From Calothrix sp. FI2-JRJ7 (GTDB lineage Bacteria > Cyanobacteriota > Cyanobacteriia > Cyanobacteriales > Nostocaceae): a stretch of 64,000 nt of DNA. Positions 1 through 64,000 of the stretch are shown piece after piece. A model generated the notes under the pieces. That model saw only the letters and a list, made by a program, of their open reading frames with translations, was not told where the DNA came from and did no database searches. The translations under genes and the position numbers were made by a program. How positions within the stretch are numbered: position 1 is the first letter of the stretch; each line of letters starts with the position of its first letter. Location of the stretch: assembly GCA_019359675.1 (NCBI GenBank), contig JAHHGX010000067.1, forward strand, positions 124,001 through 188,000, in the 5' to 3' direction.

Positions 1-168
1 GCCTGCACTTCTAAAACAGGTCGTGGACAGGCGCCGAATGAAGCATGATTTAAAAAGTTTATATTTCTATCAAGCAACCAGTATCTTTCAAAATAGGAAG
101 CATGAGGTTTAAAATTGATCATCTTACAAACCTCAACCCCTTCTATAATTATGCTGGTACTTTTAAAA

Positions 169-240
169 CTCCCCAGGCAGGATTCGAACCTGCGACCAAT
201 CGGTTAACAGCCGACCGCTCTACCACTGAGCTACTGAGGA
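169..240 (-). tRNA. tRNA-Asn (anticodon GTT)
   Basis: The minus strand folds into a complete cloverleaf of 72 nt without encoded CCA. The acceptor stem pairs TCCTCAG with CTGGGGA and the discriminator is G. The D-arm has AGCTCAGTGGTAGAGC, the anticodon loop is CTGTTAACC with GTT at its centre, and the T-arm has GGTTCGAATCC. It decodes asparagine codons AAC and AAU. No other tRNA was found in the window. Confidence 0.95.
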
Positions 241-485
241 ATGTGGCGCACAATTAATAATAGTAGAGGTAAAGTTTCAAAATGGCAAGTGTTTTTGGAA
301 TTTTTTTTTGCTTTTTCTGATTTTTTATTGAAAAGCTTACAGATAAAGGATTTCAGACGTTATAAATTTTAGCGTTAATTGACTATGTAATTATATAAAA
401 GCAGTGACTCCCTAATAGTAATATTAGAGAGTCACGCAACCGTGGTTATCGGTTAAGTTCATATTTTTGAATGCTGGTCAAGGAA

Positions 486-1034
486 TCAAGGTAACATACG
501 CAACTCAGCTAAACGCTGACGTGCTTTATCATCAATGGAATTAGCTAAAAATCTACCGTTAGATTGTTTACGTGGATTATACTTTTGACGCGCACGACAA
601 ACGTTTGTTTGAACATCGTGACAAAGTTGTAAAGCGGACATCCACTCGGCGCCGTAACCTTGTATCATCAATTGCTGTGCGCGGTCTGATGTAGCGACAA
701 TGACACGCGATATTAAAGACTGGGCAATATGATGACGGTAAGATGCACAACTTTTTTCTATATAAGTATCTGCGGTTTGGTTAAACTCAGTGAAATGAAC
801 AGATAAAAGCTCTGTTATTACCTCTCGATTGCTGCAAGTGTTTTGATACTGAGCATCGAAAACGATTTGGGTTTGATAGCCTTTAAAAGCACTGTAATTA
901 GTCATAGATTCTACTAATTCACCACGTGCTGCCTCAAGACCAGCTGTATCACGAGTCTTTTTTAAGCAAGACCAAGCGCCTATTATATTGTAGCCGTCCA
1001 CTAATAGAACGGCTGGTGCAAGAGAACGGGACAT
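486..1034 (-). CDS. NYN-domain (YacP-like) protein
   Basis: 182 residues. The N-terminus has the NYN/PIN-like signature VLLVDGYNIIGAW (acidic residue near position 13), and a later VIVATSDRAQQ segment supplies further conserved acidic positions. The basic tail (RARQKYNPRKQ) would suit RNA binding. YacP-type NYN proteins are predicted metal-dependent RNases; B. subtilis YacP/Rae1 cleaves mRNA on the ribosome. The role here is inferred from family only. It is transcribed alone, away from the tRNA-Asn region, and the ATG at 1034 is the first in frame. Confidence 0.8.
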   Translation of the reverse strand: MSRSLAPAVLLVDGYNIIGAWSCLKKTRDTAGLEAARGELVESMTNYSAFKGYQTQIVFDAQYQNTCSNREVITELLSVHFTEFNQTADTYIEKSCASYRHHIAQSLISRVIVATSDRAQQLMIQGYGAEWMSALQLCHDVQTNVCRARQKYNPRKQSNGRFLANSIDDKARQRLAELRMLP

Positions 1035-1129
1035 GGTTTTTATTCACAAATTTTCTAGAGTTAACAAAATCGTTCATAACTCTTATAATAATCCAAGTCC
1101 CTATTGTAACATCATGTTACAAATTAAGT

Positions 1130-1188
1130 TATGAGTGCTGAGTGCTGAGTAGTAACTCCGTTCCTCATAACTCATAACTCATAACTCC
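1130..1188. repeat. Short tandem repeats (heptamers) between genes
   Basis: Two tandem heptamer runs lie back to back: GAGTGCT repeated near 1130-1150 and ATAACTC repeated three times near 1164-1186. Such short tandemly repeated repetitive (STRR) sequences are typical of filamentous cyanobacterial intergenic regions. Related AACTCCT runs occur at 7447, 22447 and, inside a gene, at 26118. Confidence 0.75.
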
Positions 1189-1195
1189 GCGCCGA

Positions 1196-1870
1196 CTAAC
1201 TTTCTGTATCTGTTTCCATTAATCGTTGTTTAAGTCGTTGGGAAGAGCCACTATCAACGAGTACGCCTTTTTCGAGTAAAAAAGCTCCATCACAGTAATT
1301 TAATTCGTCCAAGCGGTGTGTCACCCATAGAGCGGTGATACCTCTACTTTTAACTAAGCGACGAACACCATCAACAAGTTCGAGTTGGCTATCAGGGTCA
1401 AGTAATGCCGTTGGTTCATCTAATAATAAAACTTCACAATGACGTGCCAAGGCGCCAGCGATAGCAACGCGCTGTTTTTGTCCACCACTCAATGCATAAA
1501 TTGGGCGCCGTTGCAACGAAAGTAGGTTGACTGCGTTTAATGCTTCTTCAACTCTAGCTTTCACAGCTTTGGACGGTAGTTTTTCTTCTACCAGTCCAAA
1601 TGCAACATCGGCACCGACTGTAGGCATGACTAATTGGTGGTCAGGGTTTTGGAAGACAAAACCAACGGGTTGCCTTAGTTTAATTTCACCCGACAGTGGC
1701 GCCAATAGTCCAGCGAGCAACCTTAATATAGTTGATTTACCGCTGCCGTTAGTACCTAAAAGCATCCAAAACTCACCTTTGGGCACTTGCAACGAACAAG
1801 ATTTAATAACTTCTTGCCCAGAAGTCCAGTTAAAGTTTAAATCTTTGACTTCAATACCTAGTTGTACCAT
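1196..1870 (-). CDS. ABC transporter ATP-binding protein (ECF/CbiO-like)
   Basis: 224 residues, a single ABC nucleotide-binding domain. Walker A is GTNGSGKST (39-47), the Q-loop is near residue 74 (FVFQNPDHQLV, the CbiO/EcfA-type Q-loop), the signature is LSGGQKQR (127-134) and Walker B is VLLLDEPT (147-154), followed by the switch histidine in WVTHRLDE. The Q-loop and size resemble energy-coupling-factor or cobalt/nickel-type ATPases. No permease lies nearby, so the substrate is unknown. It lies 21 bases downstream of the UPF0367 gene and the two are probably co-transcribed. Confidence 0.85.
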   Translation of the reverse strand: MVQLGIEVKDLNFNWTSGQEVIKSCSLQVPKGEFWMLLGTNGSGKSTILRLLAGLLAPLSGEIKLRQPVGFVFQNPDHQLVMPTVGADVAFGLVEEKLPSKAVKARVEEALNAVNLLSLQRRPIYALSGGQKQRVAIAGALARHCEVLLLDEPTALLDPDSQLELVDGVRRLVKSRGITALWVTHRLDELNYCDGAFLLEKGVLVDSGSSQRLKQRLMETDTES

Positions 1871-1891
1871 GCTGCTGTTTTTGCGTGCTGC

Positions 1892-2164
1892 TTATTCAGC
1901 AGTAACCGCAAAGAAACCAGGGGGTCTACCAGTCCCAATTGCCGAACCTTCTTTCTGAGTCACTTGTAACCCAGAAATTTCACTTGCTCGAACGGCAATT
2001 TTTTTCTCAGTCTTACCTTCACACTTTAGCTCAATAATATCTGGGGTACCTGAGCGCATAGCTGTTGTAATCAGTTGGTAAACTGCCTCAGCATCTTCAG
2101 AAGACTTACGTTGTATCGAAACAGGGAAAGCGGTGTTTTTTACAGTTAAATCGATGGTAAACAT
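1892..2164 (-). CDS. UPF0367 family protein
   Basis: 90 residues. The sequence matches the cyanobacteria/plastid-specific UPF0367 family as I remember it: N-terminal MFTIDLTVKNT, a central AEAVYQLITTAMRSGTP segment and the C-terminal GRPPGFFAVTAE. The function of this family is unknown. It precedes the ABC ATPase on the same strand, likely in one transcript. No transmembrane segment or signal peptide is visible. Confidence 0.8.
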   Translation of the reverse strand: MFTIDLTVKNTAFPVSIQRKSSEDAEAVYQLITTAMRSGTPDIIELKCEGKTEKKIAVRASEISGLQVTQKEGSAIGTGRPPGFFAVTAE

Positions 2165-2562
2165 TTCAGCTTTAATTTCATTAAATCTCAGCCATCATTC
2201 TAGCGTGCAGAGTTGAGACAGTACATGTACGGTCTTTACAACTCCGCGCCTCCTGTAGAGACGTGACATGTCGCGTCTCTACAACTCTTAACTTTGTTAA
2301 ATATATTTTACTTATTCTTAATATTTCTCTACAATTGCTGTATTGTAAGCTACGTATGCATTGTTGCCCTGTTTCGTGCTGAGTTATATTAAAAACCCCC
2401 CTGGAAAAATAAGTAAATAGGCCTTACTATATTAGAGAGAGTAAAAAATTGTTAACTGGATTTGACTTCCAGTTGATTATCTGTCTAGAAGCCAATACTT
2501 TTATTTCGGTATATAGATAGGTAAAATTCTTGTAATTATAATATCCTGGAGATTCGCTAATC
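2165..2562. other. Intergenic region upstream of psbD
   Basis: This 398-base spacer separates the divergent UPF0367 and psbD genes. It contains the palindromic repeat at 2255-2282 and an AT-rich stretch. A TTGACT at 2462-2467 could be a -35 element for psbD, but no convincing -10 sits at the right spacing. psbD has a GGAG-type ribosome site about a dozen bases before its ATG. No additional ORF is supported. Confidence 0.5.
2255..2282. repeat. 28-bp GTAGAGACG palindromic repeat
   Basis: The arms GTAGAGACG and CGTCTCTAC flank a core containing the palindrome GACATGTC. The same 28-bp architecture occurs inside the aminopeptidase gene (15030-15057) and in diverged form at the end of the O-antigen ligase gene (23873-23900). 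Shorter relatives are at 33752, 53182, 57679 and 58772. Confidence 0.8.
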
Positions 2563-3621
2563 ATGACCATTGCAGTAGGACGTGCCCCCAGAAGCCGTGG
2601 GTGGTTTGACGTACTCGACGACTGGTTAAAGCGTGACCGTTTCGTATTCGTAGGTTGGTCAGGGATTTTACTATTCCCCTGTGCTTTCCTAGCACTTGGC
2701 GGTTGGTTAACTGGAACAACTTTTGTAACTTCTTGGTATACTCACGGTTTAGCATCTAGCTACTTAGAAGGTTGTAACTTCTTAACAGTAGCTGTTTCAA
2801 CTCCCGCAGATGCAATGGGACACTCATTGTTACTGTTATGGGGACCTGAAGCACAAGGTGACTTCACTCGCTGGTGTCAGTTGGGTGGTTTGTGGGCATT
2901 TGTTGCGTTACATGGCGCCTTTGGATTGATTGGCTTTATGCTACGTCAGTTTGAAGTTGCTCGCTTGGTAGGAATTCGTCCTTACAACGCAATTGCGTTC
3001 AGTGCTCCTATCGCTGTATTTGTCAGCGTATTCCTGATGTACCCCTTGGGTCAATCATCATGGTTCTTTGCTCCTAGCTTTGGAGTAGCAGCAATTTTCC
3101 GTTTCTTACTGTTTTTACAAGGTTTCCACAACTGGACACTTAACCCCTTCCATATGATGGGTGTGGCAGGTGTACTCGGTGGTGCGTTGTTGTGTGCTAT
3201 TCACGGTGCAACAGTAGAAAATACATTGTTTGAAGACGGTGACGCATCGAACACCTTCCGTGCGTTCAACCCAACTCAAGCAGAAGAAACCTATTCGATG
3301 GTGACTGCAAACCGTTTCTGGTCACAGATTTTTGGTATTGCTTTCTCTAACAAACGCTGGTTGCACTTCTTTATGTTATTCGTACCTGTAACAGGGTTGT
3401 GGATGAGTGCAGTTGGTATCGTTGGCCTTGCGCTTAACTTACGTGCTTACGACTTCGTATCACAAGAGTTACGTGCCGCAGAAGACCCAGAATTTGAAAC
3501 CTTCTACACCAAGAACATTCTTCTTAACGAAGGTATTCGTGCTTGGATGGCGCCTCAAGACCAACCTCACGAGAAATTCGTATTCCCAGAAGAAGTATTA
3601 CCTCGTGGTAACGCGCTGTAA
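2563..3621 (+). CDS. psbD: Photosystem II reaction centre protein D2
   Basis: 352 residues, full length for D2, a five-helix thylakoid membrane protein that forms the PSII reaction centre with D1. Key residues are in the expected places: redox-active Tyr160, His117 (peripheral chlorophyll), His197 (P680 ligand) and His214 (iron and QA site). The C-terminus is [12 protein letters not shown]. Cyanobacteria usually have psbD overlapping psbC plus a second solo psbD. No psbC follows and a terminator comes 44 bases after the stop, so this is a monocistronic copy, probably psbD2-like. A promoter could not be fixed. Confidence 0.98.
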
Positions 3622-3664
3622 GCTTACGAATGTTTAAATAGTAACGCTGCGAGCGTTAAAGAGG

Positions 3665-3694
3665 AAAACCCTACCTTCAAGGTAGGGTTTTTTT
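3665..3694 (+). terminator. Rho-independent terminator of psbD
   Basis: An 11-bp perfect stem, AAAACCCTACC (3665-3675) with GGTAGGGTTTT (3681-3691), closes a 5-base loop and is followed by more T residues. It explains why psbD is transcribed alone. Confidence 0.9.
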
Positions 3695-3830
3695 ATGGAA
3701 TTTTACTAAAAAAGTGTAGACAATCTAGGGTTCGTATGTGCTATATTTATTTACAGGAATAAACACCCAGAAGTTTTAAACTTCTGCCTTTTGAGACTAA
3801 GACCGTTTAGGCAACAAGGAGGTGATGCCC

Positions 3831-3902
3831 ATGATAGAAAGTAGTATACGCATGGGTCATCAGGTTGCAGTTAGCCGGCTGTGCGCCGGGGCTGTTCTCT
3901 AG
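3831..3902 (+). CDS. Possible 23-residue leader peptide
   Basis: ATG at 3831 opens a 23-codon frame (MIESSIRMGHQ...AGAVL) ending with TAG at 3900-3902. It is preceded by AAGGAGGTGAT (3816-3826), an 11-base exact complement of the 16S rRNA 3' end, with 8 bases between GGAGG and the ATG. Such a perfect ribosome site is uncommon by chance. However, the ORF lies inside the structured RNA and the ribosome site overlaps one of its helices, so the match may reflect RNA structure instead of translation. Confidence 0.35.
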   Translation: MIESSIRMGHQVAVSRLCAGAVL

Positions 3903-4005
3903 GAGTTACTCTTAGTCTGCTTATCTGACTAAGTTAGCTTAAGTGGCTAGATTATGCTTGGAGTTCCTTCCGGCAGTCTGGTTGCAACCTGAAGACCCGA
4001 CTAGA

Positions 4006-4050
4006 CCGCCCTTACTTAAGTCACCTGATTTAAGTAAGGGCGGATAGTTT
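4006..4050 (+). terminator. Strong hairpin ending the structured RNA
   Basis: CCGCCCTTACTTAA (4006-4019) pairs perfectly with TTAAGTAAGGGCGG (4030-4043) around a 10-base loop, followed by ATAGTTTT. The short U-tract makes it a plausible intrinsic terminator or processing hairpin. It lies 96 bases before phhB. Confidence 0.6.
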
Positions 4051-4138
4051 TACGGATTAATTTACTTAAACATTAAGAAATCGCTGTAAAATGCCTATAT
4101 CAGGATAAAGTGCAGACTAGATATAAGGTATGTAAAAG

Positions 4139-4420
4139 ATGGCACCATTACTAACTGAATCCGAGATTCAAGAACGTGTACAAGTGTTAGATGGATGGAG
4201 TGTTGAATCAAAAACGCTACGTGCAACACGTAAGTTTAAAGATTTTATTCAAGCAGTAGATTTTGTCAATAAGCTGGTGGCACCTGCTGAGTCAGCAGGA
4301 CATCACCCAGATATAGAAATTTCTTATAATACAGTTAAGATAACTTTAACTACTCATGACGCGGGTGGGTTGACGCAGAAAGATTTTGACTTAGCTCAAG
4401 TTATTTCGCAAATCATTTGA
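4139..4420 (+). CDS. phhB: Pterin-4a-carbinolamine dehydratase
   Basis: 93 residues, the normal size for PCD/DCoH. The catalytic histidine motif GHHPDI (H55-H56) and the second histidine H73 in TTHDAGGLT are intact. The enzyme dehydrates 4a-hydroxytetrahydropterin; in cyanobacteria it may serve pterin recycling or be linked to other pterin cofactors. The start is ATG at 4139, with only a weak purine-rich ribosome site. It follows the structured RNA region and might be controlled by it, which is inference. Confidence 0.92.
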   Translation: MAPLLTESEIQERVQVLDGWSVESKTLRATRKFKDFIQAVDFVNKLVAPAESAGHHPDIEISYNTVKITLTTHDAGGLTQKDFDLAQVISQII

Positions 4421-4888
4421 AATACACGTGGCGCCATAGAAACAGTATTTTTAATGAGTATTTAATAGAAATTTGTAGCAAATATCAAAAATAACTGAAT
4501 TAAGACTACGGCAATTGAAAATTCTCCAGTATTTAGACTGATACGGATAGTATAAAAATTGAGGAACAGTTTTAGAAACATCTACTGACAGTAATGGCTC
4601 CGTAATTAAAAATATCCTTTATTGGGTATGTGACAGTTGGACATGTGAACGCTATCATCTTGTCAGAAGGCAAAAAAGTTGCTTTATAATGTAAAAGTTA
4701 TAAGCAGCTTTATTGCATAAGTTAATTGTGAGAACAGTTAGCGTAACTCTATTAAATTTGCTAAAACTAAAATTGTAGATGCGGGCACTTTTGCCTTCAT
4801 GTATCAGTCAACAACAAAAGTAGCATTAACTAAACAATTAGTTGCAGCAAACAAAATGTCTACACGAGGTGTGAGGAGAACAGTAACA
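4421..4888. other. Intergenic region upstream of the porin
   Basis: About 470 AT-rich bases without a supported gene. The only clear signal is the porin promoter candidate at 4660-4690. The frame reading into the porin from 4799 upstream of its preferred start does not look like coding sequence. Confidence 0.5.
4660..4690 (+). promoter_or_regulatory. Putative sigma-70-type promoter of the porin gene
   Basis: TTGTCA (4660-4665) and a perfect TATAAT (4685-4690) are separated by 19 bases, somewhat longer than the ideal 17. The resulting 5' UTR would be about 190 bases before the preferred porin start at 4889. Confidence 0.5.
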
Positions 4889-6772
4889 ATGTCAAATATA
4901 TTGTGGAAATCTTTGGTGGTAAGCCCAGCAGTCTTAGGCGCGACGCTTTTGGTGTCAACGTCCGTATTTGCAGCTGGTAGCAAAACAACTCAAGTGAATG
5001 CACCAGAGTCAAAAGTAGCTTCAAACGAAGCTGCATTAACAGCATCCACAGACAACACAACAAAGACAACATCAGTCTTTACAGCAGTTACCCCTATCGA
5101 AACTGCTCAAAAAACAGATTTGTTGGCACAAGCGCAACCGCAACAAAGTGATGTCAACAGTCTTGACCAAATCAATAAATACGGTAACGAAGGAAGAGGA
5201 AACTCCCAAGGACAAGTAACATCGGTTTCTCAATTTTCCGATGTACAGCCAACAGATTGGGCGTTCCAAGCATTGCAATCGTTGGTAGAACGTTATGGTT
5301 GTATCGCTGGTTATCCTAACGGTACTTATCGTGGAAACCGCGCATTAACTCGTTATGAATTCGCAGCAGGTTTAAACGCTTGTTTAGACCGTGTTAATGA
5401 GTTGATTGCAACCGCAACCGCTGATTTGGTAAGAAAAGAAGATTTAGCAACCTTACAGCGCTTACAAGAAGAGTTCTCGGCGGAACTAGCAACCTTACGT
5501 GGTCGTGTTGACAACTTAGAAGCACGCACTGCTGAATTAGAAGCAAACCAGTTTTCAACCACAACCAAGTTAGTGGGTGAAGCTATCTTCGCTGTAACTG
5601 ATGCATTTGGCGACCAAGCAGACAGTCGTAACAACACAGTTCTGCAAAACCGCATTCGTCTTGACTTACAAACCAGTTTTACTGGTAGAGACGTACTGCA
5701 CACACGTTTGGCAGCTGGAAACGCGGGACGTTTCGATTTGGGCGCTGGCAACGTAAATGACGTTAACAGTACTTTTGAAGGGACTCAAACCTTTAACGTA
5801 ATAGGAGGTAGCAATGCCAGTAATGGCGTAGCTTTAGATTGGTTAGCTTACTATGTGCCTATTGGACCTGCTCAATTGTATGTAGCAGCAACAGGTGGTG
5901 TTCATGCAGATTATGCAGCAACCAACAATCCATACTTTGAAGACTACGACGGTGGCAACGGTGCCCTATCAACCTTTGCATCTCAAAACCCCATATACCG
6001 AATTGGTGGTGGTGCTGGTGCAGCGTTAAATATTCCATTTGGCAGAAGTGGCGGTATTCTTAAGCCTAGTTCTATCACTGTTGGTTATTTAGCATCAGAT
6101 AATCCTACTCCCAATGGTAATAATCAAGGACCAAATGTTCCTACTCCTGGCTCAGGTTTATTTGGTGGTAATTATGCAGCGCTAGGACAATTAAATTTCA
6201 ATTTGGGTGAGCGCATTGCTTTAGCTGCAACCTACGTACACGGTTATCATGGTGCAGGTAGCACATTATTTGATGCAGGGGGTTTTGGTGGTACTGGCGA
6301 CATAGCTAGCCCAACTACTGGTGTAACAAGGAACACAAATATTCCTCTTGTTGGTACTCGCCAAGCTAACTTTAATGAAACTGCAACTTCGAGTAACTCT
6401 TACGGCGCCTCGGTTGCATTTAGACCTAGCGATAGGTTATCTATCAGTGGTTTCGTTTCTTACCACGACTTAAATAGCCAAGGTGCTAACAATGACCGTG
6501 AAGCTTGGAGTTACGGTGCTGGTATTGCTTTACCTGACTTTGGTAGAAAAGGTAACGTACTTGGTATATTCGCAGGCGCCGAACCTTATTCGTTTAATCG
6601 TGCAGGTCGTGGTCAGAGAGATGTACCATACCACATCGAAGGTTTCTATAAGTACCGTGTTAGCGATAATATCTCTATCACTCCTGGTGTGATTTGGTTG
6701 ACCTCTCCTGGTCAAAGCAACAATAACGATGATGCCATCATTGGTACTTTGAGAACCACTTTCACATTCTAA
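4889..6772 (+). CDS. SLH-domain iron-uptake-type porin (OprB family)
   Basis: 627 residues from ATG 4889, chosen because GAGGAGAA precedes it and a clean signal peptide follows (SLVVSPAVLGATLLVSTSVFAAG); an upstream in-frame ATG at 4799 would put 30 unlikely residues before it. After a Ser/Thr/Gln-rich spacer comes an SLH domain (FSDVQPTDWAFQALQSLVER...), which anchors to peptidoglycan-linked polysaccharide, then a coiled coil (DLATLQRLQEEF...LEARTAELEANQ), then an OprB-type beta-barrel ending in aromatic TFTF, typical of outer membrane proteins. It is expected to pass solutes or inorganic ions, with iron suggested by family names only. Transcribed alone. Confidence 0.9.
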   Translation: MSNILWKSLVVSPAVLGATLLVSTSVFAAGSKTTQVNAPESKVASNEAALTASTDNTTKTTSVFTAVTPIETAQKTDLLAQAQPQQSDVNSLDQINKYGNEGRGNSQGQVTSVSQFSDVQPTDWAFQALQSLVERYGCIAGYPNGTYRGNRALTRYEFAAGLNACLDRVNELIATATADLVRKEDLATLQRLQEEFSAELATLRGRVDNLEARTAELEANQFSTTTKLVGEAIFAVTDAFGDQADSRNNTVLQNRIRLDLQTSFTGRDVLHTRLAAGNAGRFDLGAGNVNDVNSTFEGTQTFNVIGGSNASNGVALDWLAYYVPIGPAQLYVAATGGVHADYAATNNPYFEDYDGGNGALSTFASQNPIYRIGGGAGAALNIPFGRSGGILKPSSITVGYLASDNPTPNGNNQGPNVPTPGSGLFGGNYAALGQLNFNLGERIALAATYVHGYHGAGSTLFDAGGFGGTGDIASPTTGVTRNTNIPLVGTRQANFNETATSSNSYGASVAFRPSDRLSISGFVSYHDLNSQGANNDREAWSYGAGIALPDFGRKGNVLGIFAGAEPYSFNRAGRGQRDVPYHIEGFYKYRVSDNISITPGVIWLTSPGQSNNNDDAIIGTLRTTFTF

Positions 6773-6793
6773 AATTGTTAGCAGTTTCTAATC

Positions 6794-6831
6794 ATTAGTC
6801 TTTCTGCTGATAACTGCTTGGAAAGACTAAT
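6794..6831 (+). terminator. Hairpin downstream of the porin
   Basis: ATTAGTCTTTC (6794-6804) pairs with GAAAGACTAAT (6821-6831) around a 16-base loop, 22 bases after the porin stop. No U-tract follows, so it may stabilise the mRNA end instead of terminating. A second hairpin, ATTCCC/GGGAAT at 6859-6882, is followed by T-rich sequence and could be the real terminator. Confidence 0.5.
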
Positions 6832-6967
6832 AGGTAGCAAAACGTAACAAAATTTGGGATTCCCTGCGATATCGTGGGGAATTATTTTATTTTGTGGGGA
6901 AACCGAACAAACCCCAGTGGAGAACCGGAGTATACTATAAGAAATCCCTATAATAAATTGGCCGCCT

Positions 6968-7405
6968 GTGGAACTATCTTGTAAATCGGAATATGCGATA
7001 TTGGCATTATTGGAACTGGCATCCCAGTACCAAAACGGAGAACCACTACAAATTCGACAAATTGCGGCACAGCAAAATATACCTGACCGTTATTTGGAAC
7101 AATTATTAGCGACTCTCAGACGTGGAGGTATTCTCAGAAGCCAACGCGGTTCCAAAGGAGGTTACTTTTTATCTCGTGAACCTTGGAAAATTTCAATATA
7201 CGAGGTTTTAATTTGTTTGGAAGGTTTTGATATCCGAAACTCCGAAGAAGAGGTTAAACCTAAAACTCCAGATAGCTCTGTTATTGAAGAGGTTTGGCAA
7301 GAAGCTCGCCAAGCTGCAAATGTAGTTTTACAGAATTACACTCTTGCTGATTTGTGCGAGAAGCGTGATGCACGCAAACAGTTGGATATTATGTACTACA
7401 TTTGA
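6968..7405 (+). CDS. Rrf2 family transcriptional regulator
   Basis: 145 residues with a GTG start at 6968. The N-terminus is a typical Rrf2 winged helix (LSCKSEYAILALLELASQY...DRYLEQLLATLRRGGILRSQRGSKGGYFLSR). The three closely spaced cysteines of iron-sulfur Rrf2 proteins such as IscR are absent; only the single C in DLCEKRDA remains in that region. It is therefore more like the CymR type, which senses cysteine status through CysK. The cysteine synthase gene follows 67 bases later on the same strand, which supports a role in sulfur metabolism. A GTG start without a strong ribosome site may keep expression low. Confidence 0.88.
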   Translation: MELSCKSEYAILALLELASQYQNGEPLQIRQIAAQQNIPDRYLEQLLATLRRGGILRSQRGSKGGYFLSREPWKISIYEVLICLEGFDIRNSEEEVKPKTPDSSVIEEVWQEARQAANVVLQNYTLADLCEKRDARKQLDIMYYI

Positions 7406-7446
7406 TTTAAAGTTATGAGTTGTGAGTTAAGAAAAACTCCACTCTC

Positions 7447-7470
7447 AACTCCTAACTCCTAACTCCTAAC
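7447..7470. repeat. AACTCCT tandem heptamers before cysK
   Basis: AACTCCT occurs three times in tandem at 7447-7467, directly before the cysK start codons. This STRR family also precedes the O-antigen ligase start (22447). It occupies the space where a ribosome-binding site would be expected. Confidence 0.75.
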
Positions 7471-7472
7471 TT

Positions 7473-8432
7473 ATGATTATGAATATTGCTCGTGATATTA
7501 CGGAACTGATTGGTCGCACTCCTTTAGTACAGTTAAATAGAATACCTCAAGCTGAAGGATGTTTGGCGAAAATTGTGGTGAAGATGGAAAGTATGAACCC
7601 TTCTGCTTCGGTGAAAGACCGGATAGGGGTGAGTATGATTAATGCTGCTGAAGCTGAAGGTTTGATTTTTCCAGAAAAGACTTTACTTGTTGAGCCTACA
7701 TCTGGGAATACTGGAATTGCGCTGGCAATGGCTGCTGCTGCTAAGGGTTATCGATTAATTTTGACGATGCCTGAGACAATGAGTGGTGAACGGCGAGCAA
7801 TGTTGCGTGCTTATGGCGCCGAGTTAGTATTAACACCTGGTATTGAAGGTATGGGTGGCGCCATTCGACGCGCGCAGGAAATAGTTGATACTACGCCTTA
7901 TGCGTATATGTTACAGCAGTTTCGTAACCCAGCAAACGTCCAAATACACCGTGAGACAACTGCTCTGGAGATTTGGCAAGATACGGATGGAAAGGTTGAT
8001 ATGGTAGTTGCTGGTATCGGTACTGGGGGAACAATTACGGGTGTTGCTGAGGTTATCAAAGCTATTAAACCTAGTTTTAAAGCAATTGCTGTAGAACCAA
8101 GCAATAGTCCTGTGCTTTCAGGAGGACAACCAGGGCCTCATAAAATTCAAGGTATTGGCGCCGGTTTTATCCCGCAAGTCCTTAAGGTAAAATTAATTGA
8201 TGAGGTTATTACCGTCAGCGATGACCAAGCAATAGCTTATGGGCGCCGTTTAGCACGCGAAGAAGGATTATTATCTGGAATTTCTACTGGCGCCGCATTA
8301 TATGCTGCAATTCAAGTAGGTAAACGTCAAGAAAACGCAGGACGTTTAATTGTAATGGTTCAACCCAGCTTTGGTGAAAGATATTTAAGCACACCTCTAT
8401 TCCAAGATTTAGAATCAAAAGTGGGTCAATAA
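7473..8432 (+). CDS. cysK: Cysteine synthase A (O-acetylserine sulfhydrylase)
   Basis: 319 residues. It makes cysteine from O-acetylserine and sulfide using PLP. The PLP lysine is K48 in [11 protein letters not shown]; the substrate loop TSGNTG is at 76-81 and the PLP phosphate loop is GTGGTITG. C-terminal [10 protein letters not shown] is also typical. Two ATGs are possible, 7473 and 7479; neither has a good ribosome site because a heptamer repeat lies just upstream. It follows the Rrf2 regulator and probably forms a two-gene unit with it. Confidence 0.95.
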
Positions 8433-8464
8433 CTTTACCCCACAAAGGTTGATATATTTAGTTA

Positions 8465-9154
8465 ATGACTGATACAAATCACTACGACACCCTTAAAGTC
8501 AGTAAAGATGCCAGCCAAGCGGAGATTAAACAGTCTTATCGCCGCTTGGTTAAATTGTTTCACCCAGATACTAATCTAGAAACTTCTGACTCTGAAGAAA
8601 TTATTCGTATTAATGCAGCTTATGAAGTATTAGGTGACGAAAAAAGTCGCAAAAGCTATGACCGTGGTCTGAATAAAAATTCGCGAGTCTATGAGAATGA
8701 TTATAGTCAGCGAACAGGAACAAAACAACAAGTCAAGCGCCAAACAGGGCGACATATTGACGAATTAGTCGAACAATGGCTACAGAGAATCTATTTTCCA
8801 GTAAATGATACACTGACTTGGATTTTAGAATCGCTACAAGAACAAATTGATAATTTATCAGCAGACCCCTTCGATGATGACTTGCTAGAAGCATTCCAAG
8901 AATATTTGGACGACTGTCGTGCAAAACTCAAACAAGCGCAAACTTCATTTCGCTCACTCCCTAACCCACCATTATTAGCGAGAGCAGCAGCGCACCTTTA
9001 TTACAGCTTGAACCAAGTTAGTGACGGTTTAGACGAATTCAAATATTTTCCACTCAACTACGACGAAAACTATTTGCACACAGGACAAGAAATGTTTCGT
9101 ATCGCAGAACAACTGTTATACGAGGCACAAGAGTCTGTAGATATTTACAAGTAG
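8465..9154 (+). CDS. DnaJ (J-domain) protein
   Basis: 229 residues. The J-domain spans residues 5-67 with HPD at 33-35, the motif that stimulates Hsp70 ATPase. No G/F region, zinc-finger or CTD of classical DnaJ is present; the C-terminal 140 residues are mostly helical and acidic (QEQIDNLSADPFDDDLLEAFQEYLDD). This makes it a class III (DnaJ-C) co-chaperone that probably directs DnaK to specific clients. It starts 33 bases after cysK on the same strand. Confidence 0.88.
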   Translation: MTDTNHYDTLKVSKDASQAEIKQSYRRLVKLFHPDTNLETSDSEEIIRINAAYEVLGDEKSRKSYDRGLNKNSRVYENDYSQRTGTKQQVKRQTGRHIDELVEQWLQRIYFPVNDTLTWILESLQEQIDNLSADPFDDDLLEAFQEYLDDCRAKLKQAQTSFRSLPNPPLLARAAAHLYYSLNQVSDGLDEFKYFPLNYDENYLHTGQEMFRIAEQLLYEAQESVDIYK

Positions 9155-9284
9155 GACATAGGACAAGTAACTGGTAATGATAATCGTAAGTAGTGAAAAC
9201 ACAACTAACTACTAGGTGCCTTATTGGTTTATGCTGGTAGCAGTGAAACGTTAAGAAATTTTAAATTCTGCTGCCAAGGTACTC

Positions 9285-10157
9285 ATGCAATGCATTGTTA
9301 ATCGCCGCGCACAGTTTTCGGCAAGTCACCGCTATTGGTTGCCGGAGTTGAGCGAAGTTGAGAATTTTGAGAAATTTGGTGCATGTGCTAAATTTCCCGG
9401 ACATGGACATAACTATGTTTTATTCGTTTCCCTGCTTGGGGAACTTGATGAATATGGCATGGTGCTAAATTTATCTGACGTCAAACACGTAATCAAGCGG
9501 GAAGTCACAGGTCAACTAGACTACTCGTTTCTTAATGATGTGTGGTCGGAGTTTCAAGAAACTTTGCCAACAACAGAAAATATTGCGCGGGTAATTTGGC
9601 AAAAACTAACACCGCATTTACCTGTGGTTCGTATACAACTATTTGAACATCCTGAACTTTGGGCAGATTATATGGGCAATGCAATGGAAGGTTATCTCAC
9701 CGTCAGTACTCACTTTAGTGCCGCACACCGTTTGGCACATCCAAGCTTAAGTGACGAAAAAAACTTTGAGATTTACGGCAAATGCGCGCGTCCGAACGGT
9801 CATGGGCATAATTACCATTTAGAAGTGACCGTTAAAGGTGATATTGACAAACGTACAGGTATGTTAGTTGATTTAGGCGCCCTACAAAAAGTAATTGAAG
9901 ATTATGCTGTAGAACCCTTTGACCATACCTTCCTCAACAAAGATATTGCTTACTTTAGCGAAGTAGTACCTACTGCCGAAAACATTGCACTCTATATAAG
10001 TAATGTACTACGGGCACCAATTCAAAATATAGGCGCTAGTCTTCACAAAATTAAACTCATTGAGAGTCCCAACAACTCCTGTGAAATCTACTGCAATAAT
10101 TTTCAACAAGACATACCTTCTACAACAGAAAACCAACCAGTGTTAGCACAAGTATAG
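9285..10157 (+). CDS. Tandem 6-carboxytetrahydropterin synthase (QueD/PTPS) protein
   Basis: 290 residues containing two fused PTPS domains; the usual QueD is about 120-140 residues. Domain 1 (residues 1-125) has zinc ligands H15, H40 and H42 and C34 (ACAKFPGHGHNY). Domain 2 (about 137-275) has H148, C167, H173 and H175 (CARPNGHGHNY). The catalytic Asp-His pair is intact in domain 2 (FDHTFLN, D213-H214), but domain 1 reads LDYSFLN, with Tyr in place of His, so domain 1 may be inactive or altered. Likely role: a queuosine/preQ0 or pterin pathway step. No other queuosine genes are nearby. Confidence 0.88.
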   Translation: MQCIVNRRAQFSASHRYWLPELSEVENFEKFGACAKFPGHGHNYVLFVSLLGELDEYGMVLNLSDVKHVIKREVTGQLDYSFLNDVWSEFQETLPTTENIARVIWQKLTPHLPVVRIQLFEHPELWADYMGNAMEGYLTVSTHFSAAHRLAHPSLSDEKNFEIYGKCARPNGHGHNYHLEVTVKGDIDKRTGMLVDLGALQKVIEDYAVEPFDHTFLNKDIAYFSEVVPTAENIALYISNVLRAPIQNIGASLHKIKLIESPNNSCEIYCNNFQQDIPSTTENQPVLAQV

Positions 10158-10192
10158 ATAACAGAGCTTAGGATAGGCATCGCATTTTATTT

Positions 10193-10217
10193 GTAGGGTG
10201 GGCAGTGCCCACCTTAC
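10193..10217. repeat. 25-bp palindromic repeat GTAGGGTGGGC-AGT-GCCCACCTTAC
   Basis: Arms GTAGGGTGGGC and GCCCACCTTAC surround the triplet AGT. A second copy, one base different, is at 16122-16146. Both lie just after plus-strand genes and face a minus-strand gene end, where they could act as bidirectional terminators. Confidence 0.8.
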
Positions 10218-10260
10218 AACTACAGCACTTTACAACTACAGCACCTTACAACTACAGCAC
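10213..10260. repeat. Three tandem 16-bp units at a gene end
   Basis: The unit CTTACAACTACAGCAC is repeated at 10213-10228, 10229-10244 and 10245-10260, with one change in the second copy. It abuts the 25-bp palindrome and contains the stop codon of the methyltransferase gene (10252-10254). Confidence 0.85.
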
Positions 10261-11169
10261 TTTAGCGATAACAGTACGGTGACGAGGACTATTAGAAGCA
10301 ATGATAGGCGCCGTAAAACCTGCTTCAATTAATGCTTGTTCTATATTCAAGCTAAAATAATCATCCAAATAAGGTTCTGTACTTTTGAGCAATGTAAATA
10401 CATAAGGAGGCATCATTTTAAATGCTTCTGCCTTCGGATTCATGTCCATTATTGCTAAATGACCGTTCGGACGCAATAACCTCCGCGCTTCAGCAAAAAT
10501 TTGTTTAGTGGCAGTTTGTGGTAATTCGTGACAAACAAGAAATATTGAAACTAAATCAAACGAAGCATCGGGTAAACCAGTTGACTCAGCTGCTGCATGA
10601 ACCCAGTTGATTTTTGCTTCTCGCTCCTGTGTGCGATAATGAGCAACAGCCAAAAAGTAAGGTGATAAGTCTAAACCTGTAACTTGTGCGTTTGGATATA
10701 AATCTTGTAGAGCAAAAGTACTCATACCAACACTACACCCCATGTCGAGAATAGTTTGAGGTGGGTTTGCTATATGCTTTTTAAGAATATTATGATAATT
10801 TTGGCGCAGTTTTGTATCACCTTGGGCGCCTGCATCTTGCCAGATTTTTGCATGGACTGCGTATGCGGCAGATTCCACTTCAAAAGCTGCAAGCCAACTC
10901 ATATTACCACTAGAGTAAGCATGGAAGGAAGTTAGGTAATATTCTGGGTATGATAAATTTGGGTTTTTAACTTGAGCTAAATCAGCTTGCCAATCGCGCG
11001 CTTTTAGTAAATCAACTTCATTTTTCCAAGGTACACCAATTTCATGCGCGCGTTTTATCATCATTTGACGCGCTTGGTGTTTAGCAAAATCAGCCAAAGG
11101 TTTAATCGCTAGTACTCCATTTACCAAGCGTGATGCCATATCTGGAGTCTTTTTAACAGCAGCAGTCAT
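10252..11169 (-). CDS. Class I SAM-dependent methyltransferase
   Basis: 305 residues. The SAM-binding core starts with motif I ILDMGCSVGMSTFAL, followed by VTGLDLSPYF (acidic motif II), AAAESTGLPDASFDLVSIF and the LLRPNGHLAIMDMNP motif typical of UbiE/arsenite-type methyltransferases. The N-terminal 130 residues are a helical extension (MASRLVNGVLAIKPLADFAKHQARQMM). The substrate is unknown; the fold is shared by quinone, lipid and natural-product methylases. The final residues and stop lie in a 16-bp tandem repeat. Confidence 0.85.
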   Translation of the reverse strand: MTAAVKKTPDMASRLVNGVLAIKPLADFAKHQARQMMIKRAHEIGVPWKNEVDLLKARDWQADLAQVKNPNLSYPEYYLTSFHAYSSGNMSWLAAFEVESAAYAVHAKIWQDAGAQGDTKLRQNYHNILKKHIANPPQTILDMGCSVGMSTFALQDLYPNAQVTGLDLSPYFLAVAHYRTQEREAKINWVHAAAESTGLPDASFDLVSIFLVCHELPQTATKQIFAEARRLLRPNGHLAIMDMNPKAEAFKMMPPYVFTLLKSTEPYLDDYFSLNIEQALIEAGFTAPIIASNSPRHRTVIAKVL

Positions 11170-11398
11170 AAAATTCGCTTCTTTTTAGGAAAAGGTTTCA
11201 AAATCTCAATAAAATCAATGCTAATCTAAAGCCGCTTTTTGAAAAAGGTGAGAAAGCGTGTATTTCAGCTGACTGTTATTACACGAGTATGAACAGGTAT
11301 GTTAAGTAAATTTGTATTTAAACGTCGGAAATTGGTACTACTGGTTTACGCAAACAAGTAGCACAAGCGGGACGCCTATGCTACGTTAAGGAATAACT

Positions 11399-11418
11399 CA
11401 TCCGTTACATCCGTTGCC
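11399..11418. repeat. CATCCGTTA tandem repeat
   Basis: Two tandem units of CATCCGTTA (complement TAACGGATG) touch the stop codon of the DUF3352 gene. The same 9-base unit appears at 35622-35650, 50712-50740 and 57039-57056, marking a second STRR family. Confidence 0.7.
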
Positions 11419-13085
11419 TATTTTGCGGTTTTTGGTTTGAGTGATAACAACATTTCCATTTGGGTTCTTGATTCGTTGTTACTATTGGCTGTTACCCCTA
11501 TTCCACGAATTGAGTTGAGAATTGCTGCTGTGTCGGGTGGTATTGGGCGTCCAGCGGTTGCGAATTTGTTGACTATTGACATGGTTTTATCCATATCTAT
11601 ATATAAGTATCCACCGTTGGGTCTTTGTAATGACCCTGTAATGGCTTTGAATGAGTCGCTATTGTCTAAAGGTTGTTTGCCTTGAACTGCGAGGGTATCG
11701 GCGATGGGGCCACCTAGTGCTATAAATACTGTGTCTTGGTCAAGCCAACCATGTGCTAATAGTCCACCTTGGTTGGGTATTTGCCACTCGGTTATGTCTC
11801 TATCACCTGTTTTACGTGCTTGCACATTTACGTTTTGTGTTTTAACTATATTGTCGATTTTTGAAAAAGTTGCTTCGGCTGTTTTGCGGTCGTTTGTGTC
11901 AAATACAAAGGCGCCGCCAAATCCAAAACCTGCTAAGACTCCTTGGTCAGAAGGTATTGCTGCTAATCCAAATTCGCCATCCATCCAACCAAAAACATCT
12001 TTGTCTAAATCTATACTTACAGATTGAAGTTGTCCCCGCGCTTGCTGAAGTGCTTGGTTCAGTTCTGGATAATTTTTAGATTCTTCGGTAACTGCTTTCC
12101 ACCAGCGGCTAATTCCTTGTCCACTGACCAAAGCGAGTGTATTTGCTGGGAACTGAGAAACTACTGTAGAAGAACTTGGTTCATATTTATACTTTAAAAG
12201 TTTGGGGTCGATGTTAGCTACAGCTTTCATCCGCACGCCGTCATTATCAATACCAATACCTGCAACCATTGATTTCACTTGCTTTAGCTGGTCTAACGTT
12301 TGGCGAGGTATCTGGTTTGCTTGAGAACTATTTTTGATTAACTGCTCAAACATACTGGCATAATCTGGCACATATATCTGAGCAACTGCGTTTTGAACAT
12401 CGACACCTTTGCTCAAAATTTCGCTGGCGCCTTGTTTACTCGCAAATGAGGGTTCACCTTTAACGGTATCTATAGCTTGTTCGATGGCTCTTTTATCTTG
12501 GGAGAATACTAAGTAATTATTATTGTTTACAATAGCGCTGTATGTAGGTTTACCCTGTCCTTGGGTTTCGGTGATTTTTTCACCCTTATAATCAATTTCT
12601 TGGCTTTTTACGTCTTTTTGCGATTTTAAGCGATTTGCAAGATTTAAAGCGCTAACTTTGTCTTTAATCCCAACTACCATCAAAACGTTTGGTTCTTGGA
12701 TTGCTTGAGGAGTTGCTTGAGTCGGTTTTACTGGATTTGATGGTAGAAGCGCTACCATTACACCACCCATCCAAGGCTTTAAGTCTTTTTCGTATGAAAT
12801 ATTACCATCAGCTAATGTTGTCTTATTAAAAGCTTCTAATGAGTTAGTTACAACTTTTTGAGCTTCTGGTGTACCAAACTGTTGCAGTTTAGACCAAGCT
12901 TGTGGGTCAGTTGTAATATATGTAGCTACCAGTGCATCCGATGGAACTACCCGCGCGCTCGCTATGGCGCCAGAACTATCACCAGAAGGACCCTTGAAAA
13001 AATACATGTAGGCAGCGATACCACCAACTGCTACAGCCGCAGCACCAATCGCTGGAATTAAAAATTTTGACTTACTTTCAGGCAT
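11418..13085 (-). CDS. DUF3352 domain-containing protein
   Basis: 555 residues. It begins with an N-terminal membrane anchor or uncleaved signal (FLIPAIGAAAVAVGGIAAYMYFF, residues 8-30); the rest is predicted to be extracytoplasmic. The body matches DUF3352, common in cyanobacteria and of unknown function, with repeated features such as VPSDALVATYITTDPQAW and GGYLYIDMDKTMSIV. The stop codon directly abuts a CATCCGTTA tandem repeat. No co-transcribed neighbour is evident. Confidence 0.8.
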   Translation of the reverse strand: MPESKSKFLIPAIGAAAVAVGGIAAYMYFFKGPSGDSSGAIASARVVPSDALVATYITTDPQAWSKLQQFGTPEAQKVVTNSLEAFNKTTLADGNISYEKDLKPWMGGVMVALLPSNPVKPTQATPQAIQEPNVLMVVGIKDKVSALNLANRLKSQKDVKSQEIDYKGEKITETQGQGKPTYSAIVNNNNYLVFSQDKRAIEQAIDTVKGEPSFASKQGASEILSKGVDVQNAVAQIYVPDYASMFEQLIKNSSQANQIPRQTLDQLKQVKSMVAGIGIDNDGVRMKAVANIDPKLLKYKYEPSSSTVVSQFPANTLALVSGQGISRWWKAVTEESKNYPELNQALQQARGQLQSVSIDLDKDVFGWMDGEFGLAAIPSDQGVLAGFGFGGAFVFDTNDRKTAEATFSKIDNIVKTQNVNVQARKTGDRDITEWQIPNQGGLLAHGWLDQDTVFIALGGPIADTLAVQGKQPLDNSDSFKAITGSLQRPNGGYLYIDMDKTMSIVNKFATAGRPIPPDTAAILNSIRGIGVTANSNNESRTQMEMLLSLKPKTAK

Positions 13086-13519
13086 TGTTGTCTATCCTTG
13101 TTTTCTCAAATCGTCGAATTGCTTTTGGGTCAACGTAAGCGCACAAAATATATGGATTTCTTTTTCAGCTTCACTAATTTAGCGGTAACTACTGATAAAA
13201 TTAGTATTCCCTCAAACTGAGAAGGGCTAAAATCTGTTCCAAAATACTACTTCAAGTGCAAAACACGCAAATCCGCATTTCCGTTGGATATTGTCAATGC
13301 ACGTTTACTACCCATATCAAAACTCACCATGCTTAAAACAACATAAACCAGTTATTTTAAGTTATACAGGTATCGATAGGGTACTTCTACTTTATTGATT
13401 GGTAAGGGCAGGCAAGTAATTTGTCAATAACCTGCTAATCACCAAACTTGGTAGCAGCAATTGCTGTTTCTTTTAAGAGAATTTCGTTAAATCAGGATTA
13501 TTAAGGTCACTTAACGTCG
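13086..13519. other. Intergenic region between DUF3352 and aminopeptidase genes
   Basis: About 430 bases between divergent genes, so it should contain both promoters. No clear -35/-10 pair, ORF, repeat or strong hairpin was recognised. Confidence 0.4.
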
Positions 13520-16114
13520 ATGTCGCAGTTTTATTTTGATACAGAAAAAAGCCGTTATAAGTCTTTTGAGTTACCAGGAGCTAAACCGCATTACACACCT
13601 GACCGTCCCGGACAGGTTGAACACATATTTCTTGACATCAACCTTGATGTAACCAAACAGAGTTATCACGGAACTTGCACTATCAGGCTCAAACCAATTC
13701 GCGATAGCCTTCACAGCCTAACCCTCGATGCTGTTAACCTCAATATCGAAGGTGTGGAAGTCGATGCACAATCGCAAAAGTTTGATTACGATGGCGAGCA
13801 GCTTTTTGTTCACCTCGACTCACCCACAGAAGCTGGGAAACTAATCAACATTAGTGTTAAATACTCATGTACTACACCGCTGCGTGGTATTTACTTTATC
13901 AAGCCTGATAAGCATTATCCTAATAAACCCATACAAGTCTGGACTCAAGGGGAAGACGAAGATTCACGCTTCTGGTTCCCCTGTTTTGATTACCCAGGAC
14001 AATTATCTACAAGTGAAATTCGGGTTCGTATACCTAAGCCATATATTGCCATTTCTAATGGTGAGTTAATTAGTACTAGTTCAGACGCTGACGATTATAA
14101 AATCTATCATTGGTTACAGAAAGAAATTCACCCAACTTATTTAATGACATTAACGGTGGGGGATTTTGCTGAAATTCGTGACCAGTGGAATGGTAAACCA
14201 GTAACTTACTACGTTGAAAAAGGTCGCGAAGCAGATGCTGTGCGTAGTATGGGCAAAACTCCTCGAATGATAGAGTTTTTGAGCCAAAAGTATGGTTATC
14301 CTTATCCTTTTCCCAAATATGCTCAGGTTTGCGTCGATGACTTCATATTTGGAGGTATGGAAAATACCTCTACCACAGTTTTAACTGATAGATGTCTACT
14401 CGACGAAGTAGCAGCACTCGACAACCGCAACACCGAAAGCTTGGTTGTCCACGAACTTGCACACCAATGGTTTGGTGATTTAATCGTTATTAAACATTGG
14501 TCACACGCTTGGGTTAAGGAGGGTATGGCAACGTACTCTGAGACTATGTGGACTGAACAAGAGTATGGCGCCGAGGATGCTGCTTATTATCGCTTAAATG
14601 ACGCACGTAGTTATCTCTCTGAAGATGCCGAACGTTATCGGCGCCCAATGGTAACACATGTTTACCGCGAAGCTATCGAACTTTATGACCGCCACATCTA
14701 CGAAAAAGGCGCCTGTGTTTATCACATGATACGCACTGAATTAGGCGAGGATTTATTTTGGAAAGCTATACAAACGTTCGTACAGGATAATGCTCATAAA
14801 ACAGTCGAGACGATAGATTTATTGCGGGCAATAGAAAAATCGACTGGACGAAATTTAATGTTTCTGTTCGACCAGTACGTATATCGCGGAGGACATCCAG
14901 ATTATCATGTTACTTACTCGTGGGATAGTGATGCCAACCTTGCAAAGGTAACAGTAAAGCAAACTCAACCTGATTTGTTTGACCTAAAAATTCCTATTGG
15001 GTTTGGTGTAAAAAATGATGATGTGGCGTGTAGAGACGCGATTAATCGCGTCTCTACATTTACCGTGCGAATTCATGAGCAAGAGCAAAGCTTTTATTTC
15101 CCGCTTGCCGAAAAACCTTTATTTATTAGTTTTGATGTAGGCAATAATTATCTCAAAACTGTCTGTTTAGAATATCCAATACCTGAACTAAAGGCACAGC
15201 TTGAGTTTGACCCACATCCAACTTCCCGAATTTATGCTGCTGTTGCCCTTGCTAAAAAGGGTGGTTTGGAGTCGCTTAAAGCACTTGGCAGAGCGTTGAA
15301 GAATGACTCATTTTGGGGTGTACGGGCGGAGGTAGCGAAACAAATTGCAAATATATACCTCGACCAAAATTTTGATTTTCTTATACCTGGTTTAAAAGAT
15401 GATAGTCCTTATGTACGTCGTGCTGTCGTCGAAGCGCTTGGTAAAATTAAAACTTACTCCAGCTACAAAGCCCTTAAATCGGTAGTTAAAGAAGGAGATG
15501 CTAGTTATTACGTCGAAGCTGCTGCTTGTCGTAGTATCGGAGCAATTGCTGGTGCGACGGGTGACGAAAAGCCCTCATATGAAAAAGTTATTAAAGTACT
15601 CAAATCTGTTTTAGAAGATAAAGCTGGTTGGAACGAAGTCGTTCGCAGTGGCGCCATAGCTGGACTCAGTGAAATCAAAACCTCTGAAGCGGCGTTAGAT
15701 TTGATACTGGAATATACGAAGCTTGGCACCCCTCAACCGTTGCGTTTATCAGCAATTCGGGCATTAGGGAAAATATCCGTTGGTCAAAATGCTACTAACT
15801 TGGAACGAATACTGGAGAGATTAACCGAGCTTGCACGCGATAGTTTCTTTCTAACACAAGTAGCAGTAGTTGTTGCTTTGGGGCAGATGGAAAACCAGAA
15901 AGCTATGACTATTTTGGAAAATTTAGCCCGTCAAACTCCTGACGGTCGAGTTCGACGGTTTGCGGATGAAGAAATAATCCAACTTCTTCAAAAAATTGGC
16001 AAAGAGAACGGACTAGATTCGTTGCGTCAAGAATTAGACCAACTCAAACAACAAAATCAAGAGCTACGAAGTCGCTTAGAAAGTTTGGAGGCAAGGTCAG
16101 AGAAGAAGGAATAG
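13520..16114 (+). CDS. M1 family aminopeptidase with HEAT repeats
   Basis: 864 residues. This zinc metallopeptidase (aminopeptidase N family) has the exopeptidase motif GGMEN (278-282) and the zinc site HELAHQ (H311, E312, H315) with the third ligand E334. After the catalytic part come HEAT-like repeats (about 580-830: LAKKGGLESLKALGRALKND, YVRRAVVEALGKIK) and a C-terminal coiled coil (ELDQLKQQNQELRSRLESLEA). Residues 504-513 are encoded by a 28-bp palindromic repeat present in frame, apparently in the linker before the HEAT part. Cytoplasmic by lack of signal peptide. ATG at 13520 has no strong ribosome site. Confidence 0.92.
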   Translation: MSQFYFDTEKSRYKSFELPGAKPHYTPDRPGQVEHIFLDINLDVTKQSYHGTCTIRLKPIRDSLHSLTLDAVNLNIEGVEVDAQSQKFDYDGEQLFVHLDSPTEAGKLINISVKYSCTTPLRGIYFIKPDKHYPNKPIQVWTQGEDEDSRFWFPCFDYPGQLSTSEIRVRIPKPYIAISNGELISTSSDADDYKIYHWLQKEIHPTYLMTLTVGDFAEIRDQWNGKPVTYYVEKGREADAVRSMGKTPRMIEFLSQKYGYPYPFPKYAQVCVDDFIFGGMENTSTTVLTDRCLLDEVAALDNRNTESLVVHELAHQWFGDLIVIKHWSHAWVKEGMATYSETMWTEQEYGAEDAAYYRLNDARSYLSEDAERYRRPMVTHVYREAIELYDRHIYEKGACVYHMIRTELGEDLFWKAIQTFVQDNAHKTVETIDLLRAIEKSTGRNLMFLFDQYVYRGGHPDYHVTYSWDSDANLAKVTVKQTQPDLFDLKIPIGFGVKNDDVACRDAINRVSTFTVRIHEQEQSFYFPLAEKPLFISFDVGNNYLKTVCLEYPIPELKAQLEFDPHPTSRIYAAVALAKKGGLESLKALGRALKNDSFWGVRAEVAKQIANIYLDQNFDFLIPGLKDDSPYVRRAVVEALGKIKTYSSYKALKSVVKEGDASYYVEAAACRSIGAIAGATGDEKPSYEKVIKVLKSVLEDKAGWNEVVRSGAIAGLSEIKTSEAALDLILEYTKLGTPQPLRLSAIRALGKISVGQNATNLERILERLTELARDSFFLTQVAVVVALGQMENQKAMTILENLARQTPDGRVRRFADEEIIQLLQKIGKENGLDSLRQELDQLKQQNQELRSRLESLEARSEKKE
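15030..15057. repeat. 28-bp palindromic repeat inside the aminopeptidase gene
   Basis: A perfect 28-bp palindrome (arms GTAGAGACGCG and CGCGTCTCTAC, centre ATTAAT) lies inside the open reading frame and keeps it open. It belongs to the same family as 2255-2282 and 23873-23900. Confidence 0.9.
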
Positions 16115-16121
16115 GTATTAT

Positions 16122-16146
16122 GTACGGTGGGCAGTGCCCACCTTAC
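16122..16146. repeat. 25-bp palindromic repeat (second copy)
   Basis: Arms GTACGGTGGGC and GCCCACCTTAC around AGT, one base different from the copy at 10193. It sits between the convergent aminopeptidase and 125-residue membrane protein genes, a position suited to a bidirectional terminator. Confidence 0.8.
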
Positions 16147-16156
16147 TATGACTCTC

Positions 16157-16534
16157 TTACTGTTGCCAAACATCCATCGTTCTAACTTCGTTGTTTAAAA
16201 CAGATTGTTCAGATTTTGGCATCGCGAAAACTATAGTACCTACAATTACAGCAGCAAATGTAGTTTGGCATACAAGTTTCATTTTTACGATGCCGCGATG
16301 ATGTTTTTTCATAGCTGGTTTTTTGTGTTCGTTAACTTGTCTAACACTTCCTGTGGCTACAGCTTGATGTAATTCCATCAAAGCGTCTATATCTTCTTGA
16401 TAATGACTATATTTGAGTAAATTTTGCAATTGCTGAATTTCTATATTACTAATATATCCAGTTTCAATCGCCTGTTTTACGATTTTGAGGATTGAGCGCA
16501 TGTTTATAACCTGTGCATAAGGGTTTGAACGCAC
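16157..16534 (-). CDS. Hypothetical protein with one membrane segment
   Basis: 125 residues by the longest frame; a second ATG at 16501 (giving 114 residues) is equally plausible since neither has a clear ribosome site. The N-terminal part is helical (ILKIVKQAIETGYISNIEIQQLQNLL), resembling small cyanobacterial regulatory-type helical proteins. A basic KKPAMKKHHRG stretch precedes one hydrophobic segment (FAAVIVGTIVFAM) near the C-terminus. No family was recognised. It is convergent with the aminopeptidase gene. Confidence 0.6.
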   Translation of the reverse strand: MRSNPYAQVINMRSILKIVKQAIETGYISNIEIQQLQNLLKYSHYQEDIDALMELHQAVATGSVRQVNEHKKPAMKKHHRGIVKMKLVCQTTFAAVIVGTIVFAMPKSEQSVLNNEVRTMDVWQQ

Positions 16535-17405
16535 TGTAACTGTCTACTTCTGCCTTTGTTATGCTGCACCAAATATACAATACACTCCGTTATTGATGCT
16601 TCCCCCGCTTGGTTCACCCAAGTGGGTGATTCATAAAATAGTACTCGACTGTATGCCACTCCTTTCTGCTTAATATACTTTGCCTGCCTATAAAAAAAAG
16701 GCGCCTAACAACTTGACGAACTATCTATCTGTTACATCCCTAATCATCAATAGATTTGATGGTTTTTATCAATTTATGCCACAAACCACGAGTATACATA
16801 GCTAGCAAGTAGTATAATCAAACCTTAAACATTAATGTGAGAAATTCTACCAGTTGTCAAGCATCTAACGAGTTAAGTAAATCACAAGAATGTAGAAAAA
16901 TTATATAAAAATACCTATCAAAAGTCAGAAGTTAATTTTACTCAATTATTCTTTTATTAAAATACACCGCTACTTGTTGGTTCATACTTATACAACTCAC
17001 AATTTTCACCAAAAAAGCAAAACCCTTGCAAAATAAGCTTCTCAGCTATTTTAGCATTCAGGATTGATCGCCAAAAAGTACTAATTTATACTTTTTAAAG
17101 CATACATACTTGACAATAACTTAAATATAAAGTTCTTGTAAACCTCTAAGGGTGATATCTTCAAAAAGTATACAAGTACACTCTTTTTGTGCAAAATATT
17201 CGGTTTCAATCTATATTGAAGATAAAAAATATACTATGAGTATCAAGTTTTCATGAAGATTAGGCGAAAAAAGTGCAAATAAAGTGTGAAGCGATTAGGA
17301 CTTTAAAAGTGTGATAAAGTTTATATGTAAAAACAGCAAGCTTCTGTGTGCTAATTATGAAGGTGAGAATCCTTCTATGTGTTTTCACGATTATCCAAGG
17401 TTGTT
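16535..17405. other. Long AT-rich region upstream of the polysaccharide cluster
   Basis: About 870 bases without a supported gene. A small hairpin TCACCC/GGGTGA lies at 16614-16629. Several imperfect palindromes built on AAAAGTA/TACTTTT occur near 17080-17190 and could be regulatory. The position, just before a 16-kb co-directional gene cluster, makes it the natural place for the cluster promoter, but no convincing -35/-10 was fixed. Confidence 0.4.
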
Positions 17406-18659
17406 ATGATGCGTAAACCAGTTCTAACAATTTTTTACCAATTCAATCCTTGGAACAGTACTATCGGAGGAATTCAGACTCTAATTAGACTTTTTATCAA
17501 GTACGCACCCAATGATTTTGAGGTCAGACTTGTTGGGACAGGAGATAAAGGAGATAAAAATATCGGTGAGTGGCAAGAAGCTGTTTTTGCTGGTAGATCG
17601 ATAAAATTTCTGCCTTTATTCGCTTTAGAGAATGATAATGTTAGGAATTTGATCCCGACAACAGTTAAGTATACTGCGGCTTTGTTGGGACGTAATTTCG
17701 CTTCTGATTTCATGCATTTTCATCGTTTGGAGCCAACTTTAGCTACTTGGCATTGGCAAGGTGAAAAAACGTTGTTTATCCACAATGATATTCACGCGCA
17801 AATGAAAGCAGAAGGCGATAAGAAGGCGATTCTTTGGCGAAGGTTCCCAAAAGTTTATTTTGCTCTTGAAAGTTTATTAGTGCGTCAGTTTAATCAAATT
17901 TTGTCGTGCAATACTAAGTCGGCACAATTTTATCAACAGCACTATCCTAATTTGAGTGACCGTATAGCTTACATTAAAAATTCCTTTGATGACGAAGTTT
18001 TTTATCCATTGCATCATCATGAACGCGCGTCTATGAAACGCGAGTTAGCTCGAAAGTTCGGTAAAAAGGAACAAACGAAATTTATTTTGTTTGCTGGTAG
18101 GTTGCATCCTCAGAAAGACCCTGTGTTACTTGTACAGGCGTTATCTCTTATGAAAAAACAATTAAATAGCCAGTCACATGAACAAGACGTTCATTTATTA
18201 ATCGTTGGTGAAGGTGAGTTGGCGCCACAACTGCGGGATCATATAGATAATTTAGGTTTAACAAACTTTGTCACAATGTTGGGAGCTTTAAATCAAGCTG
18301 AGTTGGCAGATTTACAGCGCATTTGTGATGTATTTGCTTTGAGTAGCGCATACGAGGGTTTACCATTGGTTGCTTTGGAAGCTCTTGCTTGTGGAACTCC
18401 AGTTGTTACCACACAAACCGGAGAAACGCCATTACTATTAACTCATGACAGTGGAGTAGTTTGTAATGAACGAACTCCAGAATGTATTGCTTCTGCACTG
18501 CATCAAGTTTTAAGTAAAAGTGATAACTTCTCGCAAGAAGCTTGCACGCGCGTTGCTCGTCCATACGCTGCCCGCACTGTTGTAAATGAGGTTTACGCTG
18601 ATATGTTGCTTATCTGGAGTAAAAAAGTACGAGTTTTACAAGAAATACCTACAAATTAG
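17406..18659 (+). CDS. Glycosyltransferase family 4 (first gene of cluster)
   Basis: About 417 residues from ATG 17406 (a GTG at 17379 gives a longer frame; ATG 17406 or 17409 fits the AAGG purines upstream better). GT-B fold: the N-terminal half has an acceptor-type IGGIQTLIRLFIKYAP segment and the C-terminal half carries ILFAGRLHPQKDPVLLVQAL and the nucleotide-sugar motif ALSSAYEGLPLVALEALACGTPVV with the EX7E pattern. It probably adds a sugar to a polysaccharide intermediate at the inner membrane. Donor and acceptor are unknown. Confidence 0.88.
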   Translation: MMRKPVLTIFYQFNPWNSTIGGIQTLIRLFIKYAPNDFEVRLVGTGDKGDKNIGEWQEAVFAGRSIKFLPLFALENDNVRNLIPTTVKYTAALLGRNFASDFMHFHRLEPTLATWHWQGEKTLFIHNDIHAQMKAEGDKKAILWRRFPKVYFALESLLVRQFNQILSCNTKSAQFYQQHYPNLSDRIAYIKNSFDDEVFYPLHHHERASMKRELARKFGKKEQTKFILFAGRLHPQKDPVLLVQALSLMKKQLNSQSHEQDVHLLIVGEGELAPQLRDHIDNLGLTNFVTMLGALNQAELADLQRICDVFALSSAYEGLPLVALEALACGTPVVTTQTGETPLLLTHDSGVVCNERTPECIASALHQVLSKSDNFSQEACTRVARPYAARTVVNEVYADMLLIWSKKVRVLQEIPTN

Positions 18660-18840
18660 TCAATTCATTGAATTGCATAATTTATATGTTAGAGATAGAA
18701 CTCGTTTATTTGAACTAATCGAAACGAACAATCAAATTCAACACAGTTGAATTAACTAGGAGGCAAAAAGAAGAAGAATAATAAAAAGTAATGTTGCTAA
18801 GTTCATGAGTACACTTTGAGTTATTTATTTTACTTGAGTT

Positions 18841-20028
18841 ATGAGAATAGCTGTTATTGGTGCAAAGGGTCTACCGCCTTTACAAGGTGGGATTGAGCAT
18901 TACTGTGCGGAACTTTATCCACGTATGGTTACTCAGGGTTGCAGTGTCGATTTATTCGCTCGCGCTTCCTATACAGAAACTAAATTGGGTAAACGTTATG
19001 ACTATAAAGGGGTTAACGTTATACCTTTACCTGGCTTGAAAATGCGTGGAATTGATGCTTTCGTCACTTCTGCTCTCGGCGCCGTTGCTTCTTCTACTAG
19101 TCACTACGATATAATTCACTTTCACGCGCTTGGTCCATCGTTATTTACATGTTTACCGCGCATTGCTTCAAATTCTAAAATTGTTGTTACTTGTCAGGGA
19201 CTTGACTGGCAAAGAGCAAAATGGGGAAGTTTTTCGACTGGTCTGATACAACTGGGTGAGCAAGCAGCCGTCAAATTTGCTCATGGTATTATTGTTGTTT
19301 CCAATGCGCTTCAGACTTATTTCCAGCGGACTTATGGTAGGCAAACTGTTTATATCCCAAATGCTCCTGCATCTTATGCGGACTCTGACTCACAGTTCAA
19401 TTATGGTAAAGAGTTGGGTTTAGAAAAAGGACGCTATATACTATTCCTGGGTAGAATGGTTCCCGAAAAACGTCCTGATTTACTTATCGAAGCATTTTCA
19501 AAATTACAACAAACGGGATGGAAGTTAGTATTGGCTGGTGGTGTCAGCGACACTAAAACTTATACTGCTGAGATATTAAACAAAATTTCCAACAACCCGA
19601 ACATTGTCTTTGCTGGAGAATTGCGAGGTGTGCGGCTTGCAGAGATTGTACGAGGCGCCGGGTTATTTGCACTACCTTCTGACCTCGAAGGATTACCTTT
19701 AGCGATGCTCGAAGCCATGCGCGAAGGCATTCCTGTTGTTGCGAGCGATATTCCTCCCCATCAACAATTAGTAGCAGGACGTGGAATACTATTTGAGGCT
19801 GGGAATGTAGATTCTTGCTTACAGTCGCTTCAATGGTCTATTCAGAATCCACAAGAATGTGCGAAAATGGCAAAAAATGCTCAAATTTATCTACAAAACA
19901 ACTATAGCTGGGAACGAATCACCTCTGATACGATGCGACTATACACAAAATTGCTCAATTCACCTCTATCAGAAGGTGCATTAGAGACAAGAAAAAGTGA
20001 ACTTTTCAGTATAACAGGAAAGAAGTAA
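18841..20028 (+). CDS. Glycosyltransferase family 4
   Basis: 395 residues with a GT-B fold. The N-terminal GAKGLPPLQGGIEHYCAELYPRM is a characteristic GT4 start (glycine-rich loop and GGIE). The C-terminal half contains ILFLGRMVPEKRPDLLIEAF and ALPSDLEGLPLAMLEAMREGIPVVASD, with the conserved EX7E glutamates. ATG at 18841 begins after a long untranslated gap of 180 bases. Part of the polysaccharide cluster. Confidence 0.9.
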   Translation: MRIAVIGAKGLPPLQGGIEHYCAELYPRMVTQGCSVDLFARASYTETKLGKRYDYKGVNVIPLPGLKMRGIDAFVTSALGAVASSTSHYDIIHFHALGPSLFTCLPRIASNSKIVVTCQGLDWQRAKWGSFSTGLIQLGEQAAVKFAHGIIVVSNALQTYFQRTYGRQTVYIPNAPASYADSDSQFNYGKELGLEKGRYILFLGRMVPEKRPDLLIEAFSKLQQTGWKLVLAGGVSDTKTYTAEILNKISNNPNIVFAGELRGVRLAEIVRGAGLFALPSDLEGLPLAMLEAMREGIPVVASDIPPHQQLVAGRGILFEAGNVDSCLQSLQWSIQNPQECAKMAKNAQIYLQNNYSWERITSDTMRLYTKLLNSPLSEGALETRKSELFSITGKK

Positions 20029-20046
20029 GTATGGTATTAGTTTTTT

Positions 20047-20181
20047 GTCATTCAAAAAGAAATCCCGGTTCTATAAAAAATCGTTGTTTTGATTGCAATT
20101 TATCGTCATTGAAAAAGAAACCCCGTTTCTGTAAAAAGTCGTTGTTTTGATTGCAATTTATCGATAAGAAACCGGGTTCCT
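20047..20181. repeat. Tandem 58-bp direct repeats (AGAAACC family)
   Basis: Two adjacent copies (20047-20104 and 20105-20162) begin GTCATT and end GATTGCAATTTATC, and a third partial copy follows with AAGAAACCGGGTTCCTGG. Each contains an AGAAACCNGGTTTCT-like palindrome and a TCGTTGTTTTGATTGCAA tail. The related element at 55465-55530 has the same arrangement. Confidence 0.85.
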
Positions 20182-20237
20182 GGAAACCAATAACGAATGA
20201 CAATTAACTATAAACAGTAGCCATAAGGGTATATGCA

Positions 20238-22364
20238 ATGGAAAAGGGCTTTTGGTCAGTATTGTTAGTTTTAAAACGGCGTGGATTACCTGCTTTAATT
20301 ACTTTTACTGCGGTAATTGGTGGAGCGGTTGCTTATTTGAAAGTAACTCCGCGTCTATATGAAAGCTCATCAAGATTGATATTTGATGATAGACGAACGA
20401 GTGTCTCTGATTTAGGACGCGACTTATCACAAACATCAATAACTAGTCTAGGAAATAGCCCTCTTGCTAATCAAGCGGAGTTAATTAAGTCTGAGCGGAT
20501 TCTAACTCAAGCATTAGCGATAGCTGAAAATTCCGATGGTGGGCAAAATGGATCAACTAAACTTACCGTCGATGAATTTAGTCAAGGAATAAGAGTCAAA
20601 ACTATTCCTGCGACTAATATTCTCGAAATTAGTTATCAATCAAAGAATCCAGACCTTGCTGCAACATATGCAAATGCCGTAGCAATGGCGACGATTCGCG
20701 ATAACATTAAATCGATAAGTTCCGAAGCTACCAAAGTTCGTCAATTTTTACAGCAGCAGCTACCGCAAGCGCGAACCCAACTTCAAGCAGCAGAAGTGGC
20801 GGAAAATAATTATCGTCAGCAAAGTAGCATCGTCGATTTTGACGAACAAACCAAAAGCCTTGTTCAAAGTGTGGCATCGCTTGAAGACCAACAGCGTACT
20901 CTTGCAACCCAACTTCAAGAAGCAAATTCACGTCTTGAGTCGTTGCGTCAAGTAACCCAAGCCAAAGGACTTGATACAGCGTATGAATCTGTTCGCGGTG
21001 GTCAAGACCAAGAACTGCAAAAATTGCGTGCCAAACTTGCCGAGCAAGAGACTCAACTTATTGAGGCTCGGTTAAAATTTACTGATAGTCATCCCACTGT
21101 CGTTAAAATGTTGCTTTCTCGCGATGCTCTCCGCAGTCTTTATGCCCAAGAACTCTCGCGTGTCGCTCCAGAATCTGGCGCCAATAATTCAAATAATAAT
21201 ATAGCGGGCGACCCAATCAGCCAAGATTTAACGTCCCAACTTATAACAAATGAAATTGAAAGAGCGGCAGTTGCGGAAAAGCTTCAGCTTACCCAAAATA
21301 ATATAGCCCAACTCCGAAACCGACTCACTCAACTTCCCCTCCAACAACAACCCCTTACAGCTTTAATTCGTAAACGCGAAGAAGCTGCTGCATCACTCAA
21401 ATTTTTACAAGCCAAATTTGAAGAAGCACGTATTGCCGAAGCGCAAAAAGTTAGTACCCTGCAAGTAATTCAAGCTGCAAAAGCAGCAAGTATCGCTAGT
21501 TCTCCCAAACCTAACGTTGTACTTGCCCTTGCTGGCACCTTCGGTTTACTGTTAGCAACAGGTGTGGTTATCCTTTTAGAAGTAATGGATAACACCCTAC
21601 ATGATGCTTCTGAAGCTGAAGAATTACTCAAACTACCTTTACTTGGTGTATTACCACGTTTACCAGCTAAAACATTAGCATTAGAACCCGCTGACGGTTT
21701 TCTTGATAACGTCGCTTTGGTCGAACCATATCGAATGCTGTTTAAATCACTCGAATTTCGTACTTCTGAACTACAGCTATTAGTAGTAAGTAGTACTATT
21801 TCCGGTGAAGGCAAATCTATTGTGGCTTCGCACCTTGCTGCTGTATCAGCAATGTTATCACGGCGAACTTTAATAATCGACGCTGACTTACGGCGCCCTG
21901 TACAACATACTATTTTTAACCTGCCAGCGAAACCAGGTATCACTGATATAGTCGAAGGAAATATCAGTTTAAAAGAAGCCGTACAGCCTACCGAAATTGA
22001 AAATCTTTCAGTACTTACATGTGGCGGAATATACGGAAGACCATCGCAAATACTCGAATCCGCAGCTATGAAAAAACTCATAGCAGAAGCTGCCGCTAAC
22101 TATGATTTTGTCATAATTGACACACCTCCATTGAGCGCCTGTGCCGACACAGCCACCTTAGCCAAACAATGCGAAGGTGTGCTAATGGTAACACGTCCGA
22201 ACATCACTGTTAAAGAAGTACTTCAACGCGCAGTTTCCGAATTAAACAACAATCACATCCCTATTGTTGGAGTAGTAGTTAATGGTATGACTTCACAAAC
22301 CGAACAATATTACCGCTATCCCATGAGCGGTTATCAAATGAAACGTCTAAAAGCCAAAATTTAA
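20238..22364 (+). CDS. Wzz/Wzc-type polysaccharide tyrosine autokinase
   Basis: 708 residues. A Wzz chain-length domain lies between two membrane helices (about 15-35, and about 428-450: VVLALAGTFGLLLATGVVILLEV), with a long periplasmic coiled coil between them. The cytoplasmic BY-kinase domain has Walker A SGEGKS (near 522-527), Walker A' LIIDADLRRP and Walker B FVIIDTPP (near 622-628). The C-terminal QYYRYPMSGYQ supplies tyrosines for autophosphorylation. Such proteins control polymer length and export. Its presence alongside both a ligase/polymerase and an ABC exporter suggests more than one assembly route, or a hybrid one. Confidence 0.92.
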   Translation: MEKGFWSVLLVLKRRGLPALITFTAVIGGAVAYLKVTPRLYESSSRLIFDDRRTSVSDLGRDLSQTSITSLGNSPLANQAELIKSERILTQALAIAENSDGGQNGSTKLTVDEFSQGIRVKTIPATNILEISYQSKNPDLAATYANAVAMATIRDNIKSISSEATKVRQFLQQQLPQARTQLQAAEVAENNYRQQSSIVDFDEQTKSLVQSVASLEDQQRTLATQLQEANSRLESLRQVTQAKGLDTAYESVRGGQDQELQKLRAKLAEQETQLIEARLKFTDSHPTVVKMLLSRDALRSLYAQELSRVAPESGANNSNNNIAGDPISQDLTSQLITNEIERAAVAEKLQLTQNNIAQLRNRLTQLPLQQQPLTALIRKREEAAASLKFLQAKFEEARIAEAQKVSTLQVIQAAKAASIASSPKPNVVLALAGTFGLLLATGVVILLEVMDNTLHDASEAEELLKLPLLGVLPRLPAKTLALEPADGFLDNVALVEPYRMLFKSLEFRTSELQLLVVSSTISGEGKSIVASHLAAVSAMLSRRTLIIDADLRRPVQHTIFNLPAKPGITDIVEGNISLKEAVQPTEIENLSVLTCGGIYGRPSQILESAAMKKLIAEAAANYDFVIIDTPPLSACADTATLAKQCEGVLMVTRPNITVKEVLQRAVSELNNNHIPIVGVVVNGMTSQTEQYYRYPMSGYQMKRLKAKI

Positions 22365-22374
22365 CTCCTAACTC

Positions 22375-22442
22375 GTAAGGTGCGTGACGCTACTAGTTAA
22401 TTAGTTTCACCTTGCGATTGTTGTGGCGTCACGCACTCTACC
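22375..22442. repeat. Long inverted repeat, GTGCGTGACGC family
   Basis: The left arm GTAAGGTGCGTGACGCTAC (22375-22393) pairs with GTGGCGTCACGCACTCTAC at 22423-22441. The loop TAGTTAATTAGTTTCACC... resembles the reverse complement of the loop in the copy at 52323-52389, so this copy is inverted. Related copies: 42672-42736 and 48018-48086. Confidence 0.85.
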
Positions 22443-22446
22443 TTTT

Positions 22447-22467
22447 AACTCCTAACTCCTAACTCTC
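22447..22467. repeat. AACTCCT heptamers before the ligase gene
   Basis: AACTCCT twice, then AACTCTCC, immediately before the ATG at 22469. As at cysK, the repeat takes the place of a ribosome site. Confidence 0.7.
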
Positions 22468-22468
22468 C

Positions 22469-23902
22469 ATGTTGACTCGTACTCGTTCCCATTTACTAGC
22501 GTTGTTTGTCTCACTTTTAGGAGTGAGTATAGCTATCATGTCTGGGTTTATGGCAGGTGCAAGTCCAATGCTTTTGGGACTCGGGTTTGCGACAGTACCA
22601 ATTGTTGCATTTTTCTTTATGCAGTTTGAAGTCGCTGCAATTGGATTATTAGTACTGCGAAGTGCGCTCGACCCATTTTCAGGTATGCAACTTCCAGCAG
22701 CGTTTGCTATTGGTGTTAGCGCTTTGACTCTGCTGTATGTAGTAGTGCAGCTAATAACTAAAAAACAAGTAATTACTGAAAAGTTATGGTGGATATTTGC
22801 CACTTGGGTCGCTTTACAGTCTTTATGGCTAGTACTAATGTTTATAGGTGGCTTAGGGTCGGATGCTTCACAACTACAAACCAGTTTACGTGAGTGGGTA
22901 CGAATTTTTTCTTGGTTGATGGTTTATTTGCTAATGTTGCAGCTTAAAGACAAAGTTCACCCAGAAATCATTGTCTCAAGATTATTTTTAGCCTTAATTG
23001 TACCTAGTACTATTGCATTAATGCAAATCTTTGCACCATCGCTTTTGCCTCCAATGTTTGGTGGTGGTGGAGATGAATACGGCGCCATTGGTGCAAGTAT
23101 ATCGCGCGTAAATGGTACATTAGGACACCCTAATACATTCGCCACATTTTTACTTTTATTCATTGGGTTAACGTTATGGAAACTAGGTAAAGCAAAGCAG
23201 CGCTTATACTGGTTGTGCTTACTGGGACTATTAGCGTTTTTCTACGTTGCAACCAAAGCTTTGTTTGCTTTAGCAATGCTTGGTGTTTTTCTTTTGGTAT
23301 TTATTGTTCCAAAGTTGAGTTTACCAAAAATTATTGGCGGCGCCTTACTATTTGCAATAGCCATCGCCTTATTTGCCAGCACAGAATTTGGACAACAGCG
23401 TCTTGCATCACTCGCAAGTACACCCTTATTTAACTCCAACATAGATATATCACGTGCAATTTTACTATCAGCAAGCGACGGAAATAGTTTTAACTGGCGC
23501 ATAGCACAGTGGACATTTTTACTACAAGCTTGGGAACACCAACCAATATTAGGATATGGACTGGCAACGTGTAAACAATTAACTGTTTTTGATGCATATG
23601 CACATAACGATTATATCCGCGCTTTAGCAGAAGGTGGAATAATCGGATTTGCTGCATTTATATTATTATTCATTGGACTATTTACATATTTATTACAAAT
23701 ATTCCGTACAGCGCAACCAAATAGTAAACAAAGAAACTTATGTTTAGTTCTACTTGCAATGCTATCAGCCATTATGGTGGGAATGTTAACTGAAAATATT
23801 TGGAGCCATACCACATTATTTTTCTATTTATGGACATTAGTATCCGTAGCAGGATGGCAATGGGGAAAAGATGTAGAAACGAGACATGTCGCGTCTGTTT
23901 AA
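22469..23902 (+). CDS. O-antigen ligase/polymerase (Wzy/WaaL-like) membrane protein
   Basis: 477 residues with about 10-12 hydrophobic helices throughout. The large periplasmic loop and the motif NGTLGHPNTFATFLLLF followed by the later AHNDYIRALAEGGIIGF are typical of the O-antigen ligase family (PF04932), with the conserved histidine of HNDYI. It either polymerises repeat units or ligates finished chains to a lipid or protein acceptor. The last residues (about 468-477, VETRHVASV) come from a diverged copy of a palindromic repeat. Confidence 0.9.
   Translation: MLTRTRSHLLALFVSLLGVSIAIMSGFMAGASPMLLGLGFATVPIVAFFFMQFEVAAIGLLVLRSALDPFSGMQLPAAFAIGVSALTLLYVVVQLITKKQVITEKLWWIFATWVALQSLWLVLMFIGGLGSDASQLQTSLREWVRIFSWLMVYLLMLQLKDKVHPEIIVSRLFLALIVPSTIALMQIFAPSLLPPMFGGGGDEYGAIGASISRVNGTLGHPNTFATFLLLFIGLTLWKLGKAKQRLYWLCLLGLLAFFYVATKALFALAMLGVFLLVFIVPKLSLPKIIGGALLFAIAIALFASTEFGQQRLASLASTPLFNSNIDISRAILLSASDGNSFNWRIAQWTFLLQAWEHQPILGYGLATCKQLTVFDAYAHNDYIRALAEGGIIGFAAFILLFIGLFTYLLQIFRTAQPNSKQRNLCLVLLAMLSAIMVGMLTENIWSHTTLFFYLWTLVSVAGWQWGKDVETRHVASV
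23873..23900. repeat. Diverged 28-bp palindromic repeat at the ligase C-terminus
   Basis: Aligns over 28 bases with the copy at 2255-2282 (shared core GACATGTCGCGTCT) with about five differences. It encodes the last residues and lies across the end of the ligase gene. Confidence 0.75.
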
Positions 23903-23921
23903 AAATTAGGAGTTAATTATC

Positions 23922-24935
23922 ATGAATATGCCAATACCAAAAGTATCAATAGTAATTCCAGCATATAACGCGATGAAATATCTACCAGACACTCTCCAAA
24001 GTGTCTGGTGCCAAACTTTTACCGATTTTGAGGTAATATTAGTTGATGATGGAAGCTCAGATGATATCAAACAATGGGCTTCTCAAATCACAGATTCACG
24101 GTTTAAATTTATTTCACAACCAAATCAAGGTGCATCAACTGCACGTAATACTGGCATTTTAGCTTCTCAAAGTAAGTATATCGCCCTTTTAGACGCTGAT
24201 GATTTATGGGTGCCAACCAAATTAGAAGCACATGTTGACCAATTAGACAATAATCCTAAAGTTGCATTGAGTTATAGTTGGACGGCAATGATGAATTCTC
24301 AAGGGCAACCAACAGGTAGATTACTGAAACCAAGCGCTGATGGTAATGTATACTCAAAACTACTTGTTAAAAATATTATTGACTGTCCCTCAGTTGTAGT
24401 TAGACGCAGTTGTTTTAATAAAGTTGGTTTGTTTAATACAAACATTCGATATAACGAAGACTGGGAAATGTGGATTAGAATAGCCGCAGTTTATGAGTTT
24501 TCGGTCATTAAACAACCATTAGTCTACTACCGACAGCATCCTAATAACGTTTCTAAAAATTGGCGCCAGATGCAGCTAGGTTTTAATGAAGTCATCAAAA
24601 GTGCTTTCAAGTCAGCACCAAGCGAACTTCAGCATTTGAAAAAGCCTAGTTATGGTCATGCTAATTTAGTACTAGCTTGGAAAGCATTGCAAAGCAAAGA
24701 CAAAGATTTTGAACTCGCAGCAAATTTTCGCGCTTCTGCTTTACGTTACGATCCCAAACAAATTTTATCGCCAGAGTTTTGGCGCCTAAGTGTCGCCATA
24801 GCATTAATGCGTTACTTGGGTATAGGAGGTTATAACCGTTTTTTAGAATTTGCTTACGCACTCAGAAAACGTCTTTCTAACCAAACATCCACACCCGCAA
24901 CACAAAACTGGAAACCAAACGAAATATTTTTCTAA
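23922..24935 (+). CDS. Glycosyltransferase family 2 (GT-A)
   Basis: 337 residues. N-terminal KVSIVIPAYNAMKYLPDTLQSV is the GT2 start; VDDGSSDD and LLDADDLW provide the nucleotide and DXD-like metal-binding motifs, and NEDWEMWIRIA is the usual acceptor-side motif. It is closely related to the gene at 26160: both share YNAMKYLP/YNAMRYLP, ADDLWVP and YYRQHPxNV, indicating a local duplication. It follows the ligase by 19 bases. Confidence 0.9.
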   Translation: MNMPIPKVSIVIPAYNAMKYLPDTLQSVWCQTFTDFEVILVDDGSSDDIKQWASQITDSRFKFISQPNQGASTARNTGILASQSKYIALLDADDLWVPTKLEAHVDQLDNNPKVALSYSWTAMMNSQGQPTGRLLKPSADGNVYSKLLVKNIIDCPSVVVRRSCFNKVGLFNTNIRYNEDWEMWIRIAAVYEFSVIKQPLVYYRQHPNNVSKNWRQMQLGFNEVIKSAFKSAPSELQHLKKPSYGHANLVLAWKALQSKDKDFELAANFRASALRYDPKQILSPEFWRLSVAIALMRYLGIGGYNRFLEFAYALRKRLSNQTSTPATQNWKPNEIFF

Positions 24936-24948
24936 CCCCTTATCGACC

Positions 24949-26157
24949 ATGAAAGTATCTATAGTAGTCGGTGGAAGATGGCACGCAATAGAACTCGCAC
25001 GCGAGTTGCATAAAAACGGTTACCTACACCGACTTATAACTAACTACCCTAAATTCAAAACACGCAGTTGGGGTGTACCTGATGATAAAGTCGTTAGCTT
25101 ACCCCTGACATTACTATTAAATAAAGCTATTGAAAAAGTTGGTGGCGCCAAATTAGTTCGTAAATCATTACCTACTATATATCAAATGTTCGCCTCCGCA
25201 GCTGTTCGCCATTTGGAAGGCAGTACATTAGTTCATGGTTGGTCGAGTTGCTCACTTCCAGCAATTGAGTGGGCAAAGCGAAATAATGTACCATTTCTTT
25301 TAGAGCGAAGTTCAGCGCATATCAGCTACCAAGCCAAATTATTAGAAGCAGAATATCAAAAATTTGGGCTATCCTGTACAGAAATTCATCCGCAAATAGT
25401 TGAGACAGAATTAGCTGAATATGAATTAGCAAATCAAGTGGCAGTTCCAAGCTACTTTGCTGAACGTAGTTTTATCGAAGAAGGATTTCCTTCAGACCGT
25501 TTAGTTCATAACCGTTTTGGTACAAATTTAAAAACCTTCTCACCTGGAGTTAAGCTTGATGATGTATTTCGTGTTGTTTACGCTGGTTCTCTTAGCGTTC
25601 GCAAAGGAATACATTATCTTGTTGAAGGTTTTATGCAAGCAAATATTCCCAATAGTGAACTTTGTTTAATTGGAGGTGCTACACCAGAAACAGCACAACT
25701 AATTGCATCTGGAGACTCACGGGTTAAGTGTATTGGTCACATTCCCGAACCAAAGTTAGCAGAATATTACCATCAGAGCAGTGTCTTTGTATTACCTAGT
25801 ATTGAAGATGGATTTGCATATGTCATCTTACAAGCAATTGCCTGTGGTGTACCGTTAATTTGCACTACAAACAGTGGTGGTGAAGATGTATTGCGTATTA
25901 ATAATGCATCACCAGTTGAGTTGGAAAATAATATAGATGAGTATCCAGCAGGTTATATTATTCCTCCAGCGAATAGTGAAGTTATTGCTTCACTGTTAAC
26001 AAAACTTGCAAATAACCCAGAATTACTAGCTCAAAAACAGCAAAATGCGCTTGCATTTAAATCTCAAGACTTGAGTTGGGAACAATATGCACTACGGGCA
26101 GTGGAAGCATATAAAAAGTTAGGAGTGAGGAGTGAGGAGTTAGGAGTTAGGAGTTAA
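24949..26157 (+). CDS. Glycosyltransferase family 4
   Basis: 402 residues from ATG 24949, 13 bases after the preceding stop; a longer frame back to 24850 overlaps that gene and is unlikely. N-terminal MKVSIVVGGRWHAIELARELHKNGY, then VHGWSSCSLPAIEWAK. The GT-B C-terminal half has VVYAGSLSVRKGIHYLVEGF and VLPSIEDGFAYVILQAIACGVPLI with the EX7E-like region. The last 13 residues (KLGVRSEELGVRS) are translated from a GAGTTAG/GAGTGAG tandem repeat and are unlikely to be native to the enzyme. Confidence 0.9.
   Translation: MKVSIVVGGRWHAIELARELHKNGYLHRLITNYPKFKTRSWGVPDDKVVSLPLTLLLNKAIEKVGGAKLVRKSLPTIYQMFASAAVRHLEGSTLVHGWSSCSLPAIEWAKRNNVPFLLERSSAHISYQAKLLEAEYQKFGLSCTEIHPQIVETELAEYELANQVAVPSYFAERSFIEEGFPSDRLVHNRFGTNLKTFSPGVKLDDVFRVVYAGSLSVRKGIHYLVEGFMQANIPNSELCLIGGATPETAQLIASGDSRVKCIGHIPEPKLAEYYHQSSVFVLPSIEDGFAYVILQAIACGVPLICTTNSGGEDVLRINNASPVELENNIDEYPAGYIIPPANSEVIASLLTKLANNPELLAQKQQNALAFKSQDLSWEQYALRAVEAYKKLGVRSEELGVRS
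26118..26156. repeat. Heptamer tandem repeat forming a gene 3' end
   Basis: GTTAGGA/GTGAGGA heptamers run through the last codons and the stop of the glycosyltransferase gene. The heptamer has moved the stop codon; the next gene starts at 26160, two bases later. Confidence 0.8.
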
Positions 26158-26159
26158 GT

Positions 26160-27137
26160 ATGACAAAAGTTTCTGTTATTATCCCAGCTTACAATGCAAT
26201 GAGGTATCTGCCACAAACTTTAGATAGTGTGTTGCAGCAAACTTTCACCGATTATGAAGTCATAATTGTTAATGATGGTAGTTCCGATTCTATTATTGAA
26301 TGGGCGCCGCAATCAAATGATTCACGAATTCGATTAATTACACAATCAAATCAAGGTGTATCAGCAGCACGAAATACAGGTATTGTCAATAGTCAAGGTG
26401 AATATATTGCATTTTTAGATGCTGATGATTTATGGGTACCGGAATATTTAGAGAAACAAGTAAAATATTTAGATAAATATGTAAATGTAGGTGTAGTTTA
26501 CACTTGGACAAAATTAATAGATGAATTAGGAAATTCGATAAATCGTATTTTTGCATCTCATGCATCGGGAATGATATGGAAGGAATTATTAGGTAAGGAT
26601 GTTATATCAACTGGTAGTTCCGCAATGGTGCGGCGCCAATGTATAGAAAATGTAGGTGCTTTTGAAACACAACTTGCCCATGCTGAAGATTTAGACTTTT
26701 GGCTACGAATAGCTCAAAAGTATGAGTTTGGTGTTATAAAAGAACCTTTAGTCTACTATCGACAGCATCCATACAACGTTACTAAAAACCGTAATAAAAT
26801 GATGCATGGACTGCAAACAGTTTATGAAAGAGCATTTGCAACGGCGCCGTTAGATATACTGTATTTAAGAAATCAAGCTTACGCAAGTTTATTTATCGGA
26901 TTTGCGTGGTTGGCAATTGATGACAAAGATATAAAAACCGCAATTAAATATCGGAAACAAGCGTTTTTACATTACCCCTTTGTTTCTTTTAAGGAAAGTT
27001 ATTTGAGACTAAATCTAGCCATCTTTATGATGCGTTTATTTGGTAATGAAGGTTATAACGGAGTGCGAAATTTAACGCGCGATTTGAAACGTATAATATT
27101 AAGTTTTACAAAGCACATCGAGAGACCGGGCTTCTAA
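26160..27137 (+). CDS. Glycosyltransferase family 2 (paralogue of 23922)
   Basis: 325 residues. GT2 motifs: KVSVIIPAYNAMRYLPQTLDSVL, VNDGSSDS, FLDADDLWVP and HAEDLDFWLRIAQ. Its strong similarity to the GT2 gene at 23922, with the intervening GT4, suggests that a segment was duplicated and diverged. The C-terminal ERPGF and stop are encoded by an inverted repeat of the CCGGGCTTCT type. The ATG is 2 bases after the preceding stop, in a heptamer repeat. Confidence 0.9.
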   Translation: MTKVSVIIPAYNAMRYLPQTLDSVLQQTFTDYEVIIVNDGSSDSIIEWAPQSNDSRIRLITQSNQGVSAARNTGIVNSQGEYIAFLDADDLWVPEYLEKQVKYLDKYVNVGVVYTWTKLIDELGNSINRIFASHASGMIWKELLGKDVISTGSSAMVRRQCIENVGAFETQLAHAEDLDFWLRIAQKYEFGVIKEPLVYYRQHPYNVTKNRNKMMHGLQTVYERAFATAPLDILYLRNQAYASLFIGFAWLAIDDKDIKTAIKYRKQAFLHYPFVSFKESYLRLNLAIFMMRLFGNEGYNGVRNLTRDLKRIILSFTKHIERPGF

Positions 27138-27180
27138 CGAGTTCTGTTAAAAAGTTTTAATGTCTCATAAAGAAGCCCGG
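27126..27180. repeat. Inverted repeat CCGGGCTTCT/AGAAGCCCGG
   Basis: CCGGGCTTCT (27126-27135) pairs with AGAAGCCCGG (27171-27180) over a 35-base loop. It starts within the glycosyltransferase gene and supplies its last residues and stop. It is related to the AGAAACC...GGTTTCT family at 20047 and 55465. Confidence 0.8.
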
Positions 27181-27205
27181 TTTCTTATAAAAGGGAAGTA
27201 TTTTT

Positions 27206-28480
27206 ATGTATATATTTGTTCTGGAAGAAAAACCAACTTCACAGCGGGGTGGACAAGAGTTAGTATTATTCGATATTTGTCGCGGTTTAGCCCAACGAGG
27301 GCATAAAATTGTACTGCTCTACTCGGATGAAGAAAACTTGTTGGAACAATATCAAAAGTTTTGTATTCAAACTATAAAAGTAAAACAGTTTCGAGTTTAT
27401 CGTCCTTCAGACATTATTAAATTTTTGACTAGTATTTTGCAAATCAAGTATCAAATTACTAGTACGGCGCCAGAATATACATCAGAAAGCAGCATTGTTT
27501 TGAGTAACCAGTATCAAGATACCTTTATAGGTCGCATTCTCGCGTTTGCTCTGAATATTCCGCTTGTTTGCTATCTTCATCTGCCACCACCGCAATTAGC
27601 TACATGGCGCCAAAAACTAAAATTAGATTTTAAAGAATTAAAGCACCATATTGCAATGCTTAATTTGAGTACTCAAATTAAAATTGGACTTCAAGGAGTT
27701 AAGCAATATATAGCTGTTTCAAAACAAACCAAAGCCGATTGGGTACAAAAAGGCTATCAAGGAGATATAATTAACGTAGTTCATAATGGCATTAATTTAG
27801 ATAAGTATAAACCAACTACCAACTTTCAAGAACGAAAACAATGGAATATTCCCGATAATTGCCGTGTAATTTCTTATGTCGGTAGACTCGACAAGGAAAA
27901 GGGATTAGAGATTTTATTAAATGCCTTTGCCTTATTACATAACCTTACCAAAACAAATAATAATGTCAATCAAATTAAACTTTTGATTGCGGGTAAACCT
28001 GTACTGTTAGGAGAGGAATATCAAACAAGCTTAGAACAATTAAGTATTAATTTAGGAATTCAAGATTACGTCAGCTTTCTTGGTTATGTAAGTGATACAA
28101 CAAGTCTATATCAACTGAGTGATGTAACAGTTCTGCCGAGTCGATGGTCGGAACCATTCCCACGTTCGATTATAGAATCAATGGCATGTGGTACACCTGT
28201 AGTTGCAAGTCGTACCGGAGGAATACCCGAAAGTTTGACGGAAGAATTTCAGCGAGGACTTTTTGAACCAGGGAATGAAACCGACTTAGCAAATACTTTG
28301 AATAAAATTATTAATTGGAGACAAGAAGACCCACAACTAGGCGCCCGTTGTCGTAACCACGCGGTTTCCAAATTTAGTATCAACAGAATGATAAACGACA
28401 TCGAGAAAATTTTAGAACAATTCAACCCTATCGTACTAATTTATGAAAACCAAGGAACAAGCCAAAGAACTTATAATTGA
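27206..28480 (+). CDS. Glycosyltransferase family 4
   Basis: 424 residues. N-terminal half: EEKPTSQRGGQELVLFDICRGLAQRGH with the glycine-rich acceptor loop. C-terminal half: VISYVGRLDKEKGLEILLNAF, then VLPSRWSEPFPRSIIESMACGTPVVASRTGGIPE, with the EX7E glutamates. The 3' end overlaps the next gene (Wzm) by 38 bases, implying coupled translation. Sugar specificity is unknown. Confidence 0.9.
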   Translation: MYIFVLEEKPTSQRGGQELVLFDICRGLAQRGHKIVLLYSDEENLLEQYQKFCIQTIKVKQFRVYRPSDIIKFLTSILQIKYQITSTAPEYTSESSIVLSNQYQDTFIGRILAFALNIPLVCYLHLPPPQLATWRQKLKLDFKELKHHIAMLNLSTQIKIGLQGVKQYIAVSKQTKADWVQKGYQGDIINVVHNGINLDKYKPTTNFQERKQWNIPDNCRVISYVGRLDKEKGLEILLNAFALLHNLTKTNNNVNQIKLLIAGKPVLLGEEYQTSLEQLSINLGIQDYVSFLGYVSDTTSLYQLSDVTVLPSRWSEPFPRSIIESMACGTPVVASRTGGIPESLTEEFQRGLFEPGNETDLANTLNKIINWRQEDPQLGARCRNHAVSKFSINRMINDIEKILEQFNPIVLIYENQGTSQRTYN

Positions 28481-29282
28481 AGCGGGTCGAACCGAAGGTC
28501 AATATTGGCGAGACTTATGGAAGTATAGAGAATTATTCTATTTTCTAGCATGGCGTGACATTTTAGTTCGCTATAAGCAGACTATTATTGGTATGGCATG
28601 GGCATTAATACGTCCATTCTTAACAATGATAGTGTTTACCTTTGTATTTAGTAACATCGCAAAACTTCCTAGCGAAGGAACGACACCATATCCCATCATG
28701 GTTTTTGCGGGTTTACTACCGTGGCAGTTTTTTTCAGGCGCCTTAAGTGAATGTAGTAATAGTTTGATTAATAATGCCAACTTGCTATCCAAAGTTTATT
28801 TTCCTAGATTAATAGTTCCTACAAGTGCAGTTATTGTTAGCTTTGTAGATTTTATGATATCGGGAATCATTCTACTTGGTTTGATGGCATATTACAACTT
28901 TATTCCCGACTGGCGAATTCTGACACTACCATTATTTATAGCTATTGCGTTTGCGGCATCGATGGGCGCCGGGTTATGGTTAGCAGCGTTAAATGTAGAG
29001 TATAGAGATTTTCGGATTATTGTTCCGTTCATAGTACAGTTTGGTTTATATGTGTCTCCAGTTGGATTTAGCAGTCAAGTTATTGATGAAAAATGGCGCC
29101 TGTTATATTCACTAAACCCAATGGTAGGTGTAATTGACGGGTTTCGTTGGGCAATATTAGGAGGGGAATCTAATATATATTTACCAGGATTCGCTTTATC
29201 AACTGCGCTAGTAATGTTATTACTTGCAAGTGGTATTTGGTACTTCCGCCGTATGGAACGTACATTTGCTGATGTAATTTAA
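28443..29282 (+). CDS. wzm: ABC-2 polysaccharide export permease
   Basis: 279 residues with about six membrane helices. The N-terminal ELFYFLAWRDILVRYKQTIIGMAWALIRP is the conserved start of Wzm/TagG-type permeases; FAGLLPWQFFSGAL and YRDFRIIVPFIVQFGLYVSPV are further family motifs. With the adjacent Wzt ATPase it would move a completed lipid-linked polysaccharide across the inner membrane. Starts within the preceding glycosyltransferase gene. Confidence 0.93.
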   Translation: MKTKEQAKELIIEAGRTEGQYWRDLWKYRELFYFLAWRDILVRYKQTIIGMAWALIRPFLTMIVFTFVFSNIAKLPSEGTTPYPIMVFAGLLPWQFFSGALSECSNSLINNANLLSKVYFPRLIVPTSAVIVSFVDFMISGIILLGLMAYYNFIPDWRILTLPLFIAIAFAASMGAGLWLAALNVEYRDFRIIVPFIVQFGLYVSPVGFSSQVIDEKWRLLYSLNPMVGVIDGFRWAILGGESNIYLPGFALSTALVMLLLASGIWYFRRMERTFADVI

Positions 29283-29298
29283 ATTTTAAATCAATCAT

Positions 29299-30645
29299 AT
29301 GTCTAAACCTGTAATAAAAGTTGACAATTTAAGTAAAAAATACGTTATTCAACACCAACAAGATAGTTATAAAACACTTCGCGGCGCCATTACAGATGCG
29401 GCAAAGTCTATTGCTAGCTTAGTCAACCCAAATGTCAAAAAAGAAACGCAATCAGAACGGGAAGAATTTTGGGCACTTGAAAATGTATCGTTTGAAATTA
29501 ATCAGGGAGATACAATTGGTGTTATTGGACGTAACGGTGCAGGAAAATCAACACTATTAAAAATATTAAGTCGAATTACTGAACCAACTAGCGGTTCTAT
29601 TCGTATTAAAGGACGTGTCGCCAGCTTACTCGAAGTTGGAACAGGTTTTCACCCAGAATTAACAGGTCGAGAAAATATTTATCTCAATGGTGCAATTTTG
29701 GGAATGAGCAGAGTTGAAATTCAGCGTAAGTTTGATGAAATTGTCGCATTTGCTGAAATTGAAAAGTTTCTCGATACCCCTGTTAAAAGATATTCTTCTG
29801 GTATGTATGTACGTCTTGCTTTTGCAGTCGCAGCACATTTGGAACCAGAAATTTTAATAGTCGATGAAGTCTTAGCAGTGGGAGATGCTCAGTTTCAGAA
29901 AAAATGTTTAGGCAAAATGGGTGATGTTGCTACCAAGGAGGGACGAACTGTACTGTTTGTTAGTCATAATATGGCAGCGGTGAGCAAACTTTGTAATAAA
30001 GGTTTGTTTATGAAACAAGGACGTATGCTTTATCAAGGAGACTGCGCTAAAGCAATACAAATGTATATGTCGTCAGATTCTGTCAGCAGTCAAGAAAATA
30101 GTTTGGACTTTTCACGGCGCCGAGTTAAGCCAAAAGATGTAAAAATTGTGGATGCTTGGTTGTTGAGAAATGGCGAAAGAACTGAAGAGTTCTTGTTTGG
30201 AGACCGAGACAGCGAACTTGTGATAGTTGTTGAGATATCAAAACAAGTTACTTTTAGTGTTGAGTTATTACTGCGTGATGCTCAAGATTTACCAATTGCG
30301 TTTTCACCTAGTGGACTTAGCAAAGATTGGGAAATTGAGGGAGAACCAGGTAGTCGAGTGACAATTCGGTGTAAATTACCAGAAATGAGCTTGGCACAAG
30401 GAAAGTATTCTATTGATTTAATCTTGGCAATTCCGGCAACCAAGCTTTTAGATTACGTTGAATCGGGACTCTTTTTTATAATTAGTAATAGCGCTATTGG
30501 TAATCGCAATTGGAGTTTTGTACAATCTACTGGTCAAGGTTGTTTACTTTGGGATGTCAAATACGATTTAGAAGAATACAGTATGAATGATATTAATCAT
30601 GTAAATCAATTTCCTTTTGAGGCTTTACAAAATTCTAAACATTAA
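29299..30645 (+). CDS. wzt: ABC polysaccharide export ATPase with C-terminal domain
   Basis: 448 residues. The nucleotide-binding domain (about 1-250) has Walker A GRNGAGKST (77-85), the signature YSSGMYVRLAFAVAA and Walker B ILIVDEVLAVGD. After about residue 270 comes a Wzt-C-type beta-sandwich (VKIVDAWLLRNGERTEEFLFGD...) that in other systems recognises the non-reducing-end cap of the polymer. It lies 16 bases after wzm. Such a carbohydrate-binding domain implies a capped glycan substrate, which is inference. Confidence 0.93.
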   Translation: MSKPVIKVDNLSKKYVIQHQQDSYKTLRGAITDAAKSIASLVNPNVKKETQSEREEFWALENVSFEINQGDTIGVIGRNGAGKSTLLKILSRITEPTSGSIRIKGRVASLLEVGTGFHPELTGRENIYLNGAILGMSRVEIQRKFDEIVAFAEIEKFLDTPVKRYSSGMYVRLAFAVAAHLEPEILIVDEVLAVGDAQFQKKCLGKMGDVATKEGRTVLFVSHNMAAVSKLCNKGLFMKQGRMLYQGDCAKAIQMYMSSDSVSSQENSLDFSRRRVKPKDVKIVDAWLLRNGERTEEFLFGDRDSELVIVVEISKQVTFSVELLLRDAQDLPIAFSPSGLSKDWEIEGEPGSRVTIRCKLPEMSLAQGKYSIDLILAIPATKLLDYVESGLFFIISNSAIGNRNWSFVQSTGQGCLLWDVKYDLEEYSMNDINHVNQFPFEALQNSKH

Positions 30646-30698
30646 TATTCCTTATTGTCTCGTGTTTCAACGAAATATAACTTTAGGAGAAGATGACA

Positions 30699-32528
30699 AT
30701 GCAAGTAGTTAACAGATTACAACTACCTCAATCTATAGAAGTAGCTGATTTATACGTTAAATTAGGTGATAGTACATCAATTAAGTTTGATGCAGAAGGC
30801 TCAATAATTTCTTTACACCAAAATGACACCATATCCTTCAATACTTACTTTAACTCTATATACGAGACTTTCTACACCAAGTATACAACTCTTAACGAAC
30901 TAGTATATCAACTCAAACTAATAGGCACCTTTGAAATTATAGCCTATAGAGAAGTTGGAGATAAAAAACAACTCATCAGAACTGAAAGAGTTGAAAATCA
31001 AGATTTATCGAATTACGTTGAGTTGAGTTTGCCGCAGTTCAATTCGGCGCCGGACGCTGGTAGAATTTATTTAGAAATAACTTGTTTGAGCGAACAAGGT
31101 AGTTTTATAGAAGGGTCGTTAATAACTCAGCAAGAACAAATGCGCGATGTTTCACTAGCGATTATTACCTGTACCTTCAAAAAAGAAGCTTATGTCAAAA
31201 AGACAGTAGATGCAATCACTAAAGATAGCTTATTGCAATCAGAAAAATTCAAAGTTTTTGTAATAGATAATGGTAAAACACTTAATCAAGAAGTGTTCGA
31301 TGATTCGAGAGTCAAGCTAGTTACTAACCGTAATGTTGGTGGTAGTGGTGGTTTTACCAAAGGGTTAATCGAAGCGTTAGAAGAAGGTGTTTATACACAT
31401 TTCTTATTCATGGATGATGACATTGAGTTAGATAGCGAAGCAATTTATAGACTTTTTGGTTTGTACAAGTACGGTAAACAAGACTTTGCAATAGCTGGTA
31501 GTATGCTGGACTTGCATAAGAAATATTCGTTGTATGAAGCAGGCGCCCTTTATAATAAATGTAAGAGTGATGAAGGAGAAATTAAGGACACGAATTACGC
31601 AGTTGTTCCTCTCAAACATGAAGTTGATATACGCGACTCTTCAGTATTAAACTCGCTTTTGGTAGAAGAAGATGTTGATTATGGTGGTTTTTGGTTTTTT
31701 GCTTTTTCCAAAGAAATAGTTGATGAAATAGGACTCCCGTTACCATTCTTTATCAAAACAGATGATATGGAATACGGTTTACGAATTAAGCAATATTTGA
31801 AAAACTCTATAGTCGCATTTCCTTCTATTGCTGTATGGCACGAACCTTTTTATGCAAAAAATCCTGGATGGGATGCATATTACTGTTTGCGTAATATGAT
31901 GATTACAGATGCTATATACGGGTATTCAAAATACTGGTCTGCTTTAAAAAATTTATCAGGAGCAGTTATTTACAATTTACTGATATTTAACTACAACACC
32001 GCACAAATATATATTCAAGCGTTTAATGATTTTCTAGAAGGTCCCAATTTCATCAAGCAAAAAGATTCAGAGATTCTACACAGTGAAATTTGTGGATATA
32101 GCAAAAGTCATAAAACTCAAACGTCAGTACCTTCATCCGTTAATCTTGACAAAGATTACAAAATAACTAAAGTTAGCAAAGCTCAAAAGCTCCTAACCTT
32201 ACTAACTCTGAATGGACATTTATTGCCAAACTTTATGATTCGCGATGAAAGTGCATTTATTAACTATCCTAGAGTTGAAGAAGACCGAGACTCTATTTGC
32301 AAAGCATTTACCAAAAAACGCATTATATTTAAGGTAAATGACATGCCTGTTTTGTATCAGAACGAGCTAGATAACCAAGCAGCGTTTAGTATTTTATCAG
32401 CTTGGATAAAGTCGATAATTAAAAGTAGTTTGCGATGGTCGAATATCAATAAGCAATGGCAGCAAGCAAAGGGTGAACTGACATCTCTAAAATTCTGGCA
32501 ACAATACCTTGAACCTCGTCAAAGCTAA
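30699..32528 (+). CDS. GlfT2-like galactofuranosyltransferase
   Basis: About 609 residues from ATG 30699, preferred because AGGAGA lies 8 bases upstream (an ATG at 30693 is only 2 bases from it). An N-terminal beta-sandwich region (LYVKLGDSTSIKF...) precedes a GT-A domain: LAIITCTFKKEAYV, NVGGSGGFTKGL, FMDDDIEL (DDD near 239-241, metal-binding) and AVWHEPFYAKNPGWDAYYCLRN (the catalytic WHE-type motif of GlfT2), with a helical C-terminus. This layout matches bifunctional galactofuranosyl polymerases of mycobacteria. The neighbouring UDP-galactopyranose mutase would supply UDP-Galf. Confidence 0.85.
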   Translation: MQVVNRLQLPQSIEVADLYVKLGDSTSIKFDAEGSIISLHQNDTISFNTYFNSIYETFYTKYTTLNELVYQLKLIGTFEIIAYREVGDKKQLIRTERVENQDLSNYVELSLPQFNSAPDAGRIYLEITCLSEQGSFIEGSLITQQEQMRDVSLAIITCTFKKEAYVKKTVDAITKDSLLQSEKFKVFVIDNGKTLNQEVFDDSRVKLVTNRNVGGSGGFTKGLIEALEEGVYTHFLFMDDDIELDSEAIYRLFGLYKYGKQDFAIAGSMLDLHKKYSLYEAGALYNKCKSDEGEIKDTNYAVVPLKHEVDIRDSSVLNSLLVEEDVDYGGFWFFAFSKEIVDEIGLPLPFFIKTDDMEYGLRIKQYLKNSIVAFPSIAVWHEPFYAKNPGWDAYYCLRNMMITDAIYGYSKYWSALKNLSGAVIYNLLIFNYNTAQIYIQAFNDFLEGPNFIKQKDSEILHSEICGYSKSHKTQTSVPSSVNLDKDYKITKVSKAQKLLTLLTLNGHLLPNFMIRDESAFINYPRVEEDRDSICKAFTKKRIIFKVNDMPVLYQNELDNQAAFSILSAWIKSIIKSSLRWSNINKQWQQAKGELTSLKFWQQYLEPRQS

Positions 32529-32549
32529 ATTACTAGGAATAACGAAAGC

Positions 32550-33716
32550 ATGAAAGTAGATTGGTTAATAGTGGGAGCAGGTTTTTCTGGGTGCGTTCTC
32601 GCTGAACGTATTGCATCCCAACTAGGACAGCGTGTCTTACTTATGGATAAACGCGACCACATCGGTGGTAACGCATACGATTACTACAACGAACATGGTA
32701 TTTTAGTTCATAAGTACGGACCGCATATCTTCCACACTAAATCAAAAAAAGTTTGGGACTACCTCTCTCAATTTACCGAATGGCGCCCATATTTTCATCA
32801 TGTACTAGGAGTCGTTGAAGGTAAAAAAGTACCAATACCTTTCAACTTAAATTCACTCTACGCACTTTTCCCACCCAAATACGCTGAAAAACTCGAAGAA
32901 AAACTGCTAGAGAATTTTGGGTTTGGTGTCAAAGTCCCCATTCTCAAACTACGTGAAAGCGCAAACGGTGAACTCGAATTTTTAGCAAACTACATTTACG
33001 ATAACGTCTTTGTTCGTTACACTATTAAACAGTGGGAACTAAAACCCGAAGAACTCGACCGAGCAGTAACCGGAAGAGTACCAGTATATATCAGTCGTGA
33101 TGACCGCTACTTCCAAGACCCATACCAAGCAATGCCAAAGTATGGTTACACCGAAATGTTCCGCAAAATGTTAGCGCACCCTAATATCAAAGTACTTCTC
33201 AACGCTGACTATCGCGAAGTCATCAACGACATCAAGTTTAACCGCATGGTTTACACAGGCCCTATCGATACATTCTTTGACTACATGTATGGAGAACTGC
33301 CATATCGAAGTTTACGGTTTTCTTTTGAAACCTTAGACCAAGAACACTATCAAGAAGTTGGCACAGTTAACTATCCTAACGAATACGATATCACTCGCAT
33401 CACCGAGCAAAAATATCTTTCAGGACAAACATCTCCCAAAACAACTTTAGTTAAAGAATATCCGCAAGCATACGTTCCTGGTATTAACGACCCATATTAT
33501 CCAGTTCCACGCGAAGAAAACCGCGCACGTTATGAACTGTATCTCAAAGAAGCGAGTAAACTCAATGGTTCAGTAATATTTGCTGGACGCTTGGCAGAGT
33601 ACAAATATTATGACATGGACCAAGCAGCATTACGCGCGTTGAGTTTGTTTGAGAAAGAAGTGCAAGAAAAAACCCCAGATGCAATAATTGGTAACAAGCC
33701 AGTAATTATTGCATAA
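32550..33716 (+). CDS. glf: UDP-galactopyranose mutase
   Basis: 388 residues. An N-terminal FAD-binding motif (WLIVGAGFSGCVLAERIA) is followed by DKRDHIGGNAYDYYNEHGILVHKYGPHIFHT, diagnostic for UGM, and by the conserved arginines and tyrosines in NYPNEYDITRITEQKY. It interconverts UDP-galactopyranose and UDP-galactofuranose using reduced FAD. It lies 21 bases after the GlfT2-like gene and closes the cluster, which strongly suggests galactofuranose in the product. Confidence 0.96.
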   Translation: MKVDWLIVGAGFSGCVLAERIASQLGQRVLLMDKRDHIGGNAYDYYNEHGILVHKYGPHIFHTKSKKVWDYLSQFTEWRPYFHHVLGVVEGKKVPIPFNLNSLYALFPPKYAEKLEEKLLENFGFGVKVPILKLRESANGELEFLANYIYDNVFVRYTIKQWELKPEELDRAVTGRVPVYISRDDRYFQDPYQAMPKYGYTEMFRKMLAHPNIKVLLNADYREVINDIKFNRMVYTGPIDTFFDYMYGELPYRSLRFSFETLDQEHYQEVGTVNYPNEYDITRITEQKYLSGQTSPKTTLVKEYPQAYVPGINDPYYPVPREENRARYELYLKEASKLNGSVIFAGRLAEYKYYDMDQAALRALSLFEKEVQEKTPDAIIGNKPVIIA

Positions 33717-33751
33717 CATCATTGGCGCCACCTTAATATTTTAGGCAATGT

Positions 33752-33775
33752 AGAGACGCAAAATTTTGCGTCTCT
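33752..33775. repeat. 24-bp palindromic repeat AGAGACGC type
   Basis: A perfect 24-bp palindrome (AGAGACGCAAAA/TTTTGCGTCTCT) 35 bases after glf, related to the GTAGAGACG family. It may also end the cluster transcript. Confidence 0.8.
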
Positions 33776-33829
33776 TTAAATATGTTTAAATATATTTACA
33801 AATGACGTAAAATCTTTTAAATTAAATAA

Positions 33830-34062
33830 TCAGTCACAGCAATACCTGAAGAAATTGAATATATTCACTCACGAGTTCAGCATAATCAACCTGATCTAGT
33901 AATTACAAACTATGCTTATTTAAGCAATGTACTAGACTCTTGCAATTTCGATAAAAAGGAACATGAAGTATACAAGTATGTAAAAGAGAACTTCTCACCA
34001 CACTCAGTTTATCAACCATTTATAAATTATGTATACCAGCATTTACACTCAAACAGCAGCTT
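33830..34062 (+). pseudogene. Glycosyltransferase-like gene remnant
   Basis: A plus-strand frame without a start codon reads IPEEIEYIHSRVQHNQPDLV, then ITNYAYLSNVLDSC and KKEHEVYKYVKENFSP. PDLVITNYAYLS resembles the N-terminal acceptor region of GT-B glycosyltransferases, but nothing of the remaining domain is present. It lies just beyond glf and runs into the 3' end of the convergent TrpB gene, so it is probably a decayed cluster gene. The frame may also be chance; no search was possible. Confidence 0.4.
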
Positions 34063-34072
34063 AAAGTCCCAT

Positions 34073-35430
34073 CTAACCAACAGCAGGCAACCCAGCCAAA
34101 GCCATCCCAATCTCTTCCGAACTGTATTCCAAATCAACCAACAATCCTGCTTGATAATCCATATAAGCCTGCATATCAAAATGACCATGACCGCATAAAT
34201 TAAACAAAATAGTCTTACTCACACCTTCTTCCTTACAACGCAACGCTTCATCAATGGCGCCTTTCACAGCATGATTAGCTTCAGGAGCAGGCAAAATACC
34301 TTCTGCACGTGCAAAACTTAAGCCAGCAGCAAAACAATCAAGCTGTCCATATGCTTTTGGCTCAACTAAACCCAACTCAACAATATGACTTAACAAAGGC
34401 GCCATCCCGTGATAACGTAATCCACCCGCATGAATTCCTGTAGGTATGAAAGTGCTACCTAAAGTATGCATTTTTACCATAGGTGTTAAATGTGCCGTAT
34501 CACCAAAATCATAAGCATACTTACCTTTAGTTAAAGTCGGACAAGCAGCAGGTTCTACAGCAACAAACTTAATATCTTGTTTTTCACCACGAAGCTTGGC
34601 GCCCATAAACGGAAAAGCAATACCAGCAAAATTACTACCACCACCAGTACAGCCAACAATAATATCAGGATAATCACTAGCCATTTCTAATTGAGCTAAC
34701 GTCTCAATACCAATAACAGTTTGATGCAGTAGCACATGATTTAGAACACTACCCAAAGCATATTTAGTTTCGGCATCTTGTACCGCCATTTCCACCGCTT
34801 CGCTAATAGCAATGCCCAAACTACCAGTACTATTAGGATATTCCTGAAGTATTTTACGTCCCGACTCAGTTTCATTACTCGGACTAGCAATAACTTTGGC
34901 GCCGTAAGATTCCATAAATGCTCGACGATAAGGCTTTTGATGGTAGCTAACCTTAACCATATAAACTTCAACATCTAAACCAAAAAAGGCGCCAGCAACA
35001 GTGAAGAACCCCACTGTCCTGCTCCGGTTTCAGTTGTTAAACGTTTTGTACCCGCAATTTTGTTGTAATAAGCTTGAGGAATAGCCGTATTTGGTTTATG
35101 ACTACCAGCAGGACTAGTACCTTCATATTTATAATAAATTTTAGCTGGAGTATCTAACGCTTTTTCTAAACGTCGTGCGCGATAAAGAGGAGTTGGGCGC
35201 CATTGACGGTAGATAGATTGTACTTGCTCTGGAATTTCAATAAAACGCTCAGTACTAACTTCCTGCTCAATTAACTGCATTGGAAACAGTGGTTCCAAAT
35301 CACCAGGAGTAATTAACTTACCCGTACCAGGATGCAACACAGGTGGCATTGGCTCAGGTAAATCAGCCTGGATATTATACCACGAATCAGGCATTTGATT
35401 TTCTGAAAGTAAGTATTTAATAGTATCCAT
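34073..35430 (-). pseudogene. TrpB2-type tryptophan synthase beta-like gene, frameshifted
   Basis: Two minus-strand frames make one PLP enzyme of about 450 residues. Frame 1 (35430-34975) carries [23 protein letters not shown] and the PLP lysine K112 in GSHKPNTA, then GAGQWGSSL before running off-frame to a stop. Frame 2 (up to 35014) resumes with [18 protein letters not shown] and contains [10 protein letters not shown] and the C-terminal [12 protein letters not shown]. Net loss of one or four bases near 34995-35003 disrupts the gene. All other family features are intact, so this is a recent lesion or a sequencing error. TrpB2 enzymes make tryptophan from indole and serine without TrpA. Confidence 0.85.
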
Positions 35431-35621
35431 ATAATTTTATTCAAAAGGCATCAATATATTTCTTTCCATTATCCTACACCTAGCTAGCATAAATCTATTT
35501 GCATATTTTTAGCACTTTCAACTATATTAAAGTACTAACTTAATCTTCTTTCTTCGTGTACGAGCGTGTTCTTTGTGGTTTATTTATTTTGAACCACAAA
35601 GTCACAAAGGGTTTAAAACTT

Positions 35622-35650
35622 CATCCGTTACATCCGCTATATCCGTTGCC
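35622..35650. repeat. CATCCGTTA tandem repeat
   Basis: Three imperfect units (CATCCGTTA, CATCCGCTA, TATCCGTTG) between the divergent TrpB-like and convergent lipocalin-like genes. Same STRR family as 11399, 50712 and 57039. Confidence 0.65.
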
Positions 35651-35665
35651 AATCTCTCCCCTATA

Positions 35666-36826
35666 CTACAAGACGTCACTCAAACCATTATCAGCATAAC
35701 CAGTAAGTTCCACATAACCCTTCGCCTCAACCTTTTCCCCTTTCATCTCACCATTAAAACCAACCGCACCTTCCCAATAAACAGTGGAAATATCTAATTC
35801 TTGATTAGCCATTAACGGTTTTCCTTCCAAAAATAAATCTAACGATGGAATATTAATCCGCCATTTTGATGGATATTTGGCGCCATTATTTGAACTTTTC
35901 CAAGTATCTAAAACTTCTATTTGCCAATCTGTTGGCGCCAATTTTTGAACACTTCCATCAGCAGCAATAAAATTCCCACTAGAAAGTGGTTCAATTGTTC
36001 CATCTTCACGACGCAGCAAATACAGCATTAAAGCCGTATCGTTATTTAACTGTAAAGAAAACCAATCCCAACCAATATCACCTTTACTCAAGAAACTAGT
36101 AGAAAACTCGTGGTCTTTCCAACTTTTACCCGTAACTTCGTAACTTTTATCTTCTACCGTTACAGTTCCAGCAGTTTTCTGCTGCACTATCGAATAATAA
36201 TAAGATGCATTTCCAGGTTCTACACCTTTACGACTGTAACCTTTATCCCCTTGTAATACAGGTGGAATTGTTTGCTCTAGTACTAAATTCAAACTAACTT
36301 TATCAGTTTGTGCTTTTAGTTGAACTTTACCAGGCGCCATTTCTGACACAGACCAATTATTTAACCAGACTCCATAAGGTTCAGACTGTGCATTAGCAAT
36401 ATTAGCTGCCCCACGACTAAATTGTTCTTTTGGATAAAATTTATTAGCCGCGATATCACTGATAGTAAAGTGAGCAAAATATACTTGATTACTACGCCAT
36501 TGCGAATTAGAGGCAAGTGTAACTTGTGGAGTTAACGCGCGTCGAAAGAAAGTTAACTCATACCCAAAAGGGCGCCCTGTGTCGGTTTCCAAATTACCAG
36601 TATAGTACCACCACTCAGTTTGATAATCATTATGGGGTCCCAAGTCACGAGGAAATTCTAACTGTCGAGGTGCCAGTGCTTGTTTAAATTCACCCTGCAC
36701 AGGTTGATTATCAGCTAACCATTGAACTGTAGTACCTGTAGAAGTAACTCGTTGCCCAGGATAAAGGAAAGCGATGGCGCCAACGATAACGGCAATTGCT
36801 GTAATTATAGAAAATAGCTTTTTCAT
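35666..36826 (-). CDS. CrtC/AttH-like lipocalin-fold protein (COG5621)
   Basis: 386 residues. An N-terminal hydrophobic segment (FSIITAIAVIVGAIAFLYPG) is a signal anchor or signal peptide. The rest has the two-lobed lipocalin-like fold of AttH/carotenoid 1,2-hydratase proteins: FPRDLGPHNDYQTEWWYYTGNL, GYELTFFRRAL, SKGDIGWDWFSLQLNND and KYPSKWRINIP. COG5621 members are predicted secreted hydrolases; carotenoid hydratase activity is not proven for them. It stands alone. Confidence 0.82.
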   Translation of the reverse strand: MKKLFSIITAIAVIVGAIAFLYPGQRVTSTGTTVQWLADNQPVQGEFKQALAPRQLEFPRDLGPHNDYQTEWWYYTGNLETDTGRPFGYELTFFRRALTPQVTLASNSQWRSNQVYFAHFTISDIAANKFYPKEQFSRGAANIANAQSEPYGVWLNNWSVSEMAPGKVQLKAQTDKVSLNLVLEQTIPPVLQGDKGYSRKGVEPGNASYYYSIVQQKTAGTVTVEDKSYEVTGKSWKDHEFSTSFLSKGDIGWDWFSLQLNNDTALMLYLLRREDGTIEPLSSGNFIAADGSVQKLAPTDWQIEVLDTWKSSNNGAKYPSKWRINIPSLDLFLEGKPLMANQELDISTVYWEGAVGFNGEMKGEKVEAKGYVELTGYADNGLSDVL

Positions 36827-36917
36827 TTTTAAGGCGCGCGGGTTAAATATACTTATATGTAAACATCAACTGTGAGTAATATAATAGAATATTAGTACTC
36901 AAGACCAACAAATCGTT

Positions 36918-37565
36918 ATGGTGACACTGCAACTCAAACAAATTCGAGTCCAGCCAGGTCAGCGCGTGATACTGGAAGATATAAGTTGGCAAGAATTTGA
37001 GGCAATCCTTGATGAATTGGGAGAACACCGTAACAGTCGAGTTGCTTACAGCCAGGGTACATTAGAAATTATGGTTCCACTCCCAGAGCATGAAAAACCA
37101 AAGGTCATCATTGGAGACTTAGTAAAAATTTTGCTTGATGAACTAGATTTGTACTGGGAGTCTCTTGGTTCAACAACTTTTAAGCGAGAAGACATGACCG
37201 CTGGTCTAGAACCAGATGATTGTTTTTATATTCAAAATTATAGGTTGATGATTGGTAGAGAGCGAATTGACTTAAGCGTTGACCCCCCACCGGATTTGGC
37301 AATTGAAATTGATGTTACATCAAAAACCCAAGTAAGTGCTTATCAAGCATTAAAAGTACCAGAGATTTGGCGTTATATTCAGGGTCGCCTAGAAATAAGT
37401 TTACTTCAAGAGGATAAATACGTTAATTCGCAAACAAGTTTAGTTTTCCAAAATTTTAGAGTTATTGAAGAAATTCCTCGATTTGTGGAGATGGCAAGAA
37501 CTACAGGAACCACGCTTGCACTAAGAGCATTTCGTAAGTTTGTAAAGGAATACATTACCAACTAA
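36918..37565 (+). CDS. Uma2 family restriction-endonuclease-fold protein (DUF820)
   Basis: 215 residues, a usual length. The family PD-(D/E)XK core is seen as EPDDCFYIQN and PDLAIEIDVTSKTQ; the preceding SRVAYSQGTLEIMVPLPEHE is a signature. A second Uma2 gene at 61796 has the same layout. These genes are extremely abundant in cyanobacterial genomes and may derive from mobile elements; their function is unknown. Confidence 0.85.
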   Translation: MVTLQLKQIRVQPGQRVILEDISWQEFEAILDELGEHRNSRVAYSQGTLEIMVPLPEHEKPKVIIGDLVKILLDELDLYWESLGSTTFKREDMTAGLEPDDCFYIQNYRLMIGRERIDLSVDPPPDLAIEIDVTSKTQVSAYQALKVPEIWRYIQGRLEISLLQEDKYVNSQTSLVFQNFRVIEEIPRFVEMARTTGTTLALRAFRKFVKEYITN

Positions 37566-37642
37566 GAAAGATTACAATAATTATCAATCTGAATATTTTC
37601 ATTTATAATTAAACCTATAAACATAACAACCTTGAAAAGAAA

Positions 37643-38263
37643 ATGACTTTTAGCGATTACGGAATCATTGCTGAAGTACTTCAAGAATATCAGGTGACTT
37701 ACATCGAAGATAATTTTATAGTTGAAACACCATTTAATATATCAAACTACTTTCGTGAAGATTTAGAATTAATGCTGCGCGATGCAGTTGTCGATTGTTC
37801 AGAGTATGCAATTTGTGAAAATCTGATTTACCCTGTTATAAAAGAAGTTTGGAAAGTTTACCGTAGCAAGTTTATTTTGTGGAGTCACCGTTCTTTGAAT
37901 TTTGACAAAAAATTATCAGGATACCCTGAATATATTTTAGCAACAAAGTCTCCTCTAGGAAAAATCGTATTCGATAAACCCTATTTTATTTTAGTGGAAG
38001 CCAAACAAGATGACTTTGAAGGTGCCTAGGCACAGTGCCTAGCAGAAATGATTGCCGCTCGAAGACTAAATAATGAACTAAAAGTAACTATCTATGGTAT
38101 TACTTCTAACGGTGACCGCTGGCAATTTGGCAAACTAGAAGAAAATGTATTTACCAGAAATATAAAATACTATACCATTCAACAATTAGAAGAACTATTC
38201 GCGGCAGTTAATTACACTTTCCAGCAATGTAAAGCTCAACTAGAAAATTTAGTAGCTGCATAG
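37643..38263 (+). pseudogene. PD-(D/E)XK-like gene with in-frame amber codon
   Basis: One frame of 206 codons is interrupted only by TAG at 38027-38029. Around it the reading is VEAKQDDFEGA-stop-AQCLAEMIAARRLNN, where the family pattern suggests Trp; TGG to TAG is a single base change. The part before the stop carries FILVEAKQDD, a nuclease-type E-x-K. The part after it is the expected C-terminus (ITSNGDRWQFGKLE). It is in one frame throughout, so a readthrough product remains possible. Function unknown; it is probably a nuclease-fold protein of a cyanobacterial family. Confidence 0.75.
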
Positions 38264-38274
38264 AGAGACCTGAT

Positions 38275-39189
38275 ATGAGAACACAAAGCCAAGAAATCAA
38301 GCTTATTGATTATCGCCAAGAGAAGGCATCTGATGCATTTGTGCCTAAACCTGCTATACTTTCAAGGCATTGGGACAATATCCATTTTGAAGTTCATCAA
38401 CAGCCTTTGTTTGATGTAGCTGAACATCAACACACTATGCATGTTCTTGTTCATGGACTTGAGTCTTTATCGGGTGAGTCTTCATCAGGAGAACGTTGGT
38501 TAGATGGAAAAGTCACAAGAGAGACACGCAATTTGGGAGATATTGCTGTGATTCCTGCAGGTATTTCCCATCGCTGCAATTGGAATACAGATGTCCAGTT
38601 TATGATTGTAGCAATTGAGCCTACACTTCTTACACAAGTTGGTCAAGATTTGGTTAATCCCGACCGTATTGAACTCATGCCTCATTTTATGAATGAGCAA
38701 GATATATTAACTCAAGGTATTTTTTACGCTTTAAAACAAGAATTAGAGTGTAGTAAAATTGGTAGTAATTTATTGATTGATAGCTTAAAAAATACATTAG
38801 CAATTCATTTACTTAGAAAATATTGTACTACCCAACCTAAATTTTTAAACTACACAGATGGGTTATCTAAATTAAAGCTAAAACAAGTAACAGACTATAT
38901 AAATGAACATCTCCATCAAGATATAAAGCTAATTGAGCTTGCGGTAATTGCCCAAATGAGTTTATATCACTTTTTGCGTTTATTTAATCAGAGCATGGGT
39001 GTTACACCTCATCAATATATATTGCAACGTCGGATTGAAAAAGCTAAGTATTTATTACAGCATACTACACTCAGCATCGCAGAAATTGCAGTCAGCGTGG
39101 GTTTTTGCGACCAAAGTCACTTAACTCGGTATTTTAAACGTATTGTTGGTGTGACACCTAAAAAATACCTGCTTTTATTAGCGCAATAA
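38275..39189 (+). CDS. AraC family transcriptional regulator
   Basis: 304 residues. The N-terminal cupin-like sensor region (HQHTMHVLVHGLE...IPAGISHRCNW) is followed by a C-terminal double HTH: DYINEHLHQDIKLIELAVIAQMSLYHFLRLFNQSMGVTP and TLSIAEIAVSVGFCDQSHLTRYFKRIVGVTPKKY. It ends 88 bases before the dienelactone hydrolase gene on the same strand, a likely target. The ligand is unknown. Confidence 0.92.
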   Translation: MRTQSQEIKLIDYRQEKASDAFVPKPAILSRHWDNIHFEVHQQPLFDVAEHQHTMHVLVHGLESLSGESSSGERWLDGKVTRETRNLGDIAVIPAGISHRCNWNTDVQFMIVAIEPTLLTQVGQDLVNPDRIELMPHFMNEQDILTQGIFYALKQELECSKIGSNLLIDSLKNTLAIHLLRKYCTTQPKFLNYTDGLSKLKLKQVTDYINEHLHQDIKLIELAVIAQMSLYHFLRLFNQSMGVTPHQYILQRRIEKAKYLLQHTTLSIAEIAVSVGFCDQSHLTRYFKRIVGVTPKKYLLLLAQ

Positions 39190-39277
39190 TTTACTAAAAT
39201 CATAGCAATTTTTTTCTAGAGTCCGAAGTAGTGCTTTTTCTACAATAAAATGGCATACACGGTTTTACTGAAAAAAT

Positions 39278-40066
39278 ATGACAAACATCGAAATTAACAC
39301 TTTAGGTATCAAAATACCTAACAATGGCTTACAAATAGATGCTTATCTAGCTCAACCAGTATTGTCAGGAACGTTTGGTGCCGTTATAGTTTTTCACGAA
39401 ATTTTTGGAGTTAATAGTAATATCAGGGATATTACCGAGTTAATTGCAAAACAAGGATACGTAGTAGTGGCGCCTGCGATGTATCAACGTATTGCTCCTG
39501 GTTTTGCTGCTGACTTTAGCGAAGAAGATATCGGATTTAGCCCAGAAGCTTATCGGCTTGGCTTACAATACTACCAACAGGTAATATATCAAGAAATATT
39601 AAGTGATATTCAAGCTACAATTGCTTATTTAAAAACTTTGCCTAATGTAAAAGCTTCGGATATTGGCGCCATTGGTTTTTGTTTTGGTGGTCACGTTGCT
39701 TATATGGCGGCAACTTTACCCGATATTAAAGCTACAGCTTCGTTTTATGGTGGTGGGATTACCACTTCCAGTTATGGTGAAGAAATTCCAACTATTAATC
39801 GCACAAAAGAAATTAAAGGCGCCATTTATACATTTTTTGGGACAAGAGATTTATTTGTTTCACAGGAGGAAAACGAACAAATTGAGATAGAATTAAACAA
39901 ACATCAAATCAATCATCGTGTATTTCGATACGATGCAGGACACGGATTTTTCGCAGGATTATTCGTAGACAAGTATCCATTTTTAAAACAGCACCCCAGT
40001 TATAACCCTAATGCTGCTAGTGATGCTTGGAAACATGTTCTAGAACTTTTTAAAAACAACTTGTAA
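39278..40066 (+). CDS. Dienelactone hydrolase family protein
   Basis: 262 residues, alpha/beta hydrolase fold. The nucleophile is cysteine, C135 in GFCFGGH; the acid is the D of GTRDLFV and the histidine lies in DAGHGFF. Classical dienelactone hydrolases open the dienelactone of chloroaromatic pathways; cyanobacterial versions have unknown substrates. The upstream AraC gene suggests inducible expression. A terminator hairpin follows at 40076. Confidence 0.88.
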   Translation: MTNIEINTLGIKIPNNGLQIDAYLAQPVLSGTFGAVIVFHEIFGVNSNIRDITELIAKQGYVVVAPAMYQRIAPGFAADFSEEDIGFSPEAYRLGLQYYQQVIYQEILSDIQATIAYLKTLPNVKASDIGAIGFCFGGHVAYMAATLPDIKATASFYGGGITTSSYGEEIPTINRTKEIKGAIYTFFGTRDLFVSQEENEQIEIELNKHQINHRVFRYDAGHGFFAGLFVDKYPFLKQHPSYNPNAASDAWKHVLELFKNNL

Positions 40067-40075
40067 TTAAATTCT

Positions 40076-40110
40076 AAGATTTCTGATTTATTGAAGTCGG
40101 AATCTTTTTT
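40076..40110 (+). terminator. Terminator after dienelactone hydrolase
   Basis: AAGATTTC (40076-40083) pairs with GGAATCTT (40099-40106), one G-U pair, followed by TTTTT. It lies between convergent genes. Confidence 0.65.
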
Positions 40111-40114
40111 ACAA

Positions 40115-40657
40115 TTAATCTCGGTAATAAGGCTCATTTTCTAATAAATATTTAACATCAGACTCTAGTAAATCTGATTGCTGTGGTACACAAATACGAT
40201 ACATTTTTACCTGGTAAGAATGCTTACCAATTTTGTGTCGTTTACTATAACCAAAAATGCCATCTCTTAAAAAAACTGTACCACCTTTCATTTTTATAAC
40301 TGCTTTGTTGTTAAAAACTCTTAAATCTTCATTTCCTGACCAACTAACTGTGAGTTGATTGTCTTGATATCTTCCTTGGATATGAGGGTCCCAAGCTGTG
40401 TCTCGTTCTGGGTCAAACATAACTGGATGGTGAAGTCTTTTATTGCTAGGATAATTTTTTGTATCAATTTCTCTAGCTCTTTGTCTAACTCTTTTTATTC
40501 CGAGGCAAGCACTTGCAAAAACGACCATGACTATGCCCACAATTCCTGCAAATGACTCGGCGTCAATACCATTATCTCTACCAAAAGCTGACGGGTTCCG
40601 GATGAAGGGGTTATTGTCCGGAATTGATGTAAAATTGTTTTTTGGGCCTCTTGCCAT
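40115..40657 (-). CDS. Hypothetical protein with one membrane helix
   Basis: 180 residues. A single hydrophobic segment (FAGIVGIVMVVFASACLGI, about 36-54) follows a polar N-terminus; the rest is probably cytoplasmic with a beta-rich end (VFNNKAVIKMKGGTVFLRDGIFGYSKRHKIGKHSYQVKMY). No family was recognised. It is convergent with the dienelactone hydrolase gene. Confidence 0.6.
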   Translation of the reverse strand: MARGPKNNFTSIPDNNPFIRNPSAFGRDNGIDAESFAGIVGIVMVVFASACLGIKRVRQRAREIDTKNYPSNKRLHHPVMFDPERDTAWDPHIQGRYQDNQLTVSWSGNEDLRVFNNKAVIKMKGGTVFLRDGIFGYSKRHKIGKHSYQVKMYRICVPQQSDLLESDVKYLLENEPYYRD

Positions 40658-40775
40658 TGTTGTAGACTTGAAATTTTATATCTTTAGTTTAATTTATGTC
40701 TCTCTTTTTTTACCACAGAGACTCACAGAGCGCAGAGAGAAGAAAATGGTATAGCAAGGTATGTAAACTGGAACT

Positions 40776-41996
40776 ATGTATGAAATGAAATGGTTATCTG
40801 TAGTCGGCATAGGTGAGGATGGGCTTTCGGGGTTAGGTAATATTGCACGCTCTCTAGTTGACCAAGCATCTATATTAGTTGGTGGACGGCGCCATTTAGC
40901 GATGCTGAGTAATAATGATGGTCGGGAGAAACTTGTTTGGGGTTCACCGATACAGCACACTGTGGAAGAAATTATTAGAAGGCGCCCGAAGTCTGTTTGT
41001 GTTCTTGCTAGTGGTGACCCAATGTGTTTCGGGATTGGGGTTACGCTCACACGTTTTATTGATATATCAGAAATGACTATCATTCCCGCACCTTCTGCAT
41101 TTAGTCTTGCTTGTGCGCGTTTAGGATGGTCTTTGACTGATGTAGAAACTTTTAGTTTGTGTGGGCGCCCAGTTGAATTAGCTAATTCATATTTTTACCC
41201 TGGCGCCAAATTACTTATTTTAAGCGCTGATAAACATACACCTGGTATTATTGCTGATAACTTGACAAAATCAGGATTTTGTGAGAGTAAAATTACGATT
41301 TTAGAACGAATGGGTGGTGTTGATGAGCGGATAGTTACAGGTATTGCTTCGCAGAGTGGCGCCTTCAAGACAGGAATAGCGGATTTAAATACTATTGCCG
41401 TTGAGTGTATAGCTGATGTAGGAGTTACTGGTTTATCAAGATTAGCAGGTTTACCCGATAACGCTTATCACCATGATGGACAGTTAACCAAACGCGAAGT
41501 TAGAGCAGTAACTCTAGCTACACTGGCGCCAAAACCAGGAGAATTGTTATGGGATGTAGGTGCAGGTTGTGGTTCAATATCTATAGAGTGGATGCGAAGT
41601 CATCAAAAGTGCCGTGCAATTGCGATTGAACAAAGCACATCAAGATTACAGTACATATCTGATAATGCAGCTAATCTTGGGACTCCATATATAGACATAA
41701 TTCAAGGTAAAGCACCAGATGCTCTACAAAATTTATCTACACCCAATGTCATATTTATAGGTGGTGGTGTAACATCCGAAGGTGTATTAGAAACTTGCTG
41801 GCAAGCATTACCTAAAAATGGGCGCCTGGTTGCGAATGTCGTCACCATAGAAGGAGAGCAAAAACTATTTGAATGGTATCAAAAAGTTGGAGGAGAATTA
41901 TCTCGTATCGCAATTCAAAGAGCAGAACCTATAGGTAAATTTATGGCGTGGAAAGCAATGGCGCCTGTTACACAGTGGTCTGTAATAAAATCATAA
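40776..41996 (+). CDS. cbiET: Cobalt-precorrin-7/6B methyltransferase-decarboxylase (CbiE-CbiT fusion)
   Basis: 406 residues. The N-terminal half is a tetrapyrrole methylase (VVGIGEDGLSGLGNIARS, VLASGDPMCFGIG, IIPAPSAFSLACARLGWS), the CbiE C5-methyltransferase. The C-terminal half (from about 235) is a Rossmann methyltransferase/decarboxylase, CbiT, with LLWDVGAGCGSISIEWMR. Together, as CobL in other bacteria, they act in the middle of cobalamin ring synthesis. Two nearby starts, 40776 and 40785, are possible. cobK and cbiD lie a little downstream on the other strand. Confidence 0.93.
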   Translation: MYEMKWLSVVGIGEDGLSGLGNIARSLVDQASILVGGRRHLAMLSNNDGREKLVWGSPIQHTVEEIIRRRPKSVCVLASGDPMCFGIGVTLTRFIDISEMTIIPAPSAFSLACARLGWSLTDVETFSLCGRPVELANSYFYPGAKLLILSADKHTPGIIADNLTKSGFCESKITILERMGGVDERIVTGIASQSGAFKTGIADLNTIAVECIADVGVTGLSRLAGLPDNAYHHDGQLTKREVRAVTLATLAPKPGELLWDVGAGCGSISIEWMRSHQKCRAIAIEQSTSRLQYISDNAANLGTPYIDIIQGKAPDALQNLSTPNVIFIGGGVTSEGVLETCWQALPKNGRLVANVVTIEGEQKLFEWYQKVGGELSRIAIQRAEPIGKFMAWKAMAPVTQWSVIKS

Positions 41997-42000
41997 TTTT

Positions 42001-42180
42001 TCATAATCTCTGAAAGTATTTATACTCTTCATTCTCTATGCATTTACGTAAATTTTGAAGAATTCTTAATCTATATCTAGCATCTTGATAATCTTGCTTA
42101 GATAAAGAATTACCTAAATAACCAAGTAATTCGTCACTTTCTTGAACAATCGCATTACGGAAAAGTATAAAAATTTGTAT
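42001..42180 (-). pseudogene. Short decayed ORF next to DUF433 gene
   Basis: A minus-strand frame of 59 codons, without ATG, GTG or TTG at its head, reads IQIFILFRNAIVQESDELLG, then SKQDYQDARYRLRILQNLRK, then TGA. It is helical and charged. The start is missing and a stop lies just upstream, so it looks like the tail of a decayed small gene. Identity is unknown. Confidence 0.3.
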
Positions 42181-42230
42181 CAGCTAAAAATTGTACCATA
42201 ATTAAGTTAATTCTTATTGACCGCGTCTTG

Positions 42231-42539
42231 CTAGTAAGCGTTGACGTATCCAATGGGATTAAAACGTCTCTCTGCTTCTTTACGAACTTCATCCGCATGA
42301 GCTTGACGTTCTAAAAGATAGGCATCTACTTCTATTTTGTGCCGTAAGTAGTAACCAATCACTGAATAAACATTGGAAAGTTGTAGTGATGGATACTGCT
42401 CAACAATTTCCTCTGCTCTTGCTCCCTCTAAAAAAGCTGTAACAACTGTATCTAAAGTTACGCGAGTTTTACCAACTCTTGTAGTACCATTGGCATCAGC
42501 AATAAGTGGAATAGGGTCAATCGAGATAAACATGAACAT
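42231..42539 (-). CDS. DUF433 domain-containing protein (antitoxin-like)
   Basis: 102 residues. The core GKTRVTLDTVVTAFLEGARAEEIVEQYPSLQLSNVYSVIGYYLRHKIEVDAYL matches DUF433, a short winged-helix family that often acts as VapB-like antitoxin or DNA-binding partner of PIN-domain toxins. No toxin gene is present: the sequence just downstream of it on the minus strand is the decayed ORF at 42001-42180. The start is ATG at 42539. Confidence 0.82.
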   Translation of the reverse strand: MFMFISIDPIPLIADANGTTRVGKTRVTLDTVVTAFLEGARAEEIVEQYPSLQLSNVYSVIGYYLRHKIEVDAYLLERQAHADEVRKEAERRFNPIGYVNAY

Positions 42540-42671
42540 ATAGTAGTCAAAAAATATTTTTAGCTTAATTAACTTAGTATAAAACAGGTAAATATTTAAG
42601 GGGCTGCATAATACACAGTAAAAACCTCTCTTAATTCTTACATGACTTACGATACTATTACAACCATAAGT

Positions 42672-42736
42672 CGGTGCGTGACGCTACAAGTCTTATAGCT
42701 ATGTTGAAATATTTTCGTAGCGTCACGCACCCTACG
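42672..42736. repeat. Long inverted repeat, GTGCGTGACGC family
   Basis: CGGTGCGTGACGCTAC (42672-42687) pairs with GTAGCGTCACGCACC near 42717-42731. It lies between the DUF433 gene and cobK. Confidence 0.85.
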
Positions 42737-42774
42737 TTTTTATGCCCGCAACTTAAACATTTTCTTAAAAAAAC

Positions 42775-43563
42775 TTAATAAATATTTAGCTTATTAAGCA
42801 ACCATGTCATCGCACCTTCAACCGAAGCAGTGCTATTTCCCTCTGGTATCGCTGAACGCTGTACCATCACTACTTTTATCCCTAATTGCCGTGCGGCGAT
42901 AATTTTTGCATAAGTGGCGCCACCACCGCTATTTTTACTGACAATAGTATCTATTTCGTACTCAAGCAAAAGTTTCTTTTCGTCTTCTAGAGAAAAAGGA
43001 CCACGTGCAAGTAATAATTTGCCCTGCGGTAAAGGTGTGTCGGGTAAAGGAGGGTCTATCGCGCGCATCAAAAACCAGATATTATCAAGATTGGCGAAAG
43101 GCGCCAGTTGTTGTCTACCAATAGTCAGAAATACTCGTTTTGCTAAACTAGGGAGAATATTTGCTGCTGTTTCAACACTTTCTACTTCTATCCAGTTATC
43201 ATTTTTGTCTTTTTCCCATGCGGGACGAACAAGCATTAAGCTAGGTATTTTAACTTTTTTGACTGCTGCTGCTGCATTCCATGATATTTGGGAAGCAAAT
43301 GGGTGAGTTGCATCGATAAGTAAATCTATTTGCTCTGTTTGTAAATATGTTACTAAGCCATCAATACCACCGAAACCACCTATCCTAACTATTCCAGATA
43401 CTTCACCCGGTTGGCTGGTGCGACCTGCAAGCGACACTCTTACTTTTAAATTAGGTATGGTAGAAGCGATGGCTGCAAGTTCCGATGCGTCACCTGTTCC
43501 ACCCAGTATTAATAAAGAAACTTCTTTCCCCTCTTTCTTGGTGTCCTTTGTGCTTCGTTCCAT
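42775..43563 (-). CDS. cobK: Cobalt-precorrin-6A reductase
   Basis: 262 residues. The start is LLILGGTGDASELAAIA, typical for CobK/CbiJ, followed by IDLLIDATHPFASQISWNAA, MRAIDPPLP and VSKNSGGGATYAKI. The enzyme reduces cobalt-precorrin-6A with NAD(P)H. Gene order on the minus strand is cbiD then cobK, with 83 bases between them that hold an inverted repeat; the two may be co-transcribed. Confidence 0.93.
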   Translation of the reverse strand: MERSTKDTKKEGKEVSLLILGGTGDASELAAIASTIPNLKVRVSLAGRTSQPGEVSGIVRIGGFGGIDGLVTYLQTEQIDLLIDATHPFASQISWNAAAAVKKVKIPSLMLVRPAWEKDKNDNWIEVESVETAANILPSLAKRVFLTIGRQQLAPFANLDNIWFLMRAIDPPLPDTPLPQGKLLLARGPFSLEDEKKLLLEYEIDTIVSKNSGGGATYAKIIAARQLGIKVVMVQRSAIPEGNSTASVEGAMTWLLNKLNIY

Positions 43564-43619
43564 GAATCTACATTTTTATAATTAAATTTTAAATTGTGCG
43601 TGTTGCCTAACGGGCGGCT

Positions 43620-43675
43620 GGGGCGGGTTTAGATGATTATGTGTTTTTATTGTAGGTTATGGGTTAACCCGCCCC
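43620..43675. repeat. Inverted repeat GGGGCGGGTTTA/TTAACCCGCCCC
   Basis: GGGGCGGGTTTA (43620-43631) faces TTAACCCGCCCC (43664-43675) over a 32-base loop. The right arm is inside the cbiD gene and encodes its C-terminal residues. Confidence 0.8.
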
Positions 43676-44717
43676 TACGGGTTATTATTTCTCCTTTACG
43701 GTCGAATAAAATTACTTCTACCTTTATAAAAACATTGGCGTATTTTTTTATGTAACTTTCTGCTTTATGGATAATTTTATCTGCTAAATATCCAAATACT
43801 TTATTTGCTAACCCTAATTCAATTAAAATTTTATGTGCTGCGTCTGCTGTCTTCGCTTCTAATACTGCTTTTACCGCTTGAATATCTCCTCCTACTTCTA
43901 CAACGGCAGCACCAATAATTTCTAATTTGGCATCAGCTAAATGACTCGATGTATTAAAAATACCACCTGCTAATTTAATTAACTTTCCTTGATATCCTAG
44001 TAATAATACTGAACTTGCTTTATACAAACCTGCCTCTACAAGCAAGGCGCCTATCCAGTTTCCAGTTTGTACAATAACATCTTCTGGTATAGATAAACGT
44101 TGTGCGACAGAGAAACCATTGCTACCTATACAAAATACTAAATTCGGATTATTTTTAACTTTATCTTGTAAATTAGTACGGAATTCTTCTAAGTGTTCTT
44201 CAGCACTTAGTGGTTTTGAAATACCGCTGGTACCTAGTAAAGCTAAACCTTCTAATATACCGAAAGCTTCATTTGATGTACGTTGTGCAAGCAGGCGCCC
44301 TTCTGGAAAAATAATTTTAACTGTAGCAGTTTTATCTTCGGGTATTATAGATAATAAATTTGCCTCAAATAATCGACGGGCAAAGCTGTAAATAGCTGCT
44401 TCACCCATTTGATTTTTGCCTAACCCTTCACCCGCTTCAAGTACCAATACTTGCTCTTGTCGTGGTGATAATTTTACTAATGCCCAAATTGGAGTATTCT
44501 TTGTTAAATCTAAATTGTCTCCTGGGTCGCTTTTTGTAATAGCCAAAGCTGTATACGTTTCTAAAGCAGCAACTTGCTGTATCTCTATGATTGCTGTATC
44601 GTTAAGCAAATCAAGAGTAACAGTAGATATAGATTCTGTAGTATTTTGTAAACGAAGTAAAGCAGCCTTTGCCGCAGCAACTGCGAAAACTGGTAGAGTG
44701 TAACCTGTACGTGCCAT
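43647..44717 (-). CDS. cbiD: Cobalt-precorrin-5B C1-methyltransferase
   Basis: 356 residues. N-terminal GYTLPVFAVAAAKAAL and later VLEAGEGLGKNQ and FCIGSNGFSVAQRL are CbiD features. The protein methylates C1 in the anaerobic, cobalt-early cobalamin route. Its C-terminal RRGGLTHNLQ is translated from the arm of an inverted repeat, so the native tail was probably different. It is first in the cbiD-cobK pair. Confidence 0.93.
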   Translation of the reverse strand: MARTGYTLPVFAVAAAKAALLRLQNTTESISTVTLDLLNDTAIIEIQQVAALETYTALAITKSDPGDNLDLTKNTPIWALVKLSPRQEQVLVLEAGEGLGKNQMGEAAIYSFARRLFEANLLSIIPEDKTATVKIIFPEGRLLAQRTSNEAFGILEGLALLGTSGISKPLSAEEHLEEFRTNLQDKVKNNPNLVFCIGSNGFSVAQRLSIPEDVIVQTGNWIGALLVEAGLYKASSVLLLGYQGKLIKLAGGIFNTSSHLADAKLEIIGAAVVEVGGDIQAVKAVLEAKTADAAHKILIELGLANKVFGYLADKIIHKAESYIKKYANVFIKVEVILFDRKGEIITRRGGLTHNLQ

Positions 44718-44736
44718 TAGATAATTTTAAATTTCT

Positions 44737-44809
44737 CTTGTGGGATGGGCATCCCTGCCCGTCCCAAAAGTTTAATATAAAAGGCGGGCAAGGACGCCCG
44801 CTCCACAAG
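44737..44809. repeat. CTTGTGGGATGGGC inverted repeat
   Basis: CTTGTGG (44737-44743) and CCACAAG (44803-44809) bracket GGATGGGCATCC and GCGGGCAAGGACGCCCGC. A related pair of 20-bp direct copies lies at 61703-61742. Confidence 0.75.
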
Positions 44810-44863
44810 ATACATAGATAATTATGCCTTTTGAACAGGAACATCTAAAATTTTCGGTGCCTC

Positions 44864-45337
44864 CTAAGGTACATCTGAACCAGGTAGCGCGCGGTTGTCG
44901 TCACCGAAGTTGATTTTCACGACTTTAGATTTAGTATCTTGGTCTTTAGGCAGTATCAAAGTTAAGATACCATTTTTGAATTCAGCATTTACCTGTTCGT
45001 TTTTCACAGGTATTGGTAAGTTAATAACTCGTTGAAATTTACCATACTGAAATTCTGTATGATAAAAGCCCTGTTCATTTGAGTTATTATGGTAACGTAT
45101 TTCACCCTTGATTAATACTGCTTGTCGTGCAACATGAACCTCTAAGTCTTTACCATCAATACCAGCTATTTCAGCGCGTAAAATCAAGCTGTCGTTTGTA
45201 TCTCTTAATTCAATATTTGGTTTCTGTAGTGCTGGTAAGTTATAGCTACTACCTCCAAATATCTCATCAAAAATTCTATCGATTTGACGGTGTAAGACTT
45301 GAATTTCTTGAAAGGGGCGCCAGCGTATTAGTACCAT
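44864..45337 (-). CDS. Hsp20 small heat-shock protein
   Basis: 157 residues. The alpha-crystallin domain runs from about 47 to 140: IELRDTNDSLILRAEIAGIDGKDLEVHV, and GKFQRVINLPIPVKNEQVNAEFKNGILTLILPK with the typical G-x-L motif (NGILTLIL). It prevents aggregation of unfolding proteins in the cytoplasm. Divergent from the alpha/beta hydrolase gene at 45393. No heat-shock control element was recognised. Confidence 0.93.
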   Translation of the reverse strand: MVLIRWRPFQEIQVLHRQIDRIFDEIFGGSSYNLPALQKPNIELRDTNDSLILRAEIAGIDGKDLEVHVARQAVLIKGEIRYHNNSNEQGFYHTEFQYGKFQRVINLPIPVKNEQVNAEFKNGILTLILPKDQDTKSKVVKINFGDDNRALPGSDVP

Positions 45338-45392
45338 ACTTATAATTCACCTAAATGCCTTTTATTTGAATATAGCGAGAATTTTAAAAATT

Positions 45393-46244
45393 ATGCCTGT
45401 ACGTTATACTCATACGAAACCTGATATCGAGCTATCATACCTCGAATGGAATCAAGGAAACGAACCACTGCTGTTGTTGCACGGTATGGCAGATAATGCC
45501 TTAGTTTGGCTAAGTACTGGTGAGTATTTAGCACGTGACTATCATATTGTGGCGCCAGATATGCGCGGTCATGGTGAAAGCGGCAAACCTGAAAAAGACT
45601 GTTATCGTTTTGAGCTAGCAATAAATGACCTTGAAGCACTAATGGATAAACTCGGTTGGTCATCTGCTCATGTAGTCGCGCATTCTTGGTCGGGAAAGCT
45701 TGCGGCAATTTGGGCACGTAAAAGCAGGGGGCGCCTACGGAGTATGATATTGGTAGACCCAATTTTTATTTGGAAAATACCTAGTGTTTTTAAGTTAACT
45801 TTCCCATTTTTATACAAAGTATTACCTTTTCTCCAAGGAATGGGGCCTTTCTCTAGTTATGAAGCTGCTATAGAAAGAGCTAGACAAATGAACCAATATA
45901 AAGATTGGACACCTTTACAGCAAGAAGTTTTTCAAGCCAGCATTGAGCAAAAATTAGATGGAACTTGGGGTAGCAAATTTACTATAGCCGCACGCGATGG
46001 AATTTTTGAGGAAGTTATGCGCGCTCCTGGTTTTACAACACCCATTGATATACCGTCTTTGTTTATTCAGCCAGAGAAAGGTGTAAATCGTCAAGAATGG
46101 CAACTCAAACCCTATAAAACTTACCTAAAAAATTTGCAGGTGACTAGGGTACCCGGTAATCATTGGGCATTTTTGACTAAAGCGGAAGAGTTTAATCGAA
46201 CGGTTAAAAAGTTTTTGAGAGAGCAAAAAGACTTATTGACCTAG
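45393..46244 (+). CDS. Alpha/beta hydrolase
   Basis: 283 residues from ATG 45393 (a TTG at 45366 gives nine more). The oxyanion-type LLLHGMADNALVW, the nucleophile elbow HSWSGKLA (Ser), an acid near FIQPEKG and the histidine in PGNHWAF form the expected triad. The substrate is unknown. It ends tail-to-tail with a small membrane protein gene and overlaps it by 12 bases. Confidence 0.88.
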   Translation: MPVRYTHTKPDIELSYLEWNQGNEPLLLLHGMADNALVWLSTGEYLARDYHIVAPDMRGHGESGKPEKDCYRFELAINDLEALMDKLGWSSAHVVAHSWSGKLAAIWARKSRGRLRSMILVDPIFIWKIPSVFKLTFPFLYKVLPFLQGMGPFSSYEAAIERARQMNQYKDWTPLQQEVFQASIEQKLDGTWGSKFTIAARDGIFEEVMRAPGFTTPIDIPSLFIQPEKGVNRQEWQLKPYKTYLKNLQVTRVPGNHWAFLTKAEEFNRTVKKFLREQKDLLT

Positions 46245-46343
46245 AAAACCTGTCAGTAAAAGTGGCGCCAGAATTAGTACGGCTAAGATAACCACCACAG
46301 TTACAGGGTCGATGTTGATAATGTTCTTGTCAGGTTGTGGCAT
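46233..46343 (-). CDS. 36-residue single-helix membrane protein
   Basis: Minus-strand ATG at 46343 has AAGGTG about 7 bases before it and opens 36 codons: MPQPDKNIINIDP, then a hydrophobic segment VTVVVILAVLILAPLLLTGF, then LGQ. Charged N-terminus plus one helix resembles the many small thylakoid or plasma-membrane subunits of cyanobacteria, but it does not match PsbI, PsbM, PetG, PetN or PsaM from memory. The reading frame ends in TAA at 46233, inside the converging hydrolase gene. Confidence 0.6.
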   Translation of the reverse strand: MPQPDKNIINIDPVTVVVILAVLILAPLLLTGFLGQ

Positions 46344-46701
46344 ACTGCACCTTCTATTAACTTCATAGCTAATTTTACATAAAAATATCGTTTTGCTTCT
46401 AGATGGCTCGCAAAGAAACCCGAAATTTTACGGTTGGTGTCAGGCGCCTGTCTGGTGAAATATATAAATATAGGTATACTTACTAGATATTTCAGGGCTG
46501 TTTAAAATAGCTTTACTTTCGATTGAATATCTTTTGGTATAAACTATAGAACACTTTATAGTGTAAATTTGTCTTGTAAATAAATACAAATAAGTTTTAA
46601 ATTTTAAGTTGAAATTTTGAGAAGTTTGATATTGAATCTCAAACTCAACATTTACAATCTAAAATTTATTTGGCTTTGGGTACCAACATAAAATAATTAC
46701 T
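46344..46701. other. Intergenic region upstream of phoH
   Basis: About 360 bases between the small membrane protein gene (leftwards) and phoH (rightwards); both promoters should lie here. It is AT-rich, with no repeat, ORF or clear promoter that I recognise. Confidence 0.4.
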
Positions 46702-48021
46702 ATGAAAAAAACCTTTGTCCTTGATACCAACGTTTTGCTACATGACCCGACCGCAATATTACGTTTTCAGGACAATGATGTGGTGTTGCCTATTACAGTC
46801 ATAGAGGAACTTGACCGTTTTAAGAAGCAAGCGGAAATGACGGGACGTAACGCACGTCAAGTATCGCGCTCTCTAGATGCTTTACGTGAGCAAGGTCATT
46901 TAATTGATGGAGTCACAATTAATAACAGCGGTACCGTCAAAGTAGCTCTTTGTAGCAGAGAAATACTAAACTCGCTTCCGGTTGAACTCGCACACGGCAA
47001 TGGAGATAACGCAATTCTTGCAGTTGCCCTGGAAATAAAACGGACGGGAGCATCGCACGTAGTCCTGGTAAGTAAAGATACAAACCTACGTATCAAAGCT
47101 GACGTAGTTGGATTAGAAGCAGAAGACTACGAAACTGATAAAGTTGATATCGATGAACTGTATACAGGTACAGCAGAAGCACTTGTTGATACATCAGAGT
47201 TAGAAGACCTATATAAATTGGGATGTGTGATGCTTGATACCAAGTTTTTCCCCAATCAAGCTGTAACTCTTGTCGATAAATCAAACCCTTCACACACAGG
47301 TTTGGGAGTAGTTAGCCACGGTAGAATTATTCCTCTAGCTAAAATTCCTAACGGTAGCGTTTCGCGCATTCAACCTCGTAACCGTGAACAAAAATTTGCT
47401 CTTGATTTATTATTGAACGATTCCATACCTTTGGTAACGCTAGTTGGCAAAGCAGGTACTGGAAAAACACTGCTTGCCATTGCCGCAGGATTACAAAAAG
47501 TTGCTGACGAACGTATTTACACTCGGTTACTTATATCTCGTCCCGTTGTCCCAATGGGAAGGGACATTGGTTTTTTACCAGGGGACATCGAAGATAAACT
47601 CACCCCCTGGATGCAACCCTTGTATGACAACTTTGATTTAATCTTTGGTACACAAGACCCTTCCGGAAAACCAGCACACTGGCGCCGGGGACACGAAGAA
47701 CTCATTGAGCGTGGTATGCTGCAAATCGAACCATTAACTTATATTCGTGGTAGAACCATACCCAAACAGTTTTTGGTTGTTGATGAAGCGCAAAATTTAA
47801 CACCCCACGAGGTAAAAACTATCCTCACACGCGCAGGGGAAGGTACAAAAATAATATTAACAGGAGACCCAGACCAAATAGATAATCCATATGTTGACGC
47901 AGCAAGTAACGGTCTAACCTACGTAGTAGAACGTTTCAAAGAAGAACCCCTAGCAGGCCACATCACTCTAGGCAAAGGAGAACGTTCCAACCTAGCAGAA
48001 CGAGCAGCATTATTACTGTAG
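46702..48021 (+). CDS. PhoH2-type PIN domain-ATPase
   Basis: 439 residues. N-terminal PIN nuclease domain: TFVLDTNVLLHDP (catalytic Asp), ITVIEELDRFK and NAILAVALE. C-terminal PhoH ATPase: Walker A GKAGTGKT, LISRPVVPMG and Walker B FLVVDEAQNLTPHE. PhoH2 proteins combine RNA helicase and ribonuclease activity and are related to VapBC systems. No antitoxin-like gene precedes it. The TAG stop lies in the arm of an inverted repeat (48018). Confidence 0.92.
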   Translation: MKKTFVLDTNVLLHDPTAILRFQDNDVVLPITVIEELDRFKKQAEMTGRNARQVSRSLDALREQGHLIDGVTINNSGTVKVALCSREILNSLPVELAHGNGDNAILAVALEIKRTGASHVVLVSKDTNLRIKADVVGLEAEDYETDKVDIDELYTGTAEALVDTSELEDLYKLGCVMLDTKFFPNQAVTLVDKSNPSHTGLGVVSHGRIIPLAKIPNGSVSRIQPRNREQKFALDLLLNDSIPLVTLVGKAGTGKTLLAIAAGLQKVADERIYTRLLISRPVVPMGRDIGFLPGDIEDKLTPWMQPLYDNFDLIFGTQDPSGKPAHWRRGHEELIERGMLQIEPLTYIRGRTIPKQFLVVDEAQNLTPHEVKTILTRAGEGTKIILTGDPDQIDNPYVDAASNGLTYVVERFKEEPLAGHITLGKGERSNLAERAALLL

Positions 48022-48086
48022 GGTGCGATCAGGCTATAACAATCTTAAAACGAAGCCAGCAATCTAGTGGCCTGATCGCACCTTAC
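48018..48086. repeat. Long inverted repeat, GATCAGGC variant
   Basis: GTAGGGTGCGATCAGGC (48018-48034) pairs with GCCTGATCGCACCTTAC (48070-48086). The outer arms and the loop (AACGAAGCC...ATCTAGTG) match the copy at 52323-52389, but the inner stem sequence differs in both arms, so pairing is kept. Confidence 0.85.
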
Positions 48087-48117
48087 TCACCAAATGTACA
48101 TCAACCAAAAATCCAAA

Positions 48118-48474
48118 ATGTCCATAGAAGTTTACGGTATTCCTAACTGTGGCACCTGCAAAAAAGCTTTGCAGTGGCTACAAACTAATGAGATAGAGTA
48201 CGAATTTATTAATACTAAAGAAAGCCCTCCTGCACGGCAATTAATCGAATCTTGGGTAAAGAGTTTAGGTTCGCTACCAATGCGAAATACTTCAGGTCAA
48301 TCTTACCGTGCATTAGGTGAAGAAAGAAAAACTTGGAGCGATGAACAGTGGGTTGAGGCTTTTGCTCAAGACACCATGCTACTAAAGCGTCCTTTATTTG
48401 TAAAAGAGGAAACAGCTGTTATGGTTGGGTTTAAAGGTACAAATAAAGAAATACGCGATAAATTAGGGATTTAG
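48118..48474 (+). CDS. Spx/ArsC-like thioredoxin-fold protein
   Basis: 118 residues from ATG 48118; an upstream ATG at 48094 is less likely. C11-x-x-C14 in IPNCGTCKKALQWL is the redox site of Spx/MgsR-type arsenate reductase relatives, and LLKRPLFVKE includes the conserved arginine region. These small proteins act as glutaredoxin-like reductases, arsenate reductases or RNA polymerase-binding regulators. Which applies in cyanobacteria is unknown. Confidence 0.88.
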   Translation: MSIEVYGIPNCGTCKKALQWLQTNEIEYEFINTKESPPARQLIESWVKSLGSLPMRNTSGQSYRALGEERKTWSDEQWVEAFAQDTMLLKRPLFVKEETAVMVGFKGTNKEIRDKLGI

Positions 48475-48554
48475 ATACTGAGTATACTAAATACATGTAT
48501 ACTACAGCCGAGATGTGACAGAATCACTATAGTGTTGTAATTCATCCAGATTCG

Positions 48555-48968
48555 ATGTCTTCAAGTAATCAAACCCTCGATTTTGCAATCCAACGCTTGC
48601 GGGAAGTACGTCGCTTACTGCTGCGTCTGCACAAAGCGCTTTTAGATTCGGAACGTACCTTATATGAGCAAATATACGGTCATATCCAGTCGAGTAATGA
48701 GTTCCTTGGGCTAGTTATAAACCATGAGTGGTTCAACTGGCTACATGGAATTTCGCAGCTAATCGTCCGAATGGATGAAGTGCTGTTTTCAAAACAGCCT
48801 GTAGCAATTGAACAGCCTAATGAGTTATTGGAGCAAGCTCGAACGTTGCTCCAACCTAATAATGAAGGTACACCTTTAGAGCAGCGATACTTTCACGCAA
48901 TTCAACGCGACCCTAATATTGCTTTGATGCACGCTGAATTAGCACAGATGCTTAGTGTTGAGCGTTAA
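48555..48968 (+). CDS. Hypothetical helical protein
   Basis: 137 residues, predicted to be nearly all helical (FAIQRLREVRRLLLRLHKALLDSERTLYEQIYG) and soluble. No catalytic motif or named family was recognised, although this composition is typical of small conserved cyanobacterial proteins. The start is ATG at 48555 without a good ribosome site. It converges with the phosphodiester glycosidase gene. Confidence 0.65.
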   Translation: MSSSNQTLDFAIQRLREVRRLLLRLHKALLDSERTLYEQIYGHIQSSNEFLGLVINHEWFNWLHGISQLIVRMDEVLFSKQPVAIEQPNELLEQARTLLQPNNEGTPLEQRYFHAIQRDPNIALMHAELAQMLSVER

Positions 48969-48992
48969 TATTTGTTGGAAGTGCGTGGGTGG

Positions 48993-49901
48993 TTATTTTT
49001 GGGTGGGGTTGGCATAAAATCCCAGGTGGTTGGCAACTGGACGAGCTACCATTGGCAGTTTTGTATGAATTGGTGCGTTAAGAAGTTTGGCGCCATTGGA
49101 GGTAGATATTGCCAAGGTTGTTGAACCTCCTCCGTCAAGGTTTAGTGCTGTATAGGCGCCTAATTCTGTTATAAATTTAGTCAATTCGGTTTTGGTTAGT
49201 CCTTCACTATATAAAGGTTGCTTACCATCTACTAAAACTAGCCATAACTTTTTACCTTCTTTGTCAACTGCTGCGGCAACACGCGGGTAAGGTTTATCTT
49301 TATTGTCAATTTTACTCTGGGTTTTGCCGCGTTGTATCAAAATTTCGGCACCTGCTATTCCATGAACTGTACCCGCAGGGCATTTTTCACCACCTGGAAT
49401 TTGAACTTGGTTATTTGCTGCTAAACACAATACATTCCATTTAGGTTCTACTGGCGAATAGGTCTTACTATTTGAAATAAGTTGTCCTAATACATTTGTA
49501 GTATTATTTGTATGCGGATAGTAATCCCACGGTGTAACTTCGCGAAAAGGATGAAAATAGCTACCGTTAATAGCTAACTCTAATTTAAACTCATTAACGA
49601 ATTCAGGTATAGTTTTGGCTATAGTTTCTGTATCTGTTTTTGGAATATTAGTACCTGAAGTGACAAATGGCTTGACTCCAGGCGCCGTTAAGTCGATGCT
49701 GATGATGTGTATTAAGACCGGACGTGGTGTAACACGCGCTATACGTTGATAGACAATACCTTGAAATAATTCACGCTGCTCTGCCGTGCGAGGTGGGCGT
49801 ATAAAATGTAACCATCCATATAGTATTAATGGAAAACCCAGTATAATCGTTCCTATTATCAAGACAATATTTTGCTTACGAATTTTGACTTGATGCTGCA
49901 T
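48993..49901 (-). CDS. Phosphodiester glycosidase family protein (NAGPA-like)
   Basis: 302 residues. An N-terminal helix (IVLIIGTIILGFPLILYGWL, about 14-33) is a membrane anchor or signal. The extracytoplasmic domain has LELAINGSYFHP and the C-terminal LNLDGGGSTTLAI, the conserved Asp-Gly-Gly-Gly motif of DUF2233/NAGPA. These enzymes act on sugar-phosphate diesters, often of cell-wall or exopolysaccharide. Divergent from the pentapeptide gene at 49929. Confidence 0.87.
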   Translation of the reverse strand: MQHQVKIRKQNIVLIIGTIILGFPLILYGWLHFIRPPRTAEQRELFQGIVYQRIARVTPRPVLIHIISIDLTAPGVKPFVTSGTNIPKTDTETIAKTIPEFVNEFKLELAINGSYFHPFREVTPWDYYPHTNNTTNVLGQLISNSKTYSPVEPKWNVLCLAANNQVQIPGGEKCPAGTVHGIAGAEILIQRGKTQSKIDNKDKPYPRVAAAVDKEGKKLWLVLVDGKQPLYSEGLTKTELTKFITELGAYTALNLDGGGSTTLAISTSNGAKLLNAPIHTKLPMVARPVANHLGFYANPTQK

Positions 49902-49928
49902 CGCTGGTTTTAGTTCCGAAAATTAAAT

Positions 49929-50741
49929 ATGGATTCTTCCCACCTTAACTTTACAAATCAAAATTTGCAAAATCGCTCGTTTAAAGGACTCAATTTGAAT
50001 GGCGCCAATTTTAGTGGTGCGGATATTCGCGGATGTGATTTTAGTAACGCACAGTTAAAAGATGCTAATTTTACAGAAGCCAAAATTGGTCAATCGCCAA
50101 GAGTTTTTGTTTTTGTGCAAACAATTGCGTGTATAGTAGCTATTATTACGTTTAAAGCAGTCAGTGAAATGTCGTTTGGTGTACTTGGACGCACTCCTGA
50201 AGAGTCAGCCTGGTCTTACAGTGTGGCTTTGTTTGTTAGTTTAGGGATAGCGGGGTTGTGTGCTAGTTTTAGCGGCATTACTAAGCAAAATTCTATTTTC
50301 CAACGTTTGACTACAATTATATCCGGCGCCGCTTCTGGAGCTTTGCTTGGATTTTACTATGGTGGTAGTACTCAAGGTAATAATCCTCAAATTGCGGTGA
50401 TATCGGCAGTTGTAGCGTCGTTGGTTATGGCATTTGTATGCTTTAAGTTTAAAACTGGGTTTATTACGGTTGTGGTTGCAGTTGCTGGTTGTATTGCAAA
50501 TTATGGGTTTGCTTTTTTACTTAGTAGTTTGGCGTTTGCCTTTCTAAGTATTCCAAATATTTTATTAGGAAGTATTTTGATATGTCTGACTTTAATTGCT
50601 ACTGTATTGACTATGCTTTGTTTACTACAGGCAGTTAAAGAAATTACTAGTGTTGGTGTTACATCATTTAAAGGCGCCAATTTATCTAATGCTAAATTTG
50701 ATGGGTCTGTTTGCAACGGATACAATGGATGTAACGGATGA
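49929..50741 (+). CDS. Pentapeptide-repeat membrane protein
   Basis: 270 residues. A pentapeptide-repeat block (about 6-50: NLNGANFSGADIRGCDFSNAQLKDANF) is followed by several membrane helices (58-230) and a second short block (FKGANLSNAKFDG). The C-terminus CNGYNGCNG is translated from a 9-base tandem repeat (TAACGGATG), which has cut the second pentapeptide block short. The function of such membrane pentapeptide proteins is unknown. Confidence 0.82.
   Translation: MDSSHLNFTNQNLQNRSFKGLNLNGANFSGADIRGCDFSNAQLKDANFTEAKIGQSPRVFVFVQTIACIVAIITFKAVSEMSFGVLGRTPEESAWSYSVALFVSLGIAGLCASFSGITKQNSIFQRLTTIISGAASGALLGFYYGGSTQGNNPQIAVISAVVASLVMAFVCFKFKTGFITVVVAVAGCIANYGFAFLLSSLAFAFLSIPNILLGSILICLTLIATVLTMLCLLQAVKEITSVGVTSFKGANLSNAKFDGSVCNGYNGCNG
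50712..50740. repeat. TAACGGATG tandem repeat at gene 3' end
   Basis: Imperfect units of GCAACGGAT, ACAATGGAT and GTAACGGAT lead into the TGA stop of the pentapeptide gene. Same family as 11399, 35622 and 57039. Confidence 0.7.
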
Positions 50742-50759
50742 GTTATTTGTCACGTTGCA

Positions 50760-51025
50760 ATGTTTTTATATTTTATGTAGTATGGTTGTAACTCATGGAA
50801 GAGGAAAGACCCCTCGGAGAGGTTTACTCGAACGGGAAATGTTAGTTAAGGTGATTAGCATTGGCGGTTAGTAGGGTAAAACGTATGTGCAACGATACTG
50901 CAACAAAGTGTCATGTTCATGGTGTGCTGACTTTAAGTTAACAGTGCGCGGGATGTGGAAGCTGGATGGTACCGCCGTGAATACGGTTCCAGCGAGTAAA
51001 ACTTAACCCATAAGGGTTTTTTGTC
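50760..51025 (+). promoter_or_regulatory. T-box-like leader of the aspartyl-tRNA synthetase gene
   Basis: The 3' part folds into a canonical T-box antiterminator: helix A1 GCTGGA (50961-50966) with TCCAGC (50988-50993), the 7-base bulge TGGTACC (50967-50973), and helix A2 GCCGT/ACGGT (50974-50987) with loop GAAT. The TGG of the bulge can pair with the CCA end of uncharged tRNA. A competing hairpin AACCC/GGGTT (51005-51018) with T6 follows and also masks the AAGGG ribosome site before ATG 51026. TTAAGTT (50933-50939) can pair with AACTTAA (51000-51006). Stem I and the specifier codon could not be fixed. Confidence 0.65.
51005..51022 (+). terminator. Leader hairpin with U-tract before aspartyl-tRNA synthetase
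   Basis: AACCC (51005-51009) pairs with GGGTT (51014-51018) and TTTTTT runs to 51022, four bases before the start codon. The stem is short; it may regulate by terminating or by hiding the ribosome site. Confidence 0.5.
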
Positions 51026-52321
51026 ATGGTACTTTGCTCAAAAAGATTTATTGCTTCGTTGGAAGCATCGTTAACTGAAGAAGTTGTGATTTGTGGATGG
51101 ATACTGCATCTGCGAGAACTTGCTCGTACTACGTTTATTGTCGTCAAGGATTGTAGTGGTCAAGTGCAATGTGTTGTAGCTTCTGAGTTGGTGCGAGAAT
51201 TGAAGCTCAAACTCGATGAACCTGTGGAAATAAGAGGTAAAATTAAGCCCGATAAACGAGCTAAACTTGGTTTTGAGGTAGAAGTTATTGAGATTAATGT
51301 TCTTAATCAAGTATCTGTACTGCCTTTTAATTCAAGTTCAGATATTTCTGATATTGGTATCGAAACTATCTTGGCTTACCGTCCGTTGTCGCTGCGTCAT
51401 AGTGAGATAGGTGATATTTTTCGGATACAAGCTGCTATTTTGCAATACTTTCGGCAATTTTTAGGCGCCAGATATTTTACAGAAGTAGTCACATCCAAGA
51501 TAGTATCTAGGGGAACTGAGGGTGGGACAAATCTGTTTGAAATCAAATATTTTGAACGCGCAGCATATCTTGCCCAAAGTCCGCAGTTTTACAAAGAGTA
51601 TGGAGTTTCAGGTCTAGAGCGAGTGTTTGAGACTGGTTACGTTTATCGTGCAGAACCTCACGCAAGTAGTAGACATTTGACGGAATACTACTCTTTAGAT
51701 TTGGAAATGGGATTTATTAACAGTGCTGAAGAAGTAATTGAGTTAGAACGAGAACTACTAACGTTTGTTTTTGAGCAGTTGAACCAAAACTTTCCAAGTC
51801 AACTGAAAAATTACAGAACAAAATTACTTCCCTCAATGTTGAATGTACCCACTTGGGAATTTACAGAATGTTTAGAACGACTCAATCATCGCTTTGGTCG
51901 TAACGACCTTATTGACGACCTAGACCCAGAAGCAGAACGTCAACTTTGCCAGCTAGCGGAAGCCGAAACAGGAATACCAGCGCTGTTTGTAATTGGTTTT
52001 CCTTTATCTGCAAGACCTTTTTACACACACCCGCGCGGTCATGAAGGCGCCTCACAAAGTTTTGACTTATTATTTGAAGGCATTGAAATTACAACAGGTG
52101 GGAAAAGATTACACAAACGCGAAGATTTAAAACAATCCTTAACAAATCGTAATCTTAACCCCGCTTCATTTGAAAATCATTTACAAATGTTTGAACTAGG
52201 AATGCCACCACATGGAGGACTAGCAATTGGTTTAGAACGTTTAACTTCCCGAATCTTAAATTTACCCAACGTTCGACAAGCATCACTTTACCCACGCGAC
52301 AGGTATAGAATCACACCATAA
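51026..52321 (+). CDS. Archaeal-type aspartyl-tRNA synthetase
   Basis: 431 residues, without the GAD insertion of the bacterial AspRS (which is about 590 residues). The N-terminal OB anticodon-binding domain has [12 protein letters not shown]. The class II core has motif 2 in [25 protein letters not shown] (R208, R216, H217) and motif 3 [15 protein letters not shown]; the C-terminus is [10 protein letters not shown]. This type is often non-discriminating, charging both tRNA-Asp and tRNA-Asn, the latter for GatCAB amidation. In clostridia such genes are linked to T-box control. Acquisition by transfer with its leader is plausible but not shown. Confidence 0.9.
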
Positions 52322-52322
52322 A

Positions 52323-52389
52323 GTAGGGTGCGTGACGCTACCAACAACCTTGAAACGAAGCAGCTATCTAGTAGCGTCACGCACCTTAC
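52323..52389. repeat. Long inverted repeat, GTGCGTGACGC family
   Basis: GTAGGGTGCGTGACGCTAC (52323-52341) pairs with GTAGCGTCACGCACCTTAC (52371-52389), 17 or more base pairs, around a 29-base loop. It sits between convergent genes and could end both transcripts. Confidence 0.9.
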
Positions 52390-52400
52390 AAGTTGTTCAG

Positions 52401-53108
52401 TTATTGAATATCCTTCAAAGTTGTATCATAACCACCAAACAAATCTAAATAATCTAAAATTGAAGTACCAAATTCATCGCGCGATGCTTTACCTTGTACC
52501 AGTAAATTTACCATGTTATCTGGGCCGCGTAAGTGCGTAGCGGCGAGAAGACCCGAAAGTGTAATAGTGATAGTTTTTGATTTATTACCATCTTTAAACT
52601 TGATGGGTTTATTAAGATACTGATTGATTGATTTGCCCCGCTGTTTGAGTAAAGAGTTTACGTCTTGCCAGTACACAGCAAAAGCTTCTTTGATTGCTGC
52701 TTCTTGTACTTTCGGGGAATTTAAAAATTTGTTTTTACTATCAATACCACGTTTGTTAGTCCATGTTCCACGCGAGTAATTCTTATCGGCGCCATTCCCA
52801 TAGTAAACTTGTGCCTTGTAATAACCCAAACGTCTTAATAAAACTTCTGCAAACTGATACTTACCGAGAAAATATAATTGAGGATTAACAAATGTATACG
52901 CAGCGGCGCCTGTTCTGCCTGTTTCACGTTCTCCAAGCGCGTTTAACATGTCTTGAAAGCTACCTTTACTTTTTGAAGCTTGATTTCGCTTCGTATTAAC
53001 TATTTCAGCCTGTGTATATATATAAGGGTATTTTACATTGATAGTGTTATTCGTATCAGTAATTTTACTAGTTAATAATTGCGTGATTAAAAGTAGTGTA
53101 GAATACAT
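52401..53108 (-). CDS. Lysozyme-like domain protein (putative)
   Basis: 235 residues. A weakly hydrophobic N-terminus (MYSTLLLITQLL) may be a short signal. The region DMLNALGERETG, with YTFVNPQLYFLGKYQFAEVLLRRLGYY after it, resembles muramidase-type folds: a Glu in the GERETG motif followed by the GKYQF segment that packs on it. The remainder contains a helical C-terminal part (GLLAATHLRGPDNMVNLLV). I recognise it only as a distant lysozyme-like family, so activity on peptidoglycan is a guess. Convergent with the aspartyl-tRNA synthetase gene. Confidence 0.5.
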   Translation of the reverse strand: MYSTLLLITQLLTSKITDTNNTINVKYPYIYTQAEIVNTKRNQASKSKGSFQDMLNALGERETGRTGAAAYTFVNPQLYFLGKYQFAEVLLRRLGYYKAQVYYGNGADKNYSRGTWTNKRGIDSKNKFLNSPKVQEAAIKEAFAVYWQDVNSLLKQRGKSINQYLNKPIKFKDGNKSKTITITLSGLLAATHLRGPDNMVNLLVQGKASRDEFGTSILDYLDLFGGYDTTLKDIQ

Positions 53109-53181
53109 GTGGTTGCTTAGATAAATTAGATATTATTTTAAACCTAAGCTATTTTTATACACATACAATTTATTCTTATAC

Positions 53182-53229
53182 GTAGAGACGCGTTCACGTA
53201 GTGTCCCGCAGGGAATATATCGCGTCTCC
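53182..53229. repeat. Extended GTAGAGACG-type inverted repeat
   Basis: GAGACGCG (53185-53192) pairs with CGCGTCTC (53221-53228) around a 28-base loop containing CCCGCAGGG. Located between the lysozyme-like gene's start and the end of the WD40 kinase gene. Confidence 0.65.
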
Positions 53230-53241
53230 ATCTATCGCTGT

Positions 53242-55368
53242 TCAAGGAGTAATTCTCCAAATTTTAATAGTGCCATCTTCACTACCACTGACAAGCGTTT
53301 TGCCGTCTGTAGTAAAAGCAATAGACCAAACGCGGCTATTATGACCTTGCAGGGTGCGAATTTCTTCACCACTGAAAGGATTCCATAATTTAATCATTGT
53401 GTCACTACTGGCACTAGCTAACATTGTAGAGTCAAAGCTGAAGGCAACAGACCAAATTGTATCGGTGTGACCTTGAAGCATTCGGTACTCCTGACCGTTG
53501 GATACATTCCAGAGTTTAATGCTTCTGTCGCTACTTCCACTGGCAATTTGATTACCGTCTGGACTAAAGGCAATTTGCGTCACGGTATCTTTATGACCTT
53601 TTAAGGTACGAAACTCTTCTCCAGTGGAAACGTTCCATAACTTAATAGTTTTATCGTTACTTCCTGCTGCAATTACTTTACCATCAGGACTAAATGCAAC
53701 TGATGTAACTCTACTTATGTGACCTTTAAGGGTACGAATTTCTTCTCCTGTGGCAATATTCCAAAGTTTTATTGTTTTATCAGAGCTACTTGTAGCAAGT
53801 GTTTTTCTGTCTGGACTAAAAGCTAAATCGGTAATAGCATCACTATGACCTACAAACGTGCGGATTTCTTGCCCTGTTTCAACGTTCCACAGTTTTGCTG
53901 TTTTATCGGTGCTACCACTGGCTAGAGTTTTACTATCGGCACTAAAGACAACTTTCATTACACTTTGATTGTGACCTCTCAGCATACGAATTTCTTCACC
54001 ATCCAGACTCCACAGTTTGATAGTTTTGTCAGTGCTGCCACTAGCTAAACTTTTTCTATTTGCACTAATTGCAACAGACATCACATAACCTGAATGTGCT
54101 GAAATTGTTTGTTGCAAGAAAGCACTGCTGGGCAAACTACTAATCAAAAATGTTGGCGCCGTTGGAAATATTTTGTACCGCATGTAACCGTATATTTGCG
54201 TGCCAGTTAAGCTGACCAATAGTACGGCGCTACTTATTAATAAAGATTTTGCTATTTTGGTATTTGCGAGGGACGTTGAACGTATAGATGCAAATTTAGC
54301 TAGGAATTGTGCTAGGGGTGAGGGTTTAGATAATCGTTGTGATGAGAACCAACGCTGATTGTTTGTTGATAAGGAAGGCAAGGGAATTTGTCCATTGGAG
54401 GTTAATGAAGTGGCGCCTATATCTAAATCCCTTTGTACTTCTTCAGCAGACTGATAGCGCTGGTTGATATCTTTTTTAAGCAGTTTATCAAGAACCTCAC
54501 CTAATTCATTAGATACTTCATGTCGAAGATGATGGCGCCATGAATTCACCCAACTGTATCCGTATTCCGTCCATAGTTGGAATGGTGAAACACCAGTCAT
54601 TAGATGAAAACACGTGGCGCCTAGACTAAATAAATCACTAGCCGGATACGCTTCACCACCGTTAATTTGTTCAATTGGACTGTATCCAAACGAACCAATT
54701 GTTGTACCTGGTTTAGTTTGGACTGTCGCAGTTAACTGCTTTGAGGCACCGAAGTCAATCAAAACGATATCACCACCACGTTTGTGTATTCCTGATGTTG
54801 ATGTATGTGGTGTCGAGCGAAAAGTAGTGTATTGAAGCGAACGACGCATGATATTTTGAGGCTTGATATCACGGTGAATAACTCCGTGTTCGTGAATAAA
54901 ACTCAGTACAGGTAACACGTACATGAATAATTCACGAATTTGAGCCTCATTAAAACTTGTTCGCTGTTGCAGTTCTCTAAATAAATTCTGACCCTCAATA
55001 AATTCTTGGACGAGATACAAATAATTATCTTGTTCAAAGTAGGCAAGCAACGTTGGAATTTGTGAATGTCTCCCAAGCTCTTGTAAACGTTTGGCTTCTT
55101 CTTTAAAAAGCTCAATTGCCTTATTTAAAGCCCACGTACCTTGAACTTTGGGTGCTAATTGCTTGACAACACAACGTTCATTAAGCTTATCAACATCTTC
55201 TGCCAAATAAGTTCTGCCAAAACCTCCCTCATCGGAAAGTACTTTAGTAACACGATAATGACCTCGAAGTAATATAGTCAGAGGCGCGCTGCAACTCTGA
55301 CAATACTGATTAGTATCAGGATTGATAGGACTGGGGCAATCTGGGTTCAGGCAGCAGAGCATCTTCAC
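53242..55368 (-). CDS. Ser/Thr protein kinase with WD40 repeats
   Basis: 708 residues. The N-terminus has a zinc-ribbon-like cysteine set (CLNPDCPSP...YCQSC). The kinase domain (about 35-310) has the glycine loop DEGGFGRTYLAED, lysine in CVVKQLAP, HRDIKPQN and LIDFGASKQ, all intact. A membrane helix (SLLISSAVLLVSLTGTQIYGY, about 370-390) leads to seven WD40 repeats (for example LASGSTDKTIKLWSL), which form a propeller, probably in the periplasm. Such hybrids are typical of filamentous cyanobacteria and act in signalling. The WD40-only gene at 55528 has a very similar propeller. Confidence 0.93.
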   Translation of the reverse strand: MKMLCCLNPDCPSPINPDTNQYCQSCSAPLTILLRGHYRVTKVLSDEGGFGRTYLAEDVDKLNERCVVKQLAPKVQGTWALNKAIELFKEEAKRLQELGRHSQIPTLLAYFEQDNYLYLVQEFIEGQNLFRELQQRTSFNEAQIRELFMYVLPVLSFIHEHGVIHRDIKPQNIMRRSLQYTTFRSTPHTSTSGIHKRGGDIVLIDFGASKQLTATVQTKPGTTIGSFGYSPIEQINGGEAYPASDLFSLGATCFHLMTGVSPFQLWTEYGYSWVNSWRHHLRHEVSNELGEVLDKLLKKDINQRYQSAEEVQRDLDIGATSLTSNGQIPLPSLSTNNQRWFSSQRLSKPSPLAQFLAKFASIRSTSLANTKIAKSLLISSAVLLVSLTGTQIYGYMRYKIFPTAPTFLISSLPSSAFLQQTISAHSGYVMSVAISANRKSLASGSTDKTIKLWSLDGEEIRMLRGHNQSVMKVVFSADSKTLASGSTDKTAKLWNVETGQEIRTFVGHSDAITDLAFSPDRKTLATSSSDKTIKLWNIATGEEIRTLKGHISRVTSVAFSPDGKVIAAGSNDKTIKLWNVSTGEEFRTLKGHKDTVTQIAFSPDGNQIASGSSDRSIKLWNVSNGQEYRMLQGHTDTIWSVAFSFDSTMLASASSDTMIKLWNPFSGEEIRTLQGHNSRVWSIAFTTDGKTLVSGSEDGTIKIWRITP

Positions 55369-55464
55369 AGCAACTTTGTTCCAGTATAGATGTTAATGAT
55401 AGCGCTAGCTAATAAATATCTCTGCTAATTTGCCTAATTTTTAATTATTTAATCTATTTAAATT

Positions 55465-55530
55465 AAGAAACCAGGTTTCTGATTAAAAATTGTTGTTTTC
55501 ATTACAAGTTGTAAAAAAACCTGGTTTCTA
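55465..55530. repeat. AGAAACCAGGTTTCT repeat pair
   Basis: AGAAACCAGGTTTCTG at 55466-55481, then TTGTTGTTTTCATTACAAG, then AACCTGGTTTCT, ending at the stop of the WD40 gene. It has the same order of elements as the 58-bp units at 20047-20162. Confidence 0.8.
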
Positions 55531-56640
55531 CAATTCGAGGCGCCAGACCTTGATAGTATTATCGAAACTGCTACTAGCTAGATTTTTGCTGTCTGGGCTA
55601 AAAGCAACTGACCAAATACGGTTACTATGTCCAATGAATGTATTAATTGCTTTACCTGTTTGTACATTCCAAAGTTTAATAGTTTTATCCCAACTTCCAC
55701 TAGCAAGAGTTTTACCATCTGGACTAAATGCAACAGACCAAACGTGGTCAGTGTGTCCTTTTAAAGTACGTATTTCTTCATTATTTTCAAGGTTCCAAAC
55801 TCTAACAGTTTTATCCCATCCTGAAGAAGCAAGAGTTTTACCATCAGGACTAATTGCCAATGCTGTAACCGCACTATCATCATGTCCAGCCAGAGTTTGT
55901 ACTCTTTGCCCCGTTTTTAAATCCCAAATTTTAATTTTACTGTCGAATTGAGTGGCTGTAGCAATTATGGCTTCATGACCTCGTTTACTCAAACTAAATT
56001 CTTTCGGTAGCACTGTAATCGCAAGACTATTAATAACATCACAATTTCCCTTAATCGTCCTGATTAATATTCGTTTCGTCACATCCCACACTTTAACAGT
56101 TTGGTCCCAACCACCGCTAGCCAAAATGGCGCCGTCAGGACTAAAAGCAACAGACTGTACAGATGCAGCATGTCCAGTAAAAGTGTGAACTTGTTTGCCT
56201 GTAATCGCATCCCATAATTTTACAGTTCCATCTAAGCTGCCACTTGCGAGTATTTTACCGTTGGGACTGAACGCAATAGTATTGATTTCCTGAGTATGCC
56301 CTACAAGTGTGTCACGTAATTTTCCTGTAATTGTATCCCACAGCTTGATTGTTTTATCGCTACTTGCACTAGCAATTGTCATGCCATTAGGACTATAAGC
56401 TACCACCGACACCGTTCCCAAATGTCCAGCAAGCGTTAAAGCTTGTGTTACGCCTGTTGCATGTGCCAAGGGACTTATTCGAGACATATTTGCTAATGGT
56501 TGCCAGTACCAGGCGCCTCCAAATCCTAAATAAGCTATACTCCACATTAAAAACTTATTGGAAGCAATACGCTTTATAGGTTTTATAAAAGTTGTAAGTT
56601 TTATAACATTGATTTGGGGTAAGAACTTTTTGGCGCTCAT
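55528..56640 (-). CDS. WD40 repeat protein with N-terminal membrane segment
   Basis: 370 residues. A hydrophobic stretch (FLMWSIAYLGFGGAWYW, about 30-46) may anchor it. Seven WD40-like units follow, each with a variant of LASGSLDGTVKLWDAITG and the GH...W-D pattern, enough for one propeller. The fold usually mediates protein binding. Compared with the neighbouring kinase it lacks the kinase domain and zinc ribbon, so it looks like a domain-loss paralogue. It lies upstream of the kinase on the same strand with 159 bases between. Confidence 0.9.
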   Translation of the reverse strand: MSAKKFLPQINVIKLTTFIKPIKRIASNKFLMWSIAYLGFGGAWYWQPLANMSRISPLAHATGVTQALTLAGHLGTVSVVAYSPNGMTIASASSDKTIKLWDTITGKLRDTLVGHTQEINTIAFSPNGKILASGSLDGTVKLWDAITGKQVHTFTGHAASVQSVAFSPDGAILASGGWDQTVKVWDVTKRILIRTIKGNCDVINSLAITVLPKEFSLSKRGHEAIIATATQFDSKIKIWDLKTGQRVQTLAGHDDSAVTALAISPDGKTLASSGWDKTVRVWNLENNEEIRTLKGHTDHVWSVAFSPDGKTLASGSWDKTIKLWNVQTGKAINTFIGHSNRIWSVAFSPDSKNLASSSFDNTIKVWRLEL

Positions 56641-57798
56641 AGTACATTTACTGTAGGTCAGGTTTTACCAGTATTTACACTAAGTTGATTTGGTAAACTT
56701 AGTATTTTACTTACGTATAATTAGGTGTAATCAACTGTTGGAAACACAAAATATATGAAAACTTCAAAGGAACTTTACGTATTTTTCTATATTAGATATA
56801 ATTCATCGATTATGAGAAGTTTCTTTAATTACATCCCTATTCTGCGTGTATAAATGCGTCTATAATACTGATTTGCTCTAATGCTTCTATTGACTACAAT
56901 CTATAGATATAATTAGTTCATAAGTATTACTGAAATTAAACATTTAATTCACACAATCTTTAAAAATCAACATACAATTTGCCTAAATCTTTAAGAAAAA
57001 TTCGCGTTGCATTGTTCAGAGAGGGAAATTGGGAATGCATGTAACGGATGTAACGGATAGATGATTTTACACTAAAAGCAGATTCAAACTGTCATTAGTC
57101 ACGCAGCGTAAACGGAGTTTTCCCGTTATCCGCAGGATATCCCGTAAACGGAGTTTTCCCGAAGGGTAGGGTAGGGTAGAATCTGAGTTCTGGCCTGGAT
57201 ATCATAATAAAACTCTAGATTTTACCAATTTGCAGTATAAATAACGATAATTTGTGATAATCGGCTTTTAATAGTACTACTGGTTCACTTTAAAGCATCA
57301 TTTTTGGTACTACTGGTTGAGCTAACCAGTAGTACCGTTGGCTTGATTAGTTTCAGGCTGGCGCTTTGGAGATGTACTACTGGTTCACGTCAAGTAACTA
57401 TTTTAAATCTTGCAATTACTTCAAATCCCTATTTTTGGTACTACTGGTTGAGCTAACCAGTAGTACGATTGGCGCCCGTTTGTTTTCATGCTGGTGCCCA
57501 TCAACTACTAAATAACTCGGCGAGAATAAACCAAAATTTGTTAAAAAGCGTAAAGCTAGAAAATTAGTTTGTAGTAAGCGATGCGCTTCCACAGTGGCTA
57601 CGAAGCTTTAATTATTTAAACCGACTTACTCGTTTACTTTAAAACGCTATCTCATCTCTACATTTCTCTCTGTGTGCAGACGCTCCGGTTCCGAAGCGTC
57701 TCTACGTGTCTCTGTGGTAATAGACTAAGATTTTTAACTTATTAAGCGTAAAGCCTACAGAGGATGAGGTAACATAGCGTTGGTTATTTTAACTAGTT
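56641..57798. other. Repeat-rich intergenic tract
   Basis: About 1.15 kb without a supported gene. It holds the ATGTAACGG tandem repeat (57039-57056), two direct copies of CGTAAACGGAGTTTTCCCG (57107-57125 and 57143-57161), GTAGG pentamers near 57170, two long palindromic units (57273-57466), and an AGACGCT/AGCGTCT hairpin (57679-57702). The first 350 bases are AT-rich and would carry the promoter of the minus-strand WD40 gene. Confidence 0.6.
57273..57490. repeat. Twin GTACTACTGGTT palindromic units
   Basis: Two units, each starting with GTACTACTGGTTCAC, carry a near-identical hairpin GGTACTACTGGTT-GAGCT-AACCAGTAGTACC: 57306-57336 (13-bp stem) and 57437-57466 (12 bp). Both are followed by a TTGGC and a GTTT/CTGG stretch. 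They are about 130 bases apart. Confidence 0.8.
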
Positions 57799-57864
57799 AT
57801 GACTCAAGATTTTCAGTTCTTAAAACGTCTATACAATGCTTTCGACCCGTTTCGTCCTTTGTGA
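57799..57864 (+). pseudogene. N-terminal remnant of a cyanobacterial NTPase-type protein
   Basis: ATG 57799 opens a 21-codon frame MTQDFQFLKRLYNAFDPFRP, then L and TGA. From memory this is the exact start of a long cyanobacterial protein family that normally continues PLPAGDPxYVDC and carries a P-loop. Here the frame ends and TPR sequence follows in another frame, indicating deletion of most of the gene. Confidence 0.5.
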
Positions 57865-58360
57865 AATTAAACCTAATTACTATGAAGCTTGGTACAACCG
57901 AGGTTACGCACTGGGTCAATTAGAAAGATTAGATGAAGCTGTTGTATCCTACGACAAAGCAATTGAAATTAAACCTGATGATTACGAAGCCTGGTACAAT
58001 CGGGGTTATGCACTGGATGATTTAGGAAGATTAGACGAAGCTGTTGCATCCTACGATAAAGCTGTTGAAATTAAACCTGATAAATACGAAGCTTGGGATA
58101 ATCGCGGATATGCTTTGTTTAGATTAGGAAAGTTACAGGGAGCAATACAATCTTATGATAAAGCAATAGATTTAAACCCTGAGTATGCAAATGCTTGGTA
58201 TAATCGTGCTTGTGCTTATGTTCATTTGAATAATGTTGACTTGGCACTAAGAGATTTACAGCAAGCTATTAATTTAGATGCTGAGTATAAAGAAATGGTC
58301 AAAACTGATGTTGATTTTGATGGCATTCGTGATAACGCGCGGTTTATGGCATTATTATAG
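57836..58360 (+). CDS. TPR protein, 5' truncated
   Basis: 174 residues by the longest frame, starting at ATG 57836, which lies inside the remnant of another gene. From about residue 10 the protein is made of tetratricopeptide repeats: YYEAWYNRGYALGQLERLDEAVVSYDKAIEIKPD, then two more clear repeats and one diverged. The first repeat is incomplete, so the original start is lost and the gene seems to be a fusion or truncation product. TPRs mediate protein-protein binding. Whether it is expressed is unclear. Confidence 0.6.
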   Translation: MLSTRFVLCEIKPNYYEAWYNRGYALGQLERLDEAVVSYDKAIEIKPDDYEAWYNRGYALDDLGRLDEAVASYDKAVEIKPDKYEAWDNRGYALFRLGKLQGAIQSYDKAIDLNPEYANAWYNRACAYVHLNNVDLALRDLQQAINLDAEYKEMVKTDVDFDGIRDNARFMALL

Positions 58361-58423
58361 ATAGCATTTCAATGCGAGCAATGCCAGAGGGTACTTGTAT
58401 TTTAAAGGACAGGATTTGAGTTT

Positions 58424-58762
58424 GTGAAGGGTAAAGTTGTTTTAGTAAGTTTTCCGTTGGATGATTTATCTTCTATTAAGGCACGTCCGGCAGTTTGCTT
58501 GACTAATCCTGTAGGAGCTAATCAACACATTACTCTTGCTTTAATTACTAGTATGATTCCTTGCGAGTTACTAGAGACTGATATTGTTATTAATACGAGT
58601 CATCCTGATTTTCCTACCAGCGGTTTGCACAAGGCTTCAACTATTAGATTAGACCATTTAATCACGCTGCGTCAGTCGCTTGTTCTGCGTGAGTTAGGAG
58701 AATTCTCTCTAGAAACGCAACAACAAATTTTAGATAAATTACTCCATTTTTTACGTGCCTAG
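58424..58762 (+). CDS. PemK/MazF-type toxin (putative mRNA interferase)
   Basis: 112 residues, GTG start at 58424. The fold signature is VVLVSFPLDDLSSIKARPAVCLTN, then ITLALITSMIP and the C-terminal ASTIRLDHLITL, matching PemK-like endoribonucleases. Usually a short antitoxin precedes the toxin; here the 63 bases upstream hold none, and the preceding gene is the damaged TPR gene. It may be an orphan toxin or a solitary regulator. A palindrome follows (58772). Confidence 0.82.
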   Translation: MKGKVVLVSFPLDDLSSIKARPAVCLTNPVGANQHITLALITSMIPCELLETDIVINTSHPDFPTSGLHKASTIRLDHLITLRQSLVLRELGEFSLETQQQILDKLLHFLRA

Positions 58763-59112
58763 GTATAGAATAGACGTTACATGTAACGTCTCTACATTTA
58801 TTTTATAAACTAAATATATTTCATTGATTGCAGCTAAAAATAATTATTTTTGATTTAAATTGTTGTTATTAAGCTAATATTTATTAGTATTTCTATGTTG
58901 ATTTTACTTGTGCAATAACTATTTAATTGAACCTTGCTGTTGAGAGAACTAACACTGTTATCGCTTGCGCTACCTAGCGATACTGTTACCGTGCCAAGAT
59001 TTGTGTGTCATAAATTTTACTAATCTGACTTATTTTTCTAGAAAGATGTAACAATATAAGTAGATATGTTAAAAAATCTAAAAGTTAGAGTAAAAATGCC
59101 AAGGTAAATGTT
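58763..59112. other. Intergenic region between PemK and crtD
   Basis: About 350 AT-rich bases. A perfect 20-bp palindrome AGACGTTACATGTAACGTCT lies at 58772-58791, ten bases after the PemK stop, followed by TCTACATTT; it belongs loosely to the AGACG family and might terminate transcription. Nothing else was recognised. Confidence 0.5.
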
Positions 59113-60618
59113 ATGGGTAGAAAACCTCGCGTGGTTGTCATCGGCGCCGGAATTGGTGGACTAACTGCTGGTGCGTTATTAGGGCATCGCGGATACGACG
59201 TTTTAATTCTTGACCAAGCGTTAGTACCGGGTGGTTGCGCTTCGACGTTTAAGCGTAAGGGTTTTACCTTTGATGTTGGTGCCACTCAAGTTGCGGGGTT
59301 GGAAGCAGGAGGAATTCATCACCGGATTTTCTCGGAGTTAAATATTGATATACCAGAAGCTACACATTGCGACCCTGCTTGTGCTGTGTTTTTACCTGGG
59401 GAAAATACACCTATTAATGTTTGGCGTGACCCAGAAAAATGGCATGAAGAACGTATTTGTCAATTTCCTGGTAGCGAACCATTTTGGGGATTATTAGCTG
59501 AGTTATTTAAAGCTAGTTGGGCATTTCAAGCACGCGACCCTGTACTACCACCACGCAATGTTTGGGATTTGTGGCAGTTGACTCAAGCTGTGCGCCCAAG
59601 TACTTTTATTACTGTACCATACACTTTATTTACCGTTGGTGATGCACTGCGCGCGTATAAGCTAGCTCATGATCAACGGTTACGAACATTTTTAGATTTG
59701 CAACTCAAGTTATATTCACAGGTAAGTGCCGAAGAAACTGCGTTACTTTATGCTGCCACGGCATTATCTGTATCACAGGCGCCGCAAGGTTTATTTCATC
59801 TCAAAGGCAGTATGCAAGTTCTTAGTGACTGTTTAGTTAGTGCTTTGGAACGTGATGGTGGAAAGCTTTTGATGCGGCATAGTGTAGAAAATATTATTGT
59901 TAAGAAAGGTAAAGCTGTTAGCGTCACAGTTAAAAACCAGAAAACTGGGGAGATGTGGGAAGAACCCGCAGACCATATAGTTGCTAACGTTACAGTGCAA
60001 AATTTAGTGCAGTTATTGGGAGACAAGGCGCCACGGGGTTATAAAAAGCGCGTAGAAAAACTTCCTTCACCATCAGGCGCCTTTGTTATATATCTTGGTG
60101 TAGACGCAAGTGCTGTTCCTTCCGGATGTCCACCCCACCTACAATTTTTGTATAATCCCAATGGTCTAGTTGGAGAAAATAACTCGCTATTTGTTTCTGT
60201 CAGCCATGAAGGTGATGGACGGGCGCCTGCTGGTAAAGCGACAATAATAGCCTCGTCGTTTGTCGATGTGGAACGATGGTGGAAGACCGAAGATTATGAA
60301 GCTTTAAAACAAAGGTTTACTTCGGAAGCGATATCGCACCTAAATAAATATTTTTATTTAAAACCTGAAACTATTGTTCATGTTGAAGCCGCAACACCCC
60401 GCACTTTCTACCGCTATACTGCACGCTCTGAAGGTATAGTAGGAGGAATTGGGCAACGCATTCCAACTTTTGGTCCCTTTGGTTTTGCTAACCGTACACC
60501 TATACCAGGTTTGTGGCTAGTCGGTGACTCCACGCATCCAGGTGAAGGAACCGCTGGTGTTAGCTATTCTGCGCTAACGGTAGTCAGACAAATTGAAGCA
60601 GGACTTCAGATAAGTTAA
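59113..60618 (+). CDS. crtD: C-3',4' carotenoid desaturase (CrtD-like)
   Basis: 501 residues. Phytoene-desaturase-type FAD protein: the N-terminal dinucleotide fold VVIGAGIGGLTAGALLGHRGYDVLILDQ and PGGCASTFKRKGFTFDVGATQ, and the C-terminal PGLWLVGDSTHPGEGTAGVSYSALTVV. It resembles cyanobacterial CrtD, which desaturates C-3',4' in the synthesis of myxol glycosides, more than the carotene isomerase CrtH (which has PGGSAGYFEREGYRFDVG instead). The assignment is from memory of both families. No other carotenoid gene is in the window. Confidence 0.72.
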   Translation: MGRKPRVVVIGAGIGGLTAGALLGHRGYDVLILDQALVPGGCASTFKRKGFTFDVGATQVAGLEAGGIHHRIFSELNIDIPEATHCDPACAVFLPGENTPINVWRDPEKWHEERICQFPGSEPFWGLLAELFKASWAFQARDPVLPPRNVWDLWQLTQAVRPSTFITVPYTLFTVGDALRAYKLAHDQRLRTFLDLQLKLYSQVSAEETALLYAATALSVSQAPQGLFHLKGSMQVLSDCLVSALERDGGKLLMRHSVENIIVKKGKAVSVTVKNQKTGEMWEEPADHIVANVTVQNLVQLLGDKAPRGYKKRVEKLPSPSGAFVIYLGVDASAVPSGCPPHLQFLYNPNGLVGENNSLFVSVSHEGDGRAPAGKATIIASSFVDVERWWKTEDYEALKQRFTSEAISHLNKYFYLKPETIVHVEAATPRTFYRYTARSEGIVGGIGQRIPTFGPFGFANRTPIPGLWLVGDSTHPGEGTAGVSYSALTVVRQIEAGLQIS

Positions 60619-60725
60619 TATAGCAGCAGTCGTGAGTTAATTAAGGCGTTTAACTAAAGAAACATGTAAACCGGAGGTTTTACCGAAGGATAAAACGTGA
60701 TATAGAAATAATTCTGGATTGCTGT

Positions 60726-61433
60726 ATGGTATATGCGACGGTAAGTTACGAAACGTTTCAGCGTCAAAAGTATCCAAAGTTTGGGCATGATAATCCTCAC
60801 CCAATGAATTTTGAGTTTTGGCTATATATGGTCGAAACTGGTTATTCTGCTTGGGAAGCACGCGAAGAATTTGGATGTACAAATAAATTACGCGAAGGTC
60901 CTATTTGGTGCTTTCAAAGACATGGGATGTCAAGTACAGTACTACCAGATGGACGTGTTGTATATATAGGTGGTGAGCATGAAGAGTATTTTGACCCTGA
61001 TTACTGTATATATAATGATGTCGTCGTAAAACATCCTAATGGCGAAATTAGCATTTACGGCTATCCAATGAATTTTTTTCAGCCTTCACATTACCATTCG
61101 GCAACACTCGTTGATAACAATATATACATAATTGGTAGCTTGGGGTATCAACAAGATCGAGTTCTTGGTGAAACGCCCGTGTTTGTACTCGATTGTGATA
61201 CCTTTGAAATGAAAAAGCTAAATACCAAAGGTGAAAATCCTGGTTGGATTTATGAACATAGTAGCGAGTATATTCAAGAAAAGAACTGTTTAAGAATCGA
61301 AAAGGGTAAAATTATTACTTTCGATACAGATACCGAGGGAAATTCCGAAAATGACAAAAATGTCTATGAAGAAAATCAAGAAGTCTTTTTGTTAAACCTA
61401 ACTACTAAGCAGTGGTTTGCTGTTAAAAAGTAA
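60726..61433 (+). CDS. Hypothetical kelch-like protein
   Basis: 235 residues. Segments such as SSTVLPDGRVVYIGGEHEEYF and SATLVDNNIYIIGSLGYQ look like kelch beta-propeller blades, but only two or three are visible, too few for a full propeller, so it may form part of one. No signal peptide. It is 41 bases from a 73-residue gene on the same strand, suggesting a pair. Function unknown. Confidence 0.65.
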   Translation: MVYATVSYETFQRQKYPKFGHDNPHPMNFEFWLYMVETGYSAWEAREEFGCTNKLREGPIWCFQRHGMSSTVLPDGRVVYIGGEHEEYFDPDYCIYNDVVVKHPNGEISIYGYPMNFFQPSHYHSATLVDNNIYIIGSLGYQQDRVLGETPVFVLDCDTFEMKKLNTKGENPGWIYEHSSEYIQEKNCLRIEKGKIITFDTDTEGNSENDKNVYEENQEVFLLNLTTKQWFAVKK

Positions 61434-61474
61434 ATATTATACATAAGAGATACACATAACTACATATAAAACTT

Positions 61475-61696
61475 ATGTCACTATCAAAAACTGAAGCAAA
61501 GAAATTACTCGAACGTCTTATTTTTGATACCGACCGTCCTCATGAGTGGATAGAAGATATTTGGAGCTTAAGTCCAACTTTGGGAGAAGACGCTGCAAAG
61601 CTCGTTGAAGTGTTTGAAGCTTTAATTGAATGTTGTCCACAGGAAAAGTTGGAAAATTTAGTACAATTCTATTGCCGAGAAGTTTTAGAATCATAA
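61475..61696 (+). CDS. Hypothetical 73-residue protein
   Basis: 73 residues, acidic and helical (LERLIFDTDRPHEWIEDIWSL...AAKLVEVFEALIECCPQEKLENLVQFY). The spacing suggests it is co-transcribed with the kelch-like gene and may be its partner or immunity-like protein. That role is inference. No family recognised. Confidence 0.6.
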   Translation: MSLSKTEAKKLLERLIFDTDRPHEWIEDIWSLSPTLGEDAAKLVEVFEALIECCPQEKLENLVQFYCREVLES

Positions 61697-61702
61697 ACAA
61701 AT

Positions 61703-61758
61703 ATAAATCTTGTGGGATGGGCATAAATCTTGTGGGATGGGCATCCCTGTCCGTCCCA
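61703..61758. repeat. Tandem 20-bp copies of the CTTGTGGGATGGGC repeat
   Basis: ATAAATCTTGTGGGATGGGC occurs at 61703-61722 and again at 61723-61742, followed by ATCCCTGTCCGTCCC. The first copy looks like a recent tandem duplication. Related to 44737-44809. Confidence 0.8.
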
Positions 61759-61795
61759 ATATCAAGAACTACTAAATTGTCAGTACTATATTTTA

Positions 61796-62449
61796 TTAAA
61801 ATTTAAGATTAGGGAGCGTTGCTTCAAATTCTTCTAGTGCCTGAAGACTTCCAACCTGCCAATTTCTTTCTACAAGTTGAGGAATAAGCTCTTTTATGGG
61901 TATTTGAGGAAAGGTCGGACTGGTTTGAGACTTTGTATATTTTTTACCTTGCAGCAAATAAATGGTTAGTTTCCCGCTATCATATATCCATACTTCTGGA
62001 ACTCCAACAGACTCGTAAGCCTCAATCGTCGTTTTTGAAGTAACATCACTTTCTATTGCTAAATCTGGTGGAGGGTCACTTGGTTCAAGGCGCCTACGAC
62101 CAATCATGGTTTGATAGTTTTGGATATAAAAACAGGCATCTGGTTCTACACCAGCTGCACCCTGGTTTTTAAAAGTAGTCGAACCAAAGGGTTGATAGCG
62201 CACACCTTTAGCTCTTAATAAAGTTTTAACGATATCAGAAATAAAATCTCTTGGTATTTCATGCTCAGGCAGAGGAACCATAATTTCTAAAGTACCCTGG
62301 TAGTAAGCTACTCGTGACGTGCGCTTTTGACCTAATTCCTGTAATATAGTTTCAAATTCCTGCCAGGTGACATTAGGGATAGTAACAACGCTACCAGGAG
62401 CAAAATGCATTTGGCTAATAGGTTTGACGACACTAATAGTTGTAGCCAT
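61796..62449 (-). CDS. Uma2 family restriction-endonuclease-fold protein (second copy)
   Basis: 217 residues with the same core as the gene at 36918: SRVAYYQGTLEIMVPLPEHE, then EPDACFYIQNYQTMIG, then PDLAIESDVTSKTTIEA. In this copy the AIE-D pattern is AIESD where the other has AIEID. Function unknown, probably nuclease-like. It is followed on its 3' side by no minus gene; upstream lies a hairpin terminator of the next gene. Confidence 0.85.
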   Translation of the reverse strand: MATTISVVKPISQMHFAPGSVVTIPNVTWQEFETILQELGQKRTSRVAYYQGTLEIMVPLPEHEIPRDFISDIVKTLLRAKGVRYQPFGSTTFKNQGAAGVEPDACFYIQNYQTMIGRRRLEPSDPPPDLAIESDVTSKTTIEAYESVGVPEVWIYDSGKLTIYLLQGKKYTKSQTSPTFPQIPIKELIPQLVERNWQVGSLQALEEFEATLPNLKF

Positions 62450-62480
62450 GTAAAAATCTCCTTTAAAAATAGTTTAACAA

Positions 62481-62511
62481 TAAAGGGCACAGCGTAATGC
62501 CATGCCCTTTA
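62481..62511 (-). terminator. Terminator of the helical-repeat protein gene
   Basis: TAAAGGGCA (62481-62489) pairs perfectly with TGCCCTTTA (62503-62511). On the minus strand it follows the stop of the gene at 62540 by about 29 bases and is followed by a T-rich stretch. Confidence 0.6.
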
Positions 62512-62539
62512 GCTTCTAAAAAAGATTAAAAGGAGAGTC

Positions 62540-64000
62540 TTATAACTCGTTTGTAGTGGTGGTAGTATTTTCTGATTGTTCGGTTTGCTGCGGTTCGGGT
62601 TGTGGTGCTGGTTCTGGGTTGAGATATTCACGCCATGTACGTATTTGGTCGCGTGCAGAGCTATGTGCTGCTGTTCCACGTGGAATTAAGCGTGCTGTTT
62701 CTATGGCGCGTCCTAGGTCAGATTCGCTCTGGGTACGGGCAATATCTAATATTTGCTGACTCCACTGGTCAATTGCTGGGTTGACATCGTTACGTAATAA
62801 GCTACTTTCTGGTACTCTCTTCGCTAAACGAATTGCTTGAGCGAGTGCTTCTGGTGTTCCTTGTAACGCTACTTCCCTTGCTTGCTTCCAGTCTTGACGT
62901 GCATTTACTTGTCCTTGCCAGTCACCTATTGCTGCTTCGGCTTCATTTGATAATGCCCTATTTCCTGTTATTTGGCTCGCCGTTTGAATTGCTGCCGATA
63001 AATCGCCGCTACTAGCCAATTCACGCGCACGGTCTAGATAAGGCTGGTCTTGAGCGCGTTGTATTATTGCTGTCCATTCATAAATTCGTTTGCGTGCTTC
63101 TGGATATAATGCCCGTCCACGACGAATTTGACTTGCTTCGGTTATTGCTGCTTGTAGTGAACCTGCATCTTGCACCAGCGCTAACTGTTCGGCACGGTCT
63201 AAAAATGGACGGTCTTCAATTGTTTGAATTTGCCCTACCCAACGATTTATTTCTCTACGAGCTTCTCTCGCACGCGGATTACTTGCTGGTACTAATTGTG
63301 CCTCAGCTATTGCCGCTGTTAAATCAGTTACCGTTCCTTGTGTAGCCAGTGTACGTGCTTTGTCTAAACGTGCTACATCCTGTATTTCTAACTGCCAGCG
63401 AGCTATCAAACCCTGTGCTTTTTGATATACTGCACGGTTTGGACTGATTTGTTGTGCCTGGGCAATGGCAGCCTCTAAGCCAGACGTAGTACCAATCCAA
63501 GCATTACGCTGTGCTTCGGCAATGGCGATGAAATCTTCAGTTTCTGTTTGTAAGTTAGCGTTAGTCGGTATTTGTTGAGCAATCGAAATCGCTTCATCAG
63601 CATCTTGACTATCAAGCCTTTTCTGTGCAATATCGAGCATTTGGCGCCCAAACAGCGGAATAGCTTCTTGCGCTTTTTGGTACATGTAGCTATCAGCAGT
63701 TACAGACTCTGCTAACTTGATAGCTTTTTTCAAATTATCAATATTACCGTTTTTAGCTAAATCTTCAGCTTTGGCTAACTTCTCACCATCTTCACGAGAC
63801 TTAACAATCAGGTTATTTAATTGCTGATACTTGGTAGTTTGCCAAAACTTATTGTTTACGCGCAGTAAGCGAGAAGCATCCATAAACGCTTGTTGCCAGC
63901 GCGCGTTACGCATTCCCTCTTCGGCTTGTTTGTAGATTTCTTCGCCTTTTGACCAAATCGAACGCCATTGCTCGATTTTGTCTTTAACGATTTTGGACGC
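62540..64000 (-). CDS. Helical-repeat protein, 5' end beyond window
   Basis: The frame stays open from the stop at 62540 through the ATG at 63913 and 29 further codons to the window edge (KIVKDKIEQWRSIWSKGEEIYKQAEEG), so the true start lies outside. At least 486 residues are visible. It is made of about 9-10 repeats of about 40 residues with the pattern DLTAAIAEAQLVPASNPRAREARREINRW, helix-turn-helix units ending in a conserved W; each has AI..A..I...A...A...W. The tail is a Pro/Gln/Glu-rich linker (PEPAPQPEPQQTEQ). The repeats look like TPR or SEL1-like modules but no named family was recognised. Confidence 0.65.
   Translation of the reverse strand, partial: ASKIVKDKIEQWRSIWSKGEEIYKQAEEGMRNARWQQAFMDASRLLRVNNKFWQTTKYQQLNNLIVKSREDGEKLAKAEDLAKNGNIDNLKKAIKLAESVTADSYMYQKAQEAIPLFGRQMLDIAQKRLDSQDADEAISIAQQIPTNANLQTETEDFIAIAEAQRNAWIGTTSGLEAAIAQAQQISPNRAVYQKAQGLIARWQLEIQDVARLDKARTLATQGTVTDLTAAIAEAQLVPASNPRAREARREINRWVGQIQTIEDRPFLDRAEQLALVQDAGSLQAAITEASQIRRGRALYPEARKRIYEWTAIIQRAQDQPYLDRARELASSGDLSAAIQTASQITGNRALSNEAEAAIGDWQGQVNARQDWKQAREVALQGTPEALAQAIRLAKRVPESSLLRNDVNPAIDQWSQQILDIARTQSESDLGRAIETARLIPRGTAAHSSARDQIRTWREYLNPEPAPQPEPQQTEQSENTTTTTNEL

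Follow-up and report, generated by a model that had tools for sequence, protein, structure and literature searches.

A predicted tRNA-Asp T-box riboswitch with an ultrashort stem I upstream of a second, archaeal-type aspartyl-tRNA synthetase in Calothrix sp. FI2-JRJ7

Introduction

T-boxes are known mainly from Gram-positive bacteria. The ultrashort-stem-I translational ileS T-boxes of Actinobacteria were reportedly described by Sherwood and colleagues in 2015, and the archaeal-type aspartyl-tRNA synthetase (AspRS2) of Clostridium acetobutylicum is said to be controlled by a T-box.

Translational T-boxes with an ultrashort stem I before ileS in Actinobacteria are treated in passages of PMC7583486 and PMC10651847, and the aspS genes of C. 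acetobutylicum are mentioned in the text of PMC2494555. As to their range, T-boxes are confined in a passage of PMC3766115 to Firmicutes, Actinobacteria, Chloroflexi, and Thermus/Deinococcus, with Geobacter in addition, and a part of PMC2965389 mentions isolated Gammaproteobacteria and Chlorobia that have a T-box for hisS. The survey results of Wels 2008 (PMC2494555) include 0 T-boxes in 13 cyanobacteria. No report of T-boxes in Cyanobacteria or Acidobacteriota was found among the papers listed in the literature searches, which took in titles and the opening lines of abstracts and not the tables of TBDB (PMC7778990).

The sequence analyzed here is from Calothrix sp. FI2-JRJ7 (GCA_019359675.1, contig JAHHGX010000067.1, positions 124,001–188,000 of the forward strand), and all coordinates refer to this whole stretch of 64,000 nt (the window). 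A T-box-type element spans about 50787–51025 on the + strand, upstream of an AspRS gene at 51026. Like the actinobacterial ileS type, which is known here from descriptions, it has a stem I without a tRNA-elbow module and a specifier in the apical loop; the K-turn, stem II S-turn, IIA/B pseudoknot, stem III, and antisequestrator are also common to both, as far as the passages cited describe them. It differs from that type in having a putative Asp specifier and not Ile, in preceding an archaeal-type AspRS and not IleRS, and in a C that replaces the purine after the specifier. The hosts found here are Cyanobacteria, Acidobacteriota, and others rather than Actinobacteria, and some of the relatives carry terminator-like hairpins rather than sequestrators. 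With the canonical T-box family (RF00230), the window leader shares the core modules and a full-length model alignment, but it is without the upper stem I and under the gathering score. The AspRS2 of a Clostridiales MAG (L028) is also an archaeal-type enzyme under a T-box and a neighbor in the protein tree (91/85), whereas its T-box has a long stem I (104 bits with RF00230) and a specifier that is apparently Asn.

Results and Discussion

Architecture of the Leader

A first-pass annotation of the window had described an antiterminator composed of a 6-bp helix, the 7-base bulge TGGTACC, and a second short helix, together with a competing hairpin ending in T6 at the start codon, and both are present in the sequence (Table 1). 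The element begins well upstream of the antiterminator, at the base of stem I, and the features of a T-box are all present in order: stem I with the specifier, K-turn, stem II S-turn, IIA/B pseudoknot, stem III, and antiterminator. Stem I measures 30 nt, carries the specifier in its apical loop, and is without the tRNA-elbow module (IDTM). The T6 run of the competing hairpin stops 3 bases before the ATG of the AspRS gene. The first pair of helix A2 is G50974-U50987 in the window, and among 24 aligned leaders it is G-U in 18, G-C in four, and A-U in two. Folded alone, the window leader has an MFE structure that is not a T-box throughout, and 11 of 200 shuffles fold equally well (z −1.71).

Table 1. 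Coordinates of the leader and the AspRS2 gene in the 64,000-nt window; pairing percentages and counts are from the 24 aligned leaders.
Feature	Position	Strand	Remarks
Putative promoter	50755–50783	+	−35-like TTGCAA 50755–50760, 17 nt, −10-like TAGTAT 50778–50783
Ultrashort stem I	50792–50821	+	Base helix 50792–50794/50819–50821; 100% paired
Stem I K-turn letters	G50798 A50799 / G50817 A50818	+	One letter deviates in L017
Stem I upper helix GAGG/CCTC	50801–50804/50812–50815	+	100% paired
Stem I end loop AAAGACC, 7 nt	50805–50811	+	Carries the putative specifier
Putative specifier GAC (Asp)	50808–50810	+	GAC in 24/24 leaders; tRNA-Asp anticodon GUC
Stem II	50823–50880	+	Proximal helix 50823–50829/50874–50880; 7/7 pairs change on both sides, 98.2% paired
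Stem II S-turn GAA/AGUA	50830–50832/50870–50873	+	
Stem II distal helix, variable	within 50823–50880	+	78.9% paired
Stem IIA/B pseudoknot	50882–50901	+	IIA 50882–50884/50892–50894; IIB 50889–50891/50899–50901
Stem III	50906–50960	+	Helix 50911–50915/50954–50958; 98.3% paired, 4/5 pairs change on both sides
Stem III flanks	RRRxG = AAGUG 50906–50910; AA 50959–50960	+	Flank rule as worded in a passage of PMC7583486
Antiterminator/antisequestrator	50961–50993	+	A1 + bulge + A2
Helix A1, 6 bp GCTGGA/TCCAGC	50961–50966/50988–50993	+	100% paired
T-box bulge UGGUACC, 7 nt	50967–50973	+	UGGNACC in 23/24 leaders
Helix A2 GCCGT/ACGGT	50974–50978/50983–50987	+	97.5% paired
Competing hairpin AACCC-ATAA-GGGTT + T6	51005–51022 (hairpin 51005–51018, T6 51017–51022)	+	Terminator-like site in generic scan
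Archaeal-type aspartyl-tRNA synthetase (AspRS2), 431 aa	51026–52321	+	NF003483, 471.7 bits

The RF00230 model aligned over its full length (1–219) to 50787–50994 with 44 bits (E 1.6e-8 for 501 bases), and its gathering score of 93 bits is a curation cut-off, not a biological feature. At the gathering threshold, the Rfam scan of the window reported only a tRNA-Asn and missed the T-box. The score falls below the threshold because the upper stem I is missing: five bases of the leader stand opposite 74 model positions. The alignment is far better than chance would give, and it was by far the best match in the whole genome and the only convincing one, with the next at 14.7 and 14.5 bits (150 of 409 first-look candidates scored). 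Other weak Rfam matches at the leader (DUF3085, mir-2941, and PCA3_2) were at chance level. Relatives of the same type also scored under the gathering score (40–64.3 bits among the matches listed), and most had no RF00230 match at E up to 1 in the locus searches, which matched three of nine and one of 11; at L005, the same locus as L014 of the alignment, a search at E up to 1 found nothing. Over 386 cyanobacterial genomes, RF00230 gave 0 matches under stricter filters that also lost the window's own element, which makes this zero uninformative for the present type. The covariance-model check suggested earlier had a divided outcome: the score is under the threshold (44 versus 93), yet a stem I is present.

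Comparative Evidence for the Fold

Leaders from Cyanobacteria, Acidobacteriota, and single MAGs labeled Chlorobiota and Oligoflexia (labels as deposited) were aligned with MAFFT, and all counts rest on this alignment of 24 leaders, the model-fitted alignment being left out. Of the 958 cells in 40 named pairs, pseudoknot included, 96.7% were paired, and 24 of the pairs showed changes on both sides, where close relatives sit among the 24 leaders and the cells are not independent events. The covariation score was 0.431 compared with 0.189 for shuffled alignments, and none of 500 shuffles reached any of the five measures. When the pair sets were slid, the score was 0.061–0.107 and pairing fell to 39–45%. 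Unguided RNAalifold recovered stems I, II, IIB, III, A1, and A2 with 15 leaders and again with 24; the distal part of stem II, the weakest helix and one whose length varies by clade, was recovered with 15 leaders only.

In stem I, one pair of the base helix changes on both sides (U-A to C-G, one sequence), as do two pairs of the upper helix (G-C to C-G and G-C to A-U, two sequences each), which occurs as GAGG/CCUC, GACG/CGUC, AAGG/CCUU, and GAGG/CCUU. In the pseudoknot, IIA was 100% paired with one of three pairs changing on both sides, and IIB was 94.4% paired with two of three. Letters of the S-turn deviate in L014, L016, L017, L021, and L046, and one K-turn letter deviates in L017. The single exception to the UGGNACC bulge is L014. 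The antiterminator expected in orthologous leaders was thus found to be kept, as was stem I, and comparison of the relatives establishes the predicted fold. The Pleurocapsales locus L014 (L014:2239-3796) looks damaged twice, with the altered T-box bulge and an AspRS frame broken by a stop. At L020:2265-2452, in a Solibacteraceae MAG, the antiterminator is kept and the upstream half is unrelated sequence, which may be a chimeric contig or a real loss.

A score under the Rfam threshold could also be read as a sign that this is a conserved structured leader of another use, for example a protein-binding or constitutive RNA element, which is a T-box in looks only. Against this stand the T-box modules, complete and in order, the covariation of the fold, and a downstream gene for the synthetase that matches the loop codon, and we consider this reading very improbable.

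Promoter and RNA Start

The −10-like hexamer of the putative promoter sits exactly 6 nt ahead of the AACTC of stem I. Over 19 leaders (the 24 aligned minus five close Calothrix copies), the mean match to TATAAT at that offset was 4.0 of 6, compared with at most 2.53 at 39 other offsets. The promoter pair of the window has eight of 12 matches and is under the threshold of a generic promoter scan, which gave two other sites nearby (50698–50726 and 50747–50774). We infer that the 5′ end of the RNA lies at the foot of stem I, at about 50787–50790. With the −10-like box at this distance a longer stem would not fit, so stem I really seems to be short and not shortened by an alignment artifact. Farther upstream, 50693–50741 is the end of a pentapeptide-repeat gene with a 9-base tandem repeat, TGCAACGGA, at 50712–50740, and for this segment every one of three related genomes has dozens of matching sites (about 40 scored per genome).

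The Downstream Gene and a Second AspRS

The gene behind the leader had been taken for an archaeal-type AspRS, an aminoacyl-tRNA synthetase and as such a classic T-box target. This assignment was borne out by NCBIfam NF003483 (aspartate--tRNA(Asn) ligase), whose cut-off of 353 bits is well exceeded (471.7 bits). The nearest solved chain by sequence is 1n9w, "aspartyl-tRNA synthetase 2", an archaeal-type non-discriminating enzyme, aligned over residues 9–431. A bacterial AspRS scored above its own cut-off in all 17 carrier genomes tested, the window's genome among them (over two contigs in G593); the T-box would therefore govern an additional, second AspRS, and the presence of this second gene is established by comparison of the genomes. 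The proposal of a T-box-type leader before an archaeal-type AspRS in a cyanobacterium is supported by the fold, the relatives, and the gene family. At L019, ACG stands at the expected start codon (about 2474), where close relatives have ATG.

Specifier and tRNA

The end loop of stem I has the consensus A-N-A-G-A-C-C (one C shorter in L016). GAC is invariant, whereas all four letters occur two positions ahead of it; AGA and ACC in the loop are also conserved, and GAC was chosen as the reading frame because the gene is an AspRS. The search for a specifier proposed in the first-pass annotation found a stem I with GAC (Asp), and AAC/AAU (Asn) was absent from the loop in all 24 leaders. tRNA-Asn was rejected as the ligand on that ground, and the specifier, as read from the aligned loops, is Asp, not Asn.

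The choice between the two tRNAs bears on an alternative in which the T-box senses tRNA-Asn and a non-discriminating AspRS2 feeds Asp-tRNA-Asn to GatCAB. The NCBIfam name of the enzyme and the non-discriminating type of the nearest solved structure agree with it, and the long T-box of the clostridial MAG L028 reads GAACA near the specifier position in our own reading. Against this stand the stem I loops, with AAC/AAU in none of 24 and GAC in every one, and sensing of tRNA-Asn is most unlikely here. At L028:2077-2400, a second antiterminator core was seen by motif only about 100 bases after the first, perhaps in tandem.

The base 3′ of the predicted Asp specifier is C (C50811 in the window) and is C in the relatives too; a passage of PMC7583486 states that T-boxes usually have a purine there. 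A tRNA-Asp pattern was matched in 13 of 16 carrier genomes, and in 12 of those 13, ARAGORN read a tRNA-Asp (GUC), all with G73. At the variable base of the bulge, 11 leaders have C and 13 have U, the latter including the window and L014 with its altered bulge. The bulge U of the window would face G73 of tRNA-Asp in a G-U wobble, not a Watson–Crick pair. An earlier caution about a G-U pair with the discriminator base, raised for tRNA-Asn, extends in this way to tRNA-Asp, for which G73 was read in the window's genome (L079).

Distribution and Relatives

AspRS2 is rare around the window's host: in a sample of 291 genomes of its order, three held a relative (E up to 1e-90), namely, the window's own, G244 (71% identical, with a stop inside), and G200 (L006, 40% identical), where Rfam gave no T-box. 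A scan of one genome per species yielded 33 loci encoding relatives of the enzyme. Twenty of these (L007–L025 and L030) were at least 59% identical, and 18 of the 20 carried the full leader according to model R1, which was built from 15 leaders. At L020, R1 found the 3′ part of the leader only (32.1 bits), and at L024 (Myxococcota) it found no leader. The remaining 13 loci are more distant, and their leaders were judged by motif only, except for L028, which was also examined with the models. The carriers are Calothrix, Dulcicalothrix, Brasilonema, Scytonematopsis, Oscillatoria CS-180, a Pleurocapsales cyanobacterium, Acidobacteriota, and single Chlorobiota and Oligoflexia MAGs.

Among the 21 genomes behind the loci, R1 gave one strong match each in 19, of which 14 had supplied training leaders and five had not; the remaining two were G1093 (L020), with a weak match, and G1094 (L024), with none. 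R1 also found five genomes beyond the protein search (G908, G1107, G1124, G1131, and G1136), and AspRS2 was behind the leader in all five (by eye in G1107, G1124, G1131, and G1136). The linkage of the leader to AspRS2 is thus established by comparison. Surveys with R1 were draws from larger groups with stricter filters. They matched one of 386 genomes in the cyanobacterial phylum sample (the window's own), 12 of 192 genomes and six of 56 genera in the window's family (with at least one same-genus genome, G1144, without a match), four of 347 genomes in the phylum of L017 (two of them strong, the seed and G908), and one of 144 in the phylum of L021 (the seed). Two weak matches in Acidobacteriota (21.8 and 21.6 bits) lay beside or in frames unlike AspRS in the ORF list and were set aside as chance. 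The genome G1136 of the window's family holds both the short Asp type and a canonical long-stem-I T-box (L103:437-732 in G1136:C1:225154-227900; RF00230 101.1 bits, above the gathering score). The latter precedes an IleRS whose NCBIfam matches, for the first 648 residues only, include MupA and MupB, both far below their cut-offs.

In a protein tree of 29 rows, the 19 labeled rows grouped together with weak support (63/24), and L024 stood beside L021 and L025; the cyanobacterial (100/100) and acidobacterial (96/96) clades were firm. The leader and gene had been proposed as a possible transferred regulatory unit, archaeal-type AspRS with T-box leaders being known in clostridia. The tree does place the clostridial enzymes as next neighbors (91/85), but gene and leader of the cyanobacteria fall together with those of Acidobacteriota, and the single clostridial MAG relative with a T-box (L028) has a canonical long one; a plain transfer from clostridia does not follow from these data. 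Mobility of the cassette was considered and rejected: in Calothrix NIES-4105 (L009), the upstream neighbor differs, but the window's flank follows in the same order about 2.4 kb away, which indicates an insertion beside a syntenic locus and gives no sign of cassette movement. A search of viral contigs for the exact pattern GGAAGCTGGATGGYACCRCC gave no match, and neither did blastn with the leader against plasmids; AspRS2-like genes were found on 19 plasmid records (E up to 1e-40), all less than 60% identical. No antibiotic cluster was seen by eye beside the window's AspRS or in the fetched flanks of the relatives.

Output Platform

The hairpin at the start codon of the window is open to two readings, and it may act on translation instead of terminating transcription. 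In the predicted fold of the 3′ half of the window leader, six of the 11 bases of the A2/A1 3′ strand pair downstream, as do two of the three AUG bases, with a z of only −1.16. Alternative folds had a mean z of −1.39 over 23 leaders (L094 left out), with L030 above zero and the strongest values in L018 (−4.1), L017 (−2.87), L012 (−2.71), and L022 (−2.56). In several Acidobacteriota (for example, L018, L017, L022, and L023), the UCCAGC strand and the following bases pair beside or over the Shine–Dalgarno sequence and AUG, and this modeled pairing would act as a translational sequestrator. For Scytonematopsis and another two members of the window's family (L012, L089, and L090), the pairing joins GGUUCC to a downstream complement before AUG. 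Longer hairpins sharing the AGCAG strand occur in Oscillatoria (L013) and Pleurocapsales (L014), where U4 or U5 comes next and AUG stands approximately 13 nt further; hairpin and U-run together look like a terminator. No clear output platform was seen in L021, L025, and L030. One type of aptamer is apparently joined to two kinds of output among the relatives. The tRNA-elbow module is generally required by T-boxes that act on transcription and absent from most of those that act on translation (PMC7583486), so L013 and L014 would be exceptions, having a terminator-like output without that module.

The same T-box could therefore act through transcription termination in the window as well, with the antiterminator keeping 51005–51018 and T6 from forming an intrinsic terminator. 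The sequence does contain this hairpin and T6, a generic scan marks them as terminator-like, and L013 and L014 have the longer hairpins with U4 or U5; however, the U-run of the window ends 3 nt from AUG and the stem has five pairs. Moreover, in several Acidobacteriota a hairpin in the same place pairs GCAAAU-like bases with AUUUGC by AUG and covers the Shine–Dalgarno sequence, where a terminator is not needed, and T-boxes without the tRNA-elbow module are mostly translational (PMC7583486, section 6.2). Termination is a real possibility for this leader, although we would not expect it.

Proposed Mechanism and Significance

Taken as a whole, the element is read as an ultrashort-stem-I T-box riboswitch, a predicted sensor of tRNA-Asp that switches on a second AspRS2, with a probability of roughly 0.9. 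Binding of the tRNA, sensing of its charge, the direction of control, the type of platform in this species, and the physiological trigger are deduced as follows. Transcription would start at the foot of stem I, and uncharged tRNA-Asp would bind the GAC of the end loop through its anticodon GUC. The stem II S-turn, placed by the K-turn and the IIA/B pseudoknot, would brace the codon–anticodon pairing and so stand in for the tRNA-elbow contact that this type lacks. GCCA at the free 3′ end of the tRNA would then pair with UGGU of the bulge and stabilize the antiterminator/antisequestrator. With the UCCAGC strand thus occupied, it could not pair over the Shine–Dalgarno sequence and AUG (or help a terminator), and AspRS2 would be made; with charged tRNA-Asp, the 3′ end would not be seated and the gene would be off. 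A housekeeping bacterial AspRS is also present, and AspRS2 would be the second synthetase called upon when charging of tRNA-Asp fails.

Microcin C-like compounds act on AspRS, according to a passage of PMC9239234, and duplicated synthetases are described as known resistance devices in part of PMC9437257. By analogy, AspRS2 may be such a device. More tentatively, and rather doubtfully in its full extent, leader and gene could be a portable "spare synthetase" module, in which a minimal tRNA-Asp T-box and an archaeal-type AspRS, patchy over at least four phyla (two by one MAG each), would be induced once the housekeeping AspRS fails under a block such as a natural inhibitor of the microcin C type; some cyanobacteria would then use a terminator despite having no tRNA-elbow contact, which is kinetically unfavorable in current T-box theory.

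A predicted ultrashort tRNA sensor with strong covariation in Cyanobacteria and Acidobacteriota lies below the reporting score of Rfam, and since it is missed at that score, the spread of T-boxes is probably underestimated. Two apparent outputs on one aptamer make it testable why a long stem I accompanies transcriptional control. For the carriers, the finding points to a reserve AspRS that would be triggered when charged tRNA-Asp runs short, as a response to AspRS inhibitors would be expected to work.
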